Origin: an uncultured delta proteobacterium
Lineage (GTDB): Bacteria > Desulfobacterota > Desulfobulbia > Desulfobulbales > Desulfurivibrionaceae
DNA: 64,000 bases
Reading direction: 5' to 3'
NCBI GenBank assembly: GCA_903869265.1
Contig: CAIPYE010000014.1
Coordinates: 124,001-188,000 of the forward strand
Shown piece by piece: positions 1-64,000 of this stretch. Position 1 is the first letter of the stretch. Each line of letters starts with the position of its first letter. A model generated the notes under the pieces. It saw only the letters and a list, made by a program, of their open reading frames with translations, searched no databases and was not told the origin of the DNA. Position numbers and translations under genes: made by a program.

Positions 1-2
1 TG

Positions 3-131
3 ATAAAGGATGCCCGGTTTGTCAGGGATTTTTTCAGTGACAAGGGCAACGAGACACATTACTTACTATTGAGAGTAGCAATAAGGACCGGACCAGTCAA
101 CAGGAAGCGCGTTCGGCCCGTGGGCGTGTAA
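3..131 (+). CDS. possible 3' end of an upstream gene (partial)
   Basis: An open frame runs from the window edge to a TAA at 129-131, just before holA, and would encode about 42 basic residues ending in RPVGV. I do not recognise the sequence. A second frame (2-40) also stays open from the edge with a CPVC motif before its TGA, so which frame is coding cannot be settled here. Confidence 0.2.
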   Translation: MKDARFVRDFFSDKGNETHYLLLRVAIRTGPVNRKRVRPVGV

Positions 132-140
132 GGAAAAGGG

Positions 141-1544
141 ATGGCGGTTTATAAACGACAGGAAGTGCATACGCTGCTCAAGGGGGTGGAGCGAGGGGAA
201 ACCGCGCCGGTCTATCTGCTGTTTGGCGAGCGCTATCTCTGCCAGGAGATCGCCAACGATTTGGTCTGCCGCCTACTGCCCGATGAAGTCCGCCGCCAGA
301 GCAGCCTCAAGGGTATTGATGGCGACCAGGAAGAGATCGGCGCCACGGTGAACATGCTCAAAACCTACAGCCTGTTCGGTACCAGGCAGGTCATCCGGGT
401 GATGGATTCCCAAATTCTCTTTTCCAAGGTTGTGGCCAGCGTCCTCTGGGACAAGGCGCGCAAGGCGTGGGAAGGAAAAGAGCTGAAAAAGACCCTGCGT
501 TTTTTGACCCAGATGCTGGCCTTGGCCGAGCTTGTCCCGGCGGATTGGGAGAAAGAGGAGATGGCTGCCTGTGCGCCAAGCCGCTGGCAGGAGTTGTTCG
601 GCTTTGCCAAGCCCGATGAGCTTGCCTGGGTGCAAGAGGTTTGTGCGGCAAGCGATGGCACGGTTTCCGTGGCCGCGCCCAAGGCTGATGGAGCAGAGCT
701 GCTCATGGCTGCTCTGGAGACGGGGATTCCTGCGGGCAACACCCTGATTCTGGTGGCCGAAGCTGCGGATAAGCGCAAAAAGCTCTTCAAGTATCTGGAA
801 AAAAATTGCGTGGTGGTTGATCTCTCGGTGGACACCGGGGGTAGTTCCGCCGCGCGCAAGGATCAGGAGGGACTGCTCAAGGATATTGTCCAGCAAAGTC
901 TGGCCCGATTCGGCAAGAAACTGGAACCGCGGGCCTTGCCAGTGCTGCTCGAGCGGGTGGGTTTTCATCCGGTTGCCGTGGCCATGGAGGCGGAAAAACT
1001 GGCCCTCTCCGTGGGCGAGGCAGAGACCGTCACCATGGATGACCTTAACGCCATGGTCGGCCGAACCAGGGAAGAAGCCCTGTACGAGCTGAACGAGGCC
1101 TTTGGCAATCATGATTTGGCCGCCTCGCTGACCATTTCCCAGAGGTTACAGGAAAACGGGGTGCATCCCCTCATCGTGGTGGCGGGGTTGCGTAATTTCC
1201 TGCGCAAGTTGCTGCTGGTGCGGGCCATCATCGAGTACCCTGCTTTCGCCTATCCTGAAGGCATCTCCTATGCCGCTTTCCAAAAAGAGTTGTTGCCGCA
1301 ACTGCAAGAGAGCCTTGGGCCGCAGCAGAAGGCGTTGGCGGGGCACCCATTTGCCGTGTACAAAAGTTTTCAGCAGGGTGAGCGCTTTACCCTGGCAGTC
1401 TTGAACCAGGCCCGAACCGCCCTGCTTGAAGCCGAATACCGGCTGAAAGGCTCCGGTCTGCCGGAATATTTGATTCTGGAAGATTTTCTGTTCTCCGTCT
1501 TGCAGGACCCGAAGCGGGCCAGGCAAGGCGTCGTGGCCGGATAA
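141..1544 (+). CDS. holA: DNA polymerase III subunit delta
   Basis: Delta is the clamp-loader subunit that opens the beta sliding clamp in the DnaX complex. The N-terminus has the family pattern APVYLLFGERYLCQE (about residues 22-36), followed by the degenerate AAA+-like fold. The C-terminal helical domain includes GVHPLIVVAGLRNFLRKLL. At 467 residues it is longer than the usual ~340, mainly through extra sequence at about residues 100-190 within the N-terminal half. The ATG follows an AAGGAAAAGGG ribosome-binding stretch. The next gene is clpS, after a gap with no clear structure. Confidence 0.93.
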   Translation: MAVYKRQEVHTLLKGVERGETAPVYLLFGERYLCQEIANDLVCRLLPDEVRRQSSLKGIDGDQEEIGATVNMLKTYSLFGTRQVIRVMDSQILFSKVVASVLWDKARKAWEGKELKKTLRFLTQMLALAELVPADWEKEEMAACAPSRWQELFGFAKPDELAWVQEVCAASDGTVSVAAPKADGAELLMAALETGIPAGNTLILVAEAADKRKKLFKYLEKNCVVVDLSVDTGGSSAARKDQEGLLKDIVQQSLARFGKKLEPRALPVLLERVGFHPVAVAMEAEKLALSVGEAETVTMDDLNAMVGRTREEALYELNEAFGNHDLAASLTISQRLQENGVHPLIVVAGLRNFLRKLLLVRAIIEYPAFAYPEGISYAAFQKELLPQLQESLGPQQKALAGHPFAVYKSFQQGERFTLAVLNQARTALLEAEYRLKGSGLPEYLILEDFLFSVLQDPKRARQGVVAG

Positions 1545-1650
1545 GACTGGGTCATTAAAAAGATGCGCGCCGAACGTGCGGATCAAAAAAAAATGATTAT
1601 TTTTATCAAACGGAAATGACCGGAGTTGATTGGAAGGGAGCAGGGGAAGC

Positions 1651-1965
1651 ATGGGCGGTGCAGGCAGGGAGAGTGAAGGTTCGGTCGTCACCGAAAAAAA
1701 ACAGCAGACCAAGCATCCTTCCATGTACAAGGTGCTGCTGCACAATGACGACTATACCACCATGGATTTCGTGGTGATGGTGCTGGAAAAAATATTTCAT
1801 AAGAGCGGGGAAGAGGCCACCCGGATCATGCTCAATGTCCACGAGCAGGGGGTGGGGGTGGCTGGAGTGTACTCCCGCGATGTTGCGGAAACCAAGGCGA
1901 TTTTGGTGCATGACTTGGCCCGCAAGAACGAATATCCTTTAAAATGTTCTGTTGAAAAGGCGTAA
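1651..1965 (+). CDS. clpS: ATP-dependent Clp protease adaptor ClpS
   Basis: ClpS binds the ClpA N-domain and delivers N-degron substrates to ClpAP. The protein shows the core YKVLLHNDDYTTMDFVVMVL, with the N-end-rule pocket region NDDYTTMDFV, then a helix with the VHEQGVGVAGVYSRDVAE segment. I chose the ATG at 1651 (104 aa), preceded by AGGGGAA. A TTG at 1630 would add seven residues. The N-terminal ~30 residues are a low-complexity tail, as is common in ClpS. clpA starts 24 bases downstream, so the two are almost certainly co-transcribed. Confidence 0.95.
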   Translation: MGGAGRESEGSVVTEKKQQTKHPSMYKVLLHNDDYTTMDFVVMVLEKIFHKSGEEATRIMLNVHEQGVGVAGVYSRDVAETKAILVHDLARKNEYPLKCSVEKA

Positions 1966-1989
1966 CGGGTTTCCCGGGAGGAGCGCGAG

Positions 1990-4293
1990 ATGATAAATGC
2001 AAAATTGGAAATAGCCCTGGTGCGTGCCATCCGGGAGGCAAAGATTCGCAGGCACGAACATGTCACGGTGGAGCATATCCTGTACGGCCTGTTGGATGAC
2101 GAGCTGGCCGCCCGAGCCATTGTGGTCTGCGGCGGCGATCCCGAGGGCATGAAGAAAAGGCTGGAGGAATTTTTTGCCTCCAACCTGCCCATGGTCAAGG
2201 AAGGCATTCCCCACGACCCCATCCAGACCCTCGGCTTCAATCGGGTGTTGCAGCGGGCCATCGCCCATGTGCAGAGCTGCGGCAAAAAAGAGGTGGATGC
2301 CGGGGATGTGCTTGCCGCCATTTTTGCCGAGGCAGAATCTTTTGCCGTGTACTTCCTCCATTCCGAAGGGATCAGCAAGCTTGACGTGACGGAATATCTC
2401 TCCCATGGCCTTGAAAAAGAGGAAAAGGTCCAGGAGGAAAAGAAACCGGACGAGAAGAGCACAGAAAAAACCAAGGAAAACGAGGCGCTGGAAAAATACA
2501 CCGTCAACTTCAGCGAGCGGGCGGCCCAGGGGTTGATTGATCCTCTGATCGGCCGAACCACAGAATTGAAGCGGGTGATGCAGACCCTGTGCCGCCGGCG
2601 CAAAAACAATCCGTTGCTGGTGGGCGAGCCGGGCGTAGGGAAAACCGCCATTGCCGAAGGGCTTGCCCTCCAGGTGCATGAAGGCAAGGTGCCGGATCTG
2701 TTGCAGGGGGTGGAGATTCGCCTCCTCGACATGGGGGGGCTGCTTTCCGGCACCAAGTACCGGGGCGACTTTGAGCAGCGGCTCAAGGCGGTTATTTCCG
2801 CGGTGGAAAAGGAGCCCCACATCATCCTCTTCATCGACGAGATCCATACCATTGTCGGGGCCGGAGCAACCAGCGGCGGCAGCATGGATGCTTCCAATCT
2901 GCTCAAGCCCGCCCTCCAGGCTGGGACGCTGCGCTGCATCGGTTCGACGACCTATGAAGAATACAAGAACTACATCGAAAAGGACCGCGCCCTGTCCCGG
3001 CGCTTTCAGAAGATCGACATCGAGGAGCCCAGCGTGGCCGAAACCTACGCCATTCTGCAAGGGTTGCTGCCCCGTTACGAGGAGCATCACTCCATCACCT
3101 ACTCGACTGCGGCGGTGAAGGCCACGGCGGAGCTGGCCAGCCGGTACATCTCCGACCGGTTTTTGCCGGACAAGGCCATTGATGTGCTGGACGAGATCGG
3201 CGCTGCCTTTCGTCTTGCCGCACACCCAACAGACAAGCGGCGGACGGTGACGGTGCGCGATGTGGAAAAGGTGGTCTCCCGCCTGGCCCGGATTCCGGCC
3301 AGAAGCCTCAGCGGCTCCGATCTGACCCATCTCAAGGAGCTGGACAAGGTTTTGCAGAAGAACATCTTTGGTCAGGATCAGGCGATCAACGCTTTGGTCA
3401 CGGCGGTGAAGCGTTCTCGGGCCGGGCTGAAGCAAACGGAAGGCCCCACCGGCTCCTTCCTCTTTGCCGGACCCACCGGGGTCGGCAAGACCGAGGTCGC
3501 CAAGCAGCTGGCCGCCGCCATGTCCGTGCATTTTGAGCGCTTCGACATGAGCGAGTACATGGAAAAACATGCGGTTTCCCGGCTTATCGGCGCGCCTCCC
3601 GGCTATGTGGGTTTTGACCAGGGCGGGCTTTTGACCGACGCCATCCGCAAGCATCCGTACAGCGTGCTTCTGCTCGACGAGATTGAAAAGGCCCATCCGG
3701 ACCTGTTCAGCATCCTGCTCCAGGTCATGGATCACTCGACTCTCACGGACAATGCCGGACGCAAGGCGGATTTCCGCAATGTAATCCTGATCATGACCAC
3801 CAACGCCGGAGCCCGGGAGCTGAGCGAGCGGACCATCGGTTTTACCGGGGATAGCAGGGGGAGAAACGACCGCGCCTTGAAAAATCTTTTCTCCCCTGAG
3901 TTCAGAAACCGGCTGGACGCGACCATCACCTTCAACCCGCTGGATGGTGTGCTCATGGAACGGATCGTGGACAAGATGATCACGGAGCTGCAAGGGCAAC
4001 TGGCCGAGCGGAAGGTAACGGTCAGCCTCAGCCCTGCGGCCCGGACCTGGCTGGCCACCAAAGGCTATGAGCCGGAATTCGGCGCGCGTCCGCTCCGGCG
4101 CCTTATCCTGCAAGAGGTGGGGGATGCCCTGACCGAAGAGCTGCTCTTTGGCCGACTGGTCAAGGGGGGCAAAGTGCAGATAGGGGTCAAGGGTAACAAA
4201 CTGACCTATCTGTACGAGGGCAGAGGCAGGGAAGTGAAACAGGAGAAACCCCAAAAGGCTGCCAAGCGAAAATCAGGAGCCGTTACGAAATAA
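1990..4293 (+). CDS. clpA: ATP-dependent Clp protease ATP-binding subunit ClpA
   Basis: This is the AAA+ unfoldase that feeds substrates to ClpP. The order is an N-terminal double Clp repeat (about 1-145), a charged K/E linker (about 140-170), then AAA-1 with Walker A GEPGVGKT (about 212-219) and Walker B ILFIDE. AAA-2 has Walker A GPTGVGKT (about 494-501) and Walker B LLLDE, with an IGF tripeptide at about 616 as ClpP-docking loop. The length of 767 aa matches ClpA, and the lack of a coiled-coil M-domain excludes ClpB. A GGGAGGAGCG ribosome-binding site precedes the ATG. The last codons overlap a repeat motif found again near 35.9 kb. Confidence 0.97.
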   Translation: MINAKLEIALVRAIREAKIRRHEHVTVEHILYGLLDDELAARAIVVCGGDPEGMKKRLEEFFASNLPMVKEGIPHDPIQTLGFNRVLQRAIAHVQSCGKKEVDAGDVLAAIFAEAESFAVYFLHSEGISKLDVTEYLSHGLEKEEKVQEEKKPDEKSTEKTKENEALEKYTVNFSERAAQGLIDPLIGRTTELKRVMQTLCRRRKNNPLLVGEPGVGKTAIAEGLALQVHEGKVPDLLQGVEIRLLDMGGLLSGTKYRGDFEQRLKAVISAVEKEPHIILFIDEIHTIVGAGATSGGSMDASNLLKPALQAGTLRCIGSTTYEEYKNYIEKDRALSRRFQKIDIEEPSVAETYAILQGLLPRYEEHHSITYSTAAVKATAELASRYISDRFLPDKAIDVLDEIGAAFRLAAHPTDKRRTVTVRDVEKVVSRLARIPARSLSGSDLTHLKELDKVLQKNIFGQDQAINALVTAVKRSRAGLKQTEGPTGSFLFAGPTGVGKTEVAKQLAAAMSVHFERFDMSEYMEKHAVSRLIGAPPGYVGFDQGGLLTDAIRKHPYSVLLLDEIEKAHPDLFSILLQVMDHSTLTDNAGRKADFRNVILIMTTNAGARELSERTIGFTGDSRGRNDRALKNLFSPEFRNRLDATITFNPLDGVLMERIVDKMITELQGQLAERKVTVSLSPAARTWLATKGYEPEFGARPLRRLILQEVGDALTEELLFGRLVKGGKVQIGVKGNKLTYLYEGRGREVKQEKPQKAAKRKSGAVTK

Positions 4294-4325
4294 CCTCTGC
4301 TTTCTTTATCCTTTTGTTACGGCTC
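4275..4325. repeat. imperfect inverted repeat, copy of a dispersed motif
   Basis: AGGAGCCGTTACGAAAT (4275-4291) overlaps the clpA stop codon. The arm GAGCCGTTAC (4278-4287) can pair, with one mismatch, with GTTACGGCTC (4316-4325). The same arm, differing by one base, occurs at 35883-35899, where an opposing arm lies 32 bases downstream. Confidence 0.5.
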
Positions 4326-4497
4326 GTTATGCCGTTCTGGTCATCCAAATGGCGACATTATTTTATTATTATAACGGCTAATACGAACTTTTTTTCAGGG
4401 AAGTTGTCTTGAAAAAAGGTTGGCGCACTGCAGAAAGGCTGCGGTGCGCTGTTTTCATATTCCAGAAAGAACGAGCAGAGGGAGGAGCGTTGAGCGT

Positions 4498-5406
4498 ATG
4501 GGCGATGCATTGAAGTGGCGTAATGTTCTGGCGGGTGGCTTGTGTCTGGTGGCGCTTGTTGCCTGTAATAAGCAAAAGCCGGAAACCAAGGCTGTTGAGC
4601 AGCCTACGGCTGGGGCGGAAGGCGGAATCCAGCAGCCGGGCAACTCTGTTGGCTCGATCAAGGGAAAGGCCAAGGAGGTTCTCTCCGGCGGAGGGTTCAC
4701 CTATGTGCTTATTGGTGCGGAAAAGGGAGATACCTGGGTGGCGGTGCCGCAGACCAAGGTTGAGATGGGCGAGGAGTGCAGCGTTATCGGGGCCGGAGGA
4801 CAGGTCATGCAGAATTTCCCCAGCAAGAGCCTGAACCGTAACTTTGCCGAGATTGTTTTTGCCCCAGGCATTGAAGGGAAAAAAGCGGAGATGGGCGAGG
4901 CCCATGGTGGAGAAGTTGCAGGTGCCCCTGCCGCTGCTCCTGCCGGGAAATCTGCCGCGCCTGCTGGTGCTTTTGGTGCAGCCATGCAGAAGGAAGGCGG
5001 CGGTGCCCCAACCGCTTCTGCGCCAGCAGCCTCTGGCGAAACGGCCCCTGGCAGCGGCAAGGCCGTGGTGCCTTTTGTGGAATTGAAGATTGCCAAGGCC
5101 AGTGGCGAGAATGGCTGCACCGTTGCGGATGTTTTTAGCAAAGCTGCAAGCCTGAATGGCAAGAAGGTGAAGATCAAGGGGCAGGTGGTCAAGGTTTCTC
5201 CCCAGATCATGGGGAAAAATTGGCTGCACATACAGGATGGCACCGGCGATCCCTTGAAGAATACCCATGATCTGGTGGTCACCACGATGGGCAAGGCGGA
5301 AAAGGGCGATATCGTCACGGTGGAAGGCGTGCTTGCCGCGGATAAGGATTTCGGCGCCGGGTACAAGTATGCGGTCATTGTTGAAGACGTGGCCATCACC
5401 CGCTAA
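4498..5406 (+). CDS. predicted lipoprotein with OB-fold-like domains
   Basis: The ATG at 4498 gives 302 aa with a signal peptide ending in the lipobox LVAC, so the mature protein probably begins CNKQKPE and is lipid-anchored in the periplasm. An N-terminal beta-rich segment (GKAKEVLSGGGFTYVLI) resembles a small OB-like domain. An Ala/Gly/Pro-rich linker leads to a C-terminal OB-fold domain (GKKVKIKGQVVKVS..NWLHIQDGTGD..VTVEGVL) of the NrfJ/DNA-binding-like type. Ligand and role are unknown. GGAGG lies 12 bases before the ATG. The neighbour panE follows within 10 bases but is functionally unrelated. Confidence 0.75.
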   Translation: MGDALKWRNVLAGGLCLVALVACNKQKPETKAVEQPTAGAEGGIQQPGNSVGSIKGKAKEVLSGGGFTYVLIGAEKGDTWVAVPQTKVEMGEECSVIGAGGQVMQNFPSKSLNRNFAEIVFAPGIEGKKAEMGEAHGGEVAGAPAAAPAGKSAAPAGAFGAAMQKEGGGAPTASAPAASGETAPGSGKAVVPFVELKIAKASGENGCTVADVFSKAASLNGKKVKIKGQVVKVSPQIMGKNWLHIQDGTGDPLKNTHDLVVTTMGKAEKGDIVTVEGVLAADKDFGAGYKYAVIVEDVAITR

Positions 5407-5415
5407 TCGCCAAGC

Positions 5416-6363
5416 ATGCGGGATTCCTCCCCCAAGAGGGTAGCCATAGTCGGTCCGGGCGCCTTGGGCTGCCTGCTGGCGGCTACCCTCTGCCGGATAC
5501 ATGAAAAAATCTGGGTGCTGGACCATGACAGCCAACGGGCTGCCTTGCTCCAGCACTCTGGTCTTACCCTTGAGTGCGCCGACCATCTCGAGCATTTTTC
5601 CATCCAGGCCACTGCCGATGCCCAGGAAATCGGGCCGGTGGACCTGGTCCTGCTCTGCGTCAAATCCCCGGCCCTTGGCCACACCCTCTCTTCCCTTCCC
5701 CCTCTGCTTAGGAAAAACACCCTGCTGCTTGCCTGGCAAAACGGCATCGGCCATCTGCCGGTCCTGCTCGGGGCAGAGCTTCCCGGTGCTTTGGCCCTGG
5801 CGGTTACCTCCCTGGGTGCGCATCTGGTGGGGGTGGGGCAGGTGCGGTTCGGTGGCGCGGGCGCAACCAGTTTGGGCTTTCTTGGCGCCCCCCCGCAATG
5901 GGCGGAATTGGCCTTGCTGGAGGCTGCGGAAGTTTTTCAAGCGGTAGGCCTGGAGGTGGGGGTTGAGGCCGACATCCTGGTTCAGGTCTGGAACAAGCTC
6001 CTGGTTAATGTGGGGATCAACGCCCTCACTGCCATCCATAACTGTGAAAACGGTGGATTGTTGAAAAATGGCGAGGCGCTTGCATTGCTGCAGGCGGCCG
6101 TGTTGGAGGCAGCCAGCGTCGCCCAAGCCAAAGGGATTGCCATTGCCCCTGAGCCGGTGGCCCGAACCATCGCGGTCTGCCAAGCCACGGCGTCCAATAT
6201 TTCCTCCATGCTCCAGGATGTGCGGGCTAACAGGCAAACCGAAATCGAGGCCATCAACGGCGCCGTGCTGGAAGAGGCCCGGCGGCTGGGGATCCCGGCC
6301 CCGGTCAACGCGGAGCTTTTTAACGCGGTAAAGTGTTTGGAAAAAGGGTATCTGGTGGGATAA
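5416..6363 (+). CDS. panE: 2-dehydropantoate 2-reductase
   Basis: This is ketopantoate reductase, the NADPH-dependent step to pantoate in CoA biosynthesis. The N-terminal Rossmann motif RVAIVGPGALG (about 8-18) binds NADP. The ApbA C-terminal domain carries WNKLLVNVGINALTA with the catalytic lysine, and later EIEAINGAV. Length 315 aa is normal. The start is 9 bases after the preceding lipoprotein stop, so the two may be co-transcribed. Confidence 0.92.
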   Translation: MRDSSPKRVAIVGPGALGCLLAATLCRIHEKIWVLDHDSQRAALLQHSGLTLECADHLEHFSIQATADAQEIGPVDLVLLCVKSPALGHTLSSLPPLLRKNTLLLAWQNGIGHLPVLLGAELPGALALAVTSLGAHLVGVGQVRFGGAGATSLGFLGAPPQWAELALLEAAEVFQAVGLEVGVEADILVQVWNKLLVNVGINALTAIHNCENGGLLKNGEALALLQAAVLEAASVAQAKGIAIAPEPVARTIAVCQATASNISSMLQDVRANRQTEIEAINGAVLEEARRLGIPAPVNAELFNAVKCLEKGYLVG

Positions 6364-6399
6364 AGGTCGTCTTTTGCACTGCTTTTGTCGTGATTCTCC

Positions 6400-6427
6400 T
6401 TGACAACTTCCTGTATTTTAATAAAAA
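6400..6427 (+). promoter_or_regulatory. sigma-70-type promoter for metK
   Basis: A perfect TTGACA (6400-6405) is followed after 16 bases by TAAAAA (6422-6427). It lies about 60 bases before the metK ATG. The leader is too short and lacks the pairing expected of a SAM riboswitch. Confidence 0.5.
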
Positions 6428-6489
6428 TGTTAAGTTTCGTGGCTGCCGTGCAGTCTGTTTCTTTTCACCGAAAATCATGAGGAGTTGGA

Positions 6490-9169
<2,680 letters not shown>

Positions 9170-9193
9170 GAAGTCATCACTTTTTTTACAATC

Positions 9194-9229
9194 AAAATGG
9201 CGCCTCCCAACTGGGAAGGCGCCATTTTT
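9194..9229 (+). terminator. rho-independent terminator of metK-ahcY
   Basis: AAAATGGCGCC and GGCGCCATTTTT form a long stem closed over TCCCAACTGGGAA, which itself can pair (TCCC/GGGA). A T-run follows. It sits 24 bases after the ahcY stop. Confidence 0.9.
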
Positions 9230-9268
9230 GTTTCTGATTATTTAGAAATTTCTGCCGCGAAAGGAAAA

Positions 9269-9663
9269 TGTTTTGCCTTTCTGTTCATTTCTTTGCTTGC
9301 CCAAAGAAACGAACCAAAGAAAGGGCCCCCTGTGTCCCTTGTCCCGCCGGTGGCGGGATGCCCTGTGCTCCTCGATGCTGCCGGGGCTTTGCAAACTCGC
9401 TACGCTCAAACAGTGCAAATCCCCTTTTCGGCAGCCTCTCCGGTGCTCGGCTGCGTGCCAATGGGATTTTCCCCTCCCCCATTTGTCCTGCCGCGCCTCG
9501 CAGGCGGGGGCGGAAAAGACGCGGGAACTGTTTGAGGGCGAAGCCCGAGTTTTTCCGCGTCCCGCCCTCGGCGAGAAGTAAGGGCAGCCCGCAGGGCCAG
9601 GACTGGCTGGGGTGCCTTTTTCTTGTTTCTTCTTTTGGGCACGCAAAAGAAGAAAGGAAAACA
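9269..9663. mobile_element. MITE-like non-coding element with terminal inverted repeats
   Basis: The two ends are imperfect inverted repeats of about 50 bases. Left reads TGTTTTGCCTTTCT and then a hairpin with TTTCTTTG/CAAAGAAA arms (9288-9309). Right, reversed, reads TGTTTTCCTTTCT and then a hairpin with perfect 12-bp arms TTTCTTCTTTTG/CAAAAGAAGAAA (9626-9655). Inside are further inverted pairs, such as CTCAAACAGT (9405-9414) with ACTGTTTGAG (9527-9536). Several long frames exist on both strands but none looks like a protein. I recall similar sequences as an unnamed repeat in many proteobacteria. No transposase is present. Confidence 0.65.
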
Positions 9664-9702
9664 CCGCCAGACAATGCGAGGGCCGGTTCAATCTTGGTTG
9701 GG

Positions 9703-10386
9703 CTATGATCGCGATATCTGAAGCCACTGGGCAAAGGTCTGGCCGTTGACCTCTTGAGCAAGCAACCCTTGGAGGAGCGGTTCGACCAGGGCGCGTTCGT
9801 CCGGGGCGATGAGGAAGCCGGGGATGGGTGCTGTTGGTTCTCCGCAGTTCTCAGTCTCGGTGTTCAGTCCTGCCAGCAGTTCCACCATGGTGCCCCAGCA
9901 CCCGTTGTTATCCAGATGCTCGATGTATTGCAGCAGGGCGGTCGCCCCGGCGAGATAGCCCGGCGGCATATCCGCCACGCCGCTGGCAGCGCAGGGATCC
10001 AGGGAGGCAAAGAGTCGGCAGCCAAAGGGCCGCGCCGGGTATATGGAACAGCTTTCCTCCTTGAGAAACGGGCAGGGGCGCAGATCCCAATTTTCTGCTT
10101 CTTCCACGGACTCGCCTCGGAGATGGGCGGCGACAAAGGCGTTGGTGGTGCACTGTGCCATCCGGTTTGCCGTGGGTTGAAATGCAGGCGCAGCCAGTTC
10201 GGAGAGGCGACCGGCCTCGGCCAGAAAGGCAATAATCTCATCCCCTTCCAGGCTGGTCATGGTGACACTCCGGGTGCAGCAGGTGGCGCACCCCTTGCCG
10301 CAGGCAAAGGTGAAGGTGCCAGCCCACTGGGCAAAGGCGTCATAGAGCGTGGCCAGCAGCAGACGCTGGGTCGGGCGGGGAATCAT
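9703..10386 (-). CDS. YkgJ-family cysteine-cluster protein
   Basis: 227 aa with the Cys pattern of the YkgJ/zinc- or iron-chelating family: CGKGCATCC near residue 29, then CPFLKEESCSIYPARPFGCRLF about 75 residues later. The remainder is helical and not recognised. These proteins are thought to bind a metal cluster, but their function is unknown. It lies 9 bases downstream of birA on the same strand and is probably co-transcribed with wrbA and birA. Confidence 0.75.
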   Translation of the reverse strand: MIPRPTQRLLLATLYDAFAQWAGTFTFACGKGCATCCTRSVTMTSLEGDEIIAFLAEAGRLSELAAPAFQPTANRMAQCTTNAFVAAHLRGESVEEAENWDLRPCPFLKEESCSIYPARPFGCRLFASLDPCAASGVADMPPGYLAGATALLQYIEHLDNNGCWGTMVELLAGLNTETENCGEPTAPIPGFLIAPDERALVEPLLQGLLAQEVNGQTFAQWLQISRS

Positions 10387-10395
10387 GGCAGATAT

Positions 10396-11217
10396 TTACT
10401 CCTGCGCCAGGGTGATGTCCCCGGAGATAACGGAATGGACCTGGCCCAAGGCATCCCGGATATGGAGGAACCCCTCTTCGTCCGGGCCAAGGGAGATGCC
10501 GGTGACGATGCGGCCCTGGGTGTTCACCCAGGAGACCTGCAGGCCGGCGTGGATATCCCGTTGCCGCCATTCGGCCAGGATGGTGGGAAAATCCCCCTGT
10601 TCCAGCCGGGCCACCACGAGGTCCAGCTCGGCAAGAATGGCAGCGAGCAGGGGGCCGCGTTCGTAGGTGACGCCGATTTCTGCCAGCAGCGAGGTGGCCT
10701 TGGCGCGCAGCTCGCCCGCAAATGCCTCCGGTGGGGTGTTCACGTTGAGGCCGATGCCGATCACCACTGCGGTCTGCCCGGCTCCTGCCACGGCTTGGGT
10801 TTCCGTGAGGATGCCGCCGCATTTTTTGCCGTGCAGAAAAAGATCGTTGGGCCATTTCAGTCCAGGCTGGCAACGGGTGTGGTTTTCCAGCCCCTTGCAC
10901 AGGGCAAGACCAGCGGCCAGGGTGAGCTTGGGGAAATCCGCAGGGGAAAGCCGCGGGCGCAGAATCAGCGAGAAATAGAGGCCGGTACCGGGCGGCGAAA
11001 GCCAGGCCCGGCCTTCAAGGCGGCCCCGGCCTGCGCTCTGGCTGTCGGCCACGACCAAGGTGCCAGCATCCGCCCCGGTGTTGCTCAGGGCCAGGGCGAG
11101 ATCGTTGGTTGAGCCGGTGTCGGTGAAAAAATGCACCGGGTGCCGGTTAAGCTCGCCGGTAAGGATCATGGTTTGCCACAGGTTGTCAGGCATAATGTCT
11201 TGGATTGTGGTGCTCAA
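10396..11217 (-). CDS. birA: biotin--[acetyl-CoA-carboxylase] ligase
   Basis: BirA attaches biotin to the carboxyl-carrier protein of acetyl-CoA carboxylase. The catalytic domain shows GSTNDLA, the biotinyl-AMP loop [17 protein letters not shown] and the C-terminal SH3-like domain with [17 protein letters not shown]. There is no N-terminal helix-turn-helix, so it should not act as a repressor. The start is uncertain. The TTG at 11217 overlaps the wrbA stop in TTGA and suggests translational coupling, while an ATG lies at 11193. Confidence 0.92.
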
Positions 11218-11825
11218 GCCGCCAGCTTTTTGGCGATCTTGGCAACGTGTTGGCCCTGGAATCGTGCGCCTGCAAGCTCATTTTCACTGGGGGTACGGCT
11301 TCCGTCACCCCCTGCGATGGTGGAGGCGCCATAGGGGGAACAACCGCTGATCTCAGCCGATGTCATCTGGCCTTGGAAGGTGTAGGGCAGGCCGACGATG
11401 ACCATGCCTTGATGGAGCAGGGTGTTGTGGAAACTCAGGATCGTGGATTCCTGTCCGCCGTGCTGGGTATTGGAACTGGTGAACACGCTGCCCGGTTTGC
11501 CGACCAGGGCACCGTTTAGCCACAGACTTCCAGTGGCATCAAGGAACTGCCGCATTTGCCCGCACATGTTGCCAAAGCGGGTGGGGGTGCCGAAGATGAT
11601 CGCATCGGCTGCTCCCAGTTCTTCCACCGTGCAAATGGGTACTTGAGTTTGTTGCTTCTGCGCTCCTGCCGCGCCCATCTTCTCTAAAACTGTCTCGGGG
11701 AGTGTTTCCGGGACACGCCGCAGGTCGACGCTAACGCCCTCGACTAAGCGAACTCCTTCCGCGACAGCCTGCGCCATCTTGTAGATGTGTCCGTACATTG
11801 AGTAATAGACGATGAGTACCTTCAT
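11214..11825 (-). CDS. wrbA: WrbA-type NAD(P)H:quinone oxidoreductase
   Basis: This is a flavodoxin-fold FMN enzyme that reduces quinones by two electrons. The start [19 protein letters not shown] is the FMN phosphate loop, and [18 protein letters not shown] and [18 protein letters not shown] are WrbA signatures. The ATG at 11825 is preceded by GGAGG at ideal spacing (203 aa). An in-frame ATG upstream would add 14 unrelated residues. It overlaps the birA start. Confidence 0.94.
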
Positions 11826-11902
11826 GGTGACCTCCTTTGTGCGTTGTGCAGCGTCTCCGATTGACATGGTTTAGACATTTGGAAGGGCGCTCCGGGAAAC
11901 CA

Positions 11903-12622
11903 TCACAGCCTCCGGCTGGATTCGGTGATAATTTTATCCAAAAACGCCTCTTCTCTACTCCCCTGTGGCGCTGTCTCTTTCATCTGCTCGGCCCAGCTGG
12001 CAATTTGACTCAAGGCCTCACGCTGTTCCAGGATGATGTTTTCCCATGCCCGCCGCTCATGAAAAAAGGAATCGATACTGTCCTGCACCACCTGTAAAAG
12101 CGCGGCTTTTGTTTCGGCGCCCAGGCACTGGCTCACCCCCTTCTTCTCCTCGATAATATTGAGAAATTTTGCCCGGAAGCTGTTATGGGAGGAAATGGTG
12201 TTTGCGGGGTTCAAGGTCTGTTGATAGGAAAGAATCCGTTCAAGTTTTGCCTTCAGCTGTTCAGGCAGGACAGGCTTAGCCAAATAGTCAAAGGCGCCAA
12301 GGCGCATGGCCTCAATGGCCGACTCCACTGTGCTAAAGGCGGTTACCATGACAACGGCGCAGGCAGGGTTGGACTCCTTGGCAAATTTGATGACATCCAG
12401 TCCCCCCTCCGTGGCATGCTCGGTCCCGGGCATGTTCTTGTCGGTCACCACGGCATGGAATTGCTGCTCGCTCAAAAGCGCGATGGCAGAGGCCGCATCA
12501 CAGGCGGTCATGGTTTCGCAGTTCTGTCTTTCCAGCCCCAGTCGGATAACCTCGCGGGAAGTGGGTTCATCATCAACGACCAACACGCGTATTGTGAGAC
12601 TCGTGTCCTTTGGCGCAACCAT
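11903..12622 (-). CDS. response regulator with receiver and helical C-terminus
   Basis: A 239-aa protein with an N-terminal receiver (VLVVDDEPTSREVI, phosphoacceptor Asp in VVTDKNMPG, LAKPVLPEQL). An ~80-residue helical tail has no recognisable DNA-binding or enzymatic motif. It lies 23 bases after cheD on the same strand, so it is probably part of a chemotaxis-type signalling operon. GGAG lies 7 bases before the ATG. Confidence 0.85.
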   Translation of the reverse strand: MVAPKDTSLTIRVLVVDDEPTSREVIRLGLERQNCETMTACDAASAIALLSEQQFHAVVTDKNMPGTEHATEGGLDVIKFAKESNPACAVVMVTAFSTVESAIEAMRLGAFDYLAKPVLPEQLKAKLERILSYQQTLNPANTISSHNSFRAKFLNIIEEKKGVSQCLGAETKAALLQVVQDSIDSFFHERRAWENIILEQREALSQIASWAEQMKETAPQGSREEAFLDKIITESSRRL

Positions 12623-12645
12623 TGTTTTCTCCTTCCATGCACGGG

Positions 12646-13140
12646 CTACAAGGGGCTTTCTTGCGTACCCGGTGATGTAACCGAAACATCACCGCTCTCA
12701 ATATATAACGATACGGTACGGGGGACAGTGCCGCCTGTAGCCTGTTTCACTACAGGTATTTGATAGCGATGAAGAGCCTGCTGTATCTCGCAGAGAAGCC
12801 TTTCTCCTATATGAAAAGGATTCTTGATTTTTATTACTGCGGCACCACCGACCAATTTGGCCACAATTCCAGAACCACTTGCCGAACGAAGGCCTGCTTT
12901 GGTAAGGACTTCATTCAGTAGCAGAGGGACAGCTGAAGTGGCATAATATCCTTCCCCCCGTTTTTTACCGGCATGGCAAAGTGGGTCTGGCAGTGCAATA
13001 TGGACAAGCCCCATGGTTTTTGTAAGCGGATGGAGAAGTATCAAAGCAATGCAGGAGCCAAGGGCATAGGTGCGCAATATATCTTCAGGACTATTGGAGA
13101 CGGCCCAGCCACCGATTTCCACCACTTTGAGGTTGCTCAT
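12646..13140 (-). CDS. cheD: chemoreceptor glutamine deamidase CheD
   Basis: CheD deamidates glutamines in chemoreceptors and interacts with CheC. The catalytic Cys is in YALGSCIAL (Cys30), the His in VHIALP (His47), and KLVGGAAVIK and GGTVPRTVSLYIESGDV are typical of the family. Length 164 aa is normal. No chemoreceptor or CheC gene is nearby. The other chemotaxis-like gene of the window is the CheW fusion at 51 kb. Confidence 0.93.
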   Translation of the reverse strand: MSNLKVVEIGGWAVSNSPEDILRTYALGSCIALILLHPLTKTMGLVHIALPDPLCHAGKKRGEGYYATSAVPLLLNEVLTKAGLRSASGSGIVAKLVGGAAVIKIKNPFHIGERLLCEIQQALHRYQIPVVKQATGGTVPRTVSLYIESGDVSVTSPGTQESPL

Positions 13141-13210
13141 GCCATTTTGCGCGTAAGAAAAAAAATTCCAAAGGAAAACATCTGGTTATCAATCTAATAA
13201 CACGAAGTTA

Positions 13211-14719
13211 TTAACGAAACCCGAGGAGAATTGGGCAATGATCCGATCCCATTATATCACTTAAAATAGCAGCCTCGGCTACTCGTTTTTTGCTCGCTTG
13301 ATCCACACAGAAATAATCAATCCGCCACCCGATGTTTCTGGCTCTGGCGTTGAAGCGGTAACTCCACCAAGTGTACTGGCCCGGCTCTTGGTTGAACATC
13401 CGGAAGGTGTCCACGAACCCTGCGCCAAGAAACTGGTCCATCCAGGCCCGCTCTTCCGGGGCATAGCCCGGATTCTTCTCGTTCTGCTTGGGGTTGGTCA
13501 GGTCGATTTCCTTGTGCGCCACGTTGAAATCCCCGCAGATCACCACCGACTTTTTGGCGGCCAGCGTTTGGGCAAAGGCCAACAGGTCGTTGTTGAACTG
13601 AAGCTTGTAATCCATACGCAGCAGGCCGTGCTGGGCGTTGGGGAAGTAGGCGTTCACGAAGAAGAAGTCTCCAAACTCCAGGGTCAGCACCCTCCCCTCG
13701 TAATCGTGATCCTTGTGGTCTATGCCGTAGATCACCGAAAGGGGCTGCTCCTTGCTGTAGGTTGCCACCCCGGCGTACCCTTTTTTCTGGGCGGAAAACC
13801 AGTAGGCCGTATAGCCGGGGATGTTTTTGATCGATTCCGACAGCTGCTCCGGCAACGCCTTGATCTCTTGGAGAGCCACCAGATCGGCGTTCAAATCGGC
13901 GAGGATCTCGGCAAAGCCCTTTTTCTCCACGGCTCTGAGACCGTTGACATTCCACGACACGAATTTCCGCATGGCGGCCTCTCCGTTTGTTTTTTTGCTT
14001 ATGCTTGGCATCTTTCTTGGCCGCACCCCGATCTGCGGGCAGTATTTGGCGATAACGCATCGGTCGCAGTGGGGAGCCACCGGCTTGCAGGTACCCTGGC
14101 CAAAGGCGACCAGGGTGGAGTTGATGGTCAGCCAGTACTGGGGCGGCAGCTTTTCCCTCAGCGCCATCTCGGTTTCCAGCGGACTCTTGGTTTTCACATA
14201 GCCCCAGATGTTCATGATCCGGTGCACATGGGTGTCCACGCAAATCGCCGGTTTCTTGAAGGCCACCGCCACCACCAGGTTAGCGGTTTTTCTCCCCACA
14301 CCGGGCAACCGGGTGAGGGATTCGACCTCGTCGGGAATCCGGTTGTCAAACTCGCTGGCCAACACGCCGGGCAGCCGGGCGAGAAACCCGGCTTTGTTCT
14401 TGTAAAAGCCCACCGGGAAGATCAGCTTGGCCAACCGCTCTTCGCTGATCTCGGCCAAAGCGGCCAGGTTGGGCGCTTCCTTGAAGAGTCTGGCCGCAGC
14501 CGTGGCCGTGGTTTCATCCTTGGTCCGCGCAGAGAGGATGGTCGCTACCAGAATCTTGTACGGGTCGTTGGTTTGTACGGCAATGAGATCGACAATGGGC
14601 ACCGCATACCCCGCGACCTCGGTGCTGAGTATTTGCAAAACCTCGGGTATTGAAAATTGCATCATTGGTTCCAGGGAAAATGTTGCACAATGCAGCGGGA
14701 AAAAGTGTTTGCGCATCAT
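13211..14719 (-). CDS. fused endonuclease III / exodeoxyribonuclease III
   Basis: One 502-aa frame holds two base-excision-repair enzymes. Residues about 20-237 are Nth: HhH LPGVGRKTAN (Lys144), Asp162 in VDTHVHRI, and the [4Fe-4S] Cys set 211/218/221/227 (C-x6-C-x2-C-x5-C). Residues 250-503 are XthA: WNVNGLR, Glu285 in LQEIK, CGDFN (Asp398, Asn400), and SDHCP (Asp494/His495). Glycosylase/lyase and AP-endonuclease steps would thus be joined. The junction Met250 (13972) has its own GGAGAGG at 5-base spacing, so a free XthA may also be made. An alternative start is the ATG at 14665. Confidence 0.92.
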   Translation of the reverse strand: MMRKHFFPLHCATFSLEPMMQFSIPEVLQILSTEVAGYAVPIVDLIAVQTNDPYKILVATILSARTKDETTATAAARLFKEAPNLAALAEISEERLAKLIFPVGFYKNKAGFLARLPGVLASEFDNRIPDEVESLTRLPGVGRKTANLVVAVAFKKPAICVDTHVHRIMNIWGYVKTKSPLETEMALREKLPPQYWLTINSTLVAFGQGTCKPVAPHCDRCVIAKYCPQIGVRPRKMPSISKKTNGEAAMRKFVSWNVNGLRAVEKKGFAEILADLNADLVALQEIKALPEQLSESIKNIPGYTAYWFSAQKKGYAGVATYSKEQPLSVIYGIDHKDHDYEGRVLTLEFGDFFFVNAYFPNAQHGLLRMDYKLQFNNDLLAFAQTLAAKKSVVICGDFNVAHKEIDLTNPKQNEKNPGYAPEERAWMDQFLGAGFVDTFRMFNQEPGQYTWWSYRFNARARNIGWRIDYFCVDQASKKRVAEAAILSDIMGSDHCPILLGFR

Positions 14720-14775
14720 TTCTTATGCATGATGCACATTGCAATAGCCATGTTTCAAAGAGGAACAGTTTTTTC

Positions 14776-14804
14776 TTGACAGCACTTTTGGGGAGCAGTA
14801 AGCA
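14776..14804 (+). promoter_or_regulatory. sigma-70-type promoter for the TauE gene
   Basis: TTGACA (14776-14781) is followed after 17 bases by TAAGCA (14799-14804). It lies about 170 bases before the exporter gene, in the divergent gap with the repair fusion. Only the -35 is strong. Confidence 0.35.
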
Positions 14805-14974
14805 TACCGAAAATTTTAAGAAATAGCCATCGTCAGGGAGCAGGGAAAGACGGTTGTTTGCTGGCTTCAGCGAAGATCGTCTTCTTGGTTGTAGGCAAGC
14901 GTTCACAGTGCTGGTCCATTATTCATATATTTTTACTTTTTTGGCTTTAGGTTTAAGACAAGGAGGAAACAAGG

Positions 14975-15970
14975 ATGCAAGGAAACATCAAGGAAAAGGC
15001 GGGGGTGCTGTTTGTCTCCTGCATGTGCGCCATTATGTTGAGCCCGGCCTGGGCTCTGGCAAGCGAAGCGGTTGACATGGCCCAGGTTCCGGCTGCAGGT
15101 GATCCGGGCTGGTGGAAATGGCCGGTGATTCTGTTGGTTGTCACCTTTTTCATGGGTATCATCGCGGTGCTTGGCGGCGTTGGCGGCGGGGTGCTGTTCG
15201 TGCCCATCATCGGCGGGTTTTTCCCGTTCCACCTTGATTTTGTTCGCGGCGCCGGTCTGTTGGTGGCTCTGTGCGGCTCCCTGGCTGCGGGTCCCGGCCT
15301 GTTGAAGGCCAATCTTGCCAGTCTGCGCCTGGCTTTGCCGGTGGCGCTCATCGCCTCCACTATGGCCATTATCGGCGCCATGGTCGGCTTGGCCCTGCCC
15401 ACCCACATTGTCCAGCTTGCCTTGGGCGGCACCATCCTCGGCATCGTGGCCATCATGCTCACCGCCAAGAAATCAACAGTTCCGGTTGTTCCCCAGGCGG
15501 ATGCGCTTTCCACCGCCCTGCGCATCACCGGTGTTTTTTATGAGCCGACCTCCAAGGAAGAGATCAACTGGAAGATCCATCGCACCATTCCCGGGTTGCT
15601 GACCTTCATCATCATCGGTTTCATGGCCGGCATGTTCGGTCTGGGCGCCGGATGGGCCAACGTCCCGGTGTTAAATTTAATGATGGGCGCGCCGCTCAAG
15701 ATCAGCGTGGCCACCTCCAAGTTCCTGCTCTCCATCACCGATACCTCCGCGGCCTGGATTTACCTGAACAAGGGCTGCTTGATTCCCATGATCGTCGTGC
15801 CTTCGCTCATTGGCATCATGCTGGGGTCGTTTGTCGGAGTTCGCTTGCTCAAGGTTGCCAAGCCGACCTTTATCCGCTGGATGGTTATCGTCATTCTCCT
15901 CTTTGCCGGTCTGAAAGCTGTGCAAAAGGGATTGAGCACCATGGGCATTACCCTGTTTAACTTTTGCTAG
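14975..15970 (+). CDS. TauE/SafE-family sulfite/anion exporter
   Basis: A 331-aa inner-membrane protein with an N-terminal signal-like segment and about eight further hydrophobic helices in two halves. Each half contains a conserved Gly-rich motif: GGVGGGVLFVPII in the first and GLGAGWANVPVLNLMMG in the second. The family exports sulfite, sulfoacetate or related anions, but the substrate here is unknown. An AAGGAGG ribosome-binding site lies 8 bases before the ATG. It is followed by a DUF1634 gene, the usual partner. Confidence 0.88.
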   Translation: MQGNIKEKAGVLFVSCMCAIMLSPAWALASEAVDMAQVPAAGDPGWWKWPVILLVVTFFMGIIAVLGGVGGGVLFVPIIGGFFPFHLDFVRGAGLLVALCGSLAAGPGLLKANLASLRLALPVALIASTMAIIGAMVGLALPTHIVQLALGGTILGIVAIMLTAKKSTVPVVPQADALSTALRITGVFYEPTSKEEINWKIHRTIPGLLTFIIIGFMAGMFGLGAGWANVPVLNLMMGAPLKISVATSKFLLSITDTSAAWIYLNKGCLIPMIVVPSLIGIMLGSFVGVRLLKVAKPTFIRWMVIVILLFAGLKAVQKGLSTMGITLFNFC

Positions 15971-16072
15971 GCCGTTTTCACGCCAATAATGTCATCATCT
16001 GGATGGGAAAAACAGCAGCGTTGCTTATGCTGCAGGTAACGCCCCATAAGCTATTTCACGGAGGATTGTATC

Positions 16073-16516
16073 ATGTCACATCATAATACCCAAGCAACCG
16101 AAGAGCAGGTGCAGTACGCCGCTATTCTTGAAAAAGGCATGTACGCAGGCCTGGCCCTTATGATCATCGCTTTTGCCTTGTACGTGTTGGGCATCATGAC
16201 GCCGGTCGTGCCGCTGAACGAGATCTCCACCTATTGGAGCACGCCGGTGCATGACTATCTGGTGGCGATCAACACCAATTTTCTCCACTGGGATCACCTG
16301 CCCATCGGCTGGTCCTGGATGAAGCTTCTCGGTTATGGCGATTTTCTGAATTTCCTGCCGGTGGCCATCCTGTCTGGAGTCACCATTCTTTGCTACCTCG
16401 TCATCACCCCGGGGCTGTTTGCCAGGGGTGACAGGGCTATGGCGTTTATGGCCATGGCCGAGGCGGTTATCTTGACTTTGGCAGCCAGCGGCGTGCTTTC
16501 CATCAGTGGCCATTGA
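16073..16516 (+). CDS. DUF1634-type membrane protein, partner of TauE
   Basis: A 147-aa protein with hydrophobic segments at about 22-45, 95-115 and 123-143, matching the small DUF1634-like membrane family often encoded next to TauE/SafE exporters. The function is unknown; an accessory role for the exporter is inferred from position only. A CACGGAGGATTG ribosome-binding site precedes the ATG, and a bidirectional-looking terminator follows. Confidence 0.65.
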   Translation: MSHHNTQATEEQVQYAAILEKGMYAGLALMIIAFALYVLGIMTPVVPLNEISTYWSTPVHDYLVAINTNFLHWDHLPIGWSWMKLLGYGDFLNFLPVAILSGVTILCYLVITPGLFARGDRAMAFMAMAEAVILTLAASGVLSISGH

Positions 16517-16540
16517 TTCTTAAAAAAAATCGGCTTTGAG

Positions 16541-16579
16541 ACAAAAGCCATCCTGCCATGCGGCGGGGTGGCTTTTGTT
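16541..16579 (+). terminator. terminator between convergent genes
   Basis: ACAAAAGCCA and TGGCTTTTGT form a long stem with a GC-rich upper part and TTGTTT downstream. It lies between the + strand DUF1634 gene and the minus-strand receiver gene and may serve both directions. Confidence 0.8.
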
Positions 16580-16582
16580 GTT

Positions 16583-16969
16583 TCAGGTTTCAGGCCGTTG
16601 GCTCTCCCGATGAGCGATGGCGATTTTTTCCACCAGGGTTTCCAGGTCAATGGGCTTGAGGCAGTAGTCGCTGGCCCCGCATTCCAGGCCGTGCAGCCCT
16701 GCCTCCATGGAGGCATGGCCGGTCAGCATAATGACGGGCAGGGCGGGCCATTTTTCCTTGATCTCCCGCAGGCAGTCCATGCCGTCGCGGTCCGGGAGCA
16801 TCACATCCAGCACCACCACCTCGGGCCAACCTGTGGCAATGATCGCAAGCCCATCGGCGCAGGTGAGGGCGGTTTTTGCCAAGCAGCCCCTCCGTATCAG
16901 TCTTTTCCCGGTTGTTTCCACGAAATCGAATTCATCGTCAATGAGCAGGATTTTAAGTTCCTGGGTCAT
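16583..16969 (-). CDS. single-domain response regulator
   Basis: A 128-aa receiver with ILLIDDEFDFVET, phosphoacceptor in VVVLDVMLPDRDG, switch Thr in MLTGHAS and Lys in LKPIDLETL. No output domain is present. Its start overlaps the end of the PEP-synthase-like gene by 17 bases, indicating translational coupling. It is the last gene of the long minus-strand operon. Confidence 0.9.
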   Translation of the reverse strand: MTQELKILLIDDEFDFVETTGKRLIRRGCLAKTALTCADGLAIIATGWPEVVVLDVMLPDRDGMDCLREIKEKWPALPVIMLTGHASMEAGLHGLECGASDYCLKPIDLETLVEKIAIAHRESQRPET

Positions 16970-19520
16970 GTCGTCCCTCCGTTTTGGTATCCATCAGGGT
17001 AAGCAGGTCGGCCATGATTTTTTGGCGGTAGCTTGCGGCCATGCCCTCGTCGGCCATGACCATGTCGATCTGGCGGGTGTGGATCAGCAGATAGCCGAGA
17101 ACCCTCAAGCGCTCCAGCAGAAAGGGGGTGGGTTTTTTTTCGATCCGGGCGGTCATGGCGTCCACTTTCTGTTCCACCCGGAAGCCGGATTCGGTGAGAA
17201 TCTCGCTGATCAGCCGGATGCGCAGCAACCGGCGGTTTTCGTCCGCAGCACCGCCCTTGAACTGAAAGCTCACATAGTTTTCCGTGAGAAACTCACCCAG
17301 ATTCGCCTCCACCAGGGCAAAATGGTAGCCGAGCCGGACGCTGAGGTTGCAGAAGTTCTTGGAGATGAGGAAGTAATTTTTACTGGCCATGGCCGAGCGC
17401 ACAGCCGGGTCGAGGCTTGGATTTTTCGTGGACTGGAAGATGATGGAGCCGAGCCCCCCCAGGCTGACCGGCGGCGGCCCACCCCAGGGAAAGGCGACCA
17501 TCCCCTGCCAGATGGCCTGCATGGGTACGGAGGCGATGTGGCCGAGATAAACATAGCGGCTTTCCGGGTCGAAATCAGGGGCAAAGCCGTCGTCAAGATC
17601 GATCACCCACCATTGGGCCGGTGAATTTTCCACCACCAGTTGCTTGGCAGCCTTGTCGTCAAAGCCGTACCGCTCGCCAAAGGTGAACATCTCGACGACG
17701 GCCTTTTCGTGGCAGAAGCGGGTGAGATCGTGCAGGGTCTGGCAACCCTCGGCCCTAAAAAACGGGGAGGCCGGATCGGTAAGGTTGAGCGGGGTGATGT
17801 GGACCAGGGCCTGGGTAAGGATTTTGTACACCGGGCTTCCGGCCATGAGATTGGGCTTGGGTGCGGCCAGGGCCAGCAGGGATTCAACCCGACCACCGTA
17901 TACCTTGCCCGCCGTGGCGTCCACCGTGATCAGGTGGCCATTTTTCAGGGTTGCCAGGGCCTGGTTCAGGCCGAAAATCGCCGGGATCCTGAATTCGCGA
18001 GCCACGGTGGCAAGGTGGGCGGCCATCTGGCCGGTTTCGCTGACCACGGCCACGGCCCGGTTGAGGAGGCTGGCCCAGTCAGGATATGGGGTCTCAATGA
18101 CCAGCACCGCGCCCTTGGGAAAGCGCAAGAGATCGAGGCTGGAGCGCACCGTGAACACCGGGCCGTAGCCGACTCCTTGGCTGGCGCATACCCCGCCTCT
18201 AAGAATTGGGGGGGGCAGGCCATCCGTCGGTGCGCTGGTCTCAATGGTTTCCTGTGTTTCGCCTGAAAGGGTGCGGCCAAGAGGGCGGGATTGCAGGATG
18301 TAAAGCTGGCCGGATTGGTCGATGGACCATTCGATATCCTGGGGCGTGCCGAAATGCTCTTCCAGCCGCACCCCGGTTGTTGCCAACTCGGCACCCTGGT
18401 TATCGGTGAGGCTCTGGCTTTGCTCTGTGGCGGCCTGTCGGTGCAGGATGGAATGGGGCGCAGTCCGGCTGACCCGGAGTTGCTCGCTGGCCGCGCTACC
18501 ATCCACCACTGTGCTGGCAAGGCCCGGTGCCGCCTGGATGATGACAAACGGGCTGCGCGGATCATCAGGGGCGCGGGAATAGAGAACCCCGCTAATGGCC
18601 GCATCCACCATGCGCAGGCAGCCGACGCACATCTGCACATCCTGGTTCCGGTAGCCCCGTTGCTGGCGGTAGACAATGGCCTGGCTTTTGTACTTGCCAG
18701 CCACGATTTCCTTGTAGGCCTGGGTGACAAATTCGCGGCTGACATTGAGCTGGGTCCGGTACTGGCCGGCAAAGGAGACGTTGGAGCTGTCCTCGCCCAG
18801 GGCGCTGGAACGCAGGGCGACGAGCAATTCGGTCTGGGTGCCGGTATCGAGCTGTTGGTGGTGGCTAAGGATCGCCTCTTCCAGTTCCGCAGGCAGCGGC
18901 GCGTTGCTGATCAGGCTTTGGATTCCGGCGCTGACGGTGTAGAGCGCTTCCAGGTTGTCGAGATCCAGCCCTTTGAGGCGGCGATTGATTTCCACCTGGA
19001 GATTATTGGCCTCGATGAACTGCCGGGCCGCCGAGGCTGTAATGACAAAGCCATCCGGGGTTCTGAGGCCGACCCGGTTTCTGACCTCGCCCAGGTTGGC
19101 CATTTTTTCTCCCACCTGGTCCACGGTGCTGGCATCCACCTCCGTCATGGGGAGGATCGTTCTGCCTTCCGTGCTGACCAAGCGGCTGGCGATGACCTGT
19201 TCGAGCTGTTTGGTGATGGCCCGGAATGGCTGGTCCAGTTCTGTATATTTGCCATCGGCCAGCCGGGTCAGGTGCTGGATCATCTTATAGATATTGACGG
19301 AAAGCGCTGTGCAGTTGCCCCGGACAAAGGCCATGCCAAAGGGGTGGCCCGCGGTGAGGGCCTGTTCCATTTCGGCCATCAGCTCCAGGGCGTTGTTGTT
19401 GGCGGTGAGCAGGGCGCGGAATTCCTTGTAATGGCCACGGAAAGCGGCCTGCAATTCGGCAGGCGTCAGCCTGGGCTTGCCATGGAAAAACGAGGTCAGT
19501 CGGTCAAGAAAGAAGGTCAT
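16953..19520 (-). CDS. PEP-synthase/PPDK-like protein
   Basis: An 855-aa protein with the pyruvate/phosphate dikinase nucleotide-binding half (GLRTPDGFVITASA at ~150, LRSSALGEDSSNVSFAGQY at ~265). A mobile phosphohistidine domain follows, in which the usual T-x-GG-x-x-SH motif appears as SETGQMAAHLA, keeping the His at about 500. The C-terminal PEP/pyruvate TIM barrel is not recognisable. Instead there are about 300 unfamiliar residues. It is therefore unlikely to be a standard PEP synthase; a phosphotransfer or regulatory role is a guess. Similar proteins sit near signalling genes in deltaproteobacteria. Confidence 0.75.
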   Translation of the reverse strand: MTFFLDRLTSFFHGKPRLTPAELQAAFRGHYKEFRALLTANNNALELMAEMEQALTAGHPFGMAFVRGNCTALSVNIYKMIQHLTRLADGKYTELDQPFRAITKQLEQVIASRLVSTEGRTILPMTEVDASTVDQVGEKMANLGEVRNRVGLRTPDGFVITASAARQFIEANNLQVEINRRLKGLDLDNLEALYTVSAGIQSLISNAPLPAELEEAILSHHQQLDTGTQTELLVALRSSALGEDSSNVSFAGQYRTQLNVSREFVTQAYKEIVAGKYKSQAIVYRQQRGYRNQDVQMCVGCLRMVDAAISGVLYSRAPDDPRSPFVIIQAAPGLASTVVDGSAASEQLRVSRTAPHSILHRQAATEQSQSLTDNQGAELATTGVRLEEHFGTPQDIEWSIDQSGQLYILQSRPLGRTLSGETQETIETSAPTDGLPPPILRGGVCASQGVGYGPVFTVRSSLDLLRFPKGAVLVIETPYPDWASLLNRAVAVVSETGQMAAHLATVAREFRIPAIFGLNQALATLKNGHLITVDATAGKVYGGRVESLLALAAPKPNLMAGSPVYKILTQALVHITPLNLTDPASPFFRAEGCQTLHDLTRFCHEKAVVEMFTFGERYGFDDKAAKQLVVENSPAQWWVIDLDDGFAPDFDPESRYVYLGHIASVPMQAIWQGMVAFPWGGPPPVSLGGLGSIIFQSTKNPSLDPAVRSAMASKNYFLISKNFCNLSVRLGYHFALVEANLGEFLTENYVSFQFKGGAADENRRLLRIRLISEILTESGFRVEQKVDAMTARIEKKPTPFLLERLRVLGYLLIHTRQIDMVMADEGMAASYRQKIMADLLTLMDTKTEGRHDPGT

Positions 19521-19648
19521 GACATGGTCGCTGGCGTTGGGCTGAGGGCCGGTTCAAACACAATGGTGTCGAAGGAAAAATAGCTGCTTGTTCAGCATAA
19601 TGGAAGCGGGGGGATGAAGGCAACGGAGAAAAGAAGGCGGGTCAAGAA

Positions 19649-19686
19649 CACAGGATGTTCCCGGCCCGCGCCGGAAACATCCTGTG
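19649..19686 (-). other. long hairpin within the minus-strand operon
   Basis: CACAGGATGTT and AACATCCTGTG flank a CCGG-rich apex, making a stem of about 15 pairs with small bulges. It lies just after the 232-aa membrane-protein gene on the minus strand. No good T-run follows, so it may be a weak terminator or an RNA-stability element that lowers expression of the PEP-synthase-like gene. Confidence 0.6.
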
Positions 19687-19698
19687 CGGGAAAGGGTA

Positions 19699-20397
19699 TC
19701 AATGCTCCAGTTTGAGTCCCCAGCCCTCAAACATGAAGAGGATGGAGAAGCCGAACCACATGGTATAGACCACATAGCCAGCCAGGGAGAGCACGACGAT
19801 GACCAGTTTGTCCTTGATGGACTGAGCCTCGATGCCGTAGTAGTTGTAGGCAGTTTCCACGGCCTTGGTCTTGGCTTTGTAGATGGTGGTGGATTCGCTG
19901 AATTTTTCCTGTTTGGTGAAGCTCTTTTCCATGGTGGAAAGAGTGTTCCACCAATCGAACATTACCTGTTTGGCCTCCGCGCCATGCCGCGCCATAAGCG
20001 CATCGCCGTTGTTGGCATAGGCCAGTTCCGTGTCCGCCATGGCACCGTTCAGAACCAGGCCCAGATCGCCGCTGACCTTGAGTTCGTTGGCCGCTTCAAC
20101 CACAGTAGCGCCGGAGGTGCGGAGCATGGCCGCTATCCTGGGGGCGGAGTTTTTGTCCTCCACCTTCAGGGTGACGGAGAAGCTGCTGCCCCTCAGCTTG
20201 TCGGCTTTTTTGACTATTTCCGGGATGTAGTAGGCCGAGTTTTTGGAGATGGAGTTGTACAGGCTGTCCATATAGTCCAGCATGTTTACCTTCTTGCCTT
20301 GGCCTGGGTACAGCGGCGAGAGAAGAAGCGCGAAAACCACCCAGAAACCGGCCATCATCACCAGGCCGCCGCCGAATTCTTTTTTGTTGGCAATCAT
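19699..20397 (-). CDS. two-helix membrane protein of unknown function
   Basis: Starting at the ATG at 20397 (ATGA overlap with the TauE stop), the protein has 232 aa. A membrane helix lies near the N-terminus (GGGLVMMAGFWVVFALLL) and another near the C-terminus (LVIVVLSLAGYVVYTMWFGF). Between them is a soluble, mostly helical region of ~150 residues, predicted periplasmic or cytoplasmic. I do not recognise a family. Strict coupling to the TauE gene suggests an accessory subunit. Confidence 0.75.
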   Translation of the reverse strand: MIANKKEFGGGLVMMAGFWVVFALLLSPLYPGQGKKVNMLDYMDSLYNSISKNSAYYIPEIVKKADKLRGSSFSVTLKVEDKNSAPRIAAMLRTSGATVVEAANELKVSGDLGLVLNGAMADTELAYANNGDALMARHGAEAKQVMFDWWNTLSTMEKSFTKQEKFSESTTIYKAKTKAVETAYNYYGIEAQSIKDKLVIVVLSLAGYVVYTMWFGFSILFMFEGWGLKLEH

Positions 20398-21707
20398 GCT
20401 GTCACCTCCTTGGCCCGCAGGACCGTTTTCGGCCCCTCCCCTTTGAGGGTGCGGATATTGGAAAAGAAGATATAGAAAACCCAGATTGCGAATGCGCCCA
20501 GCACCACGAAAAAGATGAGGTTGCCTACCAGGTCCAGCATCTTGCCGGTATCCTTGCTCATGGCAATGTAGCCCATCTTGGCCAGCTTGGGCGGCAGGGC
20601 AAAGGCCCGGTTGATAAAGCCCGCCGAGGTGGCGATGGCGTACAGGCCGCAAATGGTCTGGCCGGTGACCACCTTGGTCACCAGGGAACCGACCTGGATG
20701 CCCACCAGGGAGCCCAGGAGCATGCCCATGGCCAGGGTGTAGAAGATGAAGCCGTAGATGGCATACTGGCCGAGGCCAGCGTAGCCTGCGGTGAAGATGA
20801 TCTGGAAGATGTCGGTGCCCACGGTGGTGGCAGAAGAAACGCCCAGCACGTAGACGAAGATGGGGAAGGTCAGAAAACCGCCGCCTACGCCCATGATGGC
20901 CGCGGCCAAGCCCACCAGCGCACCCGCCAGCACCAGAAAAAGCCAGGAGATTTTGCGTCCGCCCGGAGTGACACCCTCGTCGAAGGTGATCATGGGCGGG
21001 AGATTGACACCCTGGAGCTTCTGGGCCAGACCGGTCAAGGTGCTGGCGGCATGGATGGCAGGGCCGGAAGCGGTCTGTTTTACTGGCCTCGTGGAGCGGT
21101 ACCAGTCATACAGGGCGTAAGAGCAGAGGAAGCCCAGCATGACTACGTAGATGGTGGTGATGAAGGCGTCGCTTAAAACCGGGTTGGTCTCATAAATGGT
21201 GCGGTTGATCCAGCCGCCCAGGGTGGCGCCGCCCACGGAGCCGAGCAAGAAGACCCCCGCCAGGGCCACGGAGACGTTGCCCAGCTTGCGGTGCAGAACG
21301 CTGCCCATGATCGCCTTGGCGAAGATATGGAACAGGTCGGTGCCCACGGCGAGGATACCCTTGACCCCGGCGCTCATCAGGGCCGGGGCGATGATGAAGC
21401 CGCCGCCCGCGCCGATGCAGCCGGTGATCAATCCTGCCACCACGCCCACGGCGATGGAGGCAAAGAAGATGGTGGGGGTGTAGAAGGCCGGGGTATAGGC
21501 GGTTTTGCCTCCCAGCATGGAGGGCATGACGCCTGCCACATCCTCGGCAAAGGCGATGCCGCCGAGGAGGATGGGGATGAGCAGCAGGCAGAGCATGCCT
21601 ATCCGTTTTTTATCCCGCAGAATGGTGTTTGAGATGTCGAGCTCCCACTTCGCCTGGGCGCGGGCGCCCATGAGCAAGAACTGGTTGAACTGCTTGAAGA
21701 AATTCAT
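20394..21707 (-). CDS. TauE/SafE-family anion exporter (long form)
   Basis: A 437-aa inner-membrane protein with the paired Gly-rich TauE motifs: GCIGAGGGFIIAPALMSAGV and MGVGGGFLTFPIFVYVLGVSSATTVGTDIFQ. About 8-9 membrane segments and a ~60-residue soluble loop lie between the halves. It is distinct from the 331-aa copy at 15 kb. It sits inside a two-component operon, directly after a receiver gene, so expression and perhaps activity are tied to that system. Its transport substrate is not visible; sulfite or another sulfur oxyanion is likely from family and context. Confidence 0.87.
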   Translation of the reverse strand: MNFFKQFNQFLLMGARAQAKWELDISNTILRDKKRIGMLCLLLIPILLGGIAFAEDVAGVMPSMLGGKTAYTPAFYTPTIFFASIAVGVVAGLITGCIGAGGGFIIAPALMSAGVKGILAVGTDLFHIFAKAIMGSVLHRKLGNVSVALAGVFLLGSVGGATLGGWINRTIYETNPVLSDAFITTIYVVMLGFLCSYALYDWYRSTRPVKQTASGPAIHAASTLTGLAQKLQGVNLPPMITFDEGVTPGGRKISWLFLVLAGALVGLAAAIMGVGGGFLTFPIFVYVLGVSSATTVGTDIFQIIFTAGYAGLGQYAIYGFIFYTLAMGMLLGSLVGIQVGSLVTKVVTGQTICGLYAIATSAGFINRAFALPPKLAKMGYIAMSKDTGKMLDLVGNLIFFVVLGAFAIWVFYIFFSNIRTLKGEGPKTVLRAKEVTA

Positions 21708-21781
21708 GATTGTACTCCTCCCTTGTTGAATAATAAAAATACCTCGGTTCCCCTTGGTTGCAGTGTTCTTGATGTTTGACC

Positions 21782-22153
21782 CTATGGGCCGCGGTTCCTG
21801 GCGGCCTCAAGTTTTTCCAGCAGGGTTTCAAACTCCACCGGCTTGAGCAGGTAGTCGAAGGCCCCGTTTTTTATGCCTTCTTCGCCTTCACTGGCCGAGG
21901 CGTGGCCGGTGAGGATGACCACCCGGCTTGTGGGGCGGATTTTCTTTATCTCCTGAAGCACCTGGCCGCCGTCCATGTCCGGGAGGCGCATGTCCAAAAG
22001 GATCACACCGAAGTCGCTGGCCGCTACCCGAGCTATGGCCGCGCCGCCGCTCAATACGCCCTCGCTGGCCCAGCCCCGCTTGCGCAACCGTTGCACCAGG
22101 GTGGCGACAAATTCCTCTTCATCATCAACGACCAGGATGGAAAATTCGCTCAT
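21782..22153 (-). CDS. single-domain response regulator
   Basis: The ATG at 22153 (GGAG upstream) gives a 123-aa receiver: ILVVDDEEEFVATL, Asp in VILLDMRLPDMDG, LTGHASASEG, LLKPVEFETLLEK. It lies between the upstream sensor kinase, whose end it overlaps by no bases beyond the shared intergene, and the TauE gene. It is a probable phosphorylation target of that kinase. Confidence 0.9.
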   Translation of the reverse strand: MSEFSILVVDDEEEFVATLVQRLRKRGWASEGVLSGGAAIARVAASDFGVILLDMRLPDMDGGQVLQEIKKIRPTSRVVILTGHASASEGEEGIKNGAFDYLLKPVEFETLLEKLEAARNRGP

Positions 22154-22178
22154 TTCGGTTCTCCTTTTTCCGGGTCCA

Positions 22179-23858
22179 CTAAGCAGCGACCGGGAGAGTG
22201 ACCCGGAAAACGCAGCCGCCCTGTTTGCCGTTTCGCACCTCGATGCTGCCGCCAAGCCGCTCGACAATGCTGTAGGAAATGGCCAGACCGATGCCGGTGC
22301 CGCTTCCCGCCTTTTTGGTGGTGAAGAACGGCTCGAAGATCTTTTTTAAGACCTCTTCCGGCAGCCCTGGTCCGCTGTCGGCAAATTCCACCGCCAGCTG
22401 CTTGCCGGTGAGGTGGGAGCTGATGGTGACCGCGCCGTCATTGCCGATGGCGTCAAAGGCGTTGTTCAAGAGGTTGAGAAACACCTGCTGCAACTGGGTG
22501 GAGTCGGAAGTGATCTCCGGCAGGCTGGGCGCCAGGTTGCGGCGGATGGTGATCCGGTGATTAGCCGCCTCTTTTTCAAGAAAAGAGACGGTTTCCTCCA
22601 CCAGGGTGTTGATGTTGATCTTCGATTTCAGCCCGTCGGTGGAGCGGGAAAAACCCAGGAGCCGGTGGGTGATGGTGCTGGCCCGCTTGACCTGGGCTCG
22701 AATCTTGGCAAAGGCGGTCCGGTATTCCTCGGTGTTCTTCAGGCTTGCCGGGTCTTCCTCGCTGAGCAGTTCGTCCAGCCAGCCAGCCTGGTCGCCGATG
22801 ATCTGGAGCGGGTTGTTGATTTCATGGGCCACATTGGCCGCCATCCTGCCGATCAGAGCCATTTTTTCCGAATAGCGGATGCGGTCGTAGAGCAGCATCC
22901 GCTGCTGGTCCGCGCCCTCCACCTTGTCCATCATGGAGCGGACCAGGAAGGTGGAAACACCAAGGATGAGCAGGGCCGCGCAGGCGATGATCAGGTGGTC
23001 GCGCTGCCTGGCCCGGTAAAAATCGGCCAGCGAGGTTCCGATGTCGGTTTTCAGCACCAGGGTCCAGGCGTTGTTTTTCATCCCGGCGGTGGCGTACAGG
23101 GAGCCTTGGGAGTGGTGGATGGTCAGGGTGCCTCCCGTGGCGAGAAGCCCTTTTTCTTCGGCAGGAAGAGCGGTGAGTCCCAACCGGCTTGGCGTCTGCA
23201 ACTCGCCTTGTCGGTTGAGGATAAAGGCGTCCCCGCCAGGTCCGACCTCGGCGCTGGCCAGCAGGGAATTGAACAGTTCGGAATTGATGGTGGCCCGCAG
23301 AACCCAGGAGCGGGTGGGGTCGGTCACCGCCACGATGAAATGGGGCACGCCCCGGTAGCCGGTGAACACATCGCTGATGTATCTGCCGCTCTGCATGACC
23401 TCCGCGAACCAGCGGGTCTCGGCGTAATTTTTGTCCTTGAGGTTTTCGGCAAAAGGGCCGGTGTAGTTGCGGTGGCTGCCATCCTTGTCAATGAGGCCCA
23501 GGTCGACGATGACCCCCTGGTGGTTCATGGCTTTAAAAAGTTTTTCCAGGTTGCCGGGGGTGCTCAGCCAGGCAAGGTCATAGAGCTCGGCATACCCGAC
23601 CAGGACATTTTCCTGGCTGTCGAGGAAGAGGTCGATGATCTCCCTGCGGCTGTTTGCCAGGCTGGTCAGCTCGACGGTGGTCTTGTCCAGCCATGATTTC
23701 TGATAAAAATGCGAGGCGGTCCAGCTGATGAACAACAGGGGGACGATGGCCATCAAGATGACCACCACAACAAAAAGCTGCTTCTGCCGCGCGTAATACG
23801 ACTCACGCGAGCCAACCTTGAGGGCGCTGCCAGGGATGGTGGCGGTGTACATCTTCAT
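22179..23858 (-). CDS. sensor histidine kinase with periplasmic dCACHE-like domain
   Basis: A 559-aa protein with a membrane helix at about 28-50, a periplasmic sensor region of ~250 residues (including [18 protein letters not shown], typical of double CACHE domains) and a second helix near 300. HisKA has the phospho-His in [17 protein letters not shown], and HATPase_c shows N, G1 and G2 boxes ([31 protein letters not shown]). The start overlaps the Fis-gene stop in ATGA. It is paralogous to the kinase at 27.7 kb, which shares the FTG-x-R-x-VPHF motif. Confidence 0.93.
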
Positions 23859-24157
23859 AGTCGGTCGGAATATCCCTTACGCGGGGCAGCACCGGAGGGG
23901 GCGAGGCTTTCCAGTTTTTTCAGCTTTCGCCACAGGGAAACCCGGTCTATGCCCAAAACCTGGGCTGCCCGCGATTTGTTGCCCGCCACATGGGCAAGCA
24001 CCCGTTGCACATATTCCTGCTCCACCTCCAGCAGGGTAGGGAATCTGCCTTCCGGCGGATATCCTGCGGCCATACCTGCGCCAGCCAGGGGGCGAATCTC
24101 GATGCCTTCGCCGCTGACGATGAAATGGCGGTTTATGGTTGCGGTCTGTTTGTGCAT
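23855..24157 (-). CDS. Fis-type helix-turn-helix protein
   Basis: A 100-aa protein whose C-terminal half (VEQEYVQRVLAHVAGNKSRAAQVLGIDRVSLWRKLKK) is the Fis/NtrC DNA-binding domain. The first ~35 residues are unfamiliar. It looks like the output domain of an NtrC-type regulator without its receiver and AAA+ parts. It could pair with the adjacent stand-alone receivers or compete at the boxes recognised by the sigma-54 activator at 25.9 kb. Confidence 0.85.
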   Translation of the reverse strand: MHKQTATINRHFIVSGEGIEIRPLAGAGMAAGYPPEGRFPTLLEVEQEYVQRVLAHVAGNKSRAAQVLGIDRVSLWRKLKKLESLAPSGAAPRKGYSDRL

Positions 24158-24169
24158 TCCTGTCTGGCC

Positions 24170-24622
24170 CTATTGCTTGAGGAGATCCCTGGCGGTGTCG
24201 TATTCCCCGGCTTCGGCAAAGGCTGCGGCAGTGGCGGAGCTGGCCAGCAGATTGTTTTTTGCCTGATGGGCTGCCTTGATCCGTTCCACCAGAATTTCGA
24301 TGTCAACAGGCTTTTTCAGGTAATCAAATACCCCCAGCCGTCTCGCCTCTGCCTCGTCCAGATCGTTGCCGTGCCCGGTCTGGATAATGACCTGGATGTT
24401 GGGGTAAATCTTGCGCACCCGCCGCAGCACCTCCATGCCGTCGATGCCCGGCATCTTGAGATCAAGGACCATGACATCGGGCTCTTTCTCGCCCACATAG
24501 CTCAAGGCTTGTTCGCCGTTGAGTGCGGTCTTGCTGCCGAGATCGCGCAGATCAAGACGTTCTGATAAGGTACTGATGAAATCTTCCTCGTCGTCTACCA
24601 GCAGAATTTTGATGTCGTCCAT
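24170..24622 (-). CDS. response regulator with C-terminal AFAEAGE motif
   Basis: The ATG at 24622 gives 150 aa. Receiver features are ILLVDDEEDFISTL, MVLDLKMPGIDG, QTGHGND and LKKPVDIEIL. After the receiver is a short helical tail ATAAAFAEAGEYDTARDLL. Closely similar tails or bodies occur in the two genes upstream (166 aa and 99 aa), a repeated module discussed in the findings. Confidence 0.88.
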   Translation of the reverse strand: MDDIKILLVDDEEDFISTLSERLDLRDLGSKTALNGEQALSYVGEKEPDVMVLDLKMPGIDGMEVLRRVRKIYPNIQVIIQTGHGNDLDEAEARRLGVFDYLKKPVDIEILVERIKAAHQAKNNLLASSATAAAFAEAGEYDTARDLLKQ

Positions 24623-24666
24623 AATGTCCTCGTGGGTCGGTTGGGGAGCAGCGCGCGGGGGCTGTC

Positions 24667-25167
24667 CTATGGGTTTTTCCGGTCGGAGGGGTGGGAAGCT
24701 TCCTCTTCGCCGTCCAGCATGGCAATGGCGGTGTCGAACTCTCCGGCCTGGGCAAAGGTTGCAGCAGCCATGGCGTTGCCGAATCTCTGGAGCAGCGATT
24801 TTTTCCCCTGCTGTTTTTTCCACCGCCGAAGGGCTGCGGAAATGGTGTTTTTCAGGGTGCTGGTGTCAAACGGGGCAATGAGTTCATCGGCAGCCCCGGC
24901 CTGCATCCCGGCGATGGACAGCGGGATATTGTCCGGTCGGTTGATGAGGATGATCTCGGCTGCGGGCATTTTTTCCCGGATGGCCAGCAGCGGGTGCACC
25001 CCCTCATTGCTGGCCATCCGGATATCGAGCAGCACAATTTCGGTTTTCGGGGGCGGCGGAGTCGATTCTCCGGACAGTGCAACCGTTATTCCCCAGCCTT
25101 GCAGCAGAACTTTCATCGTTTCCGCAAATCCTGCATCGCTTGAAACAATGAGTGCGGTTGCCTGCAT
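24667..25167 (-). CDS. degenerate receiver protein with AFAEAGE-type tail
   Basis: A 166-aa protein with receiver-like layout (TALIVSSDAGFAETM, IVLLDIRMASNEG, ADELIAPFDTSTL). The acidic pair is replaced by Ser-Ser-Asp and the conserved KP by AP, so normal phosphorylation is doubtful although the Asp in LLDIRM is present. The C-terminus carries FGNAMAAATFAQAGEFDTAIAML, the same module as its neighbours. It may act as a phosphorylation-independent binding partner. Confidence 0.8.
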   Translation of the reverse strand: MQATALIVSSDAGFAETMKVLLQGWGITVALSGESTPPPPKTEIVLLDIRMASNEGVHPLLAIREKMPAAEIILINRPDNIPLSIAGMQAGAADELIAPFDTSTLKNTISAALRRWKKQQGKKSLLQRFGNAMAAATFAQAGEFDTAIAMLDGEEEASHPSDRKNP

Positions 25168-25191
25168 GGTCGTTCCGCCCCAGGCCCTTCT

Positions 25192-25491
25192 TTATCGCGC
25201 AGACTCAGTGGCGAAAACGCCGTAGGTCATGCGGATTCCCCCCAGGCCCAGCGACAGGAGGAAATCCTCGGCACTCGGGGCCTGGAGGTTGGAGCATTCC
25301 GTCAAACTGATGGCCTCGGCATGGAGACCTTCTTCGGCAAAGGCCGCTGCCATGAAGATTTTCTGGAATTGATTGATCGCCCTGCTCCGGATGGTGACGG
25401 GCATCATGTTTTTGGCGGTTTCCCATTCCCCGGCCTCGGCAAAGGTGATGGCAGTCATCCATTTCTGAAAGGTGTTGAGTGATGTTTTCAT
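25192..25491 (-). CDS. small protein with two AFAEAGE-type helical modules
   Basis: A 99-aa protein, first gene of the operon. Residues 8-28 read FQKWMTAITFAEAGEWETAKN. A second copy, FQKIFMAAAFAEEGLHAEAIS, follows about 35 residues later. The pattern FxxxMxAxxFAEAGExxTA is shared with the two receiver proteins downstream. I recall similar small proteins in other deltaproteobacteria but no named function. GGAGG sits 6 bases before the ATG. Confidence 0.75.
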   Translation of the reverse strand: MKTSLNTFQKWMTAITFAEAGEWETAKNMMPVTIRSRAINQFQKIFMAAAFAEEGLHAEAISLTECSNLQAPSAEDFLLSLGLGGIRMTYGVFATESAR

Positions 25492-25511
25492 GGCAACCTC
25501 CGCAAAGGGTG

Positions 25512-25688
25512 AGATGTTTCCCGCGCATCGGAACGGTCGTGCGCTGTTGTCTTGGTGTAATACAAGGATCGTGCCACGAGTGAATGTCTAGTAAATGCAA
25601 TATGTTGACAAAATGCCTCCTTGGCTGAAACATCTGAAGAAAACATTATGAAACAATAGGGAACATACTGGGGGTCTTGGGTGAAACA
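25512..25688. promoter_or_regulatory. TGAAACA-box cluster in the divergent intergene
   Basis: TGAAACA occurs at 25626-25632, 25649-25655 and 25682-25688, and again at 25859-25865. The second and third are longer direct repeats, TGAAACAAT(A/G)GGG, exactly 33 bases apart. AGATGTTTC at 25512-25520 is the exact inverse of GAAACATCT at 25627-25635. The boxes sit upstream of the sigma-54-like promoter of the minus operon, as expected for activator sites. Confidence 0.55.
25561..25576 (-). promoter_or_regulatory. sigma-54-type promoter for the minus-strand operon
   Basis: Read on the minus strand, TGGCACG (25576-25570), four bases and TTGTA (25565-25561) match the -24/-12 consensus TGGCACG-N4-TTGCA except for one base at the -12 element. 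Transcription would start near 25549, about 58 bases before the first gene. The adjacent gene encodes a sigma-54 activator. Confidence 0.6.
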
Positions 25689-25912
25689 ATGGGGTTCCGA
25701 AGTGTGCCCGTTGTCCTGGCTTTGGGATGGATGGTAAGCAAGAATGATAGTGTTGTTTCCTTTGCGGCGGTGGGGGGGGGGGTGATCGGAGCAGGTTGCT
25801 AAAAAAAAGATTGACGTCCCGGTTCAGGGTGGTGTATCTGGAACATGTGGGGACAATGTGAAACACTTTGGGGCCTGTGTCCCAGAAATCATCGGCAAAT
25901 GGTCTGAGGTCA

Positions 25913-27313
25913 ATGCCAGAAAGCGAAGAAACCAACACCTTCAGTCCTGATCTTATTGATATCCTCAATGGGGTGCCGCACGGTATCGCCCTTGTTGACC
26001 AGGATCTCCGGATCATCATGATGAATCGTTTCCTTGAGGCGCTCACTGGGTATTCCGGCGAGGAGGCTCGGGGCATATACTGCGATCATGTGCTGCACAG
26101 CAGTTTTGGCAGAAACGACCAGGTCTTCCGCCAGGCTGTTGAGACCGGGGTTTCTTGCAGTGCCGAGGGCGATATCATCGGCCTGAATCGCAAGAAGATC
26201 CCCATGCGTTTTACAGCCACCCCACTGGTGGACCCCAGGCAAGGGCAGCAGGCGCTGGTTCTGGTTCTTGAAGACATCACCGTCTTTCAGGAGATCGACC
26301 GCAAGAAGGAGATGGGTCCGGCAAAGGGGCTTTTAGGCCATAGCCCGAAGATGCAGGAGGTCTTTGAGCTCCTGCCGGTGCTTGCCCATACCGACTCCTC
26401 GGTGCTGATCACCGGCGAGACCGGCACCGGCAAGGACATTCTGGCCGAGGCTGTCCATCAGGCATCCAAACGCTCCAAGTCTCCGTTCATCAAGGTCAAT
26501 TGCGGGGCGCTTCCCGAAAGCCTGCTTGAGTCCGAGCTGTTCGGCCATATGCGGGGAGCCTTCACCGGGGCGCACGCCGACAAGCACGGCATGTTTCAGC
26601 TTGCCCAGGGCGGCACCATCTATCTTACCGAGATAGGCGATCTGCCCCTGCCGCTCCAAGTAAAGCTGCTCACCGTTCTCGACGACCGGGAATTTTTCCC
26701 CCTGGGCAGCCAGAAGAAGGTCCGGGTCGATGTGCGGCTGATCACCGGCACCCACCGCGACCTGAAACAGCTGGTTCAGGAGGGGAAATTTCGGGAAGAC
26801 CTGTTTTTTCGCCTCAATGTCCTGCGGGTGCATCTGCCACCGCTTCGGGAGCGGGATGGCGATGTCAGGCTGCTCATCGATCATTTTCTCCAGATGTTTG
26901 CCACCAGCTTCGGCAAAAACGTGAAAAAGCTTTCCGTCCAAGCCTTGCGTTTGTTGAACAGCTACCACTACCCCGGCAACGTCCGCGAGCTGCGCAATAT
27001 CATCGAATACGGGGTCAATATCTGCCGGGGCGAGGTCATCGAGGTGGAGCATCTGCCCCCCTATGTGCTGGCCGATGCAGGCAAGGCGCCCCGGGCGAAG
27101 GGTGCGGCGGCGCCACTGGAATCCATCGAAAAGACGGAGGCTGCGGCGGTGTCGGAGATACCGGACAATGCGTCGAGTTGGAGCGCCATTGAAAAGAAGA
27201 AGATCCTTAGCGCACTCATGCAGACCGGCGGCAGCCGCACCGGGGCGGCAAGGGAGCTTGGCTGGGGGCGCACCACCCTGTGGCGAAAAATGAAGGAATA
27301 CCAACTTGCGTGA
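25913..27313 (+). CDS. PAS-containing sigma-54-dependent transcriptional activator
   Basis: Taking the ATG at 25913 (GAGG four bases upstream; the TTG at 25868 is less likely), the protein has 466 aa. An N-terminal PAS domain (~15-125) replaces a receiver. The AAA+ domain has Walker A GETGTGKD (168-175) and the sigma-54 loop GAFTGA (215-220). In the Walker B segment GGTIYLTEIGDLP the usual Asp is Thr239, with Glu kept. Later come FREDLFFRLNV and NVRELRN, and the Fis-type HTH ends the protein. It likely activates the divergent operon. Confidence 0.93.
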   Translation: MPESEETNTFSPDLIDILNGVPHGIALVDQDLRIIMMNRFLEALTGYSGEEARGIYCDHVLHSSFGRNDQVFRQAVETGVSCSAEGDIIGLNRKKIPMRFTATPLVDPRQGQQALVLVLEDITVFQEIDRKKEMGPAKGLLGHSPKMQEVFELLPVLAHTDSSVLITGETGTGKDILAEAVHQASKRSKSPFIKVNCGALPESLLESELFGHMRGAFTGAHADKHGMFQLAQGGTIYLTEIGDLPLPLQVKLLTVLDDREFFPLGSQKKVRVDVRLITGTHRDLKQLVQEGKFREDLFFRLNVLRVHLPPLRERDGDVRLLIDHFLQMFATSFGKNVKKLSVQALRLLNSYHYPGNVRELRNIIEYGVNICRGEVIEVEHLPPYVLADAGKAPRAKGAAAPLESIEKTEAAAVSEIPDNASSWSAIEKKKILSALMQTGGSRTGAARELGWGRTTLWRKMKEYQLA

Positions 27314-27319
27314 AACAGC

Positions 27320-27673
27320 ATGAAAATACTGGCAACCCTACAGAACAACGATATTGCCCCGCGCTTCGATCTGGCCACCGAGGTGCTCATCGCCAAAATC
27401 GTCCGGGGCAAGATCTCGGGCGAGCCGCGCACGGTCCTGCTGCCTGGGCCGGGGAGCGATGAGCTGTGCAGCCTGATCATCCGGGAAGAGGCCACCCTGG
27501 TGATCTGCGGCGGCATTGAGGAGTCGCATTTTCAGTATCTGGCCTGGAAAAAAATCGAGGTGATCGACCGGGTGATCGGCCCCGCAGCCCAGGCCATCGA
27601 TCTGGCCATGGCCAAACAATTGCGGCCGGGGGGTATTGTCCGGTCGGAAACCGAGAGGAGTGCACCGTCATGA
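27320..27673 (+). CDS. NifX/NifB-type Mo-Fe cluster-binding-domain protein
   Basis: A 117-aa protein resembling the dinitrogenase iron-molybdenum cofactor-binding fold: ILATLQNNDIAPRFDLATEVLI at the start, TLVICGGIEESHFQYLAWKKIEVIDRVIG in the middle. Such proteins bind or shuttle metal clusters, but no other nif gene is present. In two-component operons of sulfate reducers they occur as orphans. It starts 7 bases after the activator and overlaps the next kinase by ATGA. Confidence 0.75.
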   Translation: MKILATLQNNDIAPRFDLATEVLIAKIVRGKISGEPRTVLLPGPGSDELCSLIIREEATLVICGGIEESHFQYLAWKKIEVIDRVIGPAAQAIDLAMAKQLRPGGIVRSETERSAPS

Positions 27674-29409
27674 GCAAGACCAAGTTTCCCCTGTTCTGCG
27701 GCCCGTCCAATAGGGATCTTTCTCCCAAGGCGCGGTACCGGTGCATGCGAAACAGCCTGCTCATCGTGATGCTGGCCATCACCCTGATCCCCCTGTCCAT
27801 CACCTCGGGCCTCAATTTTATCCAATACCAGCAGCTCCTGCGGGAGGATTCCCAGGCCAATGCGCGCTGGAACGCGGAAAGCGCCAGGGCGACCATCAAC
27901 GCCTATCTGGAAAAGCTGGAGGCGGCCATTACCGTGGTTATTGACACTTACTCCTTCGAGGATCTCTCCGACACCAGGAAGCTGGAGCAGATATTCCGGC
28001 AGCTCAAAAAAGAGCATCAGGGGTTGGTCGATCTGAGCGTGGTCGGGCCGGACGGCATCCAGAGCGGTTACGTCGGCCCATACGGCCTGGCGGGCAAGGA
28101 TTACAGCGACAGCCTCTGGTTCCACAAGGCCCTGACCCGGCGGATGTATGTCAGCGAGGTGTTCACCGGTTTTCGCAATGTTCCCCATTTCGTGGTGGCA
28201 ACCAGCCAAAAAGATCCGTATTCCGAGCAGTACTGGGTGCTGAGGGCGAGCATCGACACCGAAACCCTGGACCGGTTTTTGGCCCTGGCCGACACCGAGG
28301 CCCTGGAGGACATCTTTCTCATCAACGACAGCGGCGTCTTGCAAAGCGGTTCCCGCTACCATGGCGGGGCCATGCAGGATTTCCAGCTCACCCGCAAGCC
28401 CAAGCAGAATGACATTCTTATTTATGAGGAAACGCGCGGGGATAGCAACTTTTACCGGGCCGTGAGCCGGATACCGAACACGCCCTGGCTGCTGGTTCTT
28501 GACCAGCAGGGGGCCGAGGCGCGGAAAATCTGGCATGTATTCAAGGACAGGCTGCTGCTGACCCTGGTCTTGTGTTTTCTTGCCTCGGGCGGGATGGTTG
28601 TTTGGCTGTCGCGGTTTTTGGCGGGCAAATTCCGGGAGGCCGATGAAACGCGGGACGCGATCTTGAGCGAAACCGAACACTCCAATAAGCTGGCTTCCAT
28701 CGGGCGGCTGGCCGCGGGCGTTGCCCACGAGATCAACAATCCCTTGGCGATTATCGGAGAAAAGGCCGGGCTGATGCAGGATCTGGTCGGCCTCGACCAG
28801 GATTTCCGCCACAAAGAGAAGTTTTTGTCCCAGCTGGACGCCCTGCAAAATGCGGTGGTTCGGGCGAGGACCATCACCCACCGGCTCTTGGGCTTTGCCC
28901 GGCGGATGGAAACCTCTCTGACTCTGGTGCAGCTCAATGAAATCCTTCAGGAGGTCTTGAGCTTTCTGGAAAAAGACGCAGCCTACCGCAACATCCATGT
29001 TATCCTGCAGCTCCAGGAAAATCTGCCGGTCATCCGGGCGGATCATGGCCAGTTGCAGCAGGTGTTTTTGAACGTGATCAACAACGCCATCGACGCGATC
29101 CGCAACGACGGGGAGATCCACATCACCTCGCGCCGTGAAAACCACAAGACGGTGATGGTGGCCATCTCCGACACCGGGCCGGGGATCGCCCCGGAAATCC
29201 TGAAGAATATCTTCGAGCCGTTTTTCACCACCAAGGGCAACGAAGAGAAAAAAGGCACTGGCCTTGGGTTGTCCATCACCTATGGCCTCGTGCAGAAATT
29301 GGGCGGCAAGATCGAGGTGAGCAGCGAGGTTGGGGTCGGCACCACCTTTATCATTACCTTCCCGGTGTACAACGAAGGCAGCGAGGGCGAAAGTAATGAC
29401 CGCGCATAG
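27670..29409 (+). CDS. sensor histidine kinase with dCACHE-like domain
   Basis: A 579-aa kinase with a membrane helix at ~28-48, a periplasmic sensor (EVFTGFRNVPHFVVATSQ) and a second helix at ~297-317. HisKA is [17 protein letters not shown], and HATPase_c has VINNAIDAIRN, DTGPGIAPE and GTGLGLSIT. It is a paralogue of the kinase on the other side of the intergene. Translation is coupled to both neighbours: ATGA overlap with the NifX-like gene and a 14-base overlap with the receiver gene. Confidence 0.93.
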   Translation: MSKTKFPLFCGPSNRDLSPKARYRCMRNSLLIVMLAITLIPLSITSGLNFIQYQQLLREDSQANARWNAESARATINAYLEKLEAAITVVIDTYSFEDLSDTRKLEQIFRQLKKEHQGLVDLSVVGPDGIQSGYVGPYGLAGKDYSDSLWFHKALTRRMYVSEVFTGFRNVPHFVVATSQKDPYSEQYWVLRASIDTETLDRFLALADTEALEDIFLINDSGVLQSGSRYHGGAMQDFQLTRKPKQNDILIYEETRGDSNFYRAVSRIPNTPWLLVLDQQGAEARKIWHVFKDRLLLTLVLCFLASGGMVVWLSRFLAGKFREADETRDAILSETEHSNKLASIGRLAAGVAHEINNPLAIIGEKAGLMQDLVGLDQDFRHKEKFLSQLDALQNAVVRARTITHRLLGFARRMETSLTLVQLNEILQEVLSFLEKDAAYRNIHVILQLQENLPVIRADHGQLQQVFLNVINNAIDAIRNDGEIHITSRRENHKTVMVAISDTGPGIAPEILKNIFEPFFTTKGNEEKKGTGLGLSITYGLVQKLGGKIEVSSEVGVGTTFIITFPVYNEGSEGESNDRA

Positions 29410-29764
29410 AATTCTGATTGTTGACGATGAGCTTGATTTCGGGACCACTCTGGCGGAACGTTTGGAGCTGCGGGGGTTTGCCGCCAAGGCCGTGGGTGGG
29501 GCCCAGGAAGCGATGGAGGCTCTGGCTGCTGACTGGCGGCCGGACGTGGTGCTGCTCGATCTGATGATGCCGGGGGTGGACGGCCTTGCCACCCTGGATC
29601 TGATCAAACAGCACGACCCCAAAATCCAGGTGATCATCCTCACCGGACACGGCTCCACGGAAAGCGGCATCATCGGCATGCAGCGCGGTCTGTTCGATTA
29701 TCTGATGAAGCCGGTGGACATCGGTGAACTGATCGCCAGGATCAACGAAGCAGGGGCCCAGTAA
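29396..29764 (+). CDS. single-domain response regulator
   Basis: The ATG at 29396, inside the end of the kinase gene, gives a 122-aa receiver: ILIVDDELDFGTTL, VVLLDLMMPGVDG, LTGHGSTESG, LMKPVDIGELIA. It is the probable partner of the overlapping kinase. A short GC-rich hairpin with five Ts follows. Confidence 0.9.
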   Translation: MTAHRILIVDDELDFGTTLAERLELRGFAAKAVGGAQEAMEALAADWRPDVVLLDLMMPGVDGLATLDLIKQHDPKIQVIILTGHGSTESGIIGMQRGLFDYLMKPVDIGELIARINEAGAQ

Positions 29765-29774
29765 AGGTAGATTC

Positions 29775-29798
29775 CCCCTTGACCGGGGAGGGGTTTTT
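29775..29798 (+). terminator. short rho-independent terminator
   Basis: CCCCT (29775-29779) pairs with AGGGG (29789-29793) around a nine-base loop, followed by TTTTT. It lies 10 bases after the receiver stop. Confidence 0.5.
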
Positions 29799-29830
29799 GG
29801 TATGGTTGATGGATGCGTGTAACCACGGCC

Positions 29831-29901
29831 CTTCGACAGGCTCAGGGCGAACGGATATTTTCTTAACGTATTGATTCCCGCTCGTGCTGAGCTTGTCGAA
29901 G
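29831..29901. repeat. dispersed palindromic repeat (CTTCGACAGGCTCAG type)
   Basis: CTTCGACAGGCTCAG (29831-29845) and CTGAGCTTGTCGAAG (29887-29901) are inverted repeats with one mismatch, separated by 41 bases. From memory, this arm sequence occurs as an intergenic repeat in many unrelated bacteria. It lies before nhaA and could form a long stem in the leader RNA. Confidence 0.7.
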
Positions 29902-29950
29902 CACCTGTTTGACGTAAATTCCGAGTTACCAGCCCAACAAAGGATGCATC

Positions 29951-31099
29951 GTGAAAAAACGTCTTAACCTGCTCCGGGAATTTTCCGTCCCGCTGCTTGT
30001 CGGGGTTGTGGTCGCCCTGGTCTGGGCAAACCTCTCGCCGGAAGGCTACCACAGTTTCAATCAGGCGCCCCTGCTCGGGGTGCTCAGTTTCCATTTCCTC
30101 ACCAATGAACTGTTCATGGTGCTGTTTTTCGGCATGGCTGCGGCGGAGATCACCCAGAGCTGTCTGCCCGGCGGGGATCTCCATCCTCTGCGCAAGGCGG
30201 TGAACCCCCTGCTGGCAACGTGTGGCGGGGTGGTCGGCCCGGTGCTTGTCTACCTGGGTCTCAACGCGCTGATCGGCTCCGCCTCGCTCAACAGGGGCTG
30301 GGGTATTCCCACCGCCACCGACATTGCCCTGGCCTGGCTGGTCGCCAGCGTGGTTTTTGGCAGGCACCATCCTGCGGTTTCTTTCCTGCTGCTGCTGGCC
30401 ATAGCCGACGACGCCATTGGTCTTGGCATCATTGCGGTCTTCTACCCGGACCCGCTGCATCCCATGGCCCCGCAATGGTTGGGGTTTACCTTGGCCGGTA
30501 TGGGCGTCGCCTTCCTGCTGCGACGCAGCAAGGTCGCCACGTATTGGCCCTATCTCCTCCTTGGTGGCGGGCTCAGTTGGATCGGGTTGTTCAATGCCCA
30601 TGTCCACCCGGCACTGGCTCTGGTTTTTATTGTTCCTTTCCTGCCCCACCCCCCAAGGGAACACAAACACCTCTTTGAGGAAGACCTTAGGGATCTGACT
30701 CCCCTTGCCAACTTTGAGCACGAGTGGAAGGTGGTGGTGGATTTCGGGCTGTTCATGTTCGGCTTGGCCAATGCGGGGGTGGAGTTCGCCGCCATGGGCG
30801 TCGCCACCTGGCTGGTCTTCGCCTCGCTGGCAATCGGCAAGACCGGCGGCATCTTCAGCATGGGAATGCTGGGCAAAAAGCTTGGCTACCCGTTGCCCGC
30901 CCAGGTCGGCAAAAAGGAGATGCTGCTGGTCGGGATGATCGGTGGACTCGGCCTGACCGTGGCCCTGTTCGTGGCGGGCGAGGCGTTCACCGATCCGCTC
31001 ATTCAGGGCGCGGCCAAGATGGGGGCTTTGTTCAGCGGTGGGTGTGGCATCCTGGCCATTATCGGTGGGCGGCTGATGCGGGTGCGGCGTAGAATCTGA
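29951..31099 (+). CDS. nhaA: Na+/H+ antiporter NhaA
   Basis: A 382-aa antiporter with ~12 membrane helices. It shows the NhaA signatures GWGIPTATDIALAW (unwound helix IV) and LLLAIADDAIGLGIIAVFY, with the paired Asp residues that carry Na+/H+. It exchanges protons for sodium to control pH and sodium in the cytoplasm. It stands alone, flanked by a dispersed repeat upstream and a pseudopilin gene downstream. Confidence 0.95.
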   Translation: MKKRLNLLREFSVPLLVGVVVALVWANLSPEGYHSFNQAPLLGVLSFHFLTNELFMVLFFGMAAAEITQSCLPGGDLHPLRKAVNPLLATCGGVVGPVLVYLGLNALIGSASLNRGWGIPTATDIALAWLVASVVFGRHHPAVSFLLLLAIADDAIGLGIIAVFYPDPLHPMAPQWLGFTLAGMGVAFLLRRSKVATYWPYLLLGGGLSWIGLFNAHVHPALALVFIVPFLPHPPREHKHLFEEDLRDLTPLANFEHEWKVVVDFGLFMFGLANAGVEFAAMGVATWLVFASLAIGKTGGIFSMGMLGKKLGYPLPAQVGKKEMLLVGMIGGLGLTVALFVAGEAFTDPLIQGAAKMGALFSGGCGILAIIGGRLMRVRRRI

Positions 31100-31156
31100 T
31101 TTTCAACCTTTGCCAAAAAACACAACAGCGCTTTGGGTACAATCCCCCATTTTTTC

Positions 31157-31186
31157 TTGACACATTCGGTCCCGCCATTGTAAGCA
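31157..31186 (+). promoter_or_regulatory. sigma-70-type promoter for gspG
   Basis: TTGACA at 31157-31162 follows TTTTTC and is spaced 18 bases from TAAGCA (31181-31186). It lies about 90 bases before the gspG ATG. It resembles the promoter proposed at 14776 (TTTTTTCTTGACA). Confidence 0.35.
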
Positions 31187-31274
31187 CAAAGGAGTTTTTT
31201 CCTGATTCGTCGCCTTGTTCCGGGTCGAAACGCACGGGGGCAAGGGTAACCTTCGCCAGACAGAAAGCACCCTT

Positions 31275-31709
31275 ATGAGACAACGAAACCTGAAAAATCA
31301 ACGCGGCTTTTCCCTGATGGAGTTATTGATCGTCATGGTCATTCTCGGGCTGATCGCCTCCTTGGTCGGGCCTAAGCTTTTTGGCAAACTGGGCAAGGCT
31401 CAGCAGAAGACGGCCAAGACCCAGATCGAAATGCTCATGTCATCTTTGGACGCCTTCCGGCTTGATGTGGGCCGCTACCCGACCCAGCAGGAAGGGTTGA
31501 CCGCCCTGGTAACTAATCCTGGCACCGGCGGAGGGCTGGAAAAATGGGACGGGCCCTATCTGAAAAAGGCCGTGCCAAACGACCCGTGGGGCAATCCCTA
31601 TCATTACCGCAGCCCCGGCGAACATGGAGAGGTGGATATCTATTCCTATGGGCAGGACAACCAGCCCGGCGGGGATAAAGAAAACGCCGACATTGGCAGC
31701 TGGGAATAG
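31275..31709 (+). CDS. gspG: type II secretion major pseudopilin GspG
   Basis: A 144-aa prepilin with the processing site RG|FSLMELLIVMVILGLIASLVGP (Glu+5 present). The GspG C-terminal calcium-binding region includes LDVGRYPTQQEGL, KKAVPNDPWGNPYHYRSPGEHGEVDIYSYG and a terminal SWE. The gene is intact, but the following gspE and gspD are broken and no other T2SS gene is near, so it may have no machine unless one is encoded elsewhere. Confidence 0.92.
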   Translation: MRQRNLKNQRGFSLMELLIVMVILGLIASLVGPKLFGKLGKAQQKTAKTQIEMLMSSLDAFRLDVGRYPTQQEGLTALVTNPGTGGGLEKWDGPYLKKAVPNDPWGNPYHYRSPGEHGEVDIYSYGQDNQPGGDKENADIGSWE

Positions 31710-31724
31710 CTCCCCGCAGAGGCC

Positions 31725-32549
31725 TTTACTCTCCTACGCAATCTGTTTTCTTTCGTAAAAAAAGAAAAGATCGGTACGCTGCTGGTCACCAACGGCAGGT
31801 TGCAGCCCGCCCAGCTGGAGCGGGCCCTCGCCCATCTCCCAGCTTTTCTTGAAAGACCATCCCTTTCTCCTTTTCCGCCGAGGGGAGTCCGATTCTTTTC
31901 TCCTGACCAGCGACCCCTTGGACGGTGACATTCTTGCCTCCGCCCACATAACCCTGACCTCACCCTTCACCATCCAGGTCATCGGCGAGGGTCAGCTCAA
32001 AAAACTTATCCGCGAGCATTATCAACTGGGCCAGCAGGAGAACGAGACTGCGGTCATGCTCATCGACGAGGCGGATATTGACAAGCTCAAGGGCACGGCT
32101 TCCGAGGCGCCGGTCATCAAGTATGTCAACAACCTGATCGATACAGCGGTCACGCGGAGGGCCAGCGATATCAACCTGGAACCCTTTGGATACGGGTTGC
32201 GGATTCGGTTGCGCATCGACGGCATCCTCCACGATTACGAAATCCCGCCCCACGCCATGCAGCCTGCGATCATCTCCCGGACCAAGCTCCTGGCCGGGAC
32301 TGGATATTGCCGAGCGCCGCCTGCCCCAGGACGGCAAGATCTCCATGCGGGTCTCGGGCCGCGAGATCGACCTGCGGGTTTCCCCCCCTGCCCACCATCT
32401 TCGGCGAGGGCGTGGTGATCCATATCCTGGGAAAGGCCTCCATCATTCTGGATCTGGTCAAACTCGGCATGGGCAGCCGGATTGAGGAGGAGTTCCGCCG
32501 CCTCATCGCCATGCCGGACGGGATCATCCTGGTCACCGGCCCGACGGGC
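31725..32549 (+). pseudogene. decayed gspE (type II secretion ATPase)
   Basis: GspE sequence runs through at least three frames. Frame A (to ~31845) encodes the N-terminal domain, FVKKEKIGTLLVTNGRLQP. Frame B (~31849-32300) gives [28 protein letters not shown] and [16 protein letters not shown] short segment near 32300-32380 gives [24 protein letters not shown] in a third frame, and the original frame resumes with [13 protein letters not shown]. It stops at GIILVTGPTG, inside the Walker A, where the frame passes into gspD. No start codon is visible for the first segment. Confidence 0.85.
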
Positions 32550-32870
32550 ATGCTGGGCGGCCTGATCAAAAAAGGCACCACCAACGAGGGAAATAAGATT
32601 CCCCTGCTGGGCGATATCCCGCTGCTGGGATGGGCGTTCAAGTACGGCAAAAAGAGCACTGCCAAGACCGAGCTCTTGGTGATGATCACCCCCTATCTCA
32701 TCGAATCCGATGACGTGCTGGAGCAGTACATCAAGAAGTTCCAGGAAAAGATGCAGGGGTTGCGCCAGGGGCTTGGGGGGCGGCATGGCCAGCTGCCAGG
32801 GAAACGCTGGAGGATAAGCGGGAGAAGGATAGCTGAGGGGTTAAGGCGAACAGTGCAAGTTCGAGGATAG
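32550..32870 (+). pseudogene. 3' fragment of gspD (secretin), fused to the gspE remnant
   Basis: Directly after the broken Walker A, the same frame continues as LGGLIKKGTTNEGNKIPLLGDIPLLGWAFKYG and TELLVMITPYLIES. This is the C-terminal signature of the GspD secretin. An internal deletion has removed the rest of gspE and almost all of gspD. The frame ends at 32870 with a basic tail. Confidence 0.85.
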
Positions 32871-33134
32871 CGCGCCCTCTTTTAATAGTGCATGTAATTT
32901 TTAAACAGGGCTGGCAAAGAGTTCGGTGCGGATCAGATATCGTTGATGACATTCTACGCAAGAAAAATTTACTCCAGAATGAATTAGGTGTGTCCCAAGG
33001 AAGTTTGGTGTGTTGCAATGGGGACAGCCGAATTCTGTTTCTCGTAGTTTCCAAACAGCGCCATTTTCGCTATTTTTGACTAAGTCGAACGTTGCGCCAC
33101 ACTGATCATAAGGGCAACGGACGAATGATTTTTT

Positions 33135-33674
33135 TTAAAGTGCTTTTTCATTTCTCTTGATTGTACGGCCACACACACAGTTTATGGTGTGGAATATGGC
33201 AATGTTGCTGATAATTGTCGTTTCCCGACAGAACTCTTCTACGCGTGTAGTTGCTGAATCTAAGAAAGATCGCATTATAGTCAAGTCGTGGTGCTTTTGA
33301 GTAATTGACGCGTGTAAATATGATCCAATTTTGTGGTAGTATTGCTGCAACAATTTTCGAGTTACCGCCTTGTATCTTCCGATGTGAATTGTTTGCCCAT
33401 GGCCGCCATTCGGCAACTCTTGTGCCATCGTAAGGGTAAAATCGCGCTCCACGTTAGGGTCGCAGTCTATGAGCGCATCGATAATTTTTTTTGGCTGCCA
33501 ACGCTTTAACAGGTCATCTAGTAGCTCCTCGCGATATGATGGCAGCAATTTGTAGAACAGCTGCTCAATAGACATGCGAATCTCAAGCGCTGCATAACGC
33601 AAACTCGCTTCATCACCTATCGAGATTAATTTTTTAGCTAAAACCACATGGTTCATTGACTCATCAAGCAACAT
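33135..33674 (-). CDS. uncharacterised protein in an AT-richer patch
   Basis: A 179-aa mostly helical protein with an N-terminal stretch RYAALEIRMSIEQLFYKLLPSY, which recalls HEPN-like helix pairs, and a C-terminal CVCGRTIKRN that could be half of a zinc ribbon. I do not recognise a family. Base composition is visibly lower in GC than its neighbours, and it lies between the decayed secretion genes and htpG, so horizontal acquisition is likely. Confidence 0.6.
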   Translation of the reverse strand: MLLDESMNHVVLAKKLISIGDEASLRYAALEIRMSIEQLFYKLLPSYREELLDDLLKRWQPKKIIDALIDCDPNVERDFTLTMAQELPNGGHGQTIHIGRYKAVTRKLLQQYYHKIGSYLHASITQKHHDLTIMRSFLDSATTRVEEFCRETTIISNIAIFHTINCVCGRTIKRNEKAL

Positions 33675-33763
33675 AGTTCTACCACTGAATAGGGCCGCAG
33701 TCCCGAGGAAGTAGTGGGGTTAGGCACAGATAGGTGATGTTGGCAATTTGTTGACTTAACGAC

Positions 33764-33801
33764 GGGCGGCTGACGCGTTTGCTCCAGCCGCCCTTTTTTT
33801 T
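33764..33801 (+). terminator. strong + strand terminator without a + strand gene
   Basis: GGGCGGCT (33764-33771) and AGCCGCCC (33786-33793) form a perfect 8-bp stem followed by eight Ts on the + strand. The genes on both sides are on the minus strand. It may still act as a hairpin end for htpG. Confidence 0.75.
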
Positions 33802-33811
33802 CACCGTGCGC

Positions 33812-35698
33812 TTATTTCCCCACCAATCGCTCCAAAATCCTGTAGCTCCGCGCCACCATGTTCCTGGGCTCCACCATGAGCCCGGCCTGGATCATGGCGT
33901 TGTCGAAGATCTGCTCCACCACGCTTGCAGCCACCTCACCATCCTTCTCTTTCAGGCCGACCAACCCCTTGATCAGGGGATGGGTGGTGTTGATTTCGAG
34001 GTTCTTGCCGCCAAACTGCTGGAGCCCCTGGCCGGAGGCGCGCATGATCCGTTCCATGCTGCTGGTGACAAAGCCGTCTGGGTTGACCACCATGGCCGGG
34101 CTGTCGGTGAGGCGGTTTGAGGCGATGACCTCCTTGACCTGTTTGCCCAGCACCTCCTTCATCCAGGCGGTAAGGGCTTTGGACTCCTTGGCGTCCATGG
34201 CCTCGCTCTGGGCTTTTTCCTTGTCCGCCTCGGTTTCTGCCGGAGCCTCGGGAAGATCGAGATCCCCGCGGTCGGCGGAAACCAGTTTCTTCTCATCGAA
34301 CATGCTGAGGTGGCTCATGGCGAAATCATCGATGGGCTCCAGGGTGTAGATCACCTCGATATTGCGTTTCTTGAAGGCCTCGATGTAGGGGCCGTTTTCA
34401 ATGGCCTCGCGGCTGGGGCCGTTGATGTAGAAGATCTCCTTCTGACCCTCGGGCATGCGTTCCACATACTCGGCCAGGGAGGTGAAAACCCCGTCTTCGG
34501 TTTTGGAAGACTCGAAGCGCAGGAGCTTGGCGGCTTCCTCGCGGTAGGCAAAGTCAGAGATCACCCCTTCCTTGATAAACATGCCGAAATTCTTCCAGAA
34601 CTCCGTGTACTTCTCCGGCTCGCTCTTGGCCAGCTCTTCCAGGAATTTGAGCACCCGCTTGGTCACCACCTTGTTGATCTTGGCGACCAGGGCGCTGTCT
34701 TGCAAGGCCTGGCGGGAGATATTGAGGGGCAGGTCTTCGCTGTCGATGACTCCGAGCAGGAAGCGCAGCCATTCCGGGAGGATGGTTTTGCTGTGCTGCT
34801 CGATCAGCACTCGCTGGCAGTAGAGATTGACCCCCGGATCCATGCGACCGAAACCCATGGTCTCGAAATTCTCCTTGGGGATGAAGAGCAGGGTCTTGAT
34901 GGCCAGGGGGGCGTCTGCGGAAAAGTGGAGCCGGGTCAGGGGCTCGTCATAGGCATTGGCGATGAATTTGTAAAACTCGGTGTAGGCGTCTTCGCTGATC
35001 TCGCTTTTGCCAAGGGTCCAGATGGCCTGCACCGTGTTGATCGGTTCGTCCTTGAGCTTGATGGGGAAGGGGACAAAGCTGGAGTACTGTTTGATGATCC
35101 TCCGGATGGTCTGCTCGTTGGCATACTCCTTGGCCTCGTCGGTGAGCTCGAGGACGATGCTGGTGCCGCGCCGGATGCCGGGGCACATGGCGATGGTGAA
35201 GGTGCCGCCGCCGTCGGAGATCCATTCATGGCCCATGTCGTCCATGCGAAAGGAGCGCGATTTGACCGTGACCTTTTTGGCGACCATGAAGGCGGCATAA
35301 AATCCTACGCCGAACTGGCCGATCAGGTTCACCTCCTTGCGGTCCGTCTCGGAAAGCTTGCTGAAAAAGGTCTTGGAGCCGGAATGGGCGATGGTGCCCA
35401 GGTTGGCCTCCAATTCGCCCCGGTCCATGCCGATGCCGCTATCGGTGATGGTCAGGGTGTTTGCCTTCTCGTCAACTTCAATGGTGATTTCCAGGGGCAC
35501 GTGGCTGTCGAAGACCTCCTGCTCCACCACGCTCTGGTGCCGGAATTTTTCCAGGGCATCAGCGGCGTTGGAGATCAATTCGCGCAGGAATATCTCTTTT
35601 TCCGTGTAGAGCGAATGGATCACGATATCGAGCATCTTTTTTACTTCGGCCTGAAACTCCTTGGTCTCTGTCTGGGGGGTGGTTTTCTCTGGACTCAT
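33812..35698 (-). CDS. htpG: molecular chaperone HtpG (Hsp90)
   Basis: A 628-aa Hsp90. The N-terminal GHKL ATPase shows RELISNAADALEKFR, DSGIGMDRGEL and GQFGVGFYAAFMVA. The middle domain contains the catalytic Arg region LPLNISRQALQ, and the C-terminal dimerisation domain ends the protein. The ATG at 35698 with AGAGAG upstream is chosen over an earlier in-frame ATG that adds 33 unconserved basic residues. Confidence 0.96.
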   Translation of the reverse strand: MSPEKTTPQTETKEFQAEVKKMLDIVIHSLYTEKEIFLRELISNAADALEKFRHQSVVEQEVFDSHVPLEITIEVDEKANTLTITDSGIGMDRGELEANLGTIAHSGSKTFFSKLSETDRKEVNLIGQFGVGFYAAFMVAKKVTVKSRSFRMDDMGHEWISDGGGTFTIAMCPGIRRGTSIVLELTDEAKEYANEQTIRRIIKQYSSFVPFPIKLKDEPINTVQAIWTLGKSEISEDAYTEFYKFIANAYDEPLTRLHFSADAPLAIKTLLFIPKENFETMGFGRMDPGVNLYCQRVLIEQHSKTILPEWLRFLLGVIDSEDLPLNISRQALQDSALVAKINKVVTKRVLKFLEELAKSEPEKYTEFWKNFGMFIKEGVISDFAYREEAAKLLRFESSKTEDGVFTSLAEYVERMPEGQKEIFYINGPSREAIENGPYIEAFKKRNIEVIYTLEPIDDFAMSHLSMFDEKKLVSADRGDLDLPEAPAETEADKEKAQSEAMDAKESKALTAWMKEVLGKQVKEVIASNRLTDSPAMVVNPDGFVTSSMERIMRASGQGLQQFGGKNLEINTTHPLIKGLVGLKEKDGEVAASVVEQIFDNAMIQAGLMVEPRNMVARSYRILERLVGK

Positions 35699-36050
35699 TT
35701 TTCTCTCTCTGAATAGTGATTCTTTGGGGCGTTGTCGGCGCTTGTGCCCGTTGCCCTGAATGATTTTCTTTCTGCCGGAAACGGCAAGGTGCGTCAAAAA
35801 TAATCATCTCCATGGCTCTGTCAAGCGGCGGCAAGCCGTTGTTCGCAAATACCTGTCATGTCGCGATGCCGTGCGCGGCATAAGGAGCCGTAACGAAATG
35901 GGCATTTGAGGGTGATGTCAACGGCGGGGTGATTTCGTAACCGCTCCTAAATATTTACAACTTCGTTTGGATATGTGATAATCGCACCGTAAGTATCGTT
36001 TTCATGTGCCCGCCATGGGCCGAGCCAGACTTTGTGAATCGGGAGGGATG
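35699..36050. other. intergene between htpG and the HDOD gene
   Basis: This 350-base divergent gap should hold both promoters. No strong -35/-10 pair stands out to me. Its one clear structure is the inverted repeat at 35883-35948, listed separately. A conventional heat-shock CIRCE repeat was not seen. Confidence 0.4.
35883..35948. repeat. dispersed inverted repeat (GGAGCCGTAACGAAAT)
   Basis: AGGAGCCGTAACGAAAT (35883-35899) faces ATTTCGTAACCGCTCCT (35932-35948), pairing at 15 of 17 positions around 32 bases. The left arm matches the one at 4275-4291 except for one base. Confidence 0.6.
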
Positions 36051-36908
36051 ATGGATGTAGCCGCAGAGTATGTCAGGGATGTCGAAAAGATAGCTCCATG
36101 TCCGGAGGTGGCGTTGGATGTGCTGTCCATGGCCCATGCGGCGGATTGTTCCATTCCCCTGTTGTCGGAAAAAATAGAGCAGGATCCGGGGCTCACCGCC
36201 AACATGCTGCACATGGCCAACTCCGCCTACTTTGGCCACATGAAAAAAATCACCTCGGTCAAGGACATCATCGTCCGCATGGGGGTGGACGCGGTCAAGA
36301 TTATCTCCATTACCAGCGCTTCGGTCGGGCTGCTCAGATTGCCGCAGGAGGCCTATGCCCTGGGGAGGGGCGAGCTCTGGCGCCACTCCTTCGCCGTTGC
36401 CATCCTGGCAAATATCATTGCCCGCTACGCCAAGGCCAGGGACACCGCTGCCATTTACACCGCAGGTCTGCTCCATGACGTGGGCAAGGTGATTCTGGAT
36501 CGGCCCTTGCAGGTGGAGAGCTACAATCGGGATGAAAATGCCGGGCAGACAGATCTACTGGCTGTGGAACGCCGCCTGCTGCATACGGATCATGCCGAGG
36601 TGGGCATGGCCTTGCTGGGGAAATGGGGGTTGCCGGAGGCGGTCTGCGTTCCGGTTGGTCTGCACCACGACATGACCCAGGCCCAGTCAAAAAGGCTGGG
36701 AGTCAAAATCATCTATCTGGCCAATCGGCTGGTGCATCTTACCGAATACGAGACGGGCGGTTCCGAGGATTTCTTTTTTGACGTGCTGGCCTACGAGAGC
36801 ATGAAAGAGGATCTGCCCGAGGTGCCGAATTTTGAAAGCAACATGCGCCTGATTATTGAAGAGTTTGTTGACAAATATCGGGACGCCGCCGCGGTGTTCA
36901 GCCTGTAG
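36051..36908 (+). CDS. HDOD-domain signalling protein
   Basis: A 285-aa HDOD protein (degenerate HD-type hydrolase used in signalling). It includes PCPEVALDVL, SEKIEQDPGLTANMLHMANSAYFG, ITSVKDIIVRMGVDAVKII and LLHDVGKVILDRP. In the last, the HD pair is present, so some catalytic residues remain. The ATG at 36051 has GGGAGG five bases upstream. There are no close neighbours on the same strand; a role in regulating cyclic-di-GMP or stress output is only inferred from the family. Confidence 0.88.
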   Translation: MDVAAEYVRDVEKIAPCPEVALDVLSMAHAADCSIPLLSEKIEQDPGLTANMLHMANSAYFGHMKKITSVKDIIVRMGVDAVKIISITSASVGLLRLPQEAYALGRGELWRHSFAVAILANIIARYAKARDTAAIYTAGLLHDVGKVILDRPLQVESYNRDENAGQTDLLAVERRLLHTDHAEVGMALLGKWGLPEAVCVPVGLHHDMTQAQSKRLGVKIIYLANRLVHLTEYETGGSEDFFFDVLAYESMKEDLPEVPNFESNMRLIIEEFVDKYRDAAAVFSL

Positions 36909-36937
36909 TAGATCGTTCCATCAAGGCAATTATCACA

Positions 36938-36965
36938 AGCCGTCGCTGCTGACGCTGCGACGGCT
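36938..36965 (+). other. perfect hairpin after the HDOD gene
   Basis: AGCCGTCGC and GCGACGGCT form a 9-bp perfect stem with a 10-base loop, 30 bases after the HDOD stop. No T-run follows, so the termination role is uncertain. Confidence 0.5.
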
Positions 36966-37019
36966 AAAGTAAAAAGCTCAGCCCTCTGCGGTCTCATCTC
37001 TTAGGCTGCTTCGCCGATC

Positions 37020-37152
37020 AGCGCCGCCTCCTGGGTATGCTGAGACAATCAATGTCCAGGAGAATGGTCACGCCCTCGGCGAGTTTTGCCATGCCCAGTA
37101 GGCACTGGCTGTCGACCACGCTGCCGAATTTTGGCGGATCTTCCACATCCTG
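37020..37152 (-). pseudogene. 3' fragment of a CheW-domain gene
   Basis: Bases 37049-37152 are identical to 51036-51139, the end of the receiver/substrate-binding/CheW fusion gene, and encode KFGSVVDSQCLLGMAKLAEG in the same sense. Homology continues more weakly to about 37020 and then changes to a different short tail with a stop. No upstream part of the gene is present: beyond 37152 the sequence is unrelated. Confidence 0.85.
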
Positions 37153-37258
37153 TTCCCTGCCAGGGGTCTCCCGTAAAAAAATAATAAAATACTATGGAGG
37201 ATAACCGTCGATATGCTATAGTCGCGGCTATGATCTTCTTGTTTCAGTGGTGGCCTGG

Positions 37259-38071
37259 ATGCGTCGGCGTTGTAAGCATATAGCAACCCTGCTGTTGCTG
37301 TTGTTGCTGGTTTACGTCCCATCTTCTCGAGGGGCGCCATCTCAACTTCCCGTTTTTCTTTATTTCAATCCCGACTCCATCCACAACAACCTTTCCGGCC
37401 TCAAGGAGGCCATGGACTCCTTTTTGTCCACCTCGGGCTTTGCCTTTTCCTTTCAGCCTTTTGCCCGGTTCCACGATTTTGACCGCGAAGCGCGGAGTGA
37501 GAGCTCGGCTTTTCTTTTTATGCCGGAATGGTACCTCCATCAGGACGGCAATGATAAACGCTTCAAGCCGTTTCTGATTCCGGTCCGCCAAGGGATGACC
37601 ACCTACCGCAAGGTTCTGCTCGTTGCGGCTGATTCGGCGTTGACAACGGAGAAGCTATCCGACACCACCATTGCCATGACGCCGGTGGGGAAGGTTGGGC
37701 TTGCCGTGTTGGACGAGGCCATCTTCAAGCGCATCGGCCTTCGGGGCAAAGACCTCAATTTCATCACCACTGCCAAGGATTCCGACGCTCTCTTTGCCCT
37801 GGCTTTGCGGCAGGTGCAGGCGGCCCTTGTTTCCCAGGACAACCTTGTGCATGTCGGTAACATTAATCCCCGTCTTCTCAAGACGGTAAAAATCCTTGCC
37901 GTTTCGGAGCCTATTTCCCTGCCGCTGCTCTGCTATGTTAAAGGTGCGGTTCCGGGCGAAGAGGTCGAAAGGATGCGGAAGCTTCTGCTTGCCGGCAAAG
38001 AGGGAGGAAAAGCGGCCCATGTTATGGAGATGCTACAAATCGATGCATGGCGGATTCCCAATGCTGAATAA
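37259..38071 (+). CDS. PhnD-like periplasmic substrate-binding protein
   Basis: From the ATG at 37259 the protein has 270 aa. A signal peptide (RRRCKHIATLLLLLLLVYVPSSRGA) is followed by a periplasmic binding fold of the phosphate/phosphonate (PhnD) type: SSAFLFMPEWYL, RKVLLVAADSALTTEKLSDTTIAMTP, DALFALALRQVQAALVSQDNL. No ABC permease or ATPase is nearby. A GTG at 37247 is an alternative start. It overlaps the next binding-protein gene by 11 bases, so the two are translationally coupled. Confidence 0.75.
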   Translation: MRRRCKHIATLLLLLLLVYVPSSRGAPSQLPVFLYFNPDSIHNNLSGLKEAMDSFLSTSGFAFSFQPFARFHDFDREARSESSAFLFMPEWYLHQDGNDKRFKPFLIPVRQGMTTYRKVLLVAADSALTTEKLSDTTIAMTPVGKVGLAVLDEAIFKRIGLRGKDLNFITTAKDSDALFALALRQVQAALVSQDNLVHVGNINPRLLKTVKILAVSEPISLPLLCYVKGAVPGEEVERMRKLLLAGKEGGKAAHVMEMLQIDAWRIPNAE

Positions 38072-39020
38072 CCGGATACACCAAAAGCTACTCTTTCTGT
38101 TTCTTCCGCTCATGGCGCTTGGCCTCTGGATCAGCACCCCGGTGCCGGCCACCGCAGCCGAGGGCTCGGTCGCTATCCTCCTCTCGGACAGCGAAGCAGT
38201 CTATGAACAGCAAGCTTCTCTCTTTAACGAGGAATTGGGGCTACCAGTGCAGGTTTTCAACCTGCATGGCGATCTTGCCCATGATCCGAACCTGAAGAAA
38301 AAGCTTTTTGCCGTCAGGCCATCCCTGATTTTCGCTCTGGGTGCCAAGGCAGCCTATGCCGCAAAGCTATGGACTCAGGATCACCAGGACATTCCGGTCC
38401 TTTTCGCAATGGTGTTGAACTGGCAACATTATAAATTGCTGACCGGCAGCAGCAATATTGCCGGTGTTGCTGCCGAAATTTCGCCCGGCGTCCAGTTTGT
38501 CAACATGACCCTGTTTTTGCCCTCCATACGGCGTATCGGTCTTCTCTACAGCCCTCTTTCTGAAACTATTTTCGCCCAGGCCAGGGAGGCGGCCGCCGTG
38601 CTCGATTTGGATCTGGTGGCCGAGTCCGTTGACCGTTCGGAAGATTTCCAGCGCGCCTTCAAGCGGCTCGAAGGCAGGGTGGATGCCTTCTGGCTGCTGA
38701 ACGACCCTGTTGTCTATACTCTGGAGAATGTAAGCTGGCTTGAGGGGCGTTGTCTGAAGGAGAAGCTCCTCTGCGTCGGACAAACTCAGAATCTGGCCAA
38801 GATGGGGCTGGCTCTTACAGTCAACCCGGATCTCAGCCAGATTGGCGGCCAGGTTGCTGCCATGGCTCGCAACATCCTGCTGCATGGTCAAAAGCCCGGA
38901 GAGATTGGGGTGATGGAGCCCATCGGCACCCAGCTCTTGGTCAATAGCAAAACCGTAGAGCGCATTGAGTTGCCCATCCCGCCCCAGGTGCTGGATATGG
39001 CCACCTCCATTAGCCGGTGA
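38061..39020 (+). CDS. ABC-transporter substrate-binding protein (BMP/TrpX-like fold)
   Basis: The 319-aa protein begins with a signal peptide (LLFLFLPLMALGLWISTPVPATA). The mature part matches the ABC_sub_bind family: PSLIFALGAKAAYAAKLW, VLFAMVLNW, LLYSPLSETIFAQAREAAAVLDLDLV, DAFWLLNDPVVYT, MALAMVNPDL-type LALTVNPDLSQIGGQVAAMA. It has no transporter partner here. The downstream TonB receptor suggests the pair samples an outer-membrane-imported ligand or a signal. Confidence 0.78.
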   Translation: MLNNRIHQKLLFLFLPLMALGLWISTPVPATAAEGSVAILLSDSEAVYEQQASLFNEELGLPVQVFNLHGDLAHDPNLKKKLFAVRPSLIFALGAKAAYAAKLWTQDHQDIPVLFAMVLNWQHYKLLTGSSNIAGVAAEISPGVQFVNMTLFLPSIRRIGLLYSPLSETIFAQAREAAAVLDLDLVAESVDRSEDFQRAFKRLEGRVDAFWLLNDPVVYTLENVSWLEGRCLKEKLLCVGQTQNLAKMGLALTVNPDLSQIGGQVAAMARNILLHGQKPGEIGVMEPIGTQLLVNSKTVERIELPIPPQVLDMATSISR

Positions 39021-39307
39021 GCGGAAACCGGCATTGCCGGATCTTCTTGCATCTTGCTATTGCTTCGGTGGTTAAATCTGCACATGCAACCAGCATGTCG
39101 TTATTGTAACGTCTTGTTTTTCGAAGAATATTGCTCGGCAAGGGAAGAATCTGCTTTGAATAGTTGTCCGCCGGAGCGATAACCAGATGAAGTCAAAAGG
39201 TTTTTCTCTTTTTTCCCGTCGAATGTTTCCTTGATTTTTTTTGCCTCTCCCCATAAGCTGGAAATGATAACCAGGGATTTTTTCAACAGCGGAAGGGAGA
39301 AGAGTGG

Positions 39308-41425
39308 GTGCATAAAAAACGGGTTATGACCGCAGCGGCTTTATTGTGTTTGTCCTTCGCCACCGTGGCCATGGCAACGGATTTTCCACCTGCTTCCACC
39401 GACAAGACCGAAGTTGAGGCCTTTGAAAAGATGTTCGGCCAGGGGCCGCAGGAGGAGGATGTCTACCGCACCGACCGGCTGCTGCTCACCGCCACCGGCT
39501 CGCTCAAGCCGGTGCATCTGGCCCCCTCGGTGGCCTCGGTCATCACCGCCGAGGACATCAAGGGCATGGGCGCCACCACTCTGGACGAGGTGCTGGAATC
39601 GGTGCCGGGGTTGCATGTTGAGCCGTCGGGAGCCCAGTGGTTCAGCTCCGTTTGGTCGATCCGCGGGGTGCAAACCAGCCTCAATTCCCAGGTGCTGCTC
39701 TTGATCAACGGCGTGCCCTTCACCTCCAACTACCAGGGCAGCCGTTTTATAAACTACCAGATGCCGGTGGCCATGATCTCCAGGGTGGAGGTGGTGCGGG
39801 GGCCGGGCTCGGCCCTGCACGGCGCGGATGCATTCAGCGGCACGGTCAACGTCATCACCAAGGACAATTTCGAGATCAACGGCACTGAGGCCGGGGCGCG
39901 TTACGGCTCCTTCGATACCTCCGATGTCTGGGCCCAGCACGGCGGCCAGTACAACGGCTTTGATGTTGCCTTTGGCGTGGAACGGCGCAAGACCGGCGGA
40001 GACATGGACCGGGTCATCGAACGGGACTACCTGTACGCAGTGGGTGCGGGCGCCCTCTCCAATGCCCCCGGCCACATGGACACCTGGAACGAGCAACTGG
40101 ACAGCCACCTCAACCTGCGCAAGGAGAATTGGAACCTTCACCTCTATTCGACCTTGCAGGATTCCAGTCTCGGGCCTGGCGGCTTCCAGGCCATCACCTA
40201 TGGCAACGACGTGGACTCCAAGTCCCTGCTTGTCGACTTGTCCTACCACAACGACAAGCTGGTGGAGAATTGGGAGCTGGAGAACAGGATTTATTACTCC
40301 TACCTCCATCAGGATGTTTTCATCCAGTACTTTCCCGTCGGCTTCCTCAATATGTTGGGTAATCCCATCTATACCTCACAGGACGGTGGGGTGGAGGCGG
40401 CTGGCGTATACAAGGGTTTCAACAACCACCAGCTCCGCATCGGCGCCGGAGCCAAATCTTACAACCTTGGCCGGGACCAGTATAAGAATTTCGGCCCGGC
40501 AGCAGGAGCCAACCAGTTCGGCGACTTGGTGCAGGTGACCGATCCGACCCAAATCTATATCGATGAGGCGAGCCGGACCCTGTTCTACACTCTGGTGCAG
40601 GATGAATGGCAACTGGCCCGGGCCTGGGCCCTCACCGCCGGCGCGCGTTATGACAAGTACTCCGACTTCGGCTCCACCGTCAACCCCAGGGTGGCCCTGG
40701 TCTGGGAGACCCGCTACGACCTCACCACCAAGCTCATGTACGGCCAGGCCTTCCGTGCCCCTTCCTTTGGCGAGCAGTATGTCAAAAACAACCCGGTGGT
40801 GATCGGCAACTCAAACCTTACCCCGGAGGAGATCGAAAGCATCGAGCTGGCTTTTGACTACCAGCCCACCAAGGATCTCCGGTTGATCCTCAGCCTGTTC
40901 AATTATAAGGCCAAAGATCTCATCGAGGCTACCGGCGCCACCCTGCCCCAAGTGTATACCAACTACGGCGAGCAGGAGGGCAACGGCTTCGAGGTGGAGA
41001 TGGACTGGCGGCTGCTCCGCGATTTCCGGCTGCGTTCCAACTTTGCCTACCAGCGTTCGGAAAACAAGAAATTGGACAACGCGGTGGTGCCGGATGCGCC
41101 GGAGATGCAGCTCTACCTGAACCCCTCCTGGACCTTCCTGCCGAATTGGTCCCTGGACGGCCAGCTCTACTGGATCGGCGACCGCCACCGGGCCAAGGGA
41201 GACCCGCGCGGCGACATCGCCGATTACGAGGTGGTCAACCTTACCCTGCGGCGCAAGAATATCGCCAACCACTGGGAGGCGGCCGTCTCGGTGCGCAACC
41301 TTTTTGCCGAGGATGGCCGGATTCCCAGCCCCTATGCGGCGTCCGCTCCCGGCGGCGCGTACATCCCCTACGATTACCCCATCGAAGGCCGCGCCATCTG
41401 GGGGGAGATCAGCTATCGGTTTTAG
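39308..41425 (+). CDS. TonB-dependent outer-membrane receptor
   Basis: A 705-aa receptor with signal peptide (ALLCLSFATVAMA), plug domain (APSVASVITAEDIKGMGATTL, IRGVQTSLNSQVLLLINGVPF, ISRVEVVRGPGSALHGADAFSGTVNVIT) and a 22-strand barrel ending in WGEISYRF with terminal Phe. Start is GTG at 39308 with GGGAG upstream; an ATG at 39326 is possible. The ligand is unknown: no cobalamin riboswitch or Fur box was recognised in the 287-base leader. It follows two periplasmic binding-protein genes. Confidence 0.92.
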   Translation: MHKKRVMTAAALLCLSFATVAMATDFPPASTDKTEVEAFEKMFGQGPQEEDVYRTDRLLLTATGSLKPVHLAPSVASVITAEDIKGMGATTLDEVLESVPGLHVEPSGAQWFSSVWSIRGVQTSLNSQVLLLINGVPFTSNYQGSRFINYQMPVAMISRVEVVRGPGSALHGADAFSGTVNVITKDNFEINGTEAGARYGSFDTSDVWAQHGGQYNGFDVAFGVERRKTGGDMDRVIERDYLYAVGAGALSNAPGHMDTWNEQLDSHLNLRKENWNLHLYSTLQDSSLGPGGFQAITYGNDVDSKSLLVDLSYHNDKLVENWELENRIYYSYLHQDVFIQYFPVGFLNMLGNPIYTSQDGGVEAAGVYKGFNNHQLRIGAGAKSYNLGRDQYKNFGPAAGANQFGDLVQVTDPTQIYIDEASRTLFYTLVQDEWQLARAWALTAGARYDKYSDFGSTVNPRVALVWETRYDLTTKLMYGQAFRAPSFGEQYVKNNPVVIGNSNLTPEEIESIELAFDYQPTKDLRLILSLFNYKAKDLIEATGATLPQVYTNYGEQEGNGFEVEMDWRLLRDFRLRSNFAYQRSENKKLDNAVVPDAPEMQLYLNPSWTFLPNWSLDGQLYWIGDRHRAKGDPRGDIADYEVVNLTLRRKNIANHWEAAVSVRNLFAEDGRIPSPYAASAPGGAYIPYDYPIEGRAIWGEISYRF

Positions 41426-41502
41426 GGAGGTGTTGTCGGGTTACGGCGTTGCCGCGCAACCCGCCTTCCGCAGAATTCGTTGATGGATTGGGAGCCAATG
41501 CG

Positions 41503-42327
41503 ATGCCCGACCAACCCAGGCAGGTCCGCAAGCGGAACATGACCTTTGCCAGCCGCACCGTAACCCGGATCTGGCAGGAAACCCCCTCGGAGAAGAATCC
41601 CTACCTGGCCGAGCAGTGCCGCTGCCATGGCTATGACATCTTGGAGCTTGCCCAAAAGAGGAGCTTCGCGGATGTCCTCTTTCTGCTCTTCCAGGGTGAG
41701 CTGCCAACACCGGAGCAGGCCAGGATGCTGGAGACTCTGCTCATCGTCCTGATCAATCCCGGCCCCCGCCATCCGGCCACGCGGGCGGCCATGAACGCCG
41801 CAGTGAGCAAGACCCACACTCAGCACCTGCTGCCCATCGGCCTTTCGGTGTTGGGCGGTGCGCATCTGGGTGCTGCCGAGGTGCTGGCTTCCATGCGGTG
41901 CCTGGCCGAGAATCTGAAGCGTTTGCCTGCGGAAGTGGCGCGGGAGTGTCTTTTCGCTCCTCGGCCTGCCGAGGGGGACTTCCATCCAATCCCTGGCTTT
42001 GGCAGTCGTTTTGGCGGCATCGATCCCATGCCACGGCAGATGGCAACCCTACTCGTTTCCTTGCCTGGTGCTGGCAGGGCGTTGGCCTGGGGTGAAGGGT
42101 TCACTGAGGCATTGGCCCCGTATGACATGGGCTGGTTGGCTCCTGGGGTCGCCGCCGCCGTCCTCCATGACTTGGGATTTTCTCCATGGGCCGGGGGCGG
42201 CTTGTTTCAGCTTGCCTGTGCGCCGGGCATCTTGGCCCACGGACTGGAGCTTGCCGACAAGCCCATCACCGCCATGCCCTTCTTGGACGAGGAGCACTAT
42301 GTCATTGCAGCCGAAGCAAGGAAGTGA
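41503..42327 (+). CDS. citrate-synthase-fold protein A (possible citryl-CoA lyase-like)
   Basis: A 274-aa protein with short citrate synthase/citryl-CoA lyase layout: YDILELAQKRSFADVLFLLFQGELPTPEQ, LGGAHLGAAEV (His121 in place of the first active-site His region), IPGFGSRFGGIDP and APYDMGWLAPGVAAAVLHDLGF (Asp208). In standard enzymes the second motif reads PGFGH; here the His is Ser168, so normal citrate synthase chemistry is doubtful. GGGAG lies 8 bases before the ATG. It overlaps the next, related gene by 29 bases. Confidence 0.7.
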   Translation: MPDQPRQVRKRNMTFASRTVTRIWQETPSEKNPYLAEQCRCHGYDILELAQKRSFADVLFLLFQGELPTPEQARMLETLLIVLINPGPRHPATRAAMNAAVSKTHTQHLLPIGLSVLGGAHLGAAEVLASMRCLAENLKRLPAEVARECLFAPRPAEGDFHPIPGFGSRFGGIDPMPRQMATLLVSLPGAGRALAWGEGFTEALAPYDMGWLAPGVAAAVLHDLGFSPWAGGGLFQLACAPGILAHGLELADKPITAMPFLDEEHYVIAAEARK

Positions 42328-43135
42328 CACCTCTTTTTGGGATCACCATCGGGGGAGGATTTTTACCCGAAAAGGGGGGCTCGTCTTTGGGAAGGGGGTT
42401 TTTTGTCATGGCTATGACATGATGGAAAAACTGGTTGGAAAGGCCTCCTATTTTCAGGTATTGGTCCTGAACGTAACTGGACACCTACCGGAGCGGCGTC
42501 TGTCTGAATGGTTGGAGGCCCTTTTCATCTGCCTTAGTTACCCAGATGCTCGCATCTGGTGCAATCAGATCGGCAGCTTGGCCGGTACGGCGCAGGCTTC
42601 GCCTGTGGCTGCTGTCAGCGGAGGAATTTTGGCGTCCGATTCTCGTTTGTATGGGCCAGGGGCGACGTTGGCCGCATTTTCTTTTATGAATGAAGCATTG
42701 AAACAGAAACAACAGGGCGTCGAGGTTCAAGAAATAGTGAAATCCCATCCTAACCGGCGCAATGATGGCGTTCCTGTTATTGCTGGTTATGCTCGGCCGG
42801 TTGCCCAAGGCGATGAACGAATTTCCAGCATGGTATTGGTTGCTGAGCGTCTCGGCCTTGTCAGCGGTGAGCATCTCGTATTGGCCTATGAACTCGATGC
42901 CGTGCTTACTGCGGAATATGGAGAGACCATGAACTTACTTGGTTATGCGACGGCCTTTTTGCTTGATCAGGGATTCACATATCAAGATGTATACCGTCTA
43001 CTGAGTTGTTGGGTCAACTCAGGCGTACACGCCTGCTACGCCGAGGCCGCCGACCAGCCGCCGGAATCGTTCTTTCCGCTGCACTGCGAGGATATCGACT
43101 ACCAGGGCAAGGCGCCTCGGCCTGTTCCTGCGTGA
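42299..43135 (+). CDS. citrate-synthase-fold protein B (divergent paralogue)
   Basis: A 278-aa protein aligned with its neighbour: FCHGYDMMEKLVGKASYFQVLVLNVTGHLPERR, SGGILASDSRLYGPGATLAAFSFM (equivalent to the GGAHLGA region but without His), VIAGYARPVAQGDER (equivalent to PGFGH, with Ala/Arg) and LLGYATAFLLDQGF. Key catalytic residues are absent, so it may be a non-catalytic partner of protein A. The 42.5-43.0 kb stretch is less GC-rich than its surroundings. GAGGAG precedes the ATG, inside the end of gene A. Confidence 0.65.
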   Translation: MSLQPKQGSDTSFWDHHRGRIFTRKGGLVFGKGVFCHGYDMMEKLVGKASYFQVLVLNVTGHLPERRLSEWLEALFICLSYPDARIWCNQIGSLAGTAQASPVAAVSGGILASDSRLYGPGATLAAFSFMNEALKQKQQGVEVQEIVKSHPNRRNDGVPVIAGYARPVAQGDERISSMVLVAERLGLVSGEHLVLAYELDAVLTAEYGETMNLLGYATAFLLDQGFTYQDVYRLLSCWVNSGVHACYAEAADQPPESFFPLHCEDIDYQGKAPRPVPA

Positions 43136-43142
43136 GAAGATT

Positions 43143-43763
43143 TTGCAAAACCAAGAGCACATAATCAAAAACAACCTCGTCTGGCACATGGCTACGGTAA
43201 CCCGCCAACGGCGGGAGGGGGCGAACCGCCATCGTAGCCTGGCCCTGTGGTTTACCGGCCTTTCCGGGGCAGGCAAATCAACCCTGGCCCACGCGGTGGA
43301 GGAGCGGCTTTTCTCCATGAATGCCCACACCTATGTCTTTGATGGGGACAATGTCCGCCATGGCCTGTGCCGGGATTTGGGATTCGGCAGGGAGGAGCGG
43401 CGCGAGAACATCCGGCGGATCGCGGAGATGGTCAAGCTCTTTCTTGATGCCGGGATCATCGCGCTTACCGCCTTTATCTCGCCCTTTCGTGAGGATCGGC
43501 AACGGGTGCGGGAGATTCTCGGCGCGGAAAATTTTTTTGAAATCTACTGCCGTTGCTCCCTGGAAACCTGCGAGCAGCGGGACGTGAAAGGGATATACCG
43601 CAAGGCCCGACTTGGTGAGGTGGCGCATTTCACCGGGATCACCGCACCCTATGAGGAGCCGGAGCATCCGGAACTGGTTTTGGATACGGACAGGCAATCC
43701 CCTGCGGAGTGCGTGGATGCGGTGGTGAAGGCAATCGGGGAGCGTGTCTTTCTTGACGGCTGA
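43143..43763 (+). CDS. cysC: adenylylsulfate kinase
   Basis: CysC phosphorylates APS to PAPS, the sulfate donor. The 206-aa protein has NLVWHMATVTRQRREGANRHRSLALWFTGLSGAGKST (P-loop at 39-47), DGDNVRHGLCRDLGF and GLYKKAR-type GIYRKARLGE. The homology before the P-loop supports the TTG start at 43143 (GAGAAG upstream); the next ATG is at 43188. It begins 7 bases after gene B. A sulfotransferase gene ends directly against it on the other strand. Confidence 0.93.
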   Translation: MQNQEHIIKNNLVWHMATVTRQRREGANRHRSLALWFTGLSGAGKSTLAHAVEERLFSMNAHTYVFDGDNVRHGLCRDLGFGREERRENIRRIAEMVKLFLDAGIIALTAFISPFREDRQRVREILGAENFFEIYCRCSLETCEQRDVKGIYRKARLGEVAHFTGITAPYEEPEHPELVLDTDRQSPAECVDAVVKAIGERVFLDG

Positions 43764-44885
43764 TTACTCTCCCGTTTCCTCCATGCCGTAGCGCTCAAAG
43801 ACAAAAGCAAACTCTTTTGAGATGCGCTCCCGGCTCAGGCCAAATTCCGCCAGCTCTTTCACCTTGTGTTTCCGCTGATATGCCCCCTGTTTTTCAGCAC
43901 GTTCCTGTATCGCCCGCCGCAGCCCCTCGCTGGCTGCAAGGCCGGTGAATTCCATGATCCGGGCAAAGGCGTTGTTCAGGTCATTGCGCAATTGCTCGTA
44001 AGGCAGGATCATCACTCGGTCCGGCGGCAGTTCATTCCTTACATCCATCTCGTAAAAGTAGCGATACAGGTCCACCATGCCCTGGAAGCGGTGTTCGTTG
44101 TAGCGCTGCAGCAGCTCCGGCCGGATCTGCTTGATGCCCCAGCGGAACTCGATGCTGTTGTGCAGCAGGGAGAGGAAAGACGGCACCACATGGTGGGGGC
44201 TGCGCATGATGAAGATGAATCGGGCGTCCGGGTAGAACTCCAGCATGGTCTTGAGGCGGAAGGTGGAAAAGTGGGTCTGGGCGATGATTTGGCTTTTGCC
44301 GGTGTAGTAGAGGTGGCGCCGGAAGCAGCCATCCAGGAAGCGCATGGAACGCAGCCGCTCCTTCCGGGGCTGGCGATCGTGGTATTGCAATTCCGGGTAG
44401 GTCCGTTCGTCGAAGGAGAGCATGCCGATGGCGATGAAGTTGGTGTCGTAGTTATGCAGGAAGAGCATCTCCTCTTCCTCGGTCTTGTCCAGCGCCATGC
44501 GGTGGCCGGTCCATGCCGGCATCACTTCGCTTTTGCCTTTTTTGATCAGCGTCTGCACCAGGGGCCGGAACAGGGCCCGGGCGGTGAGGGCAGGGAAGAA
44601 GAGGTGCCAGGTGTGGAAGGGGGCCGCCTCTTCGTGGCGGGTCAGCAGGTGGTGGAGAAAGGTGGTGCCGCTTCTGGGGTGGCCGAGGATGAAGATGGGT
44701 TTTTCCACCCTGACCCTGCGGAAGCCGGGGAAAAAGAGGTGGTCCAGGGCCAGGGTCAGGGCGGTGAGGATTTTCATCGCGGGTTCGACCAGAAGCCAGG
44801 TAAGAAAAACCGGGCCGAATCCGTATACCCGCCAGGTGACACGAAGGATTCGCAGATAGGTTTTCAGCATGAAAACGAAGCGCAT
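43764..44885 (-). CDS. PAPS-dependent sulfotransferase
   Basis: A 373-aa sulfotransferase-family protein. It has the 5'-phosphosulfate loop PIFILGHPRSGTTFLHHLL (about 63-81) and the 3'-phosphate region ARFIFIMRSPHHVVPSFLSL. An N-terminal hydrophobic stretch (~12-50) suggests membrane association. It would transfer sulfate from PAPS to an unknown acceptor (lipid, sugar or steroid-like alcohol). The convergent cysC supplies PAPS, so the two probably work together. The stops of the two genes abut. Confidence 0.85.
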   Translation of the reverse strand: MRFVFMLKTYLRILRVTWRVYGFGPVFLTWLLVEPAMKILTALTLALDHLFFPGFRRVRVEKPIFILGHPRSGTTFLHHLLTRHEEAAPFHTWHLFFPALTARALFRPLVQTLIKKGKSEVMPAWTGHRMALDKTEEEEMLFLHNYDTNFIAIGMLSFDERTYPELQYHDRQPRKERLRSMRFLDGCFRRHLYYTGKSQIIAQTHFSTFRLKTMLEFYPDARFIFIMRSPHHVVPSFLSLLHNSIEFRWGIKQIRPELLQRYNEHRFQGMVDLYRYFYEMDVRNELPPDRVMILPYEQLRNDLNNAFARIMEFTGLAASEGLRRAIQERAEKQGAYQRKHKVKELAEFGLSRERISKEFAFVFERYGMEETGE

Positions 44886-44907
44886 TTTTTTATTCCTCTC
44901 GACAAGA

Positions 44908-44964
44908 ATGGATATCTCTTCTTTACTGCCTGGAACAGCATGGTATTTCCATACTGGAAAATAG
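44908..44964 (+). other. possible leader peptide before the ThDP enzyme gene
   Basis: An 18-codon frame starts at ATG 44908 (residues MDISSLLPGTAWYFHTGK) and stops just before a terminator-like hairpin. The region also holds a pairing TTTCC/GGAAA near 44947-44959. No clear ribosome-binding site is present, so it is only a candidate. Confidence 0.25.
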
Positions 44965-44970
44965 AGGAAA

Positions 44971-44996
44971 GCCGCAAGGTGTTTTGCGGTTTTTTG
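44971..44996 (+). terminator. terminator-like hairpin in the leader of the ThDP enzyme gene
   Basis: CCGCAA (44972-44977) pairs with TTGCGG (44984-44989) and is followed by TTTTTT. It faces the + strand gene at 45053, with no + strand gene between it and cysC, so it may be an attenuator. Confidence 0.6.
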
Positions 44997-45052
44997 TGTC
45001 GCACGGTTGATGCGGCGAGTCCGCTACGCAAATCCATCCTGGGGGGGAGAGA

Positions 45053-46765
45053 ATGAATACTGCGGAATTAATGGTCGGTCTGTTGGCCCATATCGGAGTC
45101 GAGTATATTTTTGGCGTGCCGGGAGGTGCCATTGAGGATCTGAATACCGCGATCCATCACAACGGGAAGGGAGTCAAGCCCATCGTCACCAAGCATGAGT
45201 CCGGCGCCGCCTTCATGGCCGACGGCTATGCCCGAGTTTCCCGGAGGCTCGGCGTGTGCTGCTCCACGGCCGGCCCGGGCGCCTCGAACCTGATCACCGG
45301 CTTGGCCTCTTCCTCTGCCGATCAGATTCCGGTTCTGGCCCTTACCGGTCAGGTGGCCACCTCGGTGTTCGGCAAGGGGGCCATCCAAGAGTCCGGCTCC
45401 GAGGGGGTGAACATCACCAACATCTTCCGTAATTTTACCAAGTACAGCGGCATGCTGATCACGGAAAACCGCGCGCAGTACATGCTGCAAAAGGCGGTAC
45501 GGCTCGCCATGAGTGGCCCCACAGGCCCGACCCATCTCAATCTGCCCACCGACATAATGAAGCGTGAAGTGGAGCAGCAAGAGTTCTGTTCGCCCAAGAT
45601 TGAGGTCCGGCTCTTTGACGAGGAAAGCGTCAAACGGGCCGCCAAGTATCTGGTGGCGGCAAAGCGGCCGGTGGTGATCGCCGGTTGGGGAGTCGTGCTT
45701 TCCCGTGCCGCCAATGAGTTGCTTGAGCTTGCCCAGCTCCTGCAGATACCGGTAGCAACCTCTCCCAAGGCCAAGGGGGTTTTTCCGGAATCGCACCCAT
45801 TGTCGCTGGGGGTATTGGGCTTTGCCGGTAGCCCTGCGGCCAAGGAGTACGTTATCGAAAACGAGGTGGATGTGGTGCTCGGGGTCGGCACCAGCTTTTC
45901 GGAGATGATGACCAGCGGCTGGGATCCCCGCATCCATCCCACCGAGCACCTGATCCATGTCGATATCGATCCGGAGAAAATCGGCAGGAATTACTGCGTC
46001 TCGGTAGGATTGGCAGGAGATGCCCGAATGAACCTCAAGGAGCTGTGCAAGGCTATTGTGGAAGAGCGCTCGCAACAGTATTCTTCGGTCCATGGTAATG
46101 CGGTGATGGAGGGCCTCGCTGCCCTGCGGCGGAAACACCAGGATGTTCCAGAGGATTTCAGCAGCCGAGAAAACCTTTACCATCCGCAGAAGCTGGTGCT
46201 GGACATTCAGCGCGCCTTCCCTGCCGATACCGTTTACTTTGCCGATATCGGCACTTCCATGGCCTGGGCAATACGGCACATGACCATTGACCGGCCATAC
46301 TGTTTTTATGTCGCCCTGGGCTTCGGCTCCATGGGCTATGCGGTGGCGGCGCCGGTGGGCGCCAAGCTGGCGATGCCGGAGCGGCCGGTGGTGGCCATGG
46401 TTGGGGACGGCTCTTTTCTGATGAACGGATTTGAAGTTGCCACCGCAGTGGATAATGATATTCCCGTGATCTGGGTGGTCTTTAATAATGCCATGCTGGG
46501 CATGGTCTACCATGGCCGGCGGCTTTTCAAGACCCCAATCCCGGACGGGCTGTCGCCTCGTTTCAAACGAGTGGACTTTGTCCAGATCGCCGAAGGCCTG
46601 GGAGCCCAGGGTGTCCGACTTGATGGAGCCAACCCGCTTACCCCGGAGCTGGCCCGCGATATCCTTGCGCAGGGGCGGCCCACTGTTCTGGATGTCTGGA
46701 TCGACGAGGAGGTTGTTCCGCCCATTCATAGCCGGATCGCCACCGTGGATAAGCATTTCGGCTGA
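45053..46765 (+). CDS. ThDP-dependent enzyme, acetolactate-synthase-like
   Basis: A 570-aa protein with the three ThDP-enzyme domains. The catalytic Glu49 lies in TKHESGAAFMADGYAR, GPGASNLITGLASSSADQIPVLALTGQ follows, and the ThDP-Mg motif GDGSFLMNGFEVATAVDNDIPVIWVVFNN is near 450-478. The family includes acetolactate synthase, sulfoacetaldehyde acetyltransferase and oxalyl-CoA decarboxylase. No ilvN small subunit is adjacent. Sulfur context makes a sulfo-compound role possible but this is inference. No FAD-specific residues could be judged by eye. Confidence 0.82.
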   Translation: MNTAELMVGLLAHIGVEYIFGVPGGAIEDLNTAIHHNGKGVKPIVTKHESGAAFMADGYARVSRRLGVCCSTAGPGASNLITGLASSSADQIPVLALTGQVATSVFGKGAIQESGSEGVNITNIFRNFTKYSGMLITENRAQYMLQKAVRLAMSGPTGPTHLNLPTDIMKREVEQQEFCSPKIEVRLFDEESVKRAAKYLVAAKRPVVIAGWGVVLSRAANELLELAQLLQIPVATSPKAKGVFPESHPLSLGVLGFAGSPAAKEYVIENEVDVVLGVGTSFSEMMTSGWDPRIHPTEHLIHVDIDPEKIGRNYCVSVGLAGDARMNLKELCKAIVEERSQQYSSVHGNAVMEGLAALRRKHQDVPEDFSSRENLYHPQKLVLDIQRAFPADTVYFADIGTSMAWAIRHMTIDRPYCFYVALGFGSMGYAVAAPVGAKLAMPERPVVAMVGDGSFLMNGFEVATAVDNDIPVIWVVFNNAMLGMVYHGRRLFKTPIPDGLSPRFKRVDFVQIAEGLGAQGVRLDGANPLTPELARDILAQGRPTVLDVWIDEEVVPPIHSRIATVDKHFG

Positions 46766-46971
46766 AAGACCATAGGGGCCGCAGGTCTGTTTTTTGCCAA
46801 TTTCTTCTTGCCTTTTCGTTTTCCCCGCGGCTACCCTAAAAGGACCAGGTTGAGAAATCCTGTTTTTACAGCCTGGGCGCTATGCAGAGGGGGCGGGAAT
46901 CCGGAAGGAAAATTTGTTCTCCCGGCCGCCCTGACGGGCAAAACAGTTTTCGGAACTACGGCAGAGACACC

Positions 46972-48732
46972 ATGCGGATGCGACCGACAATCAGCGTATA
47001 CCTGCTGGGCATGAACATGGTCCTGCTTTGCGTGCTCTTTCCGGCCTTCAGTTATTTTATCCTCCGGGAAACCGTTCAGCTTCGCGACATTCAGCTCGAC
47101 CGCAACATCGCTATGATCCGGCAGGGCCTGGTAATCCGGAGCGCCTCCTTGGCCAGAAATACGGCCATGAGCGCCAGAGAGGCCGTGGCCGGTTTTGATT
47201 TCACCTTTTTGCAAAACCTGGTTGCCGAGGTGGTCAGGGACGATCCCGAAATTCTTTACTGTATGATCATGGACCGGTCACGGACCGTTGTCGCGCATAA
47301 CGACAGCAGTCTGGTCGGCAGCCGTTTGACCGGTGCGCTTGATAATAAGGTCGGCCTATTGATGAAGAAGACGTTTCCCGCGAAGAGGCCGAGCGGGAAA
47401 ATCCCGGTGGAATATTTCTGGCCTGAAAAAGGAAAGGGCGGCGACAAGGTTTTGGAGGCGGTTTTCCCTGTCTATAGCGGTGACGCGCTTTGGGGGGTGA
47501 TACGTTGCGGCTACACGCTGGCGCCTCTGGAGGAGGAAATTGTCAGGGCGCAGTCGGAATGGACCGCGCAGATGCGACAGGTTACCATCAATTTTCTTTG
47601 GATCCTGCTTCTTTTCTTCCTTGTAGGACTGGCGGTGGTCACCCTCCTGACCCGCTCCTTTGTGCGGGCTACCAAAGCACTGCATGACGGTGTCCGGCAA
47701 GTCGCGGCAGGGGATCTTGATAGGGAAATAGCCTTGCAGGGCATAGTTTGCGAGGAATTCGCCGGTCTGGCTTCCTCGTTCAACAGTATGACCGAAAGAT
47801 TGCGCTTGATGCGGCAACAGCTTGACGAGTACGCCCATTCTCTGGAGCGAAAAGTGGAGGAAAGAACGCAGGAACTTCAGGAGACGCAGGGCATCATGGT
47901 CCGCCAGGCCCACGAAGCTGGCATGGCCGAGATGGCGGTGGGCGTGCTGCACAACATCGGCAACGCCATTACTCCGGCTCAGGTGGGGGCCACGGCGCTG
48001 TGCAACCATCTGGCCGAAAGCCCCTTTCGTTCCAAGTTGGAGGAAGCCCTTGCGCCGTTGCGCGATTTTCTTGAGGGAAAGCGGGCACTCCCCCAGGCGG
48101 AGAAAGAACATTGCCTCGACATTATCCGGTATCTGCCCGCCGGGGTCGCCGAGGAGTTTGACCGCACCGTCAACGAACTTCGTTCAATCATCGGGAAATA
48201 TCGACACATAGAAAGCATTATCCGGCTGCAGATGCGCTATGCCAGGCCCATAGACAACTCCGAGAAACTCGATATCAACACCCTCGTGAAAGATGCGCTG
48301 AAAATTTTGGCGGATGATATCGGCAAGCGTCATATAACCGTCGAAGTACACCTTGGGGAGGTGCCCCCGGTGAGGGCCGAAGGGGCCAAGCTTCTCCAGG
48401 TTCTGGTGAATCTGATCAAAAACGGCTATGAGGCCATGGATGGCTGCGTCGGGGAAGAGCGGAAATTAACCATCACCACGAAGACCCGGGAGGACAACGG
48501 ACAACTCCTGGTCCTCTTTTCCGTAACGGATACCGGGTGCGGATTTACGGAGGAGGAAAAGAAGCGTTTTTTCAGCTTCGGTTATTCTACAAAGGCTCGG
48601 GGTAGCGGGTTCGGGTTGCATGCCTGTGCTAACTACATGATTGCCAATAACGGCGTTATTGAGGCTGAGAGTGAAGGGCCGGGGAAAGGGGCGCGCTTTA
48701 GTGTGCTGTTGCCTGCTGCTGCATCGGGGTGA
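46972..48732 (+). CDS. sensor histidine kinase with HAMP and an unusual H-box
   Basis: A 586-aa kinase with a membrane helix at 10-32, a periplasmic sensor to ~195 (single CACHE-like), a second helix at ~205-225, HAMP and a coiled-coil (LERKVEERTQELQE). The H-box reads MAVGVLHNIGNAITPAQVG, with His-Asn-Ile-Gly in place of HE/HDLNN. HATPase_c has LVNLIKNGYEAMDG, DTGCGFTEEE, GSGFGLHACA. The ATG at 46972 is chosen. A hybrid kinase gene follows 72 bases downstream. Confidence 0.88.
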   Translation: MRMRPTISVYLLGMNMVLLCVLFPAFSYFILRETVQLRDIQLDRNIAMIRQGLVIRSASLARNTAMSAREAVAGFDFTFLQNLVAEVVRDDPEILYCMIMDRSRTVVAHNDSSLVGSRLTGALDNKVGLLMKKTFPAKRPSGKIPVEYFWPEKGKGGDKVLEAVFPVYSGDALWGVIRCGYTLAPLEEEIVRAQSEWTAQMRQVTINFLWILLLFFLVGLAVVTLLTRSFVRATKALHDGVRQVAAGDLDREIALQGIVCEEFAGLASSFNSMTERLRLMRQQLDEYAHSLERKVEERTQELQETQGIMVRQAHEAGMAEMAVGVLHNIGNAITPAQVGATALCNHLAESPFRSKLEEALAPLRDFLEGKRALPQAEKEHCLDIIRYLPAGVAEEFDRTVNELRSIIGKYRHIESIIRLQMRYARPIDNSEKLDINTLVKDALKILADDIGKRHITVEVHLGEVPPVRAEGAKLLQVLVNLIKNGYEAMDGCVGEERKLTITTKTREDNGQLLVLFSVTDTGCGFTEEEKKRFFSFGYSTKARGSGFGLHACANYMIANNGVIEAESEGPGKGARFSVLLPAAASG

Positions 48733-48804
48733 CAGAATGTGTTATAAGGAAGAGAGAAGGTTGCGGGACAGGGTGTCGAGCAGAAAAAGGAGCTGAACAA
48801 GGCA

Positions 48805-50880
48805 ATGACAAGAAAGATGATGCGGCAACCCCAGCGTATTCTGGTAATTGACGACGATCAGGATGTTTGGAGGGCATATCAACTGGTTTTGACCCCGGAA
48901 ACGGTTTCATCCGGAATTTCCGCCGAGAAAATAAACCGCCTTCTCTCTCCCGGGATGGACCATGATCCGGCCACCGCGAATTTTTCCCTTTCCTTCGCGA
49001 CTCAGGGTCAGGAAGGTTACCTCATGGTGGAGGAGGCAGCGCGCAAAAAAGATCCTTTTTCCCTCGCTTTTATAGATGTTCGGATGCCGCCCGGCTGGAA
49101 CGGAATGGAGACGGCAAAGCGAATTAGTGCGCTGGACCCGGAGATCGAGCTGGTTATTGTCACGGCCTATTCCGATCATAGTATCGAGGAGATTGTCCGG
49201 GCCGTGGGCTCGTCGGAAAAGCTGCTCTTTCTGCGCAAACCTTTCGACCCAGATGAACTCAGGCAGCTTGCCCTCTCGCTCACGGCCAAATGGCATCTCG
49301 CCCGGATGGCGGAACAGCAGCGTAAGGATCTGATCGCCTCGGAGCATCGTTTTCGCTCCTTGGTGGAGACAACCAGCGATTTTGTCTGGGAGGTCGACCG
49401 CGAAGGACTTTTTTCCTACTGTTCACCGATGAGTTGGGATCTGTACGGGTATGCCCCCGAGGAACTGGTGGGCAGAATCTTTTTCGAGGTGCTCTCCGAG
49501 CCGGAGAGCCGGGATAAGTTCCGGCAGGTTTTTGCCTCCTGCGTGGAGTCTGGCAATCGGTGGTGGGCGGTGGAGCGGCGCTGTCTCACCAAGGAGGGAC
49601 GGTTGATCGTCGTGGAGTCCAGCGGCATGCCGGTGTATGATGCCCAGGGCCAGGTTAGCGGCTATCGCGGGATCGACCGGGATATCACGGCACGGAATGA
49701 GAACGAAGCCGAGCGGCTACGGCTGGAAGAACGATTCCGGCAGACCCAGAAACTGGAGGCCCTGGGAACCCTGGCCGGCGGCATCGCCCATGACCTGAAC
49801 AACATTTTGACCCCGATCCTCACCTATTCTAAGCTTGGGAAGATGCAGACCGCCGAGAATCAAGAACTCCACGTCATGTTTGAAACCATCGAGAACTGCA
49901 GCCAGCGGGCGGCGGACCTGATCCGCCGGATTCTTTCCTTTTCCAGGAAACAAAAAATTGATATGCGGCCTCTTGATCTGCATCAGTTGATTCAGGAACT
50001 CAGCAAGATATTGCGCCGGCTGATTCGAGAGGATATCACCTTCTCTGTCGTGCTTCCGGAGAAATTGTGGCCCGTGCTGACGGATCGCAATCAGATGGAG
50101 CAGGTGCTCATCAATTTGGTGGTCAATGCCAGGGATGCCATGGAGAATGGCGGCGAACTCAAGATCAGTGCGGAAAATATAAGCGTAGCACCGCATTCGC
50201 TCTACGATATCGATTTACGGGAGATTTGTGGAGATTTTGTTCTGCTCACGGTCAGCGACCAGGGCTGCGGCATCGATGCGAAAAAAATAGCCCTGGTCTT
50301 TGATCCCTTTTTTACCACCAAGGAGGTGGGCAAGGGCACCGGGCTTGGCCTTGCCTCGGTGCATGGCATTGTTGCCCAGCATGGCGGCCATATTCTTGTG
50401 GAATCAACGGAGGGAAAGGGCAGCAGCTTCAAGATCTTCCTGCCGAAAAGCGAAGGAACCTCTTCGGAGGAAAATGTGTCGGTTGCCCCACTCCGCTTCC
50501 AGAAAGGAACGGAAAGCATTCTTCTGGTGGAGGATGACACCGAAGTGTTGCAGGTTTTGGCCGCAACCCTGGAAGACCTCGGCTACCGGATTCTGACGGC
50601 GGCCAACGGAAAGGCTGCCCTGGATCTCTTTGCGGAGCAGGGCGAGAAAATCGATATGCTCGTGACCGATTTGATCATGCCGGGCCTGGGCGGTAAAGCC
50701 TTGGGCAGGGCGATCCGGAAACGGAGACCCGGTTTGCCGATTCTCTATATGACCGGTTACGACTTTGATGTTGCGACACAGGAGTTGGAGGAGGAGCGAG
50801 GCGCCGCCCTGTTGCAAAAACCTATTGCCCTTAATCATTTTACCGAAGTGGTGCGGAAGTTACTTGACTCCCGCCAATAA
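48805..50880 (+). CDS. hybrid sensor kinase: receiver-PAS-HisKA-HATPase-receiver
   Basis: A 691-aa cytoplasmic protein. A receiver (ILVIDDDQDVWRAY, FIDVRMPPGWNG) lies at ~10-165 with an extra ~50 residues after the first helix, and a PAS domain at ~185-300 (SLVETTSDFVWEVDREG). HisKA is LAGGIAHDLNNILTPIL, then HATPase_c (NLVVNARDAMENGG, GTGLGLASV) and a second receiver (ILLVEDDTEVLQVL, LVTDLIMPGLGG). It probably receives phosphoryl groups or signal from the membrane kinase just upstream. Confidence 0.92.
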   Translation: MTRKMMRQPQRILVIDDDQDVWRAYQLVLTPETVSSGISAEKINRLLSPGMDHDPATANFSLSFATQGQEGYLMVEEAARKKDPFSLAFIDVRMPPGWNGMETAKRISALDPEIELVIVTAYSDHSIEEIVRAVGSSEKLLFLRKPFDPDELRQLALSLTAKWHLARMAEQQRKDLIASEHRFRSLVETTSDFVWEVDREGLFSYCSPMSWDLYGYAPEELVGRIFFEVLSEPESRDKFRQVFASCVESGNRWWAVERRCLTKEGRLIVVESSGMPVYDAQGQVSGYRGIDRDITARNENEAERLRLEERFRQTQKLEALGTLAGGIAHDLNNILTPILTYSKLGKMQTAENQELHVMFETIENCSQRAADLIRRILSFSRKQKIDMRPLDLHQLIQELSKILRRLIREDITFSVVLPEKLWPVLTDRNQMEQVLINLVVNARDAMENGGELKISAENISVAPHSLYDIDLREICGDFVLLTVSDQGCGIDAKKIALVFDPFFTTKEVGKGTGLGLASVHGIVAQHGGHILVESTEGKGSSFKIFLPKSEGTSSEENVSVAPLRFQKGTESILLVEDDTEVLQVLAATLEDLGYRILTAANGKAALDLFAEQGEKIDMLVTDLIMPGLGGKALGRAIRKRRPGLPILYMTGYDFDVATQELEEERGAALLQKPIALNHFTEVVRKLLDSRQ

Positions 50881-50986
50881 CGGCGAGCTCCTAAAAATGA
50901 GAGGATTTATAATGGGACTGCAAATGGCCACATAACGCTCTTTGTGGTGACGGTTTTTTATGCGAAACGGCATGTCCGCCGGTTTT

Positions 50987-52912
50987 CTAAAAAACGGAGC
51001 TGAGGACCACCTCCTCCTGGACATGCATGAGACGGTCAATGTCCAGGAGAATGGTCACGCCCTCGGCGAGTTTTGCCATGCCCAGTAGGCACTGGCTGTC
51101 GACCACGCTGCCGAATTTTGGCGGATCTTCCACATCCTGCTCTTTGATGAAGACCACCTCGGACACCGCATCGACAATGATGCCGATGAGCCGGGAGCCG
51201 GTGAGGCCGGAAACTTCCACCACGATGATGCAGGTGCGGGCATCGTATTCCGCGCTCTCCATGCCGAACTTGCCCCGCATGTCCATGACCGGGATGATTT
51301 TATCCCGCAGGTTGATAACCCCTTTGAAGAAAGGCGGCATTTGCGGCAACTCGTGGACGGTCATCAGGCCGATGATTTCCCGGACATCAAGGATGCCGAG
51401 GCCGTAACGTTCGTTGCCCAGGGTGAAAATAAGATACTTGCCCTCCCGGGAGGCAAGGGCCTGGTCGATGCCCAGCTTTTTGGCTGCGCCCCGTGGTCGG
51501 GCCGCGCCCTGTTCTGCTCCCGCCGCAGTCGGCAGATTTTTGCAGGCGATGTCGGCAAAGCGGGTATCAACAAACTCGGCGAGATTGATGCGCCGTCCGA
51601 TCTCCATCTTGGTGGTCATGTAATCCTGGATGGCCTCCAGATCTTCACTCACAGGATAGAGGTTGTCCGTGGTGATTCCCTGGGGGTCGGAGAGCACGTT
51701 GCGTAACAGGGCGGGTTCGAGACCGATTTTTTTCTGCGGGTCGAGAAAAGCCACGGCGATCTCCGCCGCCTCGTCCACATGATCCCGGATATAGAGGCCG
51801 GATTCCACCAGCATGGTGGTGAATTCCTGCACCGCCTCCGGGTATTTCTTGAGGATATCCTCCCGGAAGACCACGACGCAGCAGGGGTGATCCTGCCAGA
51901 CCTCGCTTGAGAGGAACTGGCGCTCGGCAATGCCTGCGGTAATGGCCCGGGAGCCGATGGGCTCGGCCACCAGGAAACCGCTGGCTTCGGGATTTTCCTT
52001 TAAGAATTCCGGCATGGCCACCGGCGGCACCACGTCAAAAAGGACGTTGACCGCTTCCTTGCCCACCACCCCTGGCCGCAAACCCATCTGGGTGAAGTAC
52101 ATGTGGGCCAGCATGTTGTGGACCGACATCTTGTGGGGAATATAGAAGGTCTTGTGCTTGAAAAACTGCTGGTATGGCTTGGCATACTTGCCGGTTTTGT
52201 TGCGCACGCAGATGCTGCCGTTGCGGTGGGCAAAGAGCACCAGCTTGATGGGCACCCCGTAGCTGAACAGATCCATGGCCATGGGCGCCAGGATAAAGGC
52301 CCCATCCACCTCGCCGTTTTCCAGGGCGTTCTGCACCGGGTTCCAGCCCGGCATGCAGAGGGTGTCCAGGCTGAAGTGCTGCGGTTTTTTTTGGCCCGAA
52401 GCCACCTGGTGCTTGAGCACGCCCAAGGCCAGATGGTCGGTGATCTGGATATGGGCCATCTTGAGATGCACCTTGCCCTCGGCGCTCATCTTGGGGCCTT
52501 CTTCCTTTTTTGGGGCAACCGTTTTTTTCAGGCCAAAAATTTCATCGATGAGGACCTTGAGTTCGTCCGGGGTAAAGGGCTTAGCCACCACGCCGTTGGC
52601 TCCGGCCTCCTTGGCCTTGGCCACATAGGCCTTGTCGCCGTGGCCGGTGGCCATGAGAAAGGGAAGGCTCTTGAAGGTGTCTTGCTCGCGCATCCATTGC
52701 AGCAACTGGTAGCCGTCGCAGTTGGGCATGGACCAATCGCTGATGACCAGGGCAATGTCCGCTTCGGCGCCAAGTTTTTCCTTGGCATCGTTGCCATCCA
52801 CCGCCTCGACGATGTTGGTGAAACCGACTTGGCCGAGAATCCGGGCTTCCATTTTGCGCATGGTCCCGGCGTCTTCAACGAGTAAGATTTTCATCTGTGG
52901 ATCAAGAGCCAT
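50987..52912 (-). CDS. receiver / substrate-binding / CheW triple-domain protein
   Basis: A 641-aa protein starting at the ATG at 52912 (GAGGAGG upstream). Residues 7-127 are a receiver (VEDAGTMRK, Asp59 in VISDWSMPNCDG, Lys111). Residues ~148-470 resemble the NrtA/SsuA (NMT1) substrate-binding fold: GWNPVQNALENGEVDGAFILAPMAMDLFSYG, SVHNMLAHMYFTQMGL. Residues ~486-640 are CheW (FTLGNERYGLGILDVREI, GVINLRDKIIPVMDMR). There is no signal peptide, so the binding-protein fold should work in the cytoplasm. Its last part is duplicated at 37 kb. Confidence 0.9.
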   Translation of the reverse strand: MALDPQMKILLVEDAGTMRKMEARILGQVGFTNIVEAVDGNDAKEKLGAEADIALVISDWSMPNCDGYQLLQWMREQDTFKSLPFLMATGHGDKAYVAKAKEAGANGVVAKPFTPDELKVLIDEIFGLKKTVAPKKEEGPKMSAEGKVHLKMAHIQITDHLALGVLKHQVASGQKKPQHFSLDTLCMPGWNPVQNALENGEVDGAFILAPMAMDLFSYGVPIKLVLFAHRNGSICVRNKTGKYAKPYQQFFKHKTFYIPHKMSVHNMLAHMYFTQMGLRPGVVGKEAVNVLFDVVPPVAMPEFLKENPEASGFLVAEPIGSRAITAGIAERQFLSSEVWQDHPCCVVVFREDILKKYPEAVQEFTTMLVESGLYIRDHVDEAAEIAVAFLDPQKKIGLEPALLRNVLSDPQGITTDNLYPVSEDLEAIQDYMTTKMEIGRRINLAEFVDTRFADIACKNLPTAAGAEQGAARPRGAAKKLGIDQALASREGKYLIFTLGNERYGLGILDVREIIGLMTVHELPQMPPFFKGVINLRDKIIPVMDMRGKFGMESAEYDARTCIIVVEVSGLTGSRLIGIIVDAVSEVVFIKEQDVEDPPKFGSVVDSQCLLGMAKLAEGVTILLDIDRLMHVQEEVVLSSVF

Positions 52913-53102
52913 TGTGGTACCTCCTCGTTTCAATATAGATGAAGAAAAATGTTTCAACAAGTTCGGAAAAAAAGGAAAAGGGCCCAGGGGGCAAGAAGAG
53001 GGCAGGCTGGAGAATTTTTCCGGGCGGTCCCTGCGCGAAGGTCTTATAATAAATATTTAGGTGGATAGTGCGGTTATTTTTTTACCGAGGGATAAGCCAA
53101 GC

Positions 53103-53963
53103 ATGACGGAAAAAATTCTCTACACTCTCCATGAAACCCAGGCGTTGCTTGATGAGGGTTCGGTGCTGCTGGTGGATATCCGCGATCAGGACACCTTTGC
53201 CGAGGGGCATATTCCCGGAGCAGTGAATCTGCCGGAGATCTTCTCCTTTTTAAGCGAGAGCAGCCCGGAAGGGCTGGCGGCCTTGCAGAACACCTTTGCC
53301 GCGAGTTTCTCCCGCGTTGGTGTCTCCCATGACCGGAAGGTTGTTTTTTACGAAGACAGCTTTGACACCCGTTATGGCGCTTCCTGTCGGGGCTACTGGC
53401 TGGCTTGCTATCTCGGCCACCGGGATTGCGGCATTCTTGACGGCGGCTTTTGGGCTTGGCAGCAGTACGGGCTACCCGAAGAAACCGGTGATACGTCGCC
53501 CAGCCCCAGCCGGTTTTTCCCCCAACCAAACCACGCCCTGATGGCCACCAGGGAAGATGTTCTTCAGGCCATGGGCGACCCGAAGACCATTCTCCTCGAC
53601 AACCGGGATGCCAACGAATGGCTGGGCCAGACCTCATCGCCCTATGGCTTCGACTTTGCCCCTCGGCGGGGGAGGATTCCCGGCGCGAAGTGGATTGAGT
53701 GGTACAGCTTCCTGAGCAGGGAGGCGATCCCGGCCTTCCGGCCTGCCCATGAAATCCGGGCCCTGTGCGCCAGCCAGCAGATCTACCCGGACAGCGACAT
53801 CATCATCTTTTGTTTCAAGGGCTCGCGGGCGGCCAATACCTATGTGGCCCTGAAGCTGGCCGGTTTTACCAGGCTGCGGGTCTATTTTGCCTCCTGGAAC
53901 GAATGGGCCAGGGATCCGAGCCTGCCCATTGAGAGCGGTGAGCCTCAAGCCGCAAACGTCTAG
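53103..53963 (+). CDS. two-domain rhodanese-type sulfurtransferase
   Basis: A 286-aa tandem rhodanese. The first domain (LLVDIRDQDTFAEGHIPGAVNL, then DRKVVFYEDSFDTRYGASCRGYW) lacks the active Cys. The second has ILLDNRDANEW, GRIPGAKWIEW and the persulfide Cys in IIFCFKGSRAANTYVALKLAG. It probably transfers sulfane sulfur from thiosulfate or 3-mercaptopyruvate. Start at ATG 53103 is preferred to a GTG at 53061. A tiny Cys-rich gene follows 49 bases downstream. Confidence 0.9.
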   Translation: MTEKILYTLHETQALLDEGSVLLVDIRDQDTFAEGHIPGAVNLPEIFSFLSESSPEGLAALQNTFAASFSRVGVSHDRKVVFYEDSFDTRYGASCRGYWLACYLGHRDCGILDGGFWAWQQYGLPEETGDTSPSPSRFFPQPNHALMATREDVLQAMGDPKTILLDNRDANEWLGQTSSPYGFDFAPRRGRIPGAKWIEWYSFLSREAIPAFRPAHEIRALCASQQIYPDSDIIIFCFKGSRAANTYVALKLAGFTRLRVYFASWNEWARDPSLPIESGEPQAANV

Positions 53964-54012
53964 CTGAGCACCGTTTCCGCGCTTTTCCGGCAACAGGGCA
54001 AGGAGAGCCAGG

Positions 54013-54231
54013 ATGCCATTTGTCGATCTTCCCGATGGAACAGGCAAGGTCTACGTCCCTGAAAAAAAACAGGACTTTCGGCAAAAACACCCATGCCCCG
54101 ATTGTTTCTCCTGTCAGATGTGCAGTGATGACCGCTGCCAACGGTGTTTGGGGCGGGGGAAAAATGGAGGATGCTGTTGCCGAAGGACTGGGCCGGAAAC
54201 AGGGGAAGATGGCGAAGTGGGGGAGTCTTAA
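54013..54231 (+). CDS. small cysteine-rich protein
   Basis: A 72-aa protein whose centre, CPDCFSCQMCSDDRCQRC, has six cysteines in close CxxC/CxxxxC spacing, followed by a further CCC cluster. This looks like a metal- or cluster-binding knuckle. AAGGAGAG lies 6 bases before the ATG. I recall related small proteins (KHPCxDCFxCQxCSD) in deltaproteobacteria, without known function. Its place after the rhodanese hints at sulfane-sulfur or metal handling. Confidence 0.7.
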   Translation: MPFVDLPDGTGKVYVPEKKQDFRQKHPCPDCFSCQMCSDDRCQRCLGRGKNGGCCCRRTGPETGEDGEVGES

Positions 54232-54235
54232 GGAT

Positions 54236-54904
54236 TCAGCCCGCTTTCACCAGCCCGGTTCGGATGGCGAATTTTACCAGTTCCGCAGTGGAGTGCAGAT
54301 TGAGTTTGTTCATGATCCGTTCCCGGTGCCGGGAGATGGTCTTTGGGCTTAAGGTGAGGATTTCCCCAATCCGTGGGGTGGTGTTACCTTCGGCCACCAG
54401 CTCCAGCACCTCCCGCTCTCGCATCGTCAGGGCATTGAGGCCGGTGTGGTCCGCGCCACTTGAGGAAAATTGGGACTGGCTGGCCAGTTCGTTGTAATCA
54501 TCGAGAAGCCAGCGGGCCAGGGCTGGCTGCAGATAGACATTGCCGGCGGCCACGGAACGGATGGCGGCCACCAGTTCGTCGGCCGCAGCCTCCTTGGTGA
54601 GATAGCCCTTGGCCCCGGCTTGGAGCATCTGGAAGAAATACTGTTTGTCCTCATGCACCGTGAGGGCGAGGATAAGGCAATCCGGGCGCAGCTCGATAAG
54701 TTTCTTGGTTGCCTCAATGCCGTCCATCAGCGGCATGCTGATATCCATCACCACCACGTCCGGTGCCAGCGCGGCAATCTTGCTTAAGGCATCAATCCCG
54801 TTTCCGGCCTCGCCGACCACCTGAAAATCAGGCTGGGTTCCCAGCAGGGATTTCAGGCCCGTTCTGACCATTTCGTGGTCATCGACCAGCATTATCTTAA
54901 TCAT
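54236..54904 (-). CDS. NarL/FixJ-type response regulator
   Basis: A 222-aa regulator with receiver (IMLVDDHEMVRTGL, VVVMDISMPLMDG, YLTKEAAADELV) and LuxR-type HTH (LTMREREVLELVAEGNTTPRIGEILTLSPKTISRHRERIM). The ATG at 54904 is chosen; a longer frame would add 59 unconserved residues. No kinase is adjacent. It shares its upstream region with mntP on the other strand. Confidence 0.93.
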   Translation of the reverse strand: MIKIMLVDDHEMVRTGLKSLLGTQPDFQVVGEAGNGIDALSKIAALAPDVVVMDISMPLMDGIEATKKLIELRPDCLILALTVHEDKQYFFQMLQAGAKGYLTKEAAADELVAAIRSVAAGNVYLQPALARWLLDDYNELASQSQFSSSGADHTGLNALTMREREVLELVAEGNTTPRIGEILTLSPKTISRHRERIMNKLNLHSTAELVKFAIRTGLVKAG

Positions 54905-55106
54905 TCTCACAACCTCTATGGGCGCCGCTGTTTTTATGAGGCCAGGCCGAGAAAGCATGGCTGTTTGCGTAATGATACCAAACCTTGAAGGGAATTCCGC
55001 TTTTTTTGTCGCGGGCTTTTTTCTTGCCAGCCTCAGGGAAAAATGGTCAATTGGCGGCGCACCCAAAACCATTCTCCCCATAACTCATATCCGCGCAGCC
55101 CATTTC

Positions 55107-55676
55107 ATGGAATTTTCCACCATTTTGCTCATCGCCTTGGCCTTGGCCGTGGACGCTTTTGCCGTGGCCTTGGCCGCCGGGGTCAGCCTGTGCCAGGTCA
55201 ATTCCCGGCAGGTGTTCCGTCTGGCCTTCCATTTCGGGTTTTTCCAGGCCGGGATGAACATCCTCGGCTGGCTGGGCGGGATCACGGTCCGTTCGTGGAT
55301 CGAGAGCTTTGACCATTGGCTCGCCTTTGGGTTGTTGGCCTTTGTGGGTGGCAAGATGATCTGGGAGGCGATCCGGGAGGCAAAGGAAGAGGGGGAGGGA
55401 ACGGACCCCACCCGGGGGCGGATGCTTCTTACCCTCTCGATTGCCACCAGTATTGACTCCCTGGCCGTGGGGTTGAGTTTCGCCGTGCTTGGGATCAGTG
55501 TCTGGCTTCCGGCCCTGATCATCGGCCTGGTTGCCGCAGGACTCACCGCGCTGGGTTTGCGGCTGGGCTGTCTGCTGGGTGCGACCTCGCGGTTGGGTTC
55601 CCGGGCCGAGATTGTCGGCGGTCTGGTTCTTATCGGGATGGGGATAAAAATTCTCCATGAACACGGGGTGTTATAG
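55107..55676 (+). CDS. mntP: manganese efflux pump MntP
   Basis: A 189-aa membrane protein with six helices and the duplicated acidic motif of MntP: LALAVDAFAVALAAG (helix 1) and SIATSIDSLAVGLSFA (helix 4), Asp residues thought to bind Mn2+. The end GIKILHEHGVL is typical. The ATG at 55107 is preferred over upstream frames. The leader shows no clear yybP-ykoY manganese riboswitch. Confidence 0.93.
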   Translation: MEFSTILLIALALAVDAFAVALAAGVSLCQVNSRQVFRLAFHFGFFQAGMNILGWLGGITVRSWIESFDHWLAFGLLAFVGGKMIWEAIREAKEEGEGTDPTRGRMLLTLSIATSIDSLAVGLSFAVLGISVWLPALIIGLVAAGLTALGLRLGCLLGATSRLGSRAEIVGGLVLIGMGIKILHEHGVL

Positions 55677-55812
55677 TTATTTTCCCTCTGTGTCCTCCTA
55701 CATTTCCGTTGCATTCTCCAGGGGCCGCTGGTATGTTTTTGCGTCTTAAACTTCCTTTAATTTTACTGTGAATACCCTGCGGCCTGCGCCGCCGGTTATC
55801 GGAGAATCTGTG

Positions 55813-57114
55813 ATGAGTATTCGAGAAGACGCGATCAGGGGCACGTGTACCCCTCTTTTTGAGAATTGTGCCGCCAACGAGAACATCACGGTTCAGGCCC
55901 TGATGCAGGGGGTGGCCGAGGGGACAATCTGCATCCCCAAGAATAAAAATCACAAGTTCGATAGGATTATGGGTGTGGGCAAGGGTCTGTCCACCAAGGT
56001 CAACGCCAACATCGGCTCCTCCAAGGATTACCCCGAGGTGAGCCAGGAGCTGCAAAAGCTCTGCGTCTGCCTCAAGGCCGGGGCCGATACGGTGATGGAT
56101 CTGTCCATGGGCGGCGAGCTGGATGCCATCCGTCGCGAGATTCTGGCAAGTTGCCCCATCCCTCTGGGCACCGTACCCATCTACCAGAGTATCGCCGAGG
56201 TGGTGGAGAAGCAGAAGCGCAAGATCGGCGAGGTCAGCGTGGATCATATGTTCAAGGTCATTGAGCAGCAGGCCCAGGACGGGGTCGATTTCATGACCAT
56301 CCATTCCGGCATCACCAGAAGCACCCTGGACCGGGTCCGCAACCATCAGCGGCTCATGGGCGTGGTCAGCCGGGGCGGCTCCTTCACCATCGAGTGGATG
56401 AGCTACAACAACAAAGAAAATCCCATGTACGAACATTTCGATGATCTGCTGGCCATCCTCAAGGAGCACGAAGTCACCCTGAGCCTGGGCGACGGCATCC
56501 GGCCCGGGTGCCTGGCCGACGCCACAGACCGAGGGCAGATCCAAGAGCTGATCCACCTGGGTGAGCTGACCCAGCGCGCCTGGGAGGCCGGGGTGCAGGT
56601 GATGGTCGAGGGGCCGGGTCACATGCCGCTCAACCAGATCCAGGCCAATATCTTGCTCCAGAAACAGCTCTGCCACGGAGCGCCCTTTTATGTCTTGGGG
56701 CCGCTGGTTACGGACATCGCGCCGGGCTACGACCATATCACCGGCGCCATCGGCGGGGCCATTGCCGGGGCGGCAGGCGCCGATTTTCTCTGCTACGTCA
56801 CCCCGGCCGAGCATCTCAAGCTGCCCAGCGCCGAGGATGTGCACGAGGGGGTCATGGCCTCCCGTATTGCCGCCCATGCGGCGGACATTGCCAAGGGGTT
56901 GCCCGGCGCCATCGACAAGGACATCGCCATGGCCAAGTGCCGCAACAATCTGGATTGGAAAGGCCAGATCGAGCTGTCCATCGACCCGGACAAGGCCCGA
57001 CGTTTCCGGGAGGAGGGGAGTTCCTACAAGGGCGACGCTTGCAGCATGTGCGGCTCGTACTGCGCCATCAAGGTGTACAAGCAGGCCACCGCGCCGGACC
57101 GGCAGCAGAAATAA
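55813..57114 (+). CDS. thiC: phosphomethylpyrimidine synthase ThiC
   Basis: ThiC is the radical-SAM enzyme converting 5-aminoimidazole ribotide to HMP-phosphate for thiamine. The 433-aa protein is the short form: NANIGSSKDY, ADTVMDLSMGG, SRGGSFTIEWM, VEGPGHMPLNQI, APGYDHITGAIGGA. The cluster-binding Cys set is in CSMCGSYC near the C-terminus. GGAG lies 8 bases before the ATG. The 136-base leader lacks the TPP-riboswitch core. It could alternatively be a 5-hydroxybenzimidazole synthase relative, but nothing local supports this. Confidence 0.94.
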   Translation: MSIREDAIRGTCTPLFENCAANENITVQALMQGVAEGTICIPKNKNHKFDRIMGVGKGLSTKVNANIGSSKDYPEVSQELQKLCVCLKAGADTVMDLSMGGELDAIRREILASCPIPLGTVPIYQSIAEVVEKQKRKIGEVSVDHMFKVIEQQAQDGVDFMTIHSGITRSTLDRVRNHQRLMGVVSRGGSFTIEWMSYNNKENPMYEHFDDLLAILKEHEVTLSLGDGIRPGCLADATDRGQIQELIHLGELTQRAWEAGVQVMVEGPGHMPLNQIQANILLQKQLCHGAPFYVLGPLVTDIAPGYDHITGAIGGAIAGAAGADFLCYVTPAEHLKLPSAEDVHEGVMASRIAAHAADIAKGLPGAIDKDIAMAKCRNNLDWKGQIELSIDPDKARRFREEGSSYKGDACSMCGSYCAIKVYKQATAPDRQQK

Positions 57115-57147
57115 GTTCGTAATCACCACAGAGGGAGGACGCACCGT

Positions 57148-57480
57148 ATGACCGAATTTCTGGGGCAGATTGTCGATTTCTTGAACAGCACCAATGTGCC
57201 GCAACAGTTTCGCGAGGTGGACGCCAAGGCATTGTTCACCAATGCCTGGTTTCTGGCCCCCTTTATCGCCTTTATCTGTTACAACCTCTACAAGCAGGCG
57301 ACGAATACCCTGGTCATGACCGGCCTTGGCTTCGGCCTCTGGCTTTTCACCGGGAGCCGCTACATGGAGGGCTTGGTGATTGGCGGTAAGCTCCAATTGG
57401 ACAAGGTGTTGCCCGTGGCCGGGGTCTTTATCGGGGCCATTGCCGTTGCCGTGTATTTTCTCTTCATGCGTTCCGAATGA
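57148..57480 (+). CDS. small membrane protein of unknown function
   Basis: A 110-aa protein with three predicted membrane helices: FLAPFIAFICYNLY (~33-47), TLVMTGLGFGLWLFTGS (~52-68) and VLPVAGVFIGAIAVAVYFLFM (~85-106). The N-terminal ~30 residues are soluble. GAGGGAGG precedes the ATG. It lies 33 bases after thiC and could be co-transcribed with it. I do not recognise a family. Confidence 0.7.
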   Translation: MTEFLGQIVDFLNSTNVPQQFREVDAKALFTNAWFLAPFIAFICYNLYKQATNTLVMTGLGFGLWLFTGSRYMEGLVIGGKLQLDKVLPVAGVFIGAIAVAVYFLFMRSE

Positions 57481-57504
57481 TTTGTCCTAGGCCGCCAGGA
57501 TATC

Positions 57505-58140
57505 GTGACCAACCGGATTGAGGAAATCCATACCCGTCTTTTGGAGCATTTCGGTCCCCAGCGCTGGTGGCCCGGCGAAACCCCCTTCGAGGTCATGCTC
57601 GGCGCGGTCCTGACCCAGAACACCAGCTGGCGCAACGTGAGCATGGTCATCGAGGCCTTGCGCCAGGAAGGGCTGCTCTCCTTTGATGCCCTGGAAGCCC
57701 TGCCCTTGGAGGTGCTGGCCGAAAATATCCGGCCTTCCGGGTATTACAACCAAAAAGCCAAACGCCTCAAGGGGCTTTTTGCCGCCATCCGTGAAGACAG
57801 CGGAAATCTCGAGACATTTTTCGATCAGGACACCCATACCCTCCGAGAAAAGCTGTTGGCCATCAAGGGCATCGGCCCGGAAACCGCCGATTCCATCGCC
57901 CTCTATGCCGCAGGCAAGCCAGTGTTTGTGGTGGATGCCTACACCTACCGGATCCTGCTCCGCCATGACCTCATTGGTGAAGACGCCGGGTATGAAGAAA
58001 TCCAGGATCTGTTCCTGGGCAAGCTGCCCAGCGACGCCCATCTCTTCAACGAGTACCACGCCCTGTTGGTCCGTCTTGCCAAGGAACACTGCAAAAAATC
58101 CAATCCGCTCTGCGACACCTGCCCCCTGCATGGCTTCTAG
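57505..58140 (+). CDS. HhH-GPD DNA glycosylase, endonuclease III-like
   Basis: A 211-aa protein of the HhH-GPD family: FEVMLGAVLTQNTSWRNV, the HhH IKGIGPETADS and catalytic Asp in VVDAYTYRI. The Lys that gives Nth its lyase activity is Glu here, suggesting a monofunctional glycosylase. The iron-sulfur Cys pattern is C-x6-C-x2-C near the end (CKKSNPLCDTC); the fourth Cys is missing. Start is GTG. This differs from the Nth-XthA fusion at 14 kb. Confidence 0.85.
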   Translation: MTNRIEEIHTRLLEHFGPQRWWPGETPFEVMLGAVLTQNTSWRNVSMVIEALRQEGLLSFDALEALPLEVLAENIRPSGYYNQKAKRLKGLFAAIREDSGNLETFFDQDTHTLREKLLAIKGIGPETADSIALYAAGKPVFVVDAYTYRILLRHDLIGEDAGYEEIQDLFLGKLPSDAHLFNEYHALLVRLAKEHCKKSNPLCDTCPLHGF

Positions 58141-58240
58141 CGCCGTCTTGTCCTGCAAACTTCCATTGTCATGATCAGCTGAATATCGTGCTTACGGATA
58201 TCCTGCCCCTGGATATACACGGCAATTTTTACCCCTGTGG

Positions 58241-58306
58241 TTTACATGTAACTATTTGATTTTATGTAAAAAAATATCTTGACCAGAAGCTGAAAGTCCT
58301 TATATT
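58241..58306 (+). promoter_or_regulatory. promoter with upstream palindrome for the 73-aa gene
   Basis: TTGACC (58279-58284) and TATATT (58301-58306) are spaced 16 bases. Immediately upstream, TTTACAT (58241-58247) and ATGTAAA (58264-58270) form an inverted repeat that could be an operator. Confidence 0.6.
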
Positions 58307-58344
58307 AGAAATCAAGAACACTACTTTTTTTCAGGAGGCCTGAT

Positions 58345-58566
58345 ATGAAAAATGCACAGTTGGTCAAAACCAGAACTAGAAGCAATGCGTTGGTAACAGA
58401 CGGAGTAGGCACCGATACAATGCAGGGCGCAGTAGTTGGCCTGGGGGCAATGGCAGCTGGCTTGGTGGGTGCTTGGTCTCTAAGTTGTCTCGTTGCCGGA
58501 GTCATCGTAGCGGGTGGACCCATAGCAATTGTCGCCAGCTGGTTTGGTGCTGTAACCGGCATATAA
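58345..58566 (+). CDS. small Gly-rich hydrophobic peptide
   Basis: A 73-aa protein: a polar N-terminus (KNAQLVKTRTRSNALVTDGVGTD) followed by two hydrophobic stretches rich in Gly and Ala (VVGLGAMAAGLVGAWSLSCLVAGVIVAGG, then IAIVASWFGAVTGI). It has a strong CAGGAGG ribosome-binding site, a good promoter and its own terminator, so it is a single-gene unit. Similar small hydrophobic proteins exist in sulfate reducers, from memory, with unknown role. A secreted bacteriocin-like peptide is another possibility. Confidence 0.75.
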   Translation: MKNAQLVKTRTRSNALVTDGVGTDTMQGAVVGLGAMAAGLVGAWSLSCLVAGVIVAGGPIAIVASWFGAVTGI

Positions 58567-58593
58567 GCAAGCTGACGGGATTGTGAAGTTTTG

Positions 58594-58616
58594 CGGGGCG
58601 GACTTCCGCCCCGTTT
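58594..58616 (+). terminator. terminator of the 73-aa gene
   Basis: CGGGGCGG (58594-58601) and CCGCCCCG (58606-58613) form an 8-bp stem with a four-base loop, followed by TTT. Confidence 0.8.
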
Positions 58617-59006
58617 CCTGGGCGGTCGGAAAAGCAGGACAGTGTGAGCAGGTAGTATTATACAGGTAGAAAATGTAAGAGGATTGCCTGTCGCCCGACA
58701 CAAAAGGGCAGACAAAACGCCTCCTGTCTGTCACGGAGTTGTCCGGGAAGAGCCTCATTCCGACCGCCGTTTTTTAATGCGCCCCTGCAAAGGGGCGTTT
58801 GTGTGTCTAGAGATTGCTGCTCCTGTGTCTTCAGTGAGTTCCCGAAACGTTGCCTCCCTTCTTCGTTGCCCCCCCTTTTCCTGGCAGATCATGCCCCATC
58901 TCGCCTCATCCTGCGACAATTTGCCGCATTTTTCCTTGTGGCACATTGTGGTAGGGTATCCCCTCAATTTTTTCCATCTGCAAACAAAAAAAGTAAAGGG
59001 GCGGCA
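58617..59006. other. intergene with second hairpin and a palindrome
   Basis: This ~390-base gap shows no convincing gene. A hairpin with arms CGCCCC/GGGGCG lies at 58780-58797, followed by TTTGTG. TGCGACAA (58912-58919) and TTGCCGCA (58921-58928) make a palindrome with one mismatched inner pair, about 80 bases before the NosL-type gene, a possible operator. Confidence 0.4.
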
Positions 59007-60329
59007 ATGATAAAGCAATATGGAGTGATTCTGGCGGCGGCGGTCATGCTGGCCTCGGCGGCGCACGCCGGAGAGCGCGAGGGCTGTCGCCTGTGCGGCA
59101 TGTACATCGATCAATATCAGGGCACAAGCGCCATTGTCACCAGCAAGGATGGCCGGGTTGAAAAAACCTGCGGCGGAGCCGATATGCTGCGGTTGGTTGC
59201 GGACGCGGGTGGGCTCGATGCCTTTGCCTCCGTGGTTGTACATGACTGGCCAAGCGGCAAGGAGATCAGCGCAGCCGGGGCCACCTATGTGATTGGCAGC
59301 GATCTGGTGCCGGACATGATTCCCAATATCATCGCCTTTGCCGACCAGGACGGAGCAAAAAAATTCATCTCCGAGCATGGCGGGCAACCGCTGACCTTTT
59401 CCCAGGCCCTGCTTGCGGTCTCACCCATGGGCATGACCATGCCCAATCGGGTCAACTCGGCGGTGCCGCCGCCAAAGGGCTCTGTGAGCGGGGGGGCTGG
59501 CTATATGGCCATGGTCAAGGATGATCTGATGATGGGCTCAAGCAATGTCTCAACCGGCCAATACTTGGCAGCCACCGCAGGGATCACCCCGACAGCACCG
59601 ATGATTCCCAAGAAGATGGAGGGTTCCGGCCCCATGTTGATGGCCAACTACGGCATCACGGACCGGTTGTCGGTTACGGCCAAGATCTCGGATCTCGACA
59701 AGATCATGACTTCGACCATGCGGATGGGCGGCGTTGAGAAAGTCACCAAGCACAAGGGAATCAGCGATCTTGAACTGAAGGCGGTCTATAATCTGTGGCG
59801 GGACGATTACTACAGCAAGTTTGTCAGCCTGATGGGCAACATGACCCTGCCCACCGGCGATTTCGATACCACCTTCCGCACCATGCCTGGGCTGCAACTG
59901 GGCACCGGCAGTGTCGATCTCGGCGGCGGTCTGCTGGGTTCGATCCGTTTCGGGGATTTCTGGCTGCATGGCGAAGCGAGCTATCTGGTCAACCGGGAAA
60001 ACGGGGATGATTACAAGTTCGGCGATGTCGGTAAGCTTGGCGCGGCCCTGCATTACACCCCGAATTACGACCTGATGCTGGGGTTGGAGCTGGACGCCAC
60101 CGATACCGCTAAAAACGAAAATTCCGGGGTCAAGGTCCAAAACAGCGGGGGCCGGGCAATCATGCTGACCGGCGTGGCCAGTTGGCGGTTCCTCTCAGCC
60201 TTTGGCGGCAACTTCAGCCTCAACGGCAGCTATGGCCTTCCCCTGTATGAAGATGTCAACCTCTATGGGCTGGGCACCGAGTATGTGGCCACAGGGATGC
60301 TGAATTTCAAGCACCGGTTTAATTATTGA
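59007..60329 (+). CDS. NosL domain fused to an outer-membrane beta-barrel domain
   Basis: A 440-aa exported protein. The signal peptide ends at about residue 21. Residues ~25-155 are NosL-like, with the copper-binding CRLCGM (Cys27, Cys30, Met32) but without the lipobox Cys. Residues ~165-440 are beta-rich with alternating pattern and Gly/aromatic turns (LMANYGITDRLSVTAKISD, FVSLMGNMTLPTGDFDTTF, MLNFKHRFNY at the end), consistent with an outer-membrane barrel of the transporter/phenol-degradation type. A copper role is inferred from NosL and from the Met-rich linker (MGMTMP). Confidence 0.75.
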   Translation: MIKQYGVILAAAVMLASAAHAGEREGCRLCGMYIDQYQGTSAIVTSKDGRVEKTCGGADMLRLVADAGGLDAFASVVVHDWPSGKEISAAGATYVIGSDLVPDMIPNIIAFADQDGAKKFISEHGGQPLTFSQALLAVSPMGMTMPNRVNSAVPPPKGSVSGGAGYMAMVKDDLMMGSSNVSTGQYLAATAGITPTAPMIPKKMEGSGPMLMANYGITDRLSVTAKISDLDKIMTSTMRMGGVEKVTKHKGISDLELKAVYNLWRDDYYSKFVSLMGNMTLPTGDFDTTFRTMPGLQLGTGSVDLGGGLLGSIRFGDFWLHGEASYLVNRENGDDYKFGDVGKLGAALHYTPNYDLMLGLELDATDTAKNENSGVKVQNSGGRAIMLTGVASWRFLSAFGGNFSLNGSYGLPLYEDVNLYGLGTEYVATGMLNFKHRFNY

Positions 60330-60352
60330 TGGCCGGCTAGATTCATCAAGTC

Positions 60353-60407
60353 AAGGCGAAGAAGGTATTTTCCTCTGCGGTGAGAAAAAACCTTCTTCGC
60401 CTTTTTT
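60353..60407 (+). terminator. rho-independent terminator after the NosL fusion gene
   Basis: AAGGCGAAGAAGGT (60353-60366) pairs perfectly with ACCTTCTTCGCCTT (60390-60403), followed by TTTT. Confidence 0.9.
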
Positions 60408-60670
60408 GTAACAGCAAGTCAGCAATACAGATGTTTCTGTCTCCCCCCTGTGCCCGCAGAACCGTATGCATATCCAAAAAATATTTACGAAGAAATCCGC
60501 GGTGATTGTCCGAGACATCCTCTCCTTTTTTCCTTGATCATTTTTTTCTCCCCTGCCAGCTCAAGGCCTGTCGGAAACCATTGCGACCAACTGGTTCCGC
60601 AACAAACTGTTTTTCCCAAGTGTTCCTTATAGAACGATCCCCATTTTTACCTCCCGGGTTCCGTGCAGTC
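60408..60670. other. intergene before the GAK-type locus
   Basis: Beyond the terminator I see no gene and no strong structure up to 60670. The sequence is less GC-rich than average, and the downstream part holds the phased repeats described next. Confidence 0.4.
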
Positions 60671-60728
60671 CTAATCAAAAATTAATGAAATCCTAATCAA
60701 TTCATGCAGAACGTGCTGCTACCATAAT
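60671..60728 (+). promoter_or_regulatory. 11-bp-phased direct repeats and -10 element, PhoB-box-like
   Basis: CTAATCA (60671-60677), TTAATGA (60682-60688) and CTAATCA (60693-60699) are spaced exactly 11 bases, with AT-rich four-base spacers. CATAAT (60723-60728) is suitably placed as a -10. This is the layout of OmpR/PhoB-family sites replacing a -35. Confidence 0.5.
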
Positions 60729-60786
60729 AAAATACATGGCGCATTGGGCGCTTGCCATCATCCACTCACAACAGGGGGAACAAGTC

Positions 60787-61359
60787 ATGTCCGGTAAAGA
60801 GATGAAATTCGAGAAAGTGATGCCCTTCCAGACTTCCGAAATGGTGCCCTTCAAAAATGTCGCGGATTTTCTTCGCGGCTTGGCCCAGATGATCGAACAG
60901 GGCAACATGGATGAGTTGAAGGAGTTTGATCTTACCTTCGGTGACATCAAGAAGATGAAGCTTGAACTGAAGCGAGAGGGCGACCAACTCCACCTCAAGG
61001 CCAAGGTTAAAGTAGTCACGGCTGGGGCGGTATGCTGCGAGACGACAGGCGAAGAGACGGAAGCCGATGGCAAACCCAGATACAAAACAATAAAGAAGCG
61101 GATGGACAAGTGCTTCAAATCCATGGGCGACGCCCTCAAGAAAGGACTCGTGCCCGAGAAAGCCGATGTGAACGCCTTTATTGCCGACTCGGAACTCATG
61201 GTGGGATATGCGGGACACGGTGACGAGCACTATGACCAATACTCCAAGCTCTGTGTTCAGCTCAACGTGGCCTGCGAAAATGACGACCTTGTCGCCATGC
61301 AGGAAAAATACGCCGAACTCAAGGCTATGAAGAAGCTCTGCCACGACCAGTACAAATAA
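60787..61359 (+). CDS. XXXCH-type protein of a GAK-like system
   Basis: A 190-aa soluble protein with Cys residues in GAVCCETTGEE and ending LKAMKKLCHDQYK. The C-terminal Lys-x-Cys-His motif matches what I recall as the GAK system XXXCH protein family. The N-terminal half (MPFQTSEMVPFKNVADFLRGLAQMIEQG) is a helical domain. The biochemical role is unknown. AGGGGGAA precedes the ATG. It is first in the operon and follows the phased-repeat promoter. Confidence 0.72.
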   Translation: MSGKEMKFEKVMPFQTSEMVPFKNVADFLRGLAQMIEQGNMDELKEFDLTFGDIKKMKLELKREGDQLHLKAKVKVVTAGAVCCETTGEETEADGKPRYKTIKKRMDKCFKSMGDALKKGLVPEKADVNAFIADSELMVGYAGHGDEHYDQYSKLCVQLNVACENDDLVAMQEKYAELKAMKKLCHDQYK

Positions 61360-61463
61360 CACTCCAAGGCGAAATCCTTGGGGACCCTCGCAGGCAGTAC
61401 CCGCCGGCGCTGCGGATATTTTTTCTGCGCTGGCACAGCCAAGCCACGGAGCAGCCATCGCCA

Positions 61464-62630
61464 ATGAAACTGGTCAAACCGAAACACAAATCGGAAGTGG
61501 TTCCCCACGACCTGCCGGATATGATCCCGGAGGAGATCACCGAGAGCGATGAGCAGAATTTTTTTGCCATCATCTCCACGGAACTCTCCCCTGAACAAAT
61601 CCGGCTGGTGCTTACCCCGGAAAAAGTCTACCCCCGGCAGCAGGGGGTCATGGCGCTCCATTGGCATCCCGAATTCGTGCCCATGGAGCTGATCGCGCAA
61701 CGCATCAACGCCACCTTCCCCAACCGGAAGGAGGAGCTGATCATCCCCACCCAGCACAATATGCTGATGAGCTACGGGGATTACAGCGGGGTCGAGGTGG
61801 ACTGTTATTCCCGGGGATTCAACCGCAAGGTGCAGCTGCTGCTCCACTTCGAAAAGAGCAGGCTCGAGCGGGCCGGAGTCCTCAAGGCGCAATTGGCCCA
61901 TACCCGCCAGTACCGGGCCTCCCAGCTCTTTGACTTCATCCACACCATCACCACCCCGGTGGAGGAACGGCTCGATGAGGCTGCCGGAGAAACCGGAGCT
62001 GACGCTGAGCTGGTCGGCTTTGTCCGCATCTATGTGCGCAAGCTTAACGATCTGCTGGATCGCCACATGGATCAAGTGCCGCAGGACAGCATCAAGAACA
62101 AGCTGATTCGCGACTTCTTCGACACCCTGCGCCCGGAGTATGGCGACACGGTAATCAACCGGGCTCAGGCCTTTCTCAAGGCGGTCAAGGAGATCGTCAA
62201 ACGAAACTTCTCCCCCAAGTATTTCTACCGCACCTCGGAGATCATCGAAGAAGCCCGCGGGCTGGGGGCGGGGGTGGTCATTCCCCATCCGGAGCAGTTC
62301 TGGCCCATCCTCCTGGCCGACTATGACGTGGATGGCTATGAGGTCTGGAACCCCCAGTCCTGGGAGTACACTGATTTTCTCATCACCGTGCTCAACCGGA
62401 AAAATCGGGAGGCCGGCCCATCGACAAAACGTCTGCTGGTTTTCATGGGGGACGACACCCACATGAGCGAGAAGACCCGATCTCCGCATGAACGCGATCA
62501 CTTCAAGGCCTCCCGGGAGATCGGGGTGCAACCGCCCTGGAGTGACCAGGCCATCCGCAAGAAGCTGGTGGTGGCCCACATGGACAAACACGATGTAATG
62601 GAGGAATACAGGACGAGACTGGCAGGATGA
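61464..62630 (+). CDS. PHP-like putative metal-dependent hydrolase
   Basis: A 388-aa protein not firmly recognised. Several His/Asp motifs recall PHP-domain hydrolases: ALHWHPEF (~66), PTQHN (~93), GAGVVIPHPEQFWPIL (~270), YDVDGYEVWNPQSWEYTDF (~290), VFMGDDTHMSEKT (~330). These could form a metal site. A helical stretch of ~100 residues (LDEAAGETGADAELVGFVRIYVRKLNDLLDRH) is inserted. It lies between the XXXCH and amphi-Trp genes, so it is probably a component of the same system. The start has a weak GGAG. Confidence 0.6.
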   Translation: MKLVKPKHKSEVVPHDLPDMIPEEITESDEQNFFAIISTELSPEQIRLVLTPEKVYPRQQGVMALHWHPEFVPMELIAQRINATFPNRKEELIIPTQHNMLMSYGDYSGVEVDCYSRGFNRKVQLLLHFEKSRLERAGVLKAQLAHTRQYRASQLFDFIHTITTPVEERLDEAAGETGADAELVGFVRIYVRKLNDLLDRHMDQVPQDSIKNKLIRDFFDTLRPEYGDTVINRAQAFLKAVKEIVKRNFSPKYFYRTSEIIEEARGLGAGVVIPHPEQFWPILLADYDVDGYEVWNPQSWEYTDFLITVLNRKNREAGPSTKRLLVFMGDDTHMSEKTRSPHERDHFKASREIGVQPPWSDQAIRKKLVVAHMDKHDVMEEYRTRLAG

Positions 62631-62689
62631 CCCAGGATTGTATCTGTTGAGGCTTTTCAGGAAACCACTAAACCGTTCGAGGTATGAAT

Positions 62690-62962
62690 ATGTCCACCAA
62701 GAAATTTGACTACGAATCATTGCAGGACGGCCACTCCATCAAGACCTATCTGGTCTCCCTGATCGACTCCATCGAGAAGGGACGCATCATCCTCAAGTCC
62801 AACGGGGACGAAATGGCCATGCGGGTAGGGGATCTGATGAAATTTTCAGTCCAGGCCAAGAACAAGGACGGGCAAAACAAGCTTTCCATAAAACTATCCT
62901 GGTCGGAGATCAAGCCTGTCATCAAAGACGAACGCTCTTCCTCCATGAGCATCGGATCATAG
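62690..62962 (+). CDS. amphi-Trp domain protein of a GAK-like system
   Basis: A ~90-aa protein: FDYESLQDGHSIKTYLVSLIDSIEKGRIILKSNGDEM, then NKLSIKLSWSEIKP, matching the amphi-Trp domain pattern as I recall it (regular helix/beta alternation ending in a Ser-Trp motif). The track frame begins six bases upstream; either ATG (62684 or 62690) is possible. It is followed after 13 bases by the PhoU-type gene. Confidence 0.7.
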   Translation: MSTKKFDYESLQDGHSIKTYLVSLIDSIEKGRIILKSNGDEMAMRVGDLMKFSVQAKNKDGQNKLSIKLSWSEIKPVIKDERSSSMSIGS

Positions 62963-62975
62963 TGGTGCAAGAACC

Positions 62976-64000
62976 ATGCTGACGGCTGCACTCAAGGAAA
63001 ACTTAAGTTTTATGGTTGTCGAGGTTGCCCGGCAACTCGACGATACCGCCGGTGTCCTGACCAGCGGCGAAGTCTCGGCCTTCCCGAAAATCAACAGCCG
63101 GGACGACTACATCGACAATCTGAAAACAGTGATCGAGAACCGCTGTTTCAGCACCTTGAGCGAGGCGAGATCCATTACCCAGCGCGAGAGAGATCGCATC
63201 CAGGCAACCCACACCATCTGCGTCAACCTGGAACGCATCGGCGATTTCGCCGTCAGCGCGGTGGACCAGCTCCATTACCTCAAGAAACAGACCATTCTCC
63301 AGCATTTCGATTATCAGCAGATCTTCGATATTCTCGCCGAGCACCTGCATGTGGTCATCCCGGTGCTCGAAAGCGGCAACATGGGCCAGGCCCTCGCCAT
63401 CTGCCGGGCCGAGAACCAGATCGACGCCATCTATAAGGAAAATTTCGACAAGATCATGGAGGAACTCCGGGGCGGCAAGGAGATCGAAAACCTGATTACC
63501 GTGCTGTTCATCTTCCGGTACCTGGAGCGAATGGGTGACTCGCTGCTCAATATCGGCGAGGCCTTGCTCCTTTCCATTCTGGGAGAGAAGATCAAGATCG
63601 AGCAATTCCAGGCCCTGGAAGAAACCCTGAGCAGATCCGGCGTGCGCACCAATCTGTCTGAAGTGGAGTTTTCCTCCATCCTGGGCAGCCGTTCAGGATG
63701 CCGCATCCGCAAGGTCCAAGGGCCTAATGAGCAACCGCTGATCGCCCCCCAGACGCAGAGCAGCATCTTCAAAGAGGGCAACAAAGAAAAAATCCTGGCC
63801 GAAAAAAACAATCTGGAGCGCTGGAACGAGATATTTCCTGATTTAACCCCCAGACTGTTCAGCCATCAGGAATCGGAGGAGACAGCCTCCCTGCTGGTGG
63901 AATTTCTCCCCGGCCAAACCCTTGAAGCCATAATTCTCAAGGGCGACCCCGACGAGTTGGACATGGTGTGCAAACTGCTGCATGCCACTGTTCTGGAGAT
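62976..64000 (+). CDS. PhoU-like domain fused to a phosphotransferase domain (cut by window end)
   Basis: Open from the ATG at 62976 to the window edge (341 codons, no stop). Residues ~1-210 are PhoU-like, with the paired metal/acidic motifs VNLERIGDFAVSAVDQL and YLERMGDSLLNIGEAL. From ~270 the sequence changes to an aminoglycoside-phosphotransferase-like fold: AEKNNLERWNEIFPDLTPRLF, ETASLLVEFLPGQTLEAI. The fusion of phosphate-signalling and kinase domains agrees with a Grasp-and-Kinase type locus. The catalytic loop lies beyond the window. Confidence 0.75.
   Translation, partial: MLTAALKENLSFMVVEVARQLDDTAGVLTSGEVSAFPKINSRDDYIDNLKTVIENRCFSTLSEARSITQRERDRIQATHTICVNLERIGDFAVSAVDQLHYLKKQTILQHFDYQQIFDILAEHLHVVIPVLESGNMGQALAICRAENQIDAIYKENFDKIMEELRGGKEIENLITVLFIFRYLERMGDSLLNIGEALLLSILGEKIKIEQFQALEETLSRSGVRTNLSEVEFSSILGSRSGCRIRKVQGPNEQPLIAPQTQSSIFKEGNKEKILAEKNNLERWNEIFPDLTPRLFSHQESEETASLLVEFLPGQTLEAIILKGDPDELDMVCKLLHATVLE

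What the first reader, a model, noticed from the sequence alone, without database searches (positions are those of the whole stretch)
50987..52912. Receiver - cytoplasmic substrate-binding fold - CheW in one protein
A phosphorylatable receiver, an NrtA/SsuA-like ligand-binding domain without signal peptide and a CheW adaptor are joined in one 641-aa chain. This could let a cytoplasmic metabolite directly gate a chemoreceptor array or kinase, combined with phosphorylation. No CheA or receptor lies nearby.
Basis: partly seen in the sequence, partly recalled or inferred. Interest (0 to 1): 0.65.

Follow-up and report, generated by a model that had tools for sequence, protein, structure and literature searches.

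The report
Cytosolic ligand-sensing coupling protein for chemotaxis
This gene makes a single soluble protein that joins a phosphorylation switch, a binding domain borrowed from a nutrient importer and the adaptor that plugs into bacterial chemotaxis arrays; many relatives in one bacterial phylum keep the same design, so it is probably a sensor that lets conditions inside the cell steer swimming.

Summary
It is not a chance fusion: 27 loci match nearly end to end at 57-95% identity, in at least 8 families of the phylum. The binding lobes are the best-conserved part, the 459-487 linker the least. Best reading: a CheV/CheWS-like array adaptor that carries its own cytosolic ligand sensor. The main orthologue is an orphan gene; relatives sit beside MCP/CheR/CheX genes, and all 36 genomes with a match encode one CheA type. 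The suggested ligands (sulfonate, nitrate, thiamine precursor) are not supported: the domain is closest to 3UN6, a zinc-bound S. aureus protein, whose exported relatives neighbour Ni-CODH genes (PMC6344411), and carries an invariant His/His/Glu/Cys-Cys set. A metal or thiol-reactive ligand is the best guess, untested. A CheW-fused cytosolic sensor is already known (CheWS), so this is a new variant, not a new kind.

The parts
50987..52912 (-). Whole gene, 641-aa REC-SBP-CheW fusion protein, apparently a single-gene unit
   Evidence: the flanking genes run on the opposite strand
52547..52888 (-). CheY-like receiver domain, residues 9-122
   Evidence: Pfam Response_reg 2.4e-23; E13, D14, D59, T89 and K111 invariant in 21 homologues; about 42% identity to E. 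coli CheY structures
52736..52738 (-). D59, predicted phosphorylation site
   Evidence: aligned with the DWNMPNMDG motif of CheY; invariant
51539..52495 (-). Cytosolic substrate-binding-protein domain, about residues 140-458
   Evidence: Pfam NMT1_2 144-386, 2.6e-27; 3un6 by sequence and by fold, Z 23
52343..52345 (-). W190, putative pocket residue (aligned with NrtA 2G29 chain W73)
52226..52228 (-). H229, putative pocket residue, kept in 3UN6 and the exported cousins
52118..52120 (-). H265, putative pocket residue (aligned with NrtA 2G29 chain H167)
51962..51964 (-). E317, putative pocket residue, kept in all branches compared
51878..51883 (-). C344-C345, vicinal cysteines kept in fusion, REC-SBP, cytosolic, exported members and 3UN6; absent from NrtA and the SsuA-like paralogue
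51452..51538 (-). Variable linker, residues 459-487
   Evidence: mean pairwise identity 0.23 against 0.65-0.82 for the domains; 462-486 under pLDDT 50
51020..51439 (-). CheW domain, residues 492-631
   Evidence: Pfam CheW 2.4e-34; E. coli CheW 1.5e-27
51377..51379 (-). E512, equivalent of E. coli CheW E38
   Evidence: role of the pair from PMC3828127
51305..51307 (-). R536, equivalent of E. coli CheW R62
   Evidence: PMC3828127

Best explanation
It is an auxiliary coupling protein of a chemosensory array with its own cytosolic ligand sensor. The CheW domain docks into the CheA/receptor array of the cell, most likely the one encoded in trans by the MCP-CheA-CheW-CheR-CheB cluster on contig C6. 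The binding-protein domain, kept in the cytosol, binds a small ligand; opening and closing of its cleft is passed to the array through the flexible linker and shifts CheA activity. The receiver, phosphorylated on D59 (probably by CheA, as for CheV), sets or resets this coupling, and CheX-type phosphatases may remove the phosphate. Shown: domains, conservation, fold, taxonomic spread, gene linkage of relatives. Inferred: array docking, phosphorylation, ligand binding, direction of the effect. Ligand: not known; best guess a transition metal (Zn/Ni) or another species that reacts with thiols, rather than sulfonate or nitrate.
For: Three domains over cut-off. Same architecture matched nearly end to end in 27 loci at 57-95% identity, in the order and in at least 8 families of the phylum. 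Receiver catalytic residues and CheW E512/R536 invariant; in E. coli CheW that pair is needed for chemotaxis (PMC3828127). Binding lobes 0.755 and 0.82 mean identity against linker 0.23, so the domain is under constraint. A second copy lies in MCP-MCP-[REC-SBP-CheW]-MCP-CheR (L074) and CheR-MCP-[REC-SBP-CheW] (L073) (L074's upstream MCP); L097 has an MCP directly upstream; L090 has [REC-SBP-CheW]-CheX-cytosolic SBP; REC-SBP without CheW lies beside CheR-CheB-CheW-MCP (L077) or an MCP (L076). 36 of 36 genomes with a match have the C6-type CheA, against 32 of 158 without; by genus 12 of 12 against 30 of 62 overall, p 4e-5. Its CheW is 55% identical to the C6 CheW and 35% to the C3 CheW. Precedents: CheWS, an array-anchored CheW-fused SAM sensor (PMC10653840), and NasS, a cytosolic NrtA-type sensor (PMC3795266).
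Against: The main orthologue was never seen beside che genes: only 3 of 43 REC-SBP-CheW loci have MCP, CheA, CheR, CheB or another CheW within 5 kb. Co-occurrence with CheA is confounded by motility and ancestry, and one of the 36 genomes (G118) shows only the CheW part. Ligand binding, phosphorylation and array docking are untested. The second lobe of the predicted structure is of low confidence.
Confidence: 0.6

Rival explanations
1. Plain CheV-like adaptor: the binding domain has lost ligand binding and serves as a spacer or protein-docking scaffold, so only phosphorylation regulates the array.
For: CheV proteins combine CheW and a receiver without any ligand domain, and one is present in this genome. 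The binding domain was recruited from the transporter binding-protein family and could have been repurposed.
Against: Pocket-type residues (W190, H229, H265, E317, C344, C345) are kept across fusion, stand-alone cytosolic, exported and 3UN6 branches, and the two lobes are the best-conserved part of the protein.
Confidence: 0.2
2. Sensor that acts outside the C6 array: it feeds a different kinase (for example the neighbouring histidine kinases, or the C3/C7 CheA systems) and controls something other than swimming.
For: The gene lies next to two histidine kinase genes in the window and far from che genes; other relatives of the REC-SBP module have TPR ends and sit beside ParA and Hsp70 genes.
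Against: The kinase neighbours were found only in close relatives (L027, L028), and other orthologues have unrelated neighbours. Its CheW is much closer to the C6 CheW, and the C6-type CheA always co-occurs.
Confidence: 0.15
3. Redox or sulfur sensor: the vicinal cysteines respond to polysulfide, sulfite or thiols, with array output, in sulfur-cycling bacteria.
For: C344-C345 invariant in every branch of the subfamily compared; a divergently transcribed rhodanese gene is kept next to the orthologue in many loci, some at only 53-63% identity.
Against: The rhodanese linkage is absent in distant orthologues; the same cysteines occur in exported ABC-type members and in zinc-bound 3UN6, which suggests a ligand or metal site rather than a redox switch.
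Confidence: 0.15

Closest known systems
CheWS (CheW-CheRlike SAM sensor of Treponema denticola, PMC10653840)
   Different: Sensor is a CheR-like SAM-binding domain, not a binding-protein fold; no receiver; CheW comes first
CheV
   Same: CheW and a phosphorylatable CheY-like receiver in one chain
   Different: CheV is CheW-REC; here REC comes first and a ligand-binding domain lies between. The genome also has a CheW-REC protein of CheV type (L116)
NasS (cytosolic nitrate sensor, PMC3795266) and the CmpC/NrtC regulatory domains
   Same: NrtA-family fold kept in the cytosol as a sensory or regulatory domain
   Different: NasS is a separate protein that works on the antiterminator NasT; the aligned NrtA chain K240 (K269 in precursor numbering, from memory a nitrate ligand) is Cys345 here
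3UN6-type NitT/TauT binding proteins of clade B Ni-CODH clusters (PMC6344411)
   Same: Related by sequence and fold, with the same conserved H/H/E/CC residues
   Different: Those are exported subunits of ABC importers; this one is a cytosolic signalling domain

Membership tests
CheW coupling proteins | CheW domain with conserved fold and E38/R62 pair | tested here: met
   PF01584 2.4e-34; E512/R536 invariant
CheW coupling proteins | Docks with CheA P5 and receptors | not testable with these tools
   needs pull-down, array imaging or kinase assay
CheV | N-terminal CheW followed by C-terminal receiver, nothing else | tested here: not met
   order is REC-SBP-CheW
Phosphorylatable receivers (CheY-like) | Acidic pair, phospho-Asp, Thr/Ser and Lys | tested here: met
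   E13/D14, D59, T89, K111 invariant
NMT1_2 / NitT-TauT-type binding proteins | Profile over cut-off and type II binding-protein fold | tested here: met
   96.7 bits against 24.7; fold match Z 23 to 3un6; lobe 2 of the model weak
Periplasmic ABC substrate-binding protein | Export signal and partner permease/ATPase genes | tested here: not met
   internal domain behind a receiver; the genes on either side in the window are kinase, rhodanese and others, not ABC genes
SsuA (aliphatic sulfonate-binding protein) | TIGR01728 above cut-off | tested here: not met
   54.3 bits against 163.5
Nitrate sensors/binders (NrtA, NasS) | Conserved nitrate-coordinating residues | tested here: inconclusive
   W and H kept, the aligned K is Cys; the list of nitrate ligands is from memory
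CheWS-like array-anchored cytosolic sensors | Ligand binding by the fused domain and location in the array | not testable with these tools
   works-like claim only; architecture analogous (PMC10653840)

The most novel reading that the evidence does not exclude
A cytosolic sensor of transition metal (for example nickel or zinc status linked to CO dehydrogenase) or of thiol-reactive species, made by moving a CODH-associated binding protein into the cytosol and wiring it into the chemotaxis array, so that cells steer by internal metal status, gated by phosphorylation.
Probability: 0.2. Interest if true: 0.75.

Novelty: new variant of a known kind. Interest (0 to 1): 0.55.

Why it matters
CheW was long seen as a passive linker; CheWS showed that it can carry a cytosolic sensor. 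A conserved second case with a classical binding-protein fold and a receiver in the same chain would suggest that internal-state sensing through adaptors is a general design, here in anaerobic bacteria whose taxis is little studied. The protein is soluble and conserved, so its ligand and its effect on CheA can be tested in vitro. It also gives a cytosolic handle on the unknown substrate of the Ni-CODH-linked 3UN6-type transporters.

Tried and rejected
In-frame TGA flagged in some relatives suggested selenocysteine in place of a conserved Cys; tblastn showed no stop inside the matched region, so this was dropped. An operon partner for the main orthologue was sought: neighbours differ between lineages, only a divergent rhodanese recurs. 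Structure prediction of the full protein and of the domain alone left lobe 2 uncertain, probably because the alignment is shallow. A search of another phylum through a Clostridia locus was not possible because the centre must be a genome handle, so the spread outside the phylum is not settled; plasmid records hold no place covering 80% of the protein. Literature searches found no paper describing this architecture; PMC10653840 lists 30 undescribed CheW architectures in a supplementary figure that could not be read, so it may be catalogued there. The tree does not make the fusions one clade and has many open forks, so the number of fusion events is unsettled. Thi5 and DszB share the fold and, from memory, use cysteines at the cleft; residue-level comparison was not possible.

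Full report
Observation. The reading frame is real and on the minus strand: 641 aa from 52912 to 50987. Pfam gives Response_reg 9-122, NMT1_2 144-386 and CheW 492-631, each far over its cut-off. The middle domain is related by sequence to solved binding proteins, best 3un6 (1.2e-18), then CmpC, NrtC and NrtA, and its model aligns with 3un6 at Z 23.0, rmsd 2.3 over 201 residues. The model is good for lobe 1 and poor for lobe 2, so lobe 2 rests mainly on sequence homology. There is no export signal; the domain is internal.

Conservation. A scan of genome contigs gave 27 loci that match nearly end to end at 57-95% identity, from records titled as Deltaproteobacteria, Desulfobulbaceae, Desulfurivibrio, Desulfobacterales or plain Proteobacteria. 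In 194 genomes of the order 36 have a strong match, most of them full length. A profile of the middle domain found open frames of about 645-734 aa in further families of the phylum, and the loci fetched from these were confirmed as REC-SBP-CheW by local phmmer. In 21 aligned proteins the receiver catalytic residues and CheW E512 and R536 are invariant; these last align with E. coli CheW E38 and R62, a salt bridge reported as needed for chemotaxis (PMC3828127). Mean pairwise identity is 0.69 for REC, 0.755 and 0.82 for the two lobes, 0.67 for the C-terminal part of the binding domain, 0.65 for CheW and 0.23 for the linker.

Relatives and context. The module occurs in other forms: REC-SBP alone, REC-SBP-TPR between a ParA-like and an Hsp70 gene, and stand-alone SBPs without signal peptide. 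The main orthologue is an orphan with differing neighbours. Relatives link to chemotaxis: L074 MCP-MCP-[REC-SBP-CheW]-MCP-CheR, L073 CheR-MCP-[REC-SBP-CheW]-kinase, L097 MCP-[REC-SBP-CheW], L090 [REC-SBP-CheW]-CheX-SBP, L077 REC-SBP with CheR, CheB, CheW and MCP, L076 REC-SBP with MCP, and L101, where an exported cousin with a twin-arginine N-terminus lies in a cluster with CheR, CheW, MCP, a PBP-like protein, CheA and CheB. Stated plainly, only 3 of 43 REC-SBP-CheW loci have such genes within 5 kb, and two of those are one duplicated lineage.

Partner array. The genome has three CheA, about ten MCPs, a CheV-type protein, four CheX and FliG. The CheW domain is 55% identical to the CheW of the C6 cluster and 35% to that of C3. 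All 36 genomes with a match carry the C6-type CheA, against 32 of 158 others (p 1e-20 by genome, 4e-5 by genus). This is not corrected for ancestry, and motile genomes in general may carry that CheA, so it supports dependence on an array but does not prove docking.

Ligand. Across fusion, REC-SBP, cytosolic and exported members and 3UN6 the residues W190, H229, H265, E317, C344 and C345 are kept; the cysteines are absent from NrtA and the SsuA-like paralogue. By alignment W190, H265 and C345 fall on NrtA chain W73, H167 and K240, which with an offset of 29 are W102, H196 and K269, from memory nitrate ligands. The lysine-to-cysteine change and the SsuA score of 54 against 163.5 speak against nitrate and sulfonate. 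Exported cousins in L099 and L100 adjoin ABC genes and a Ni-CODH gene, as described for clade B Ni-CODH clusters, whose authors note homology to 3UN6 and propose metal import (PMC6344411). Two CODH-like genes lie elsewhere in this genome, but no exported cousin was found there at 1e-30. A metal or thiol-type ligand is therefore the best guess, with modest confidence; the zinc in 3UN6 may be a crystallisation effect, and I could not read its coordinates.

Known kinds. CheWS is an array-anchored CheW-fused cytosolic SAM sensor (PMC10653840); CheV couples CheW to a receiver; NasS is a cytosolic NrtA-type sensor (PMC3795266). This protein combines the three ideas in one chain, in an order not described in the papers I could search. 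I file it as a new variant of a known kind.

Noticed in passing
window:53061-53963: Divergently transcribed two-domain rhodanese gene (3-mercaptopyruvate sulfurtransferase-like, below that model's cut-off) is kept next to the orthologue in close relatives and at lower identity in L044, L051 and L052.
   Followed up: partly
L079:3441-5321 and L081:2321-4201: REC-SBP-TPR variant (627 aa; TPR shown by Pfam in L079) between a ParA-like ATPase gene and an Hsp70 gene, a different output for the same sensory module.
   Followed up: partly
L082-L088: Stand-alone NMT1_2 proteins of about 310 aa without signal peptide and with the Cys-Cys motif, in several loci near genes that look like shikimate-pathway or mutL genes.
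   Followed up: no
L101:4239-13999: Chemotaxis cluster that contains an exported 3UN6-type binding protein and a second PBP-like protein on either side of an MCP gene.
   Followed up: partly
L003 and L004 (own genome, C5 and C4): NMT1/NMT1_2 or phosphonate-type binding-protein genes directly followed by membrane sensor genes (dCache-HAMP, HAMP-PAS), possible binding-protein/sensor pairs.
   Followed up: partly
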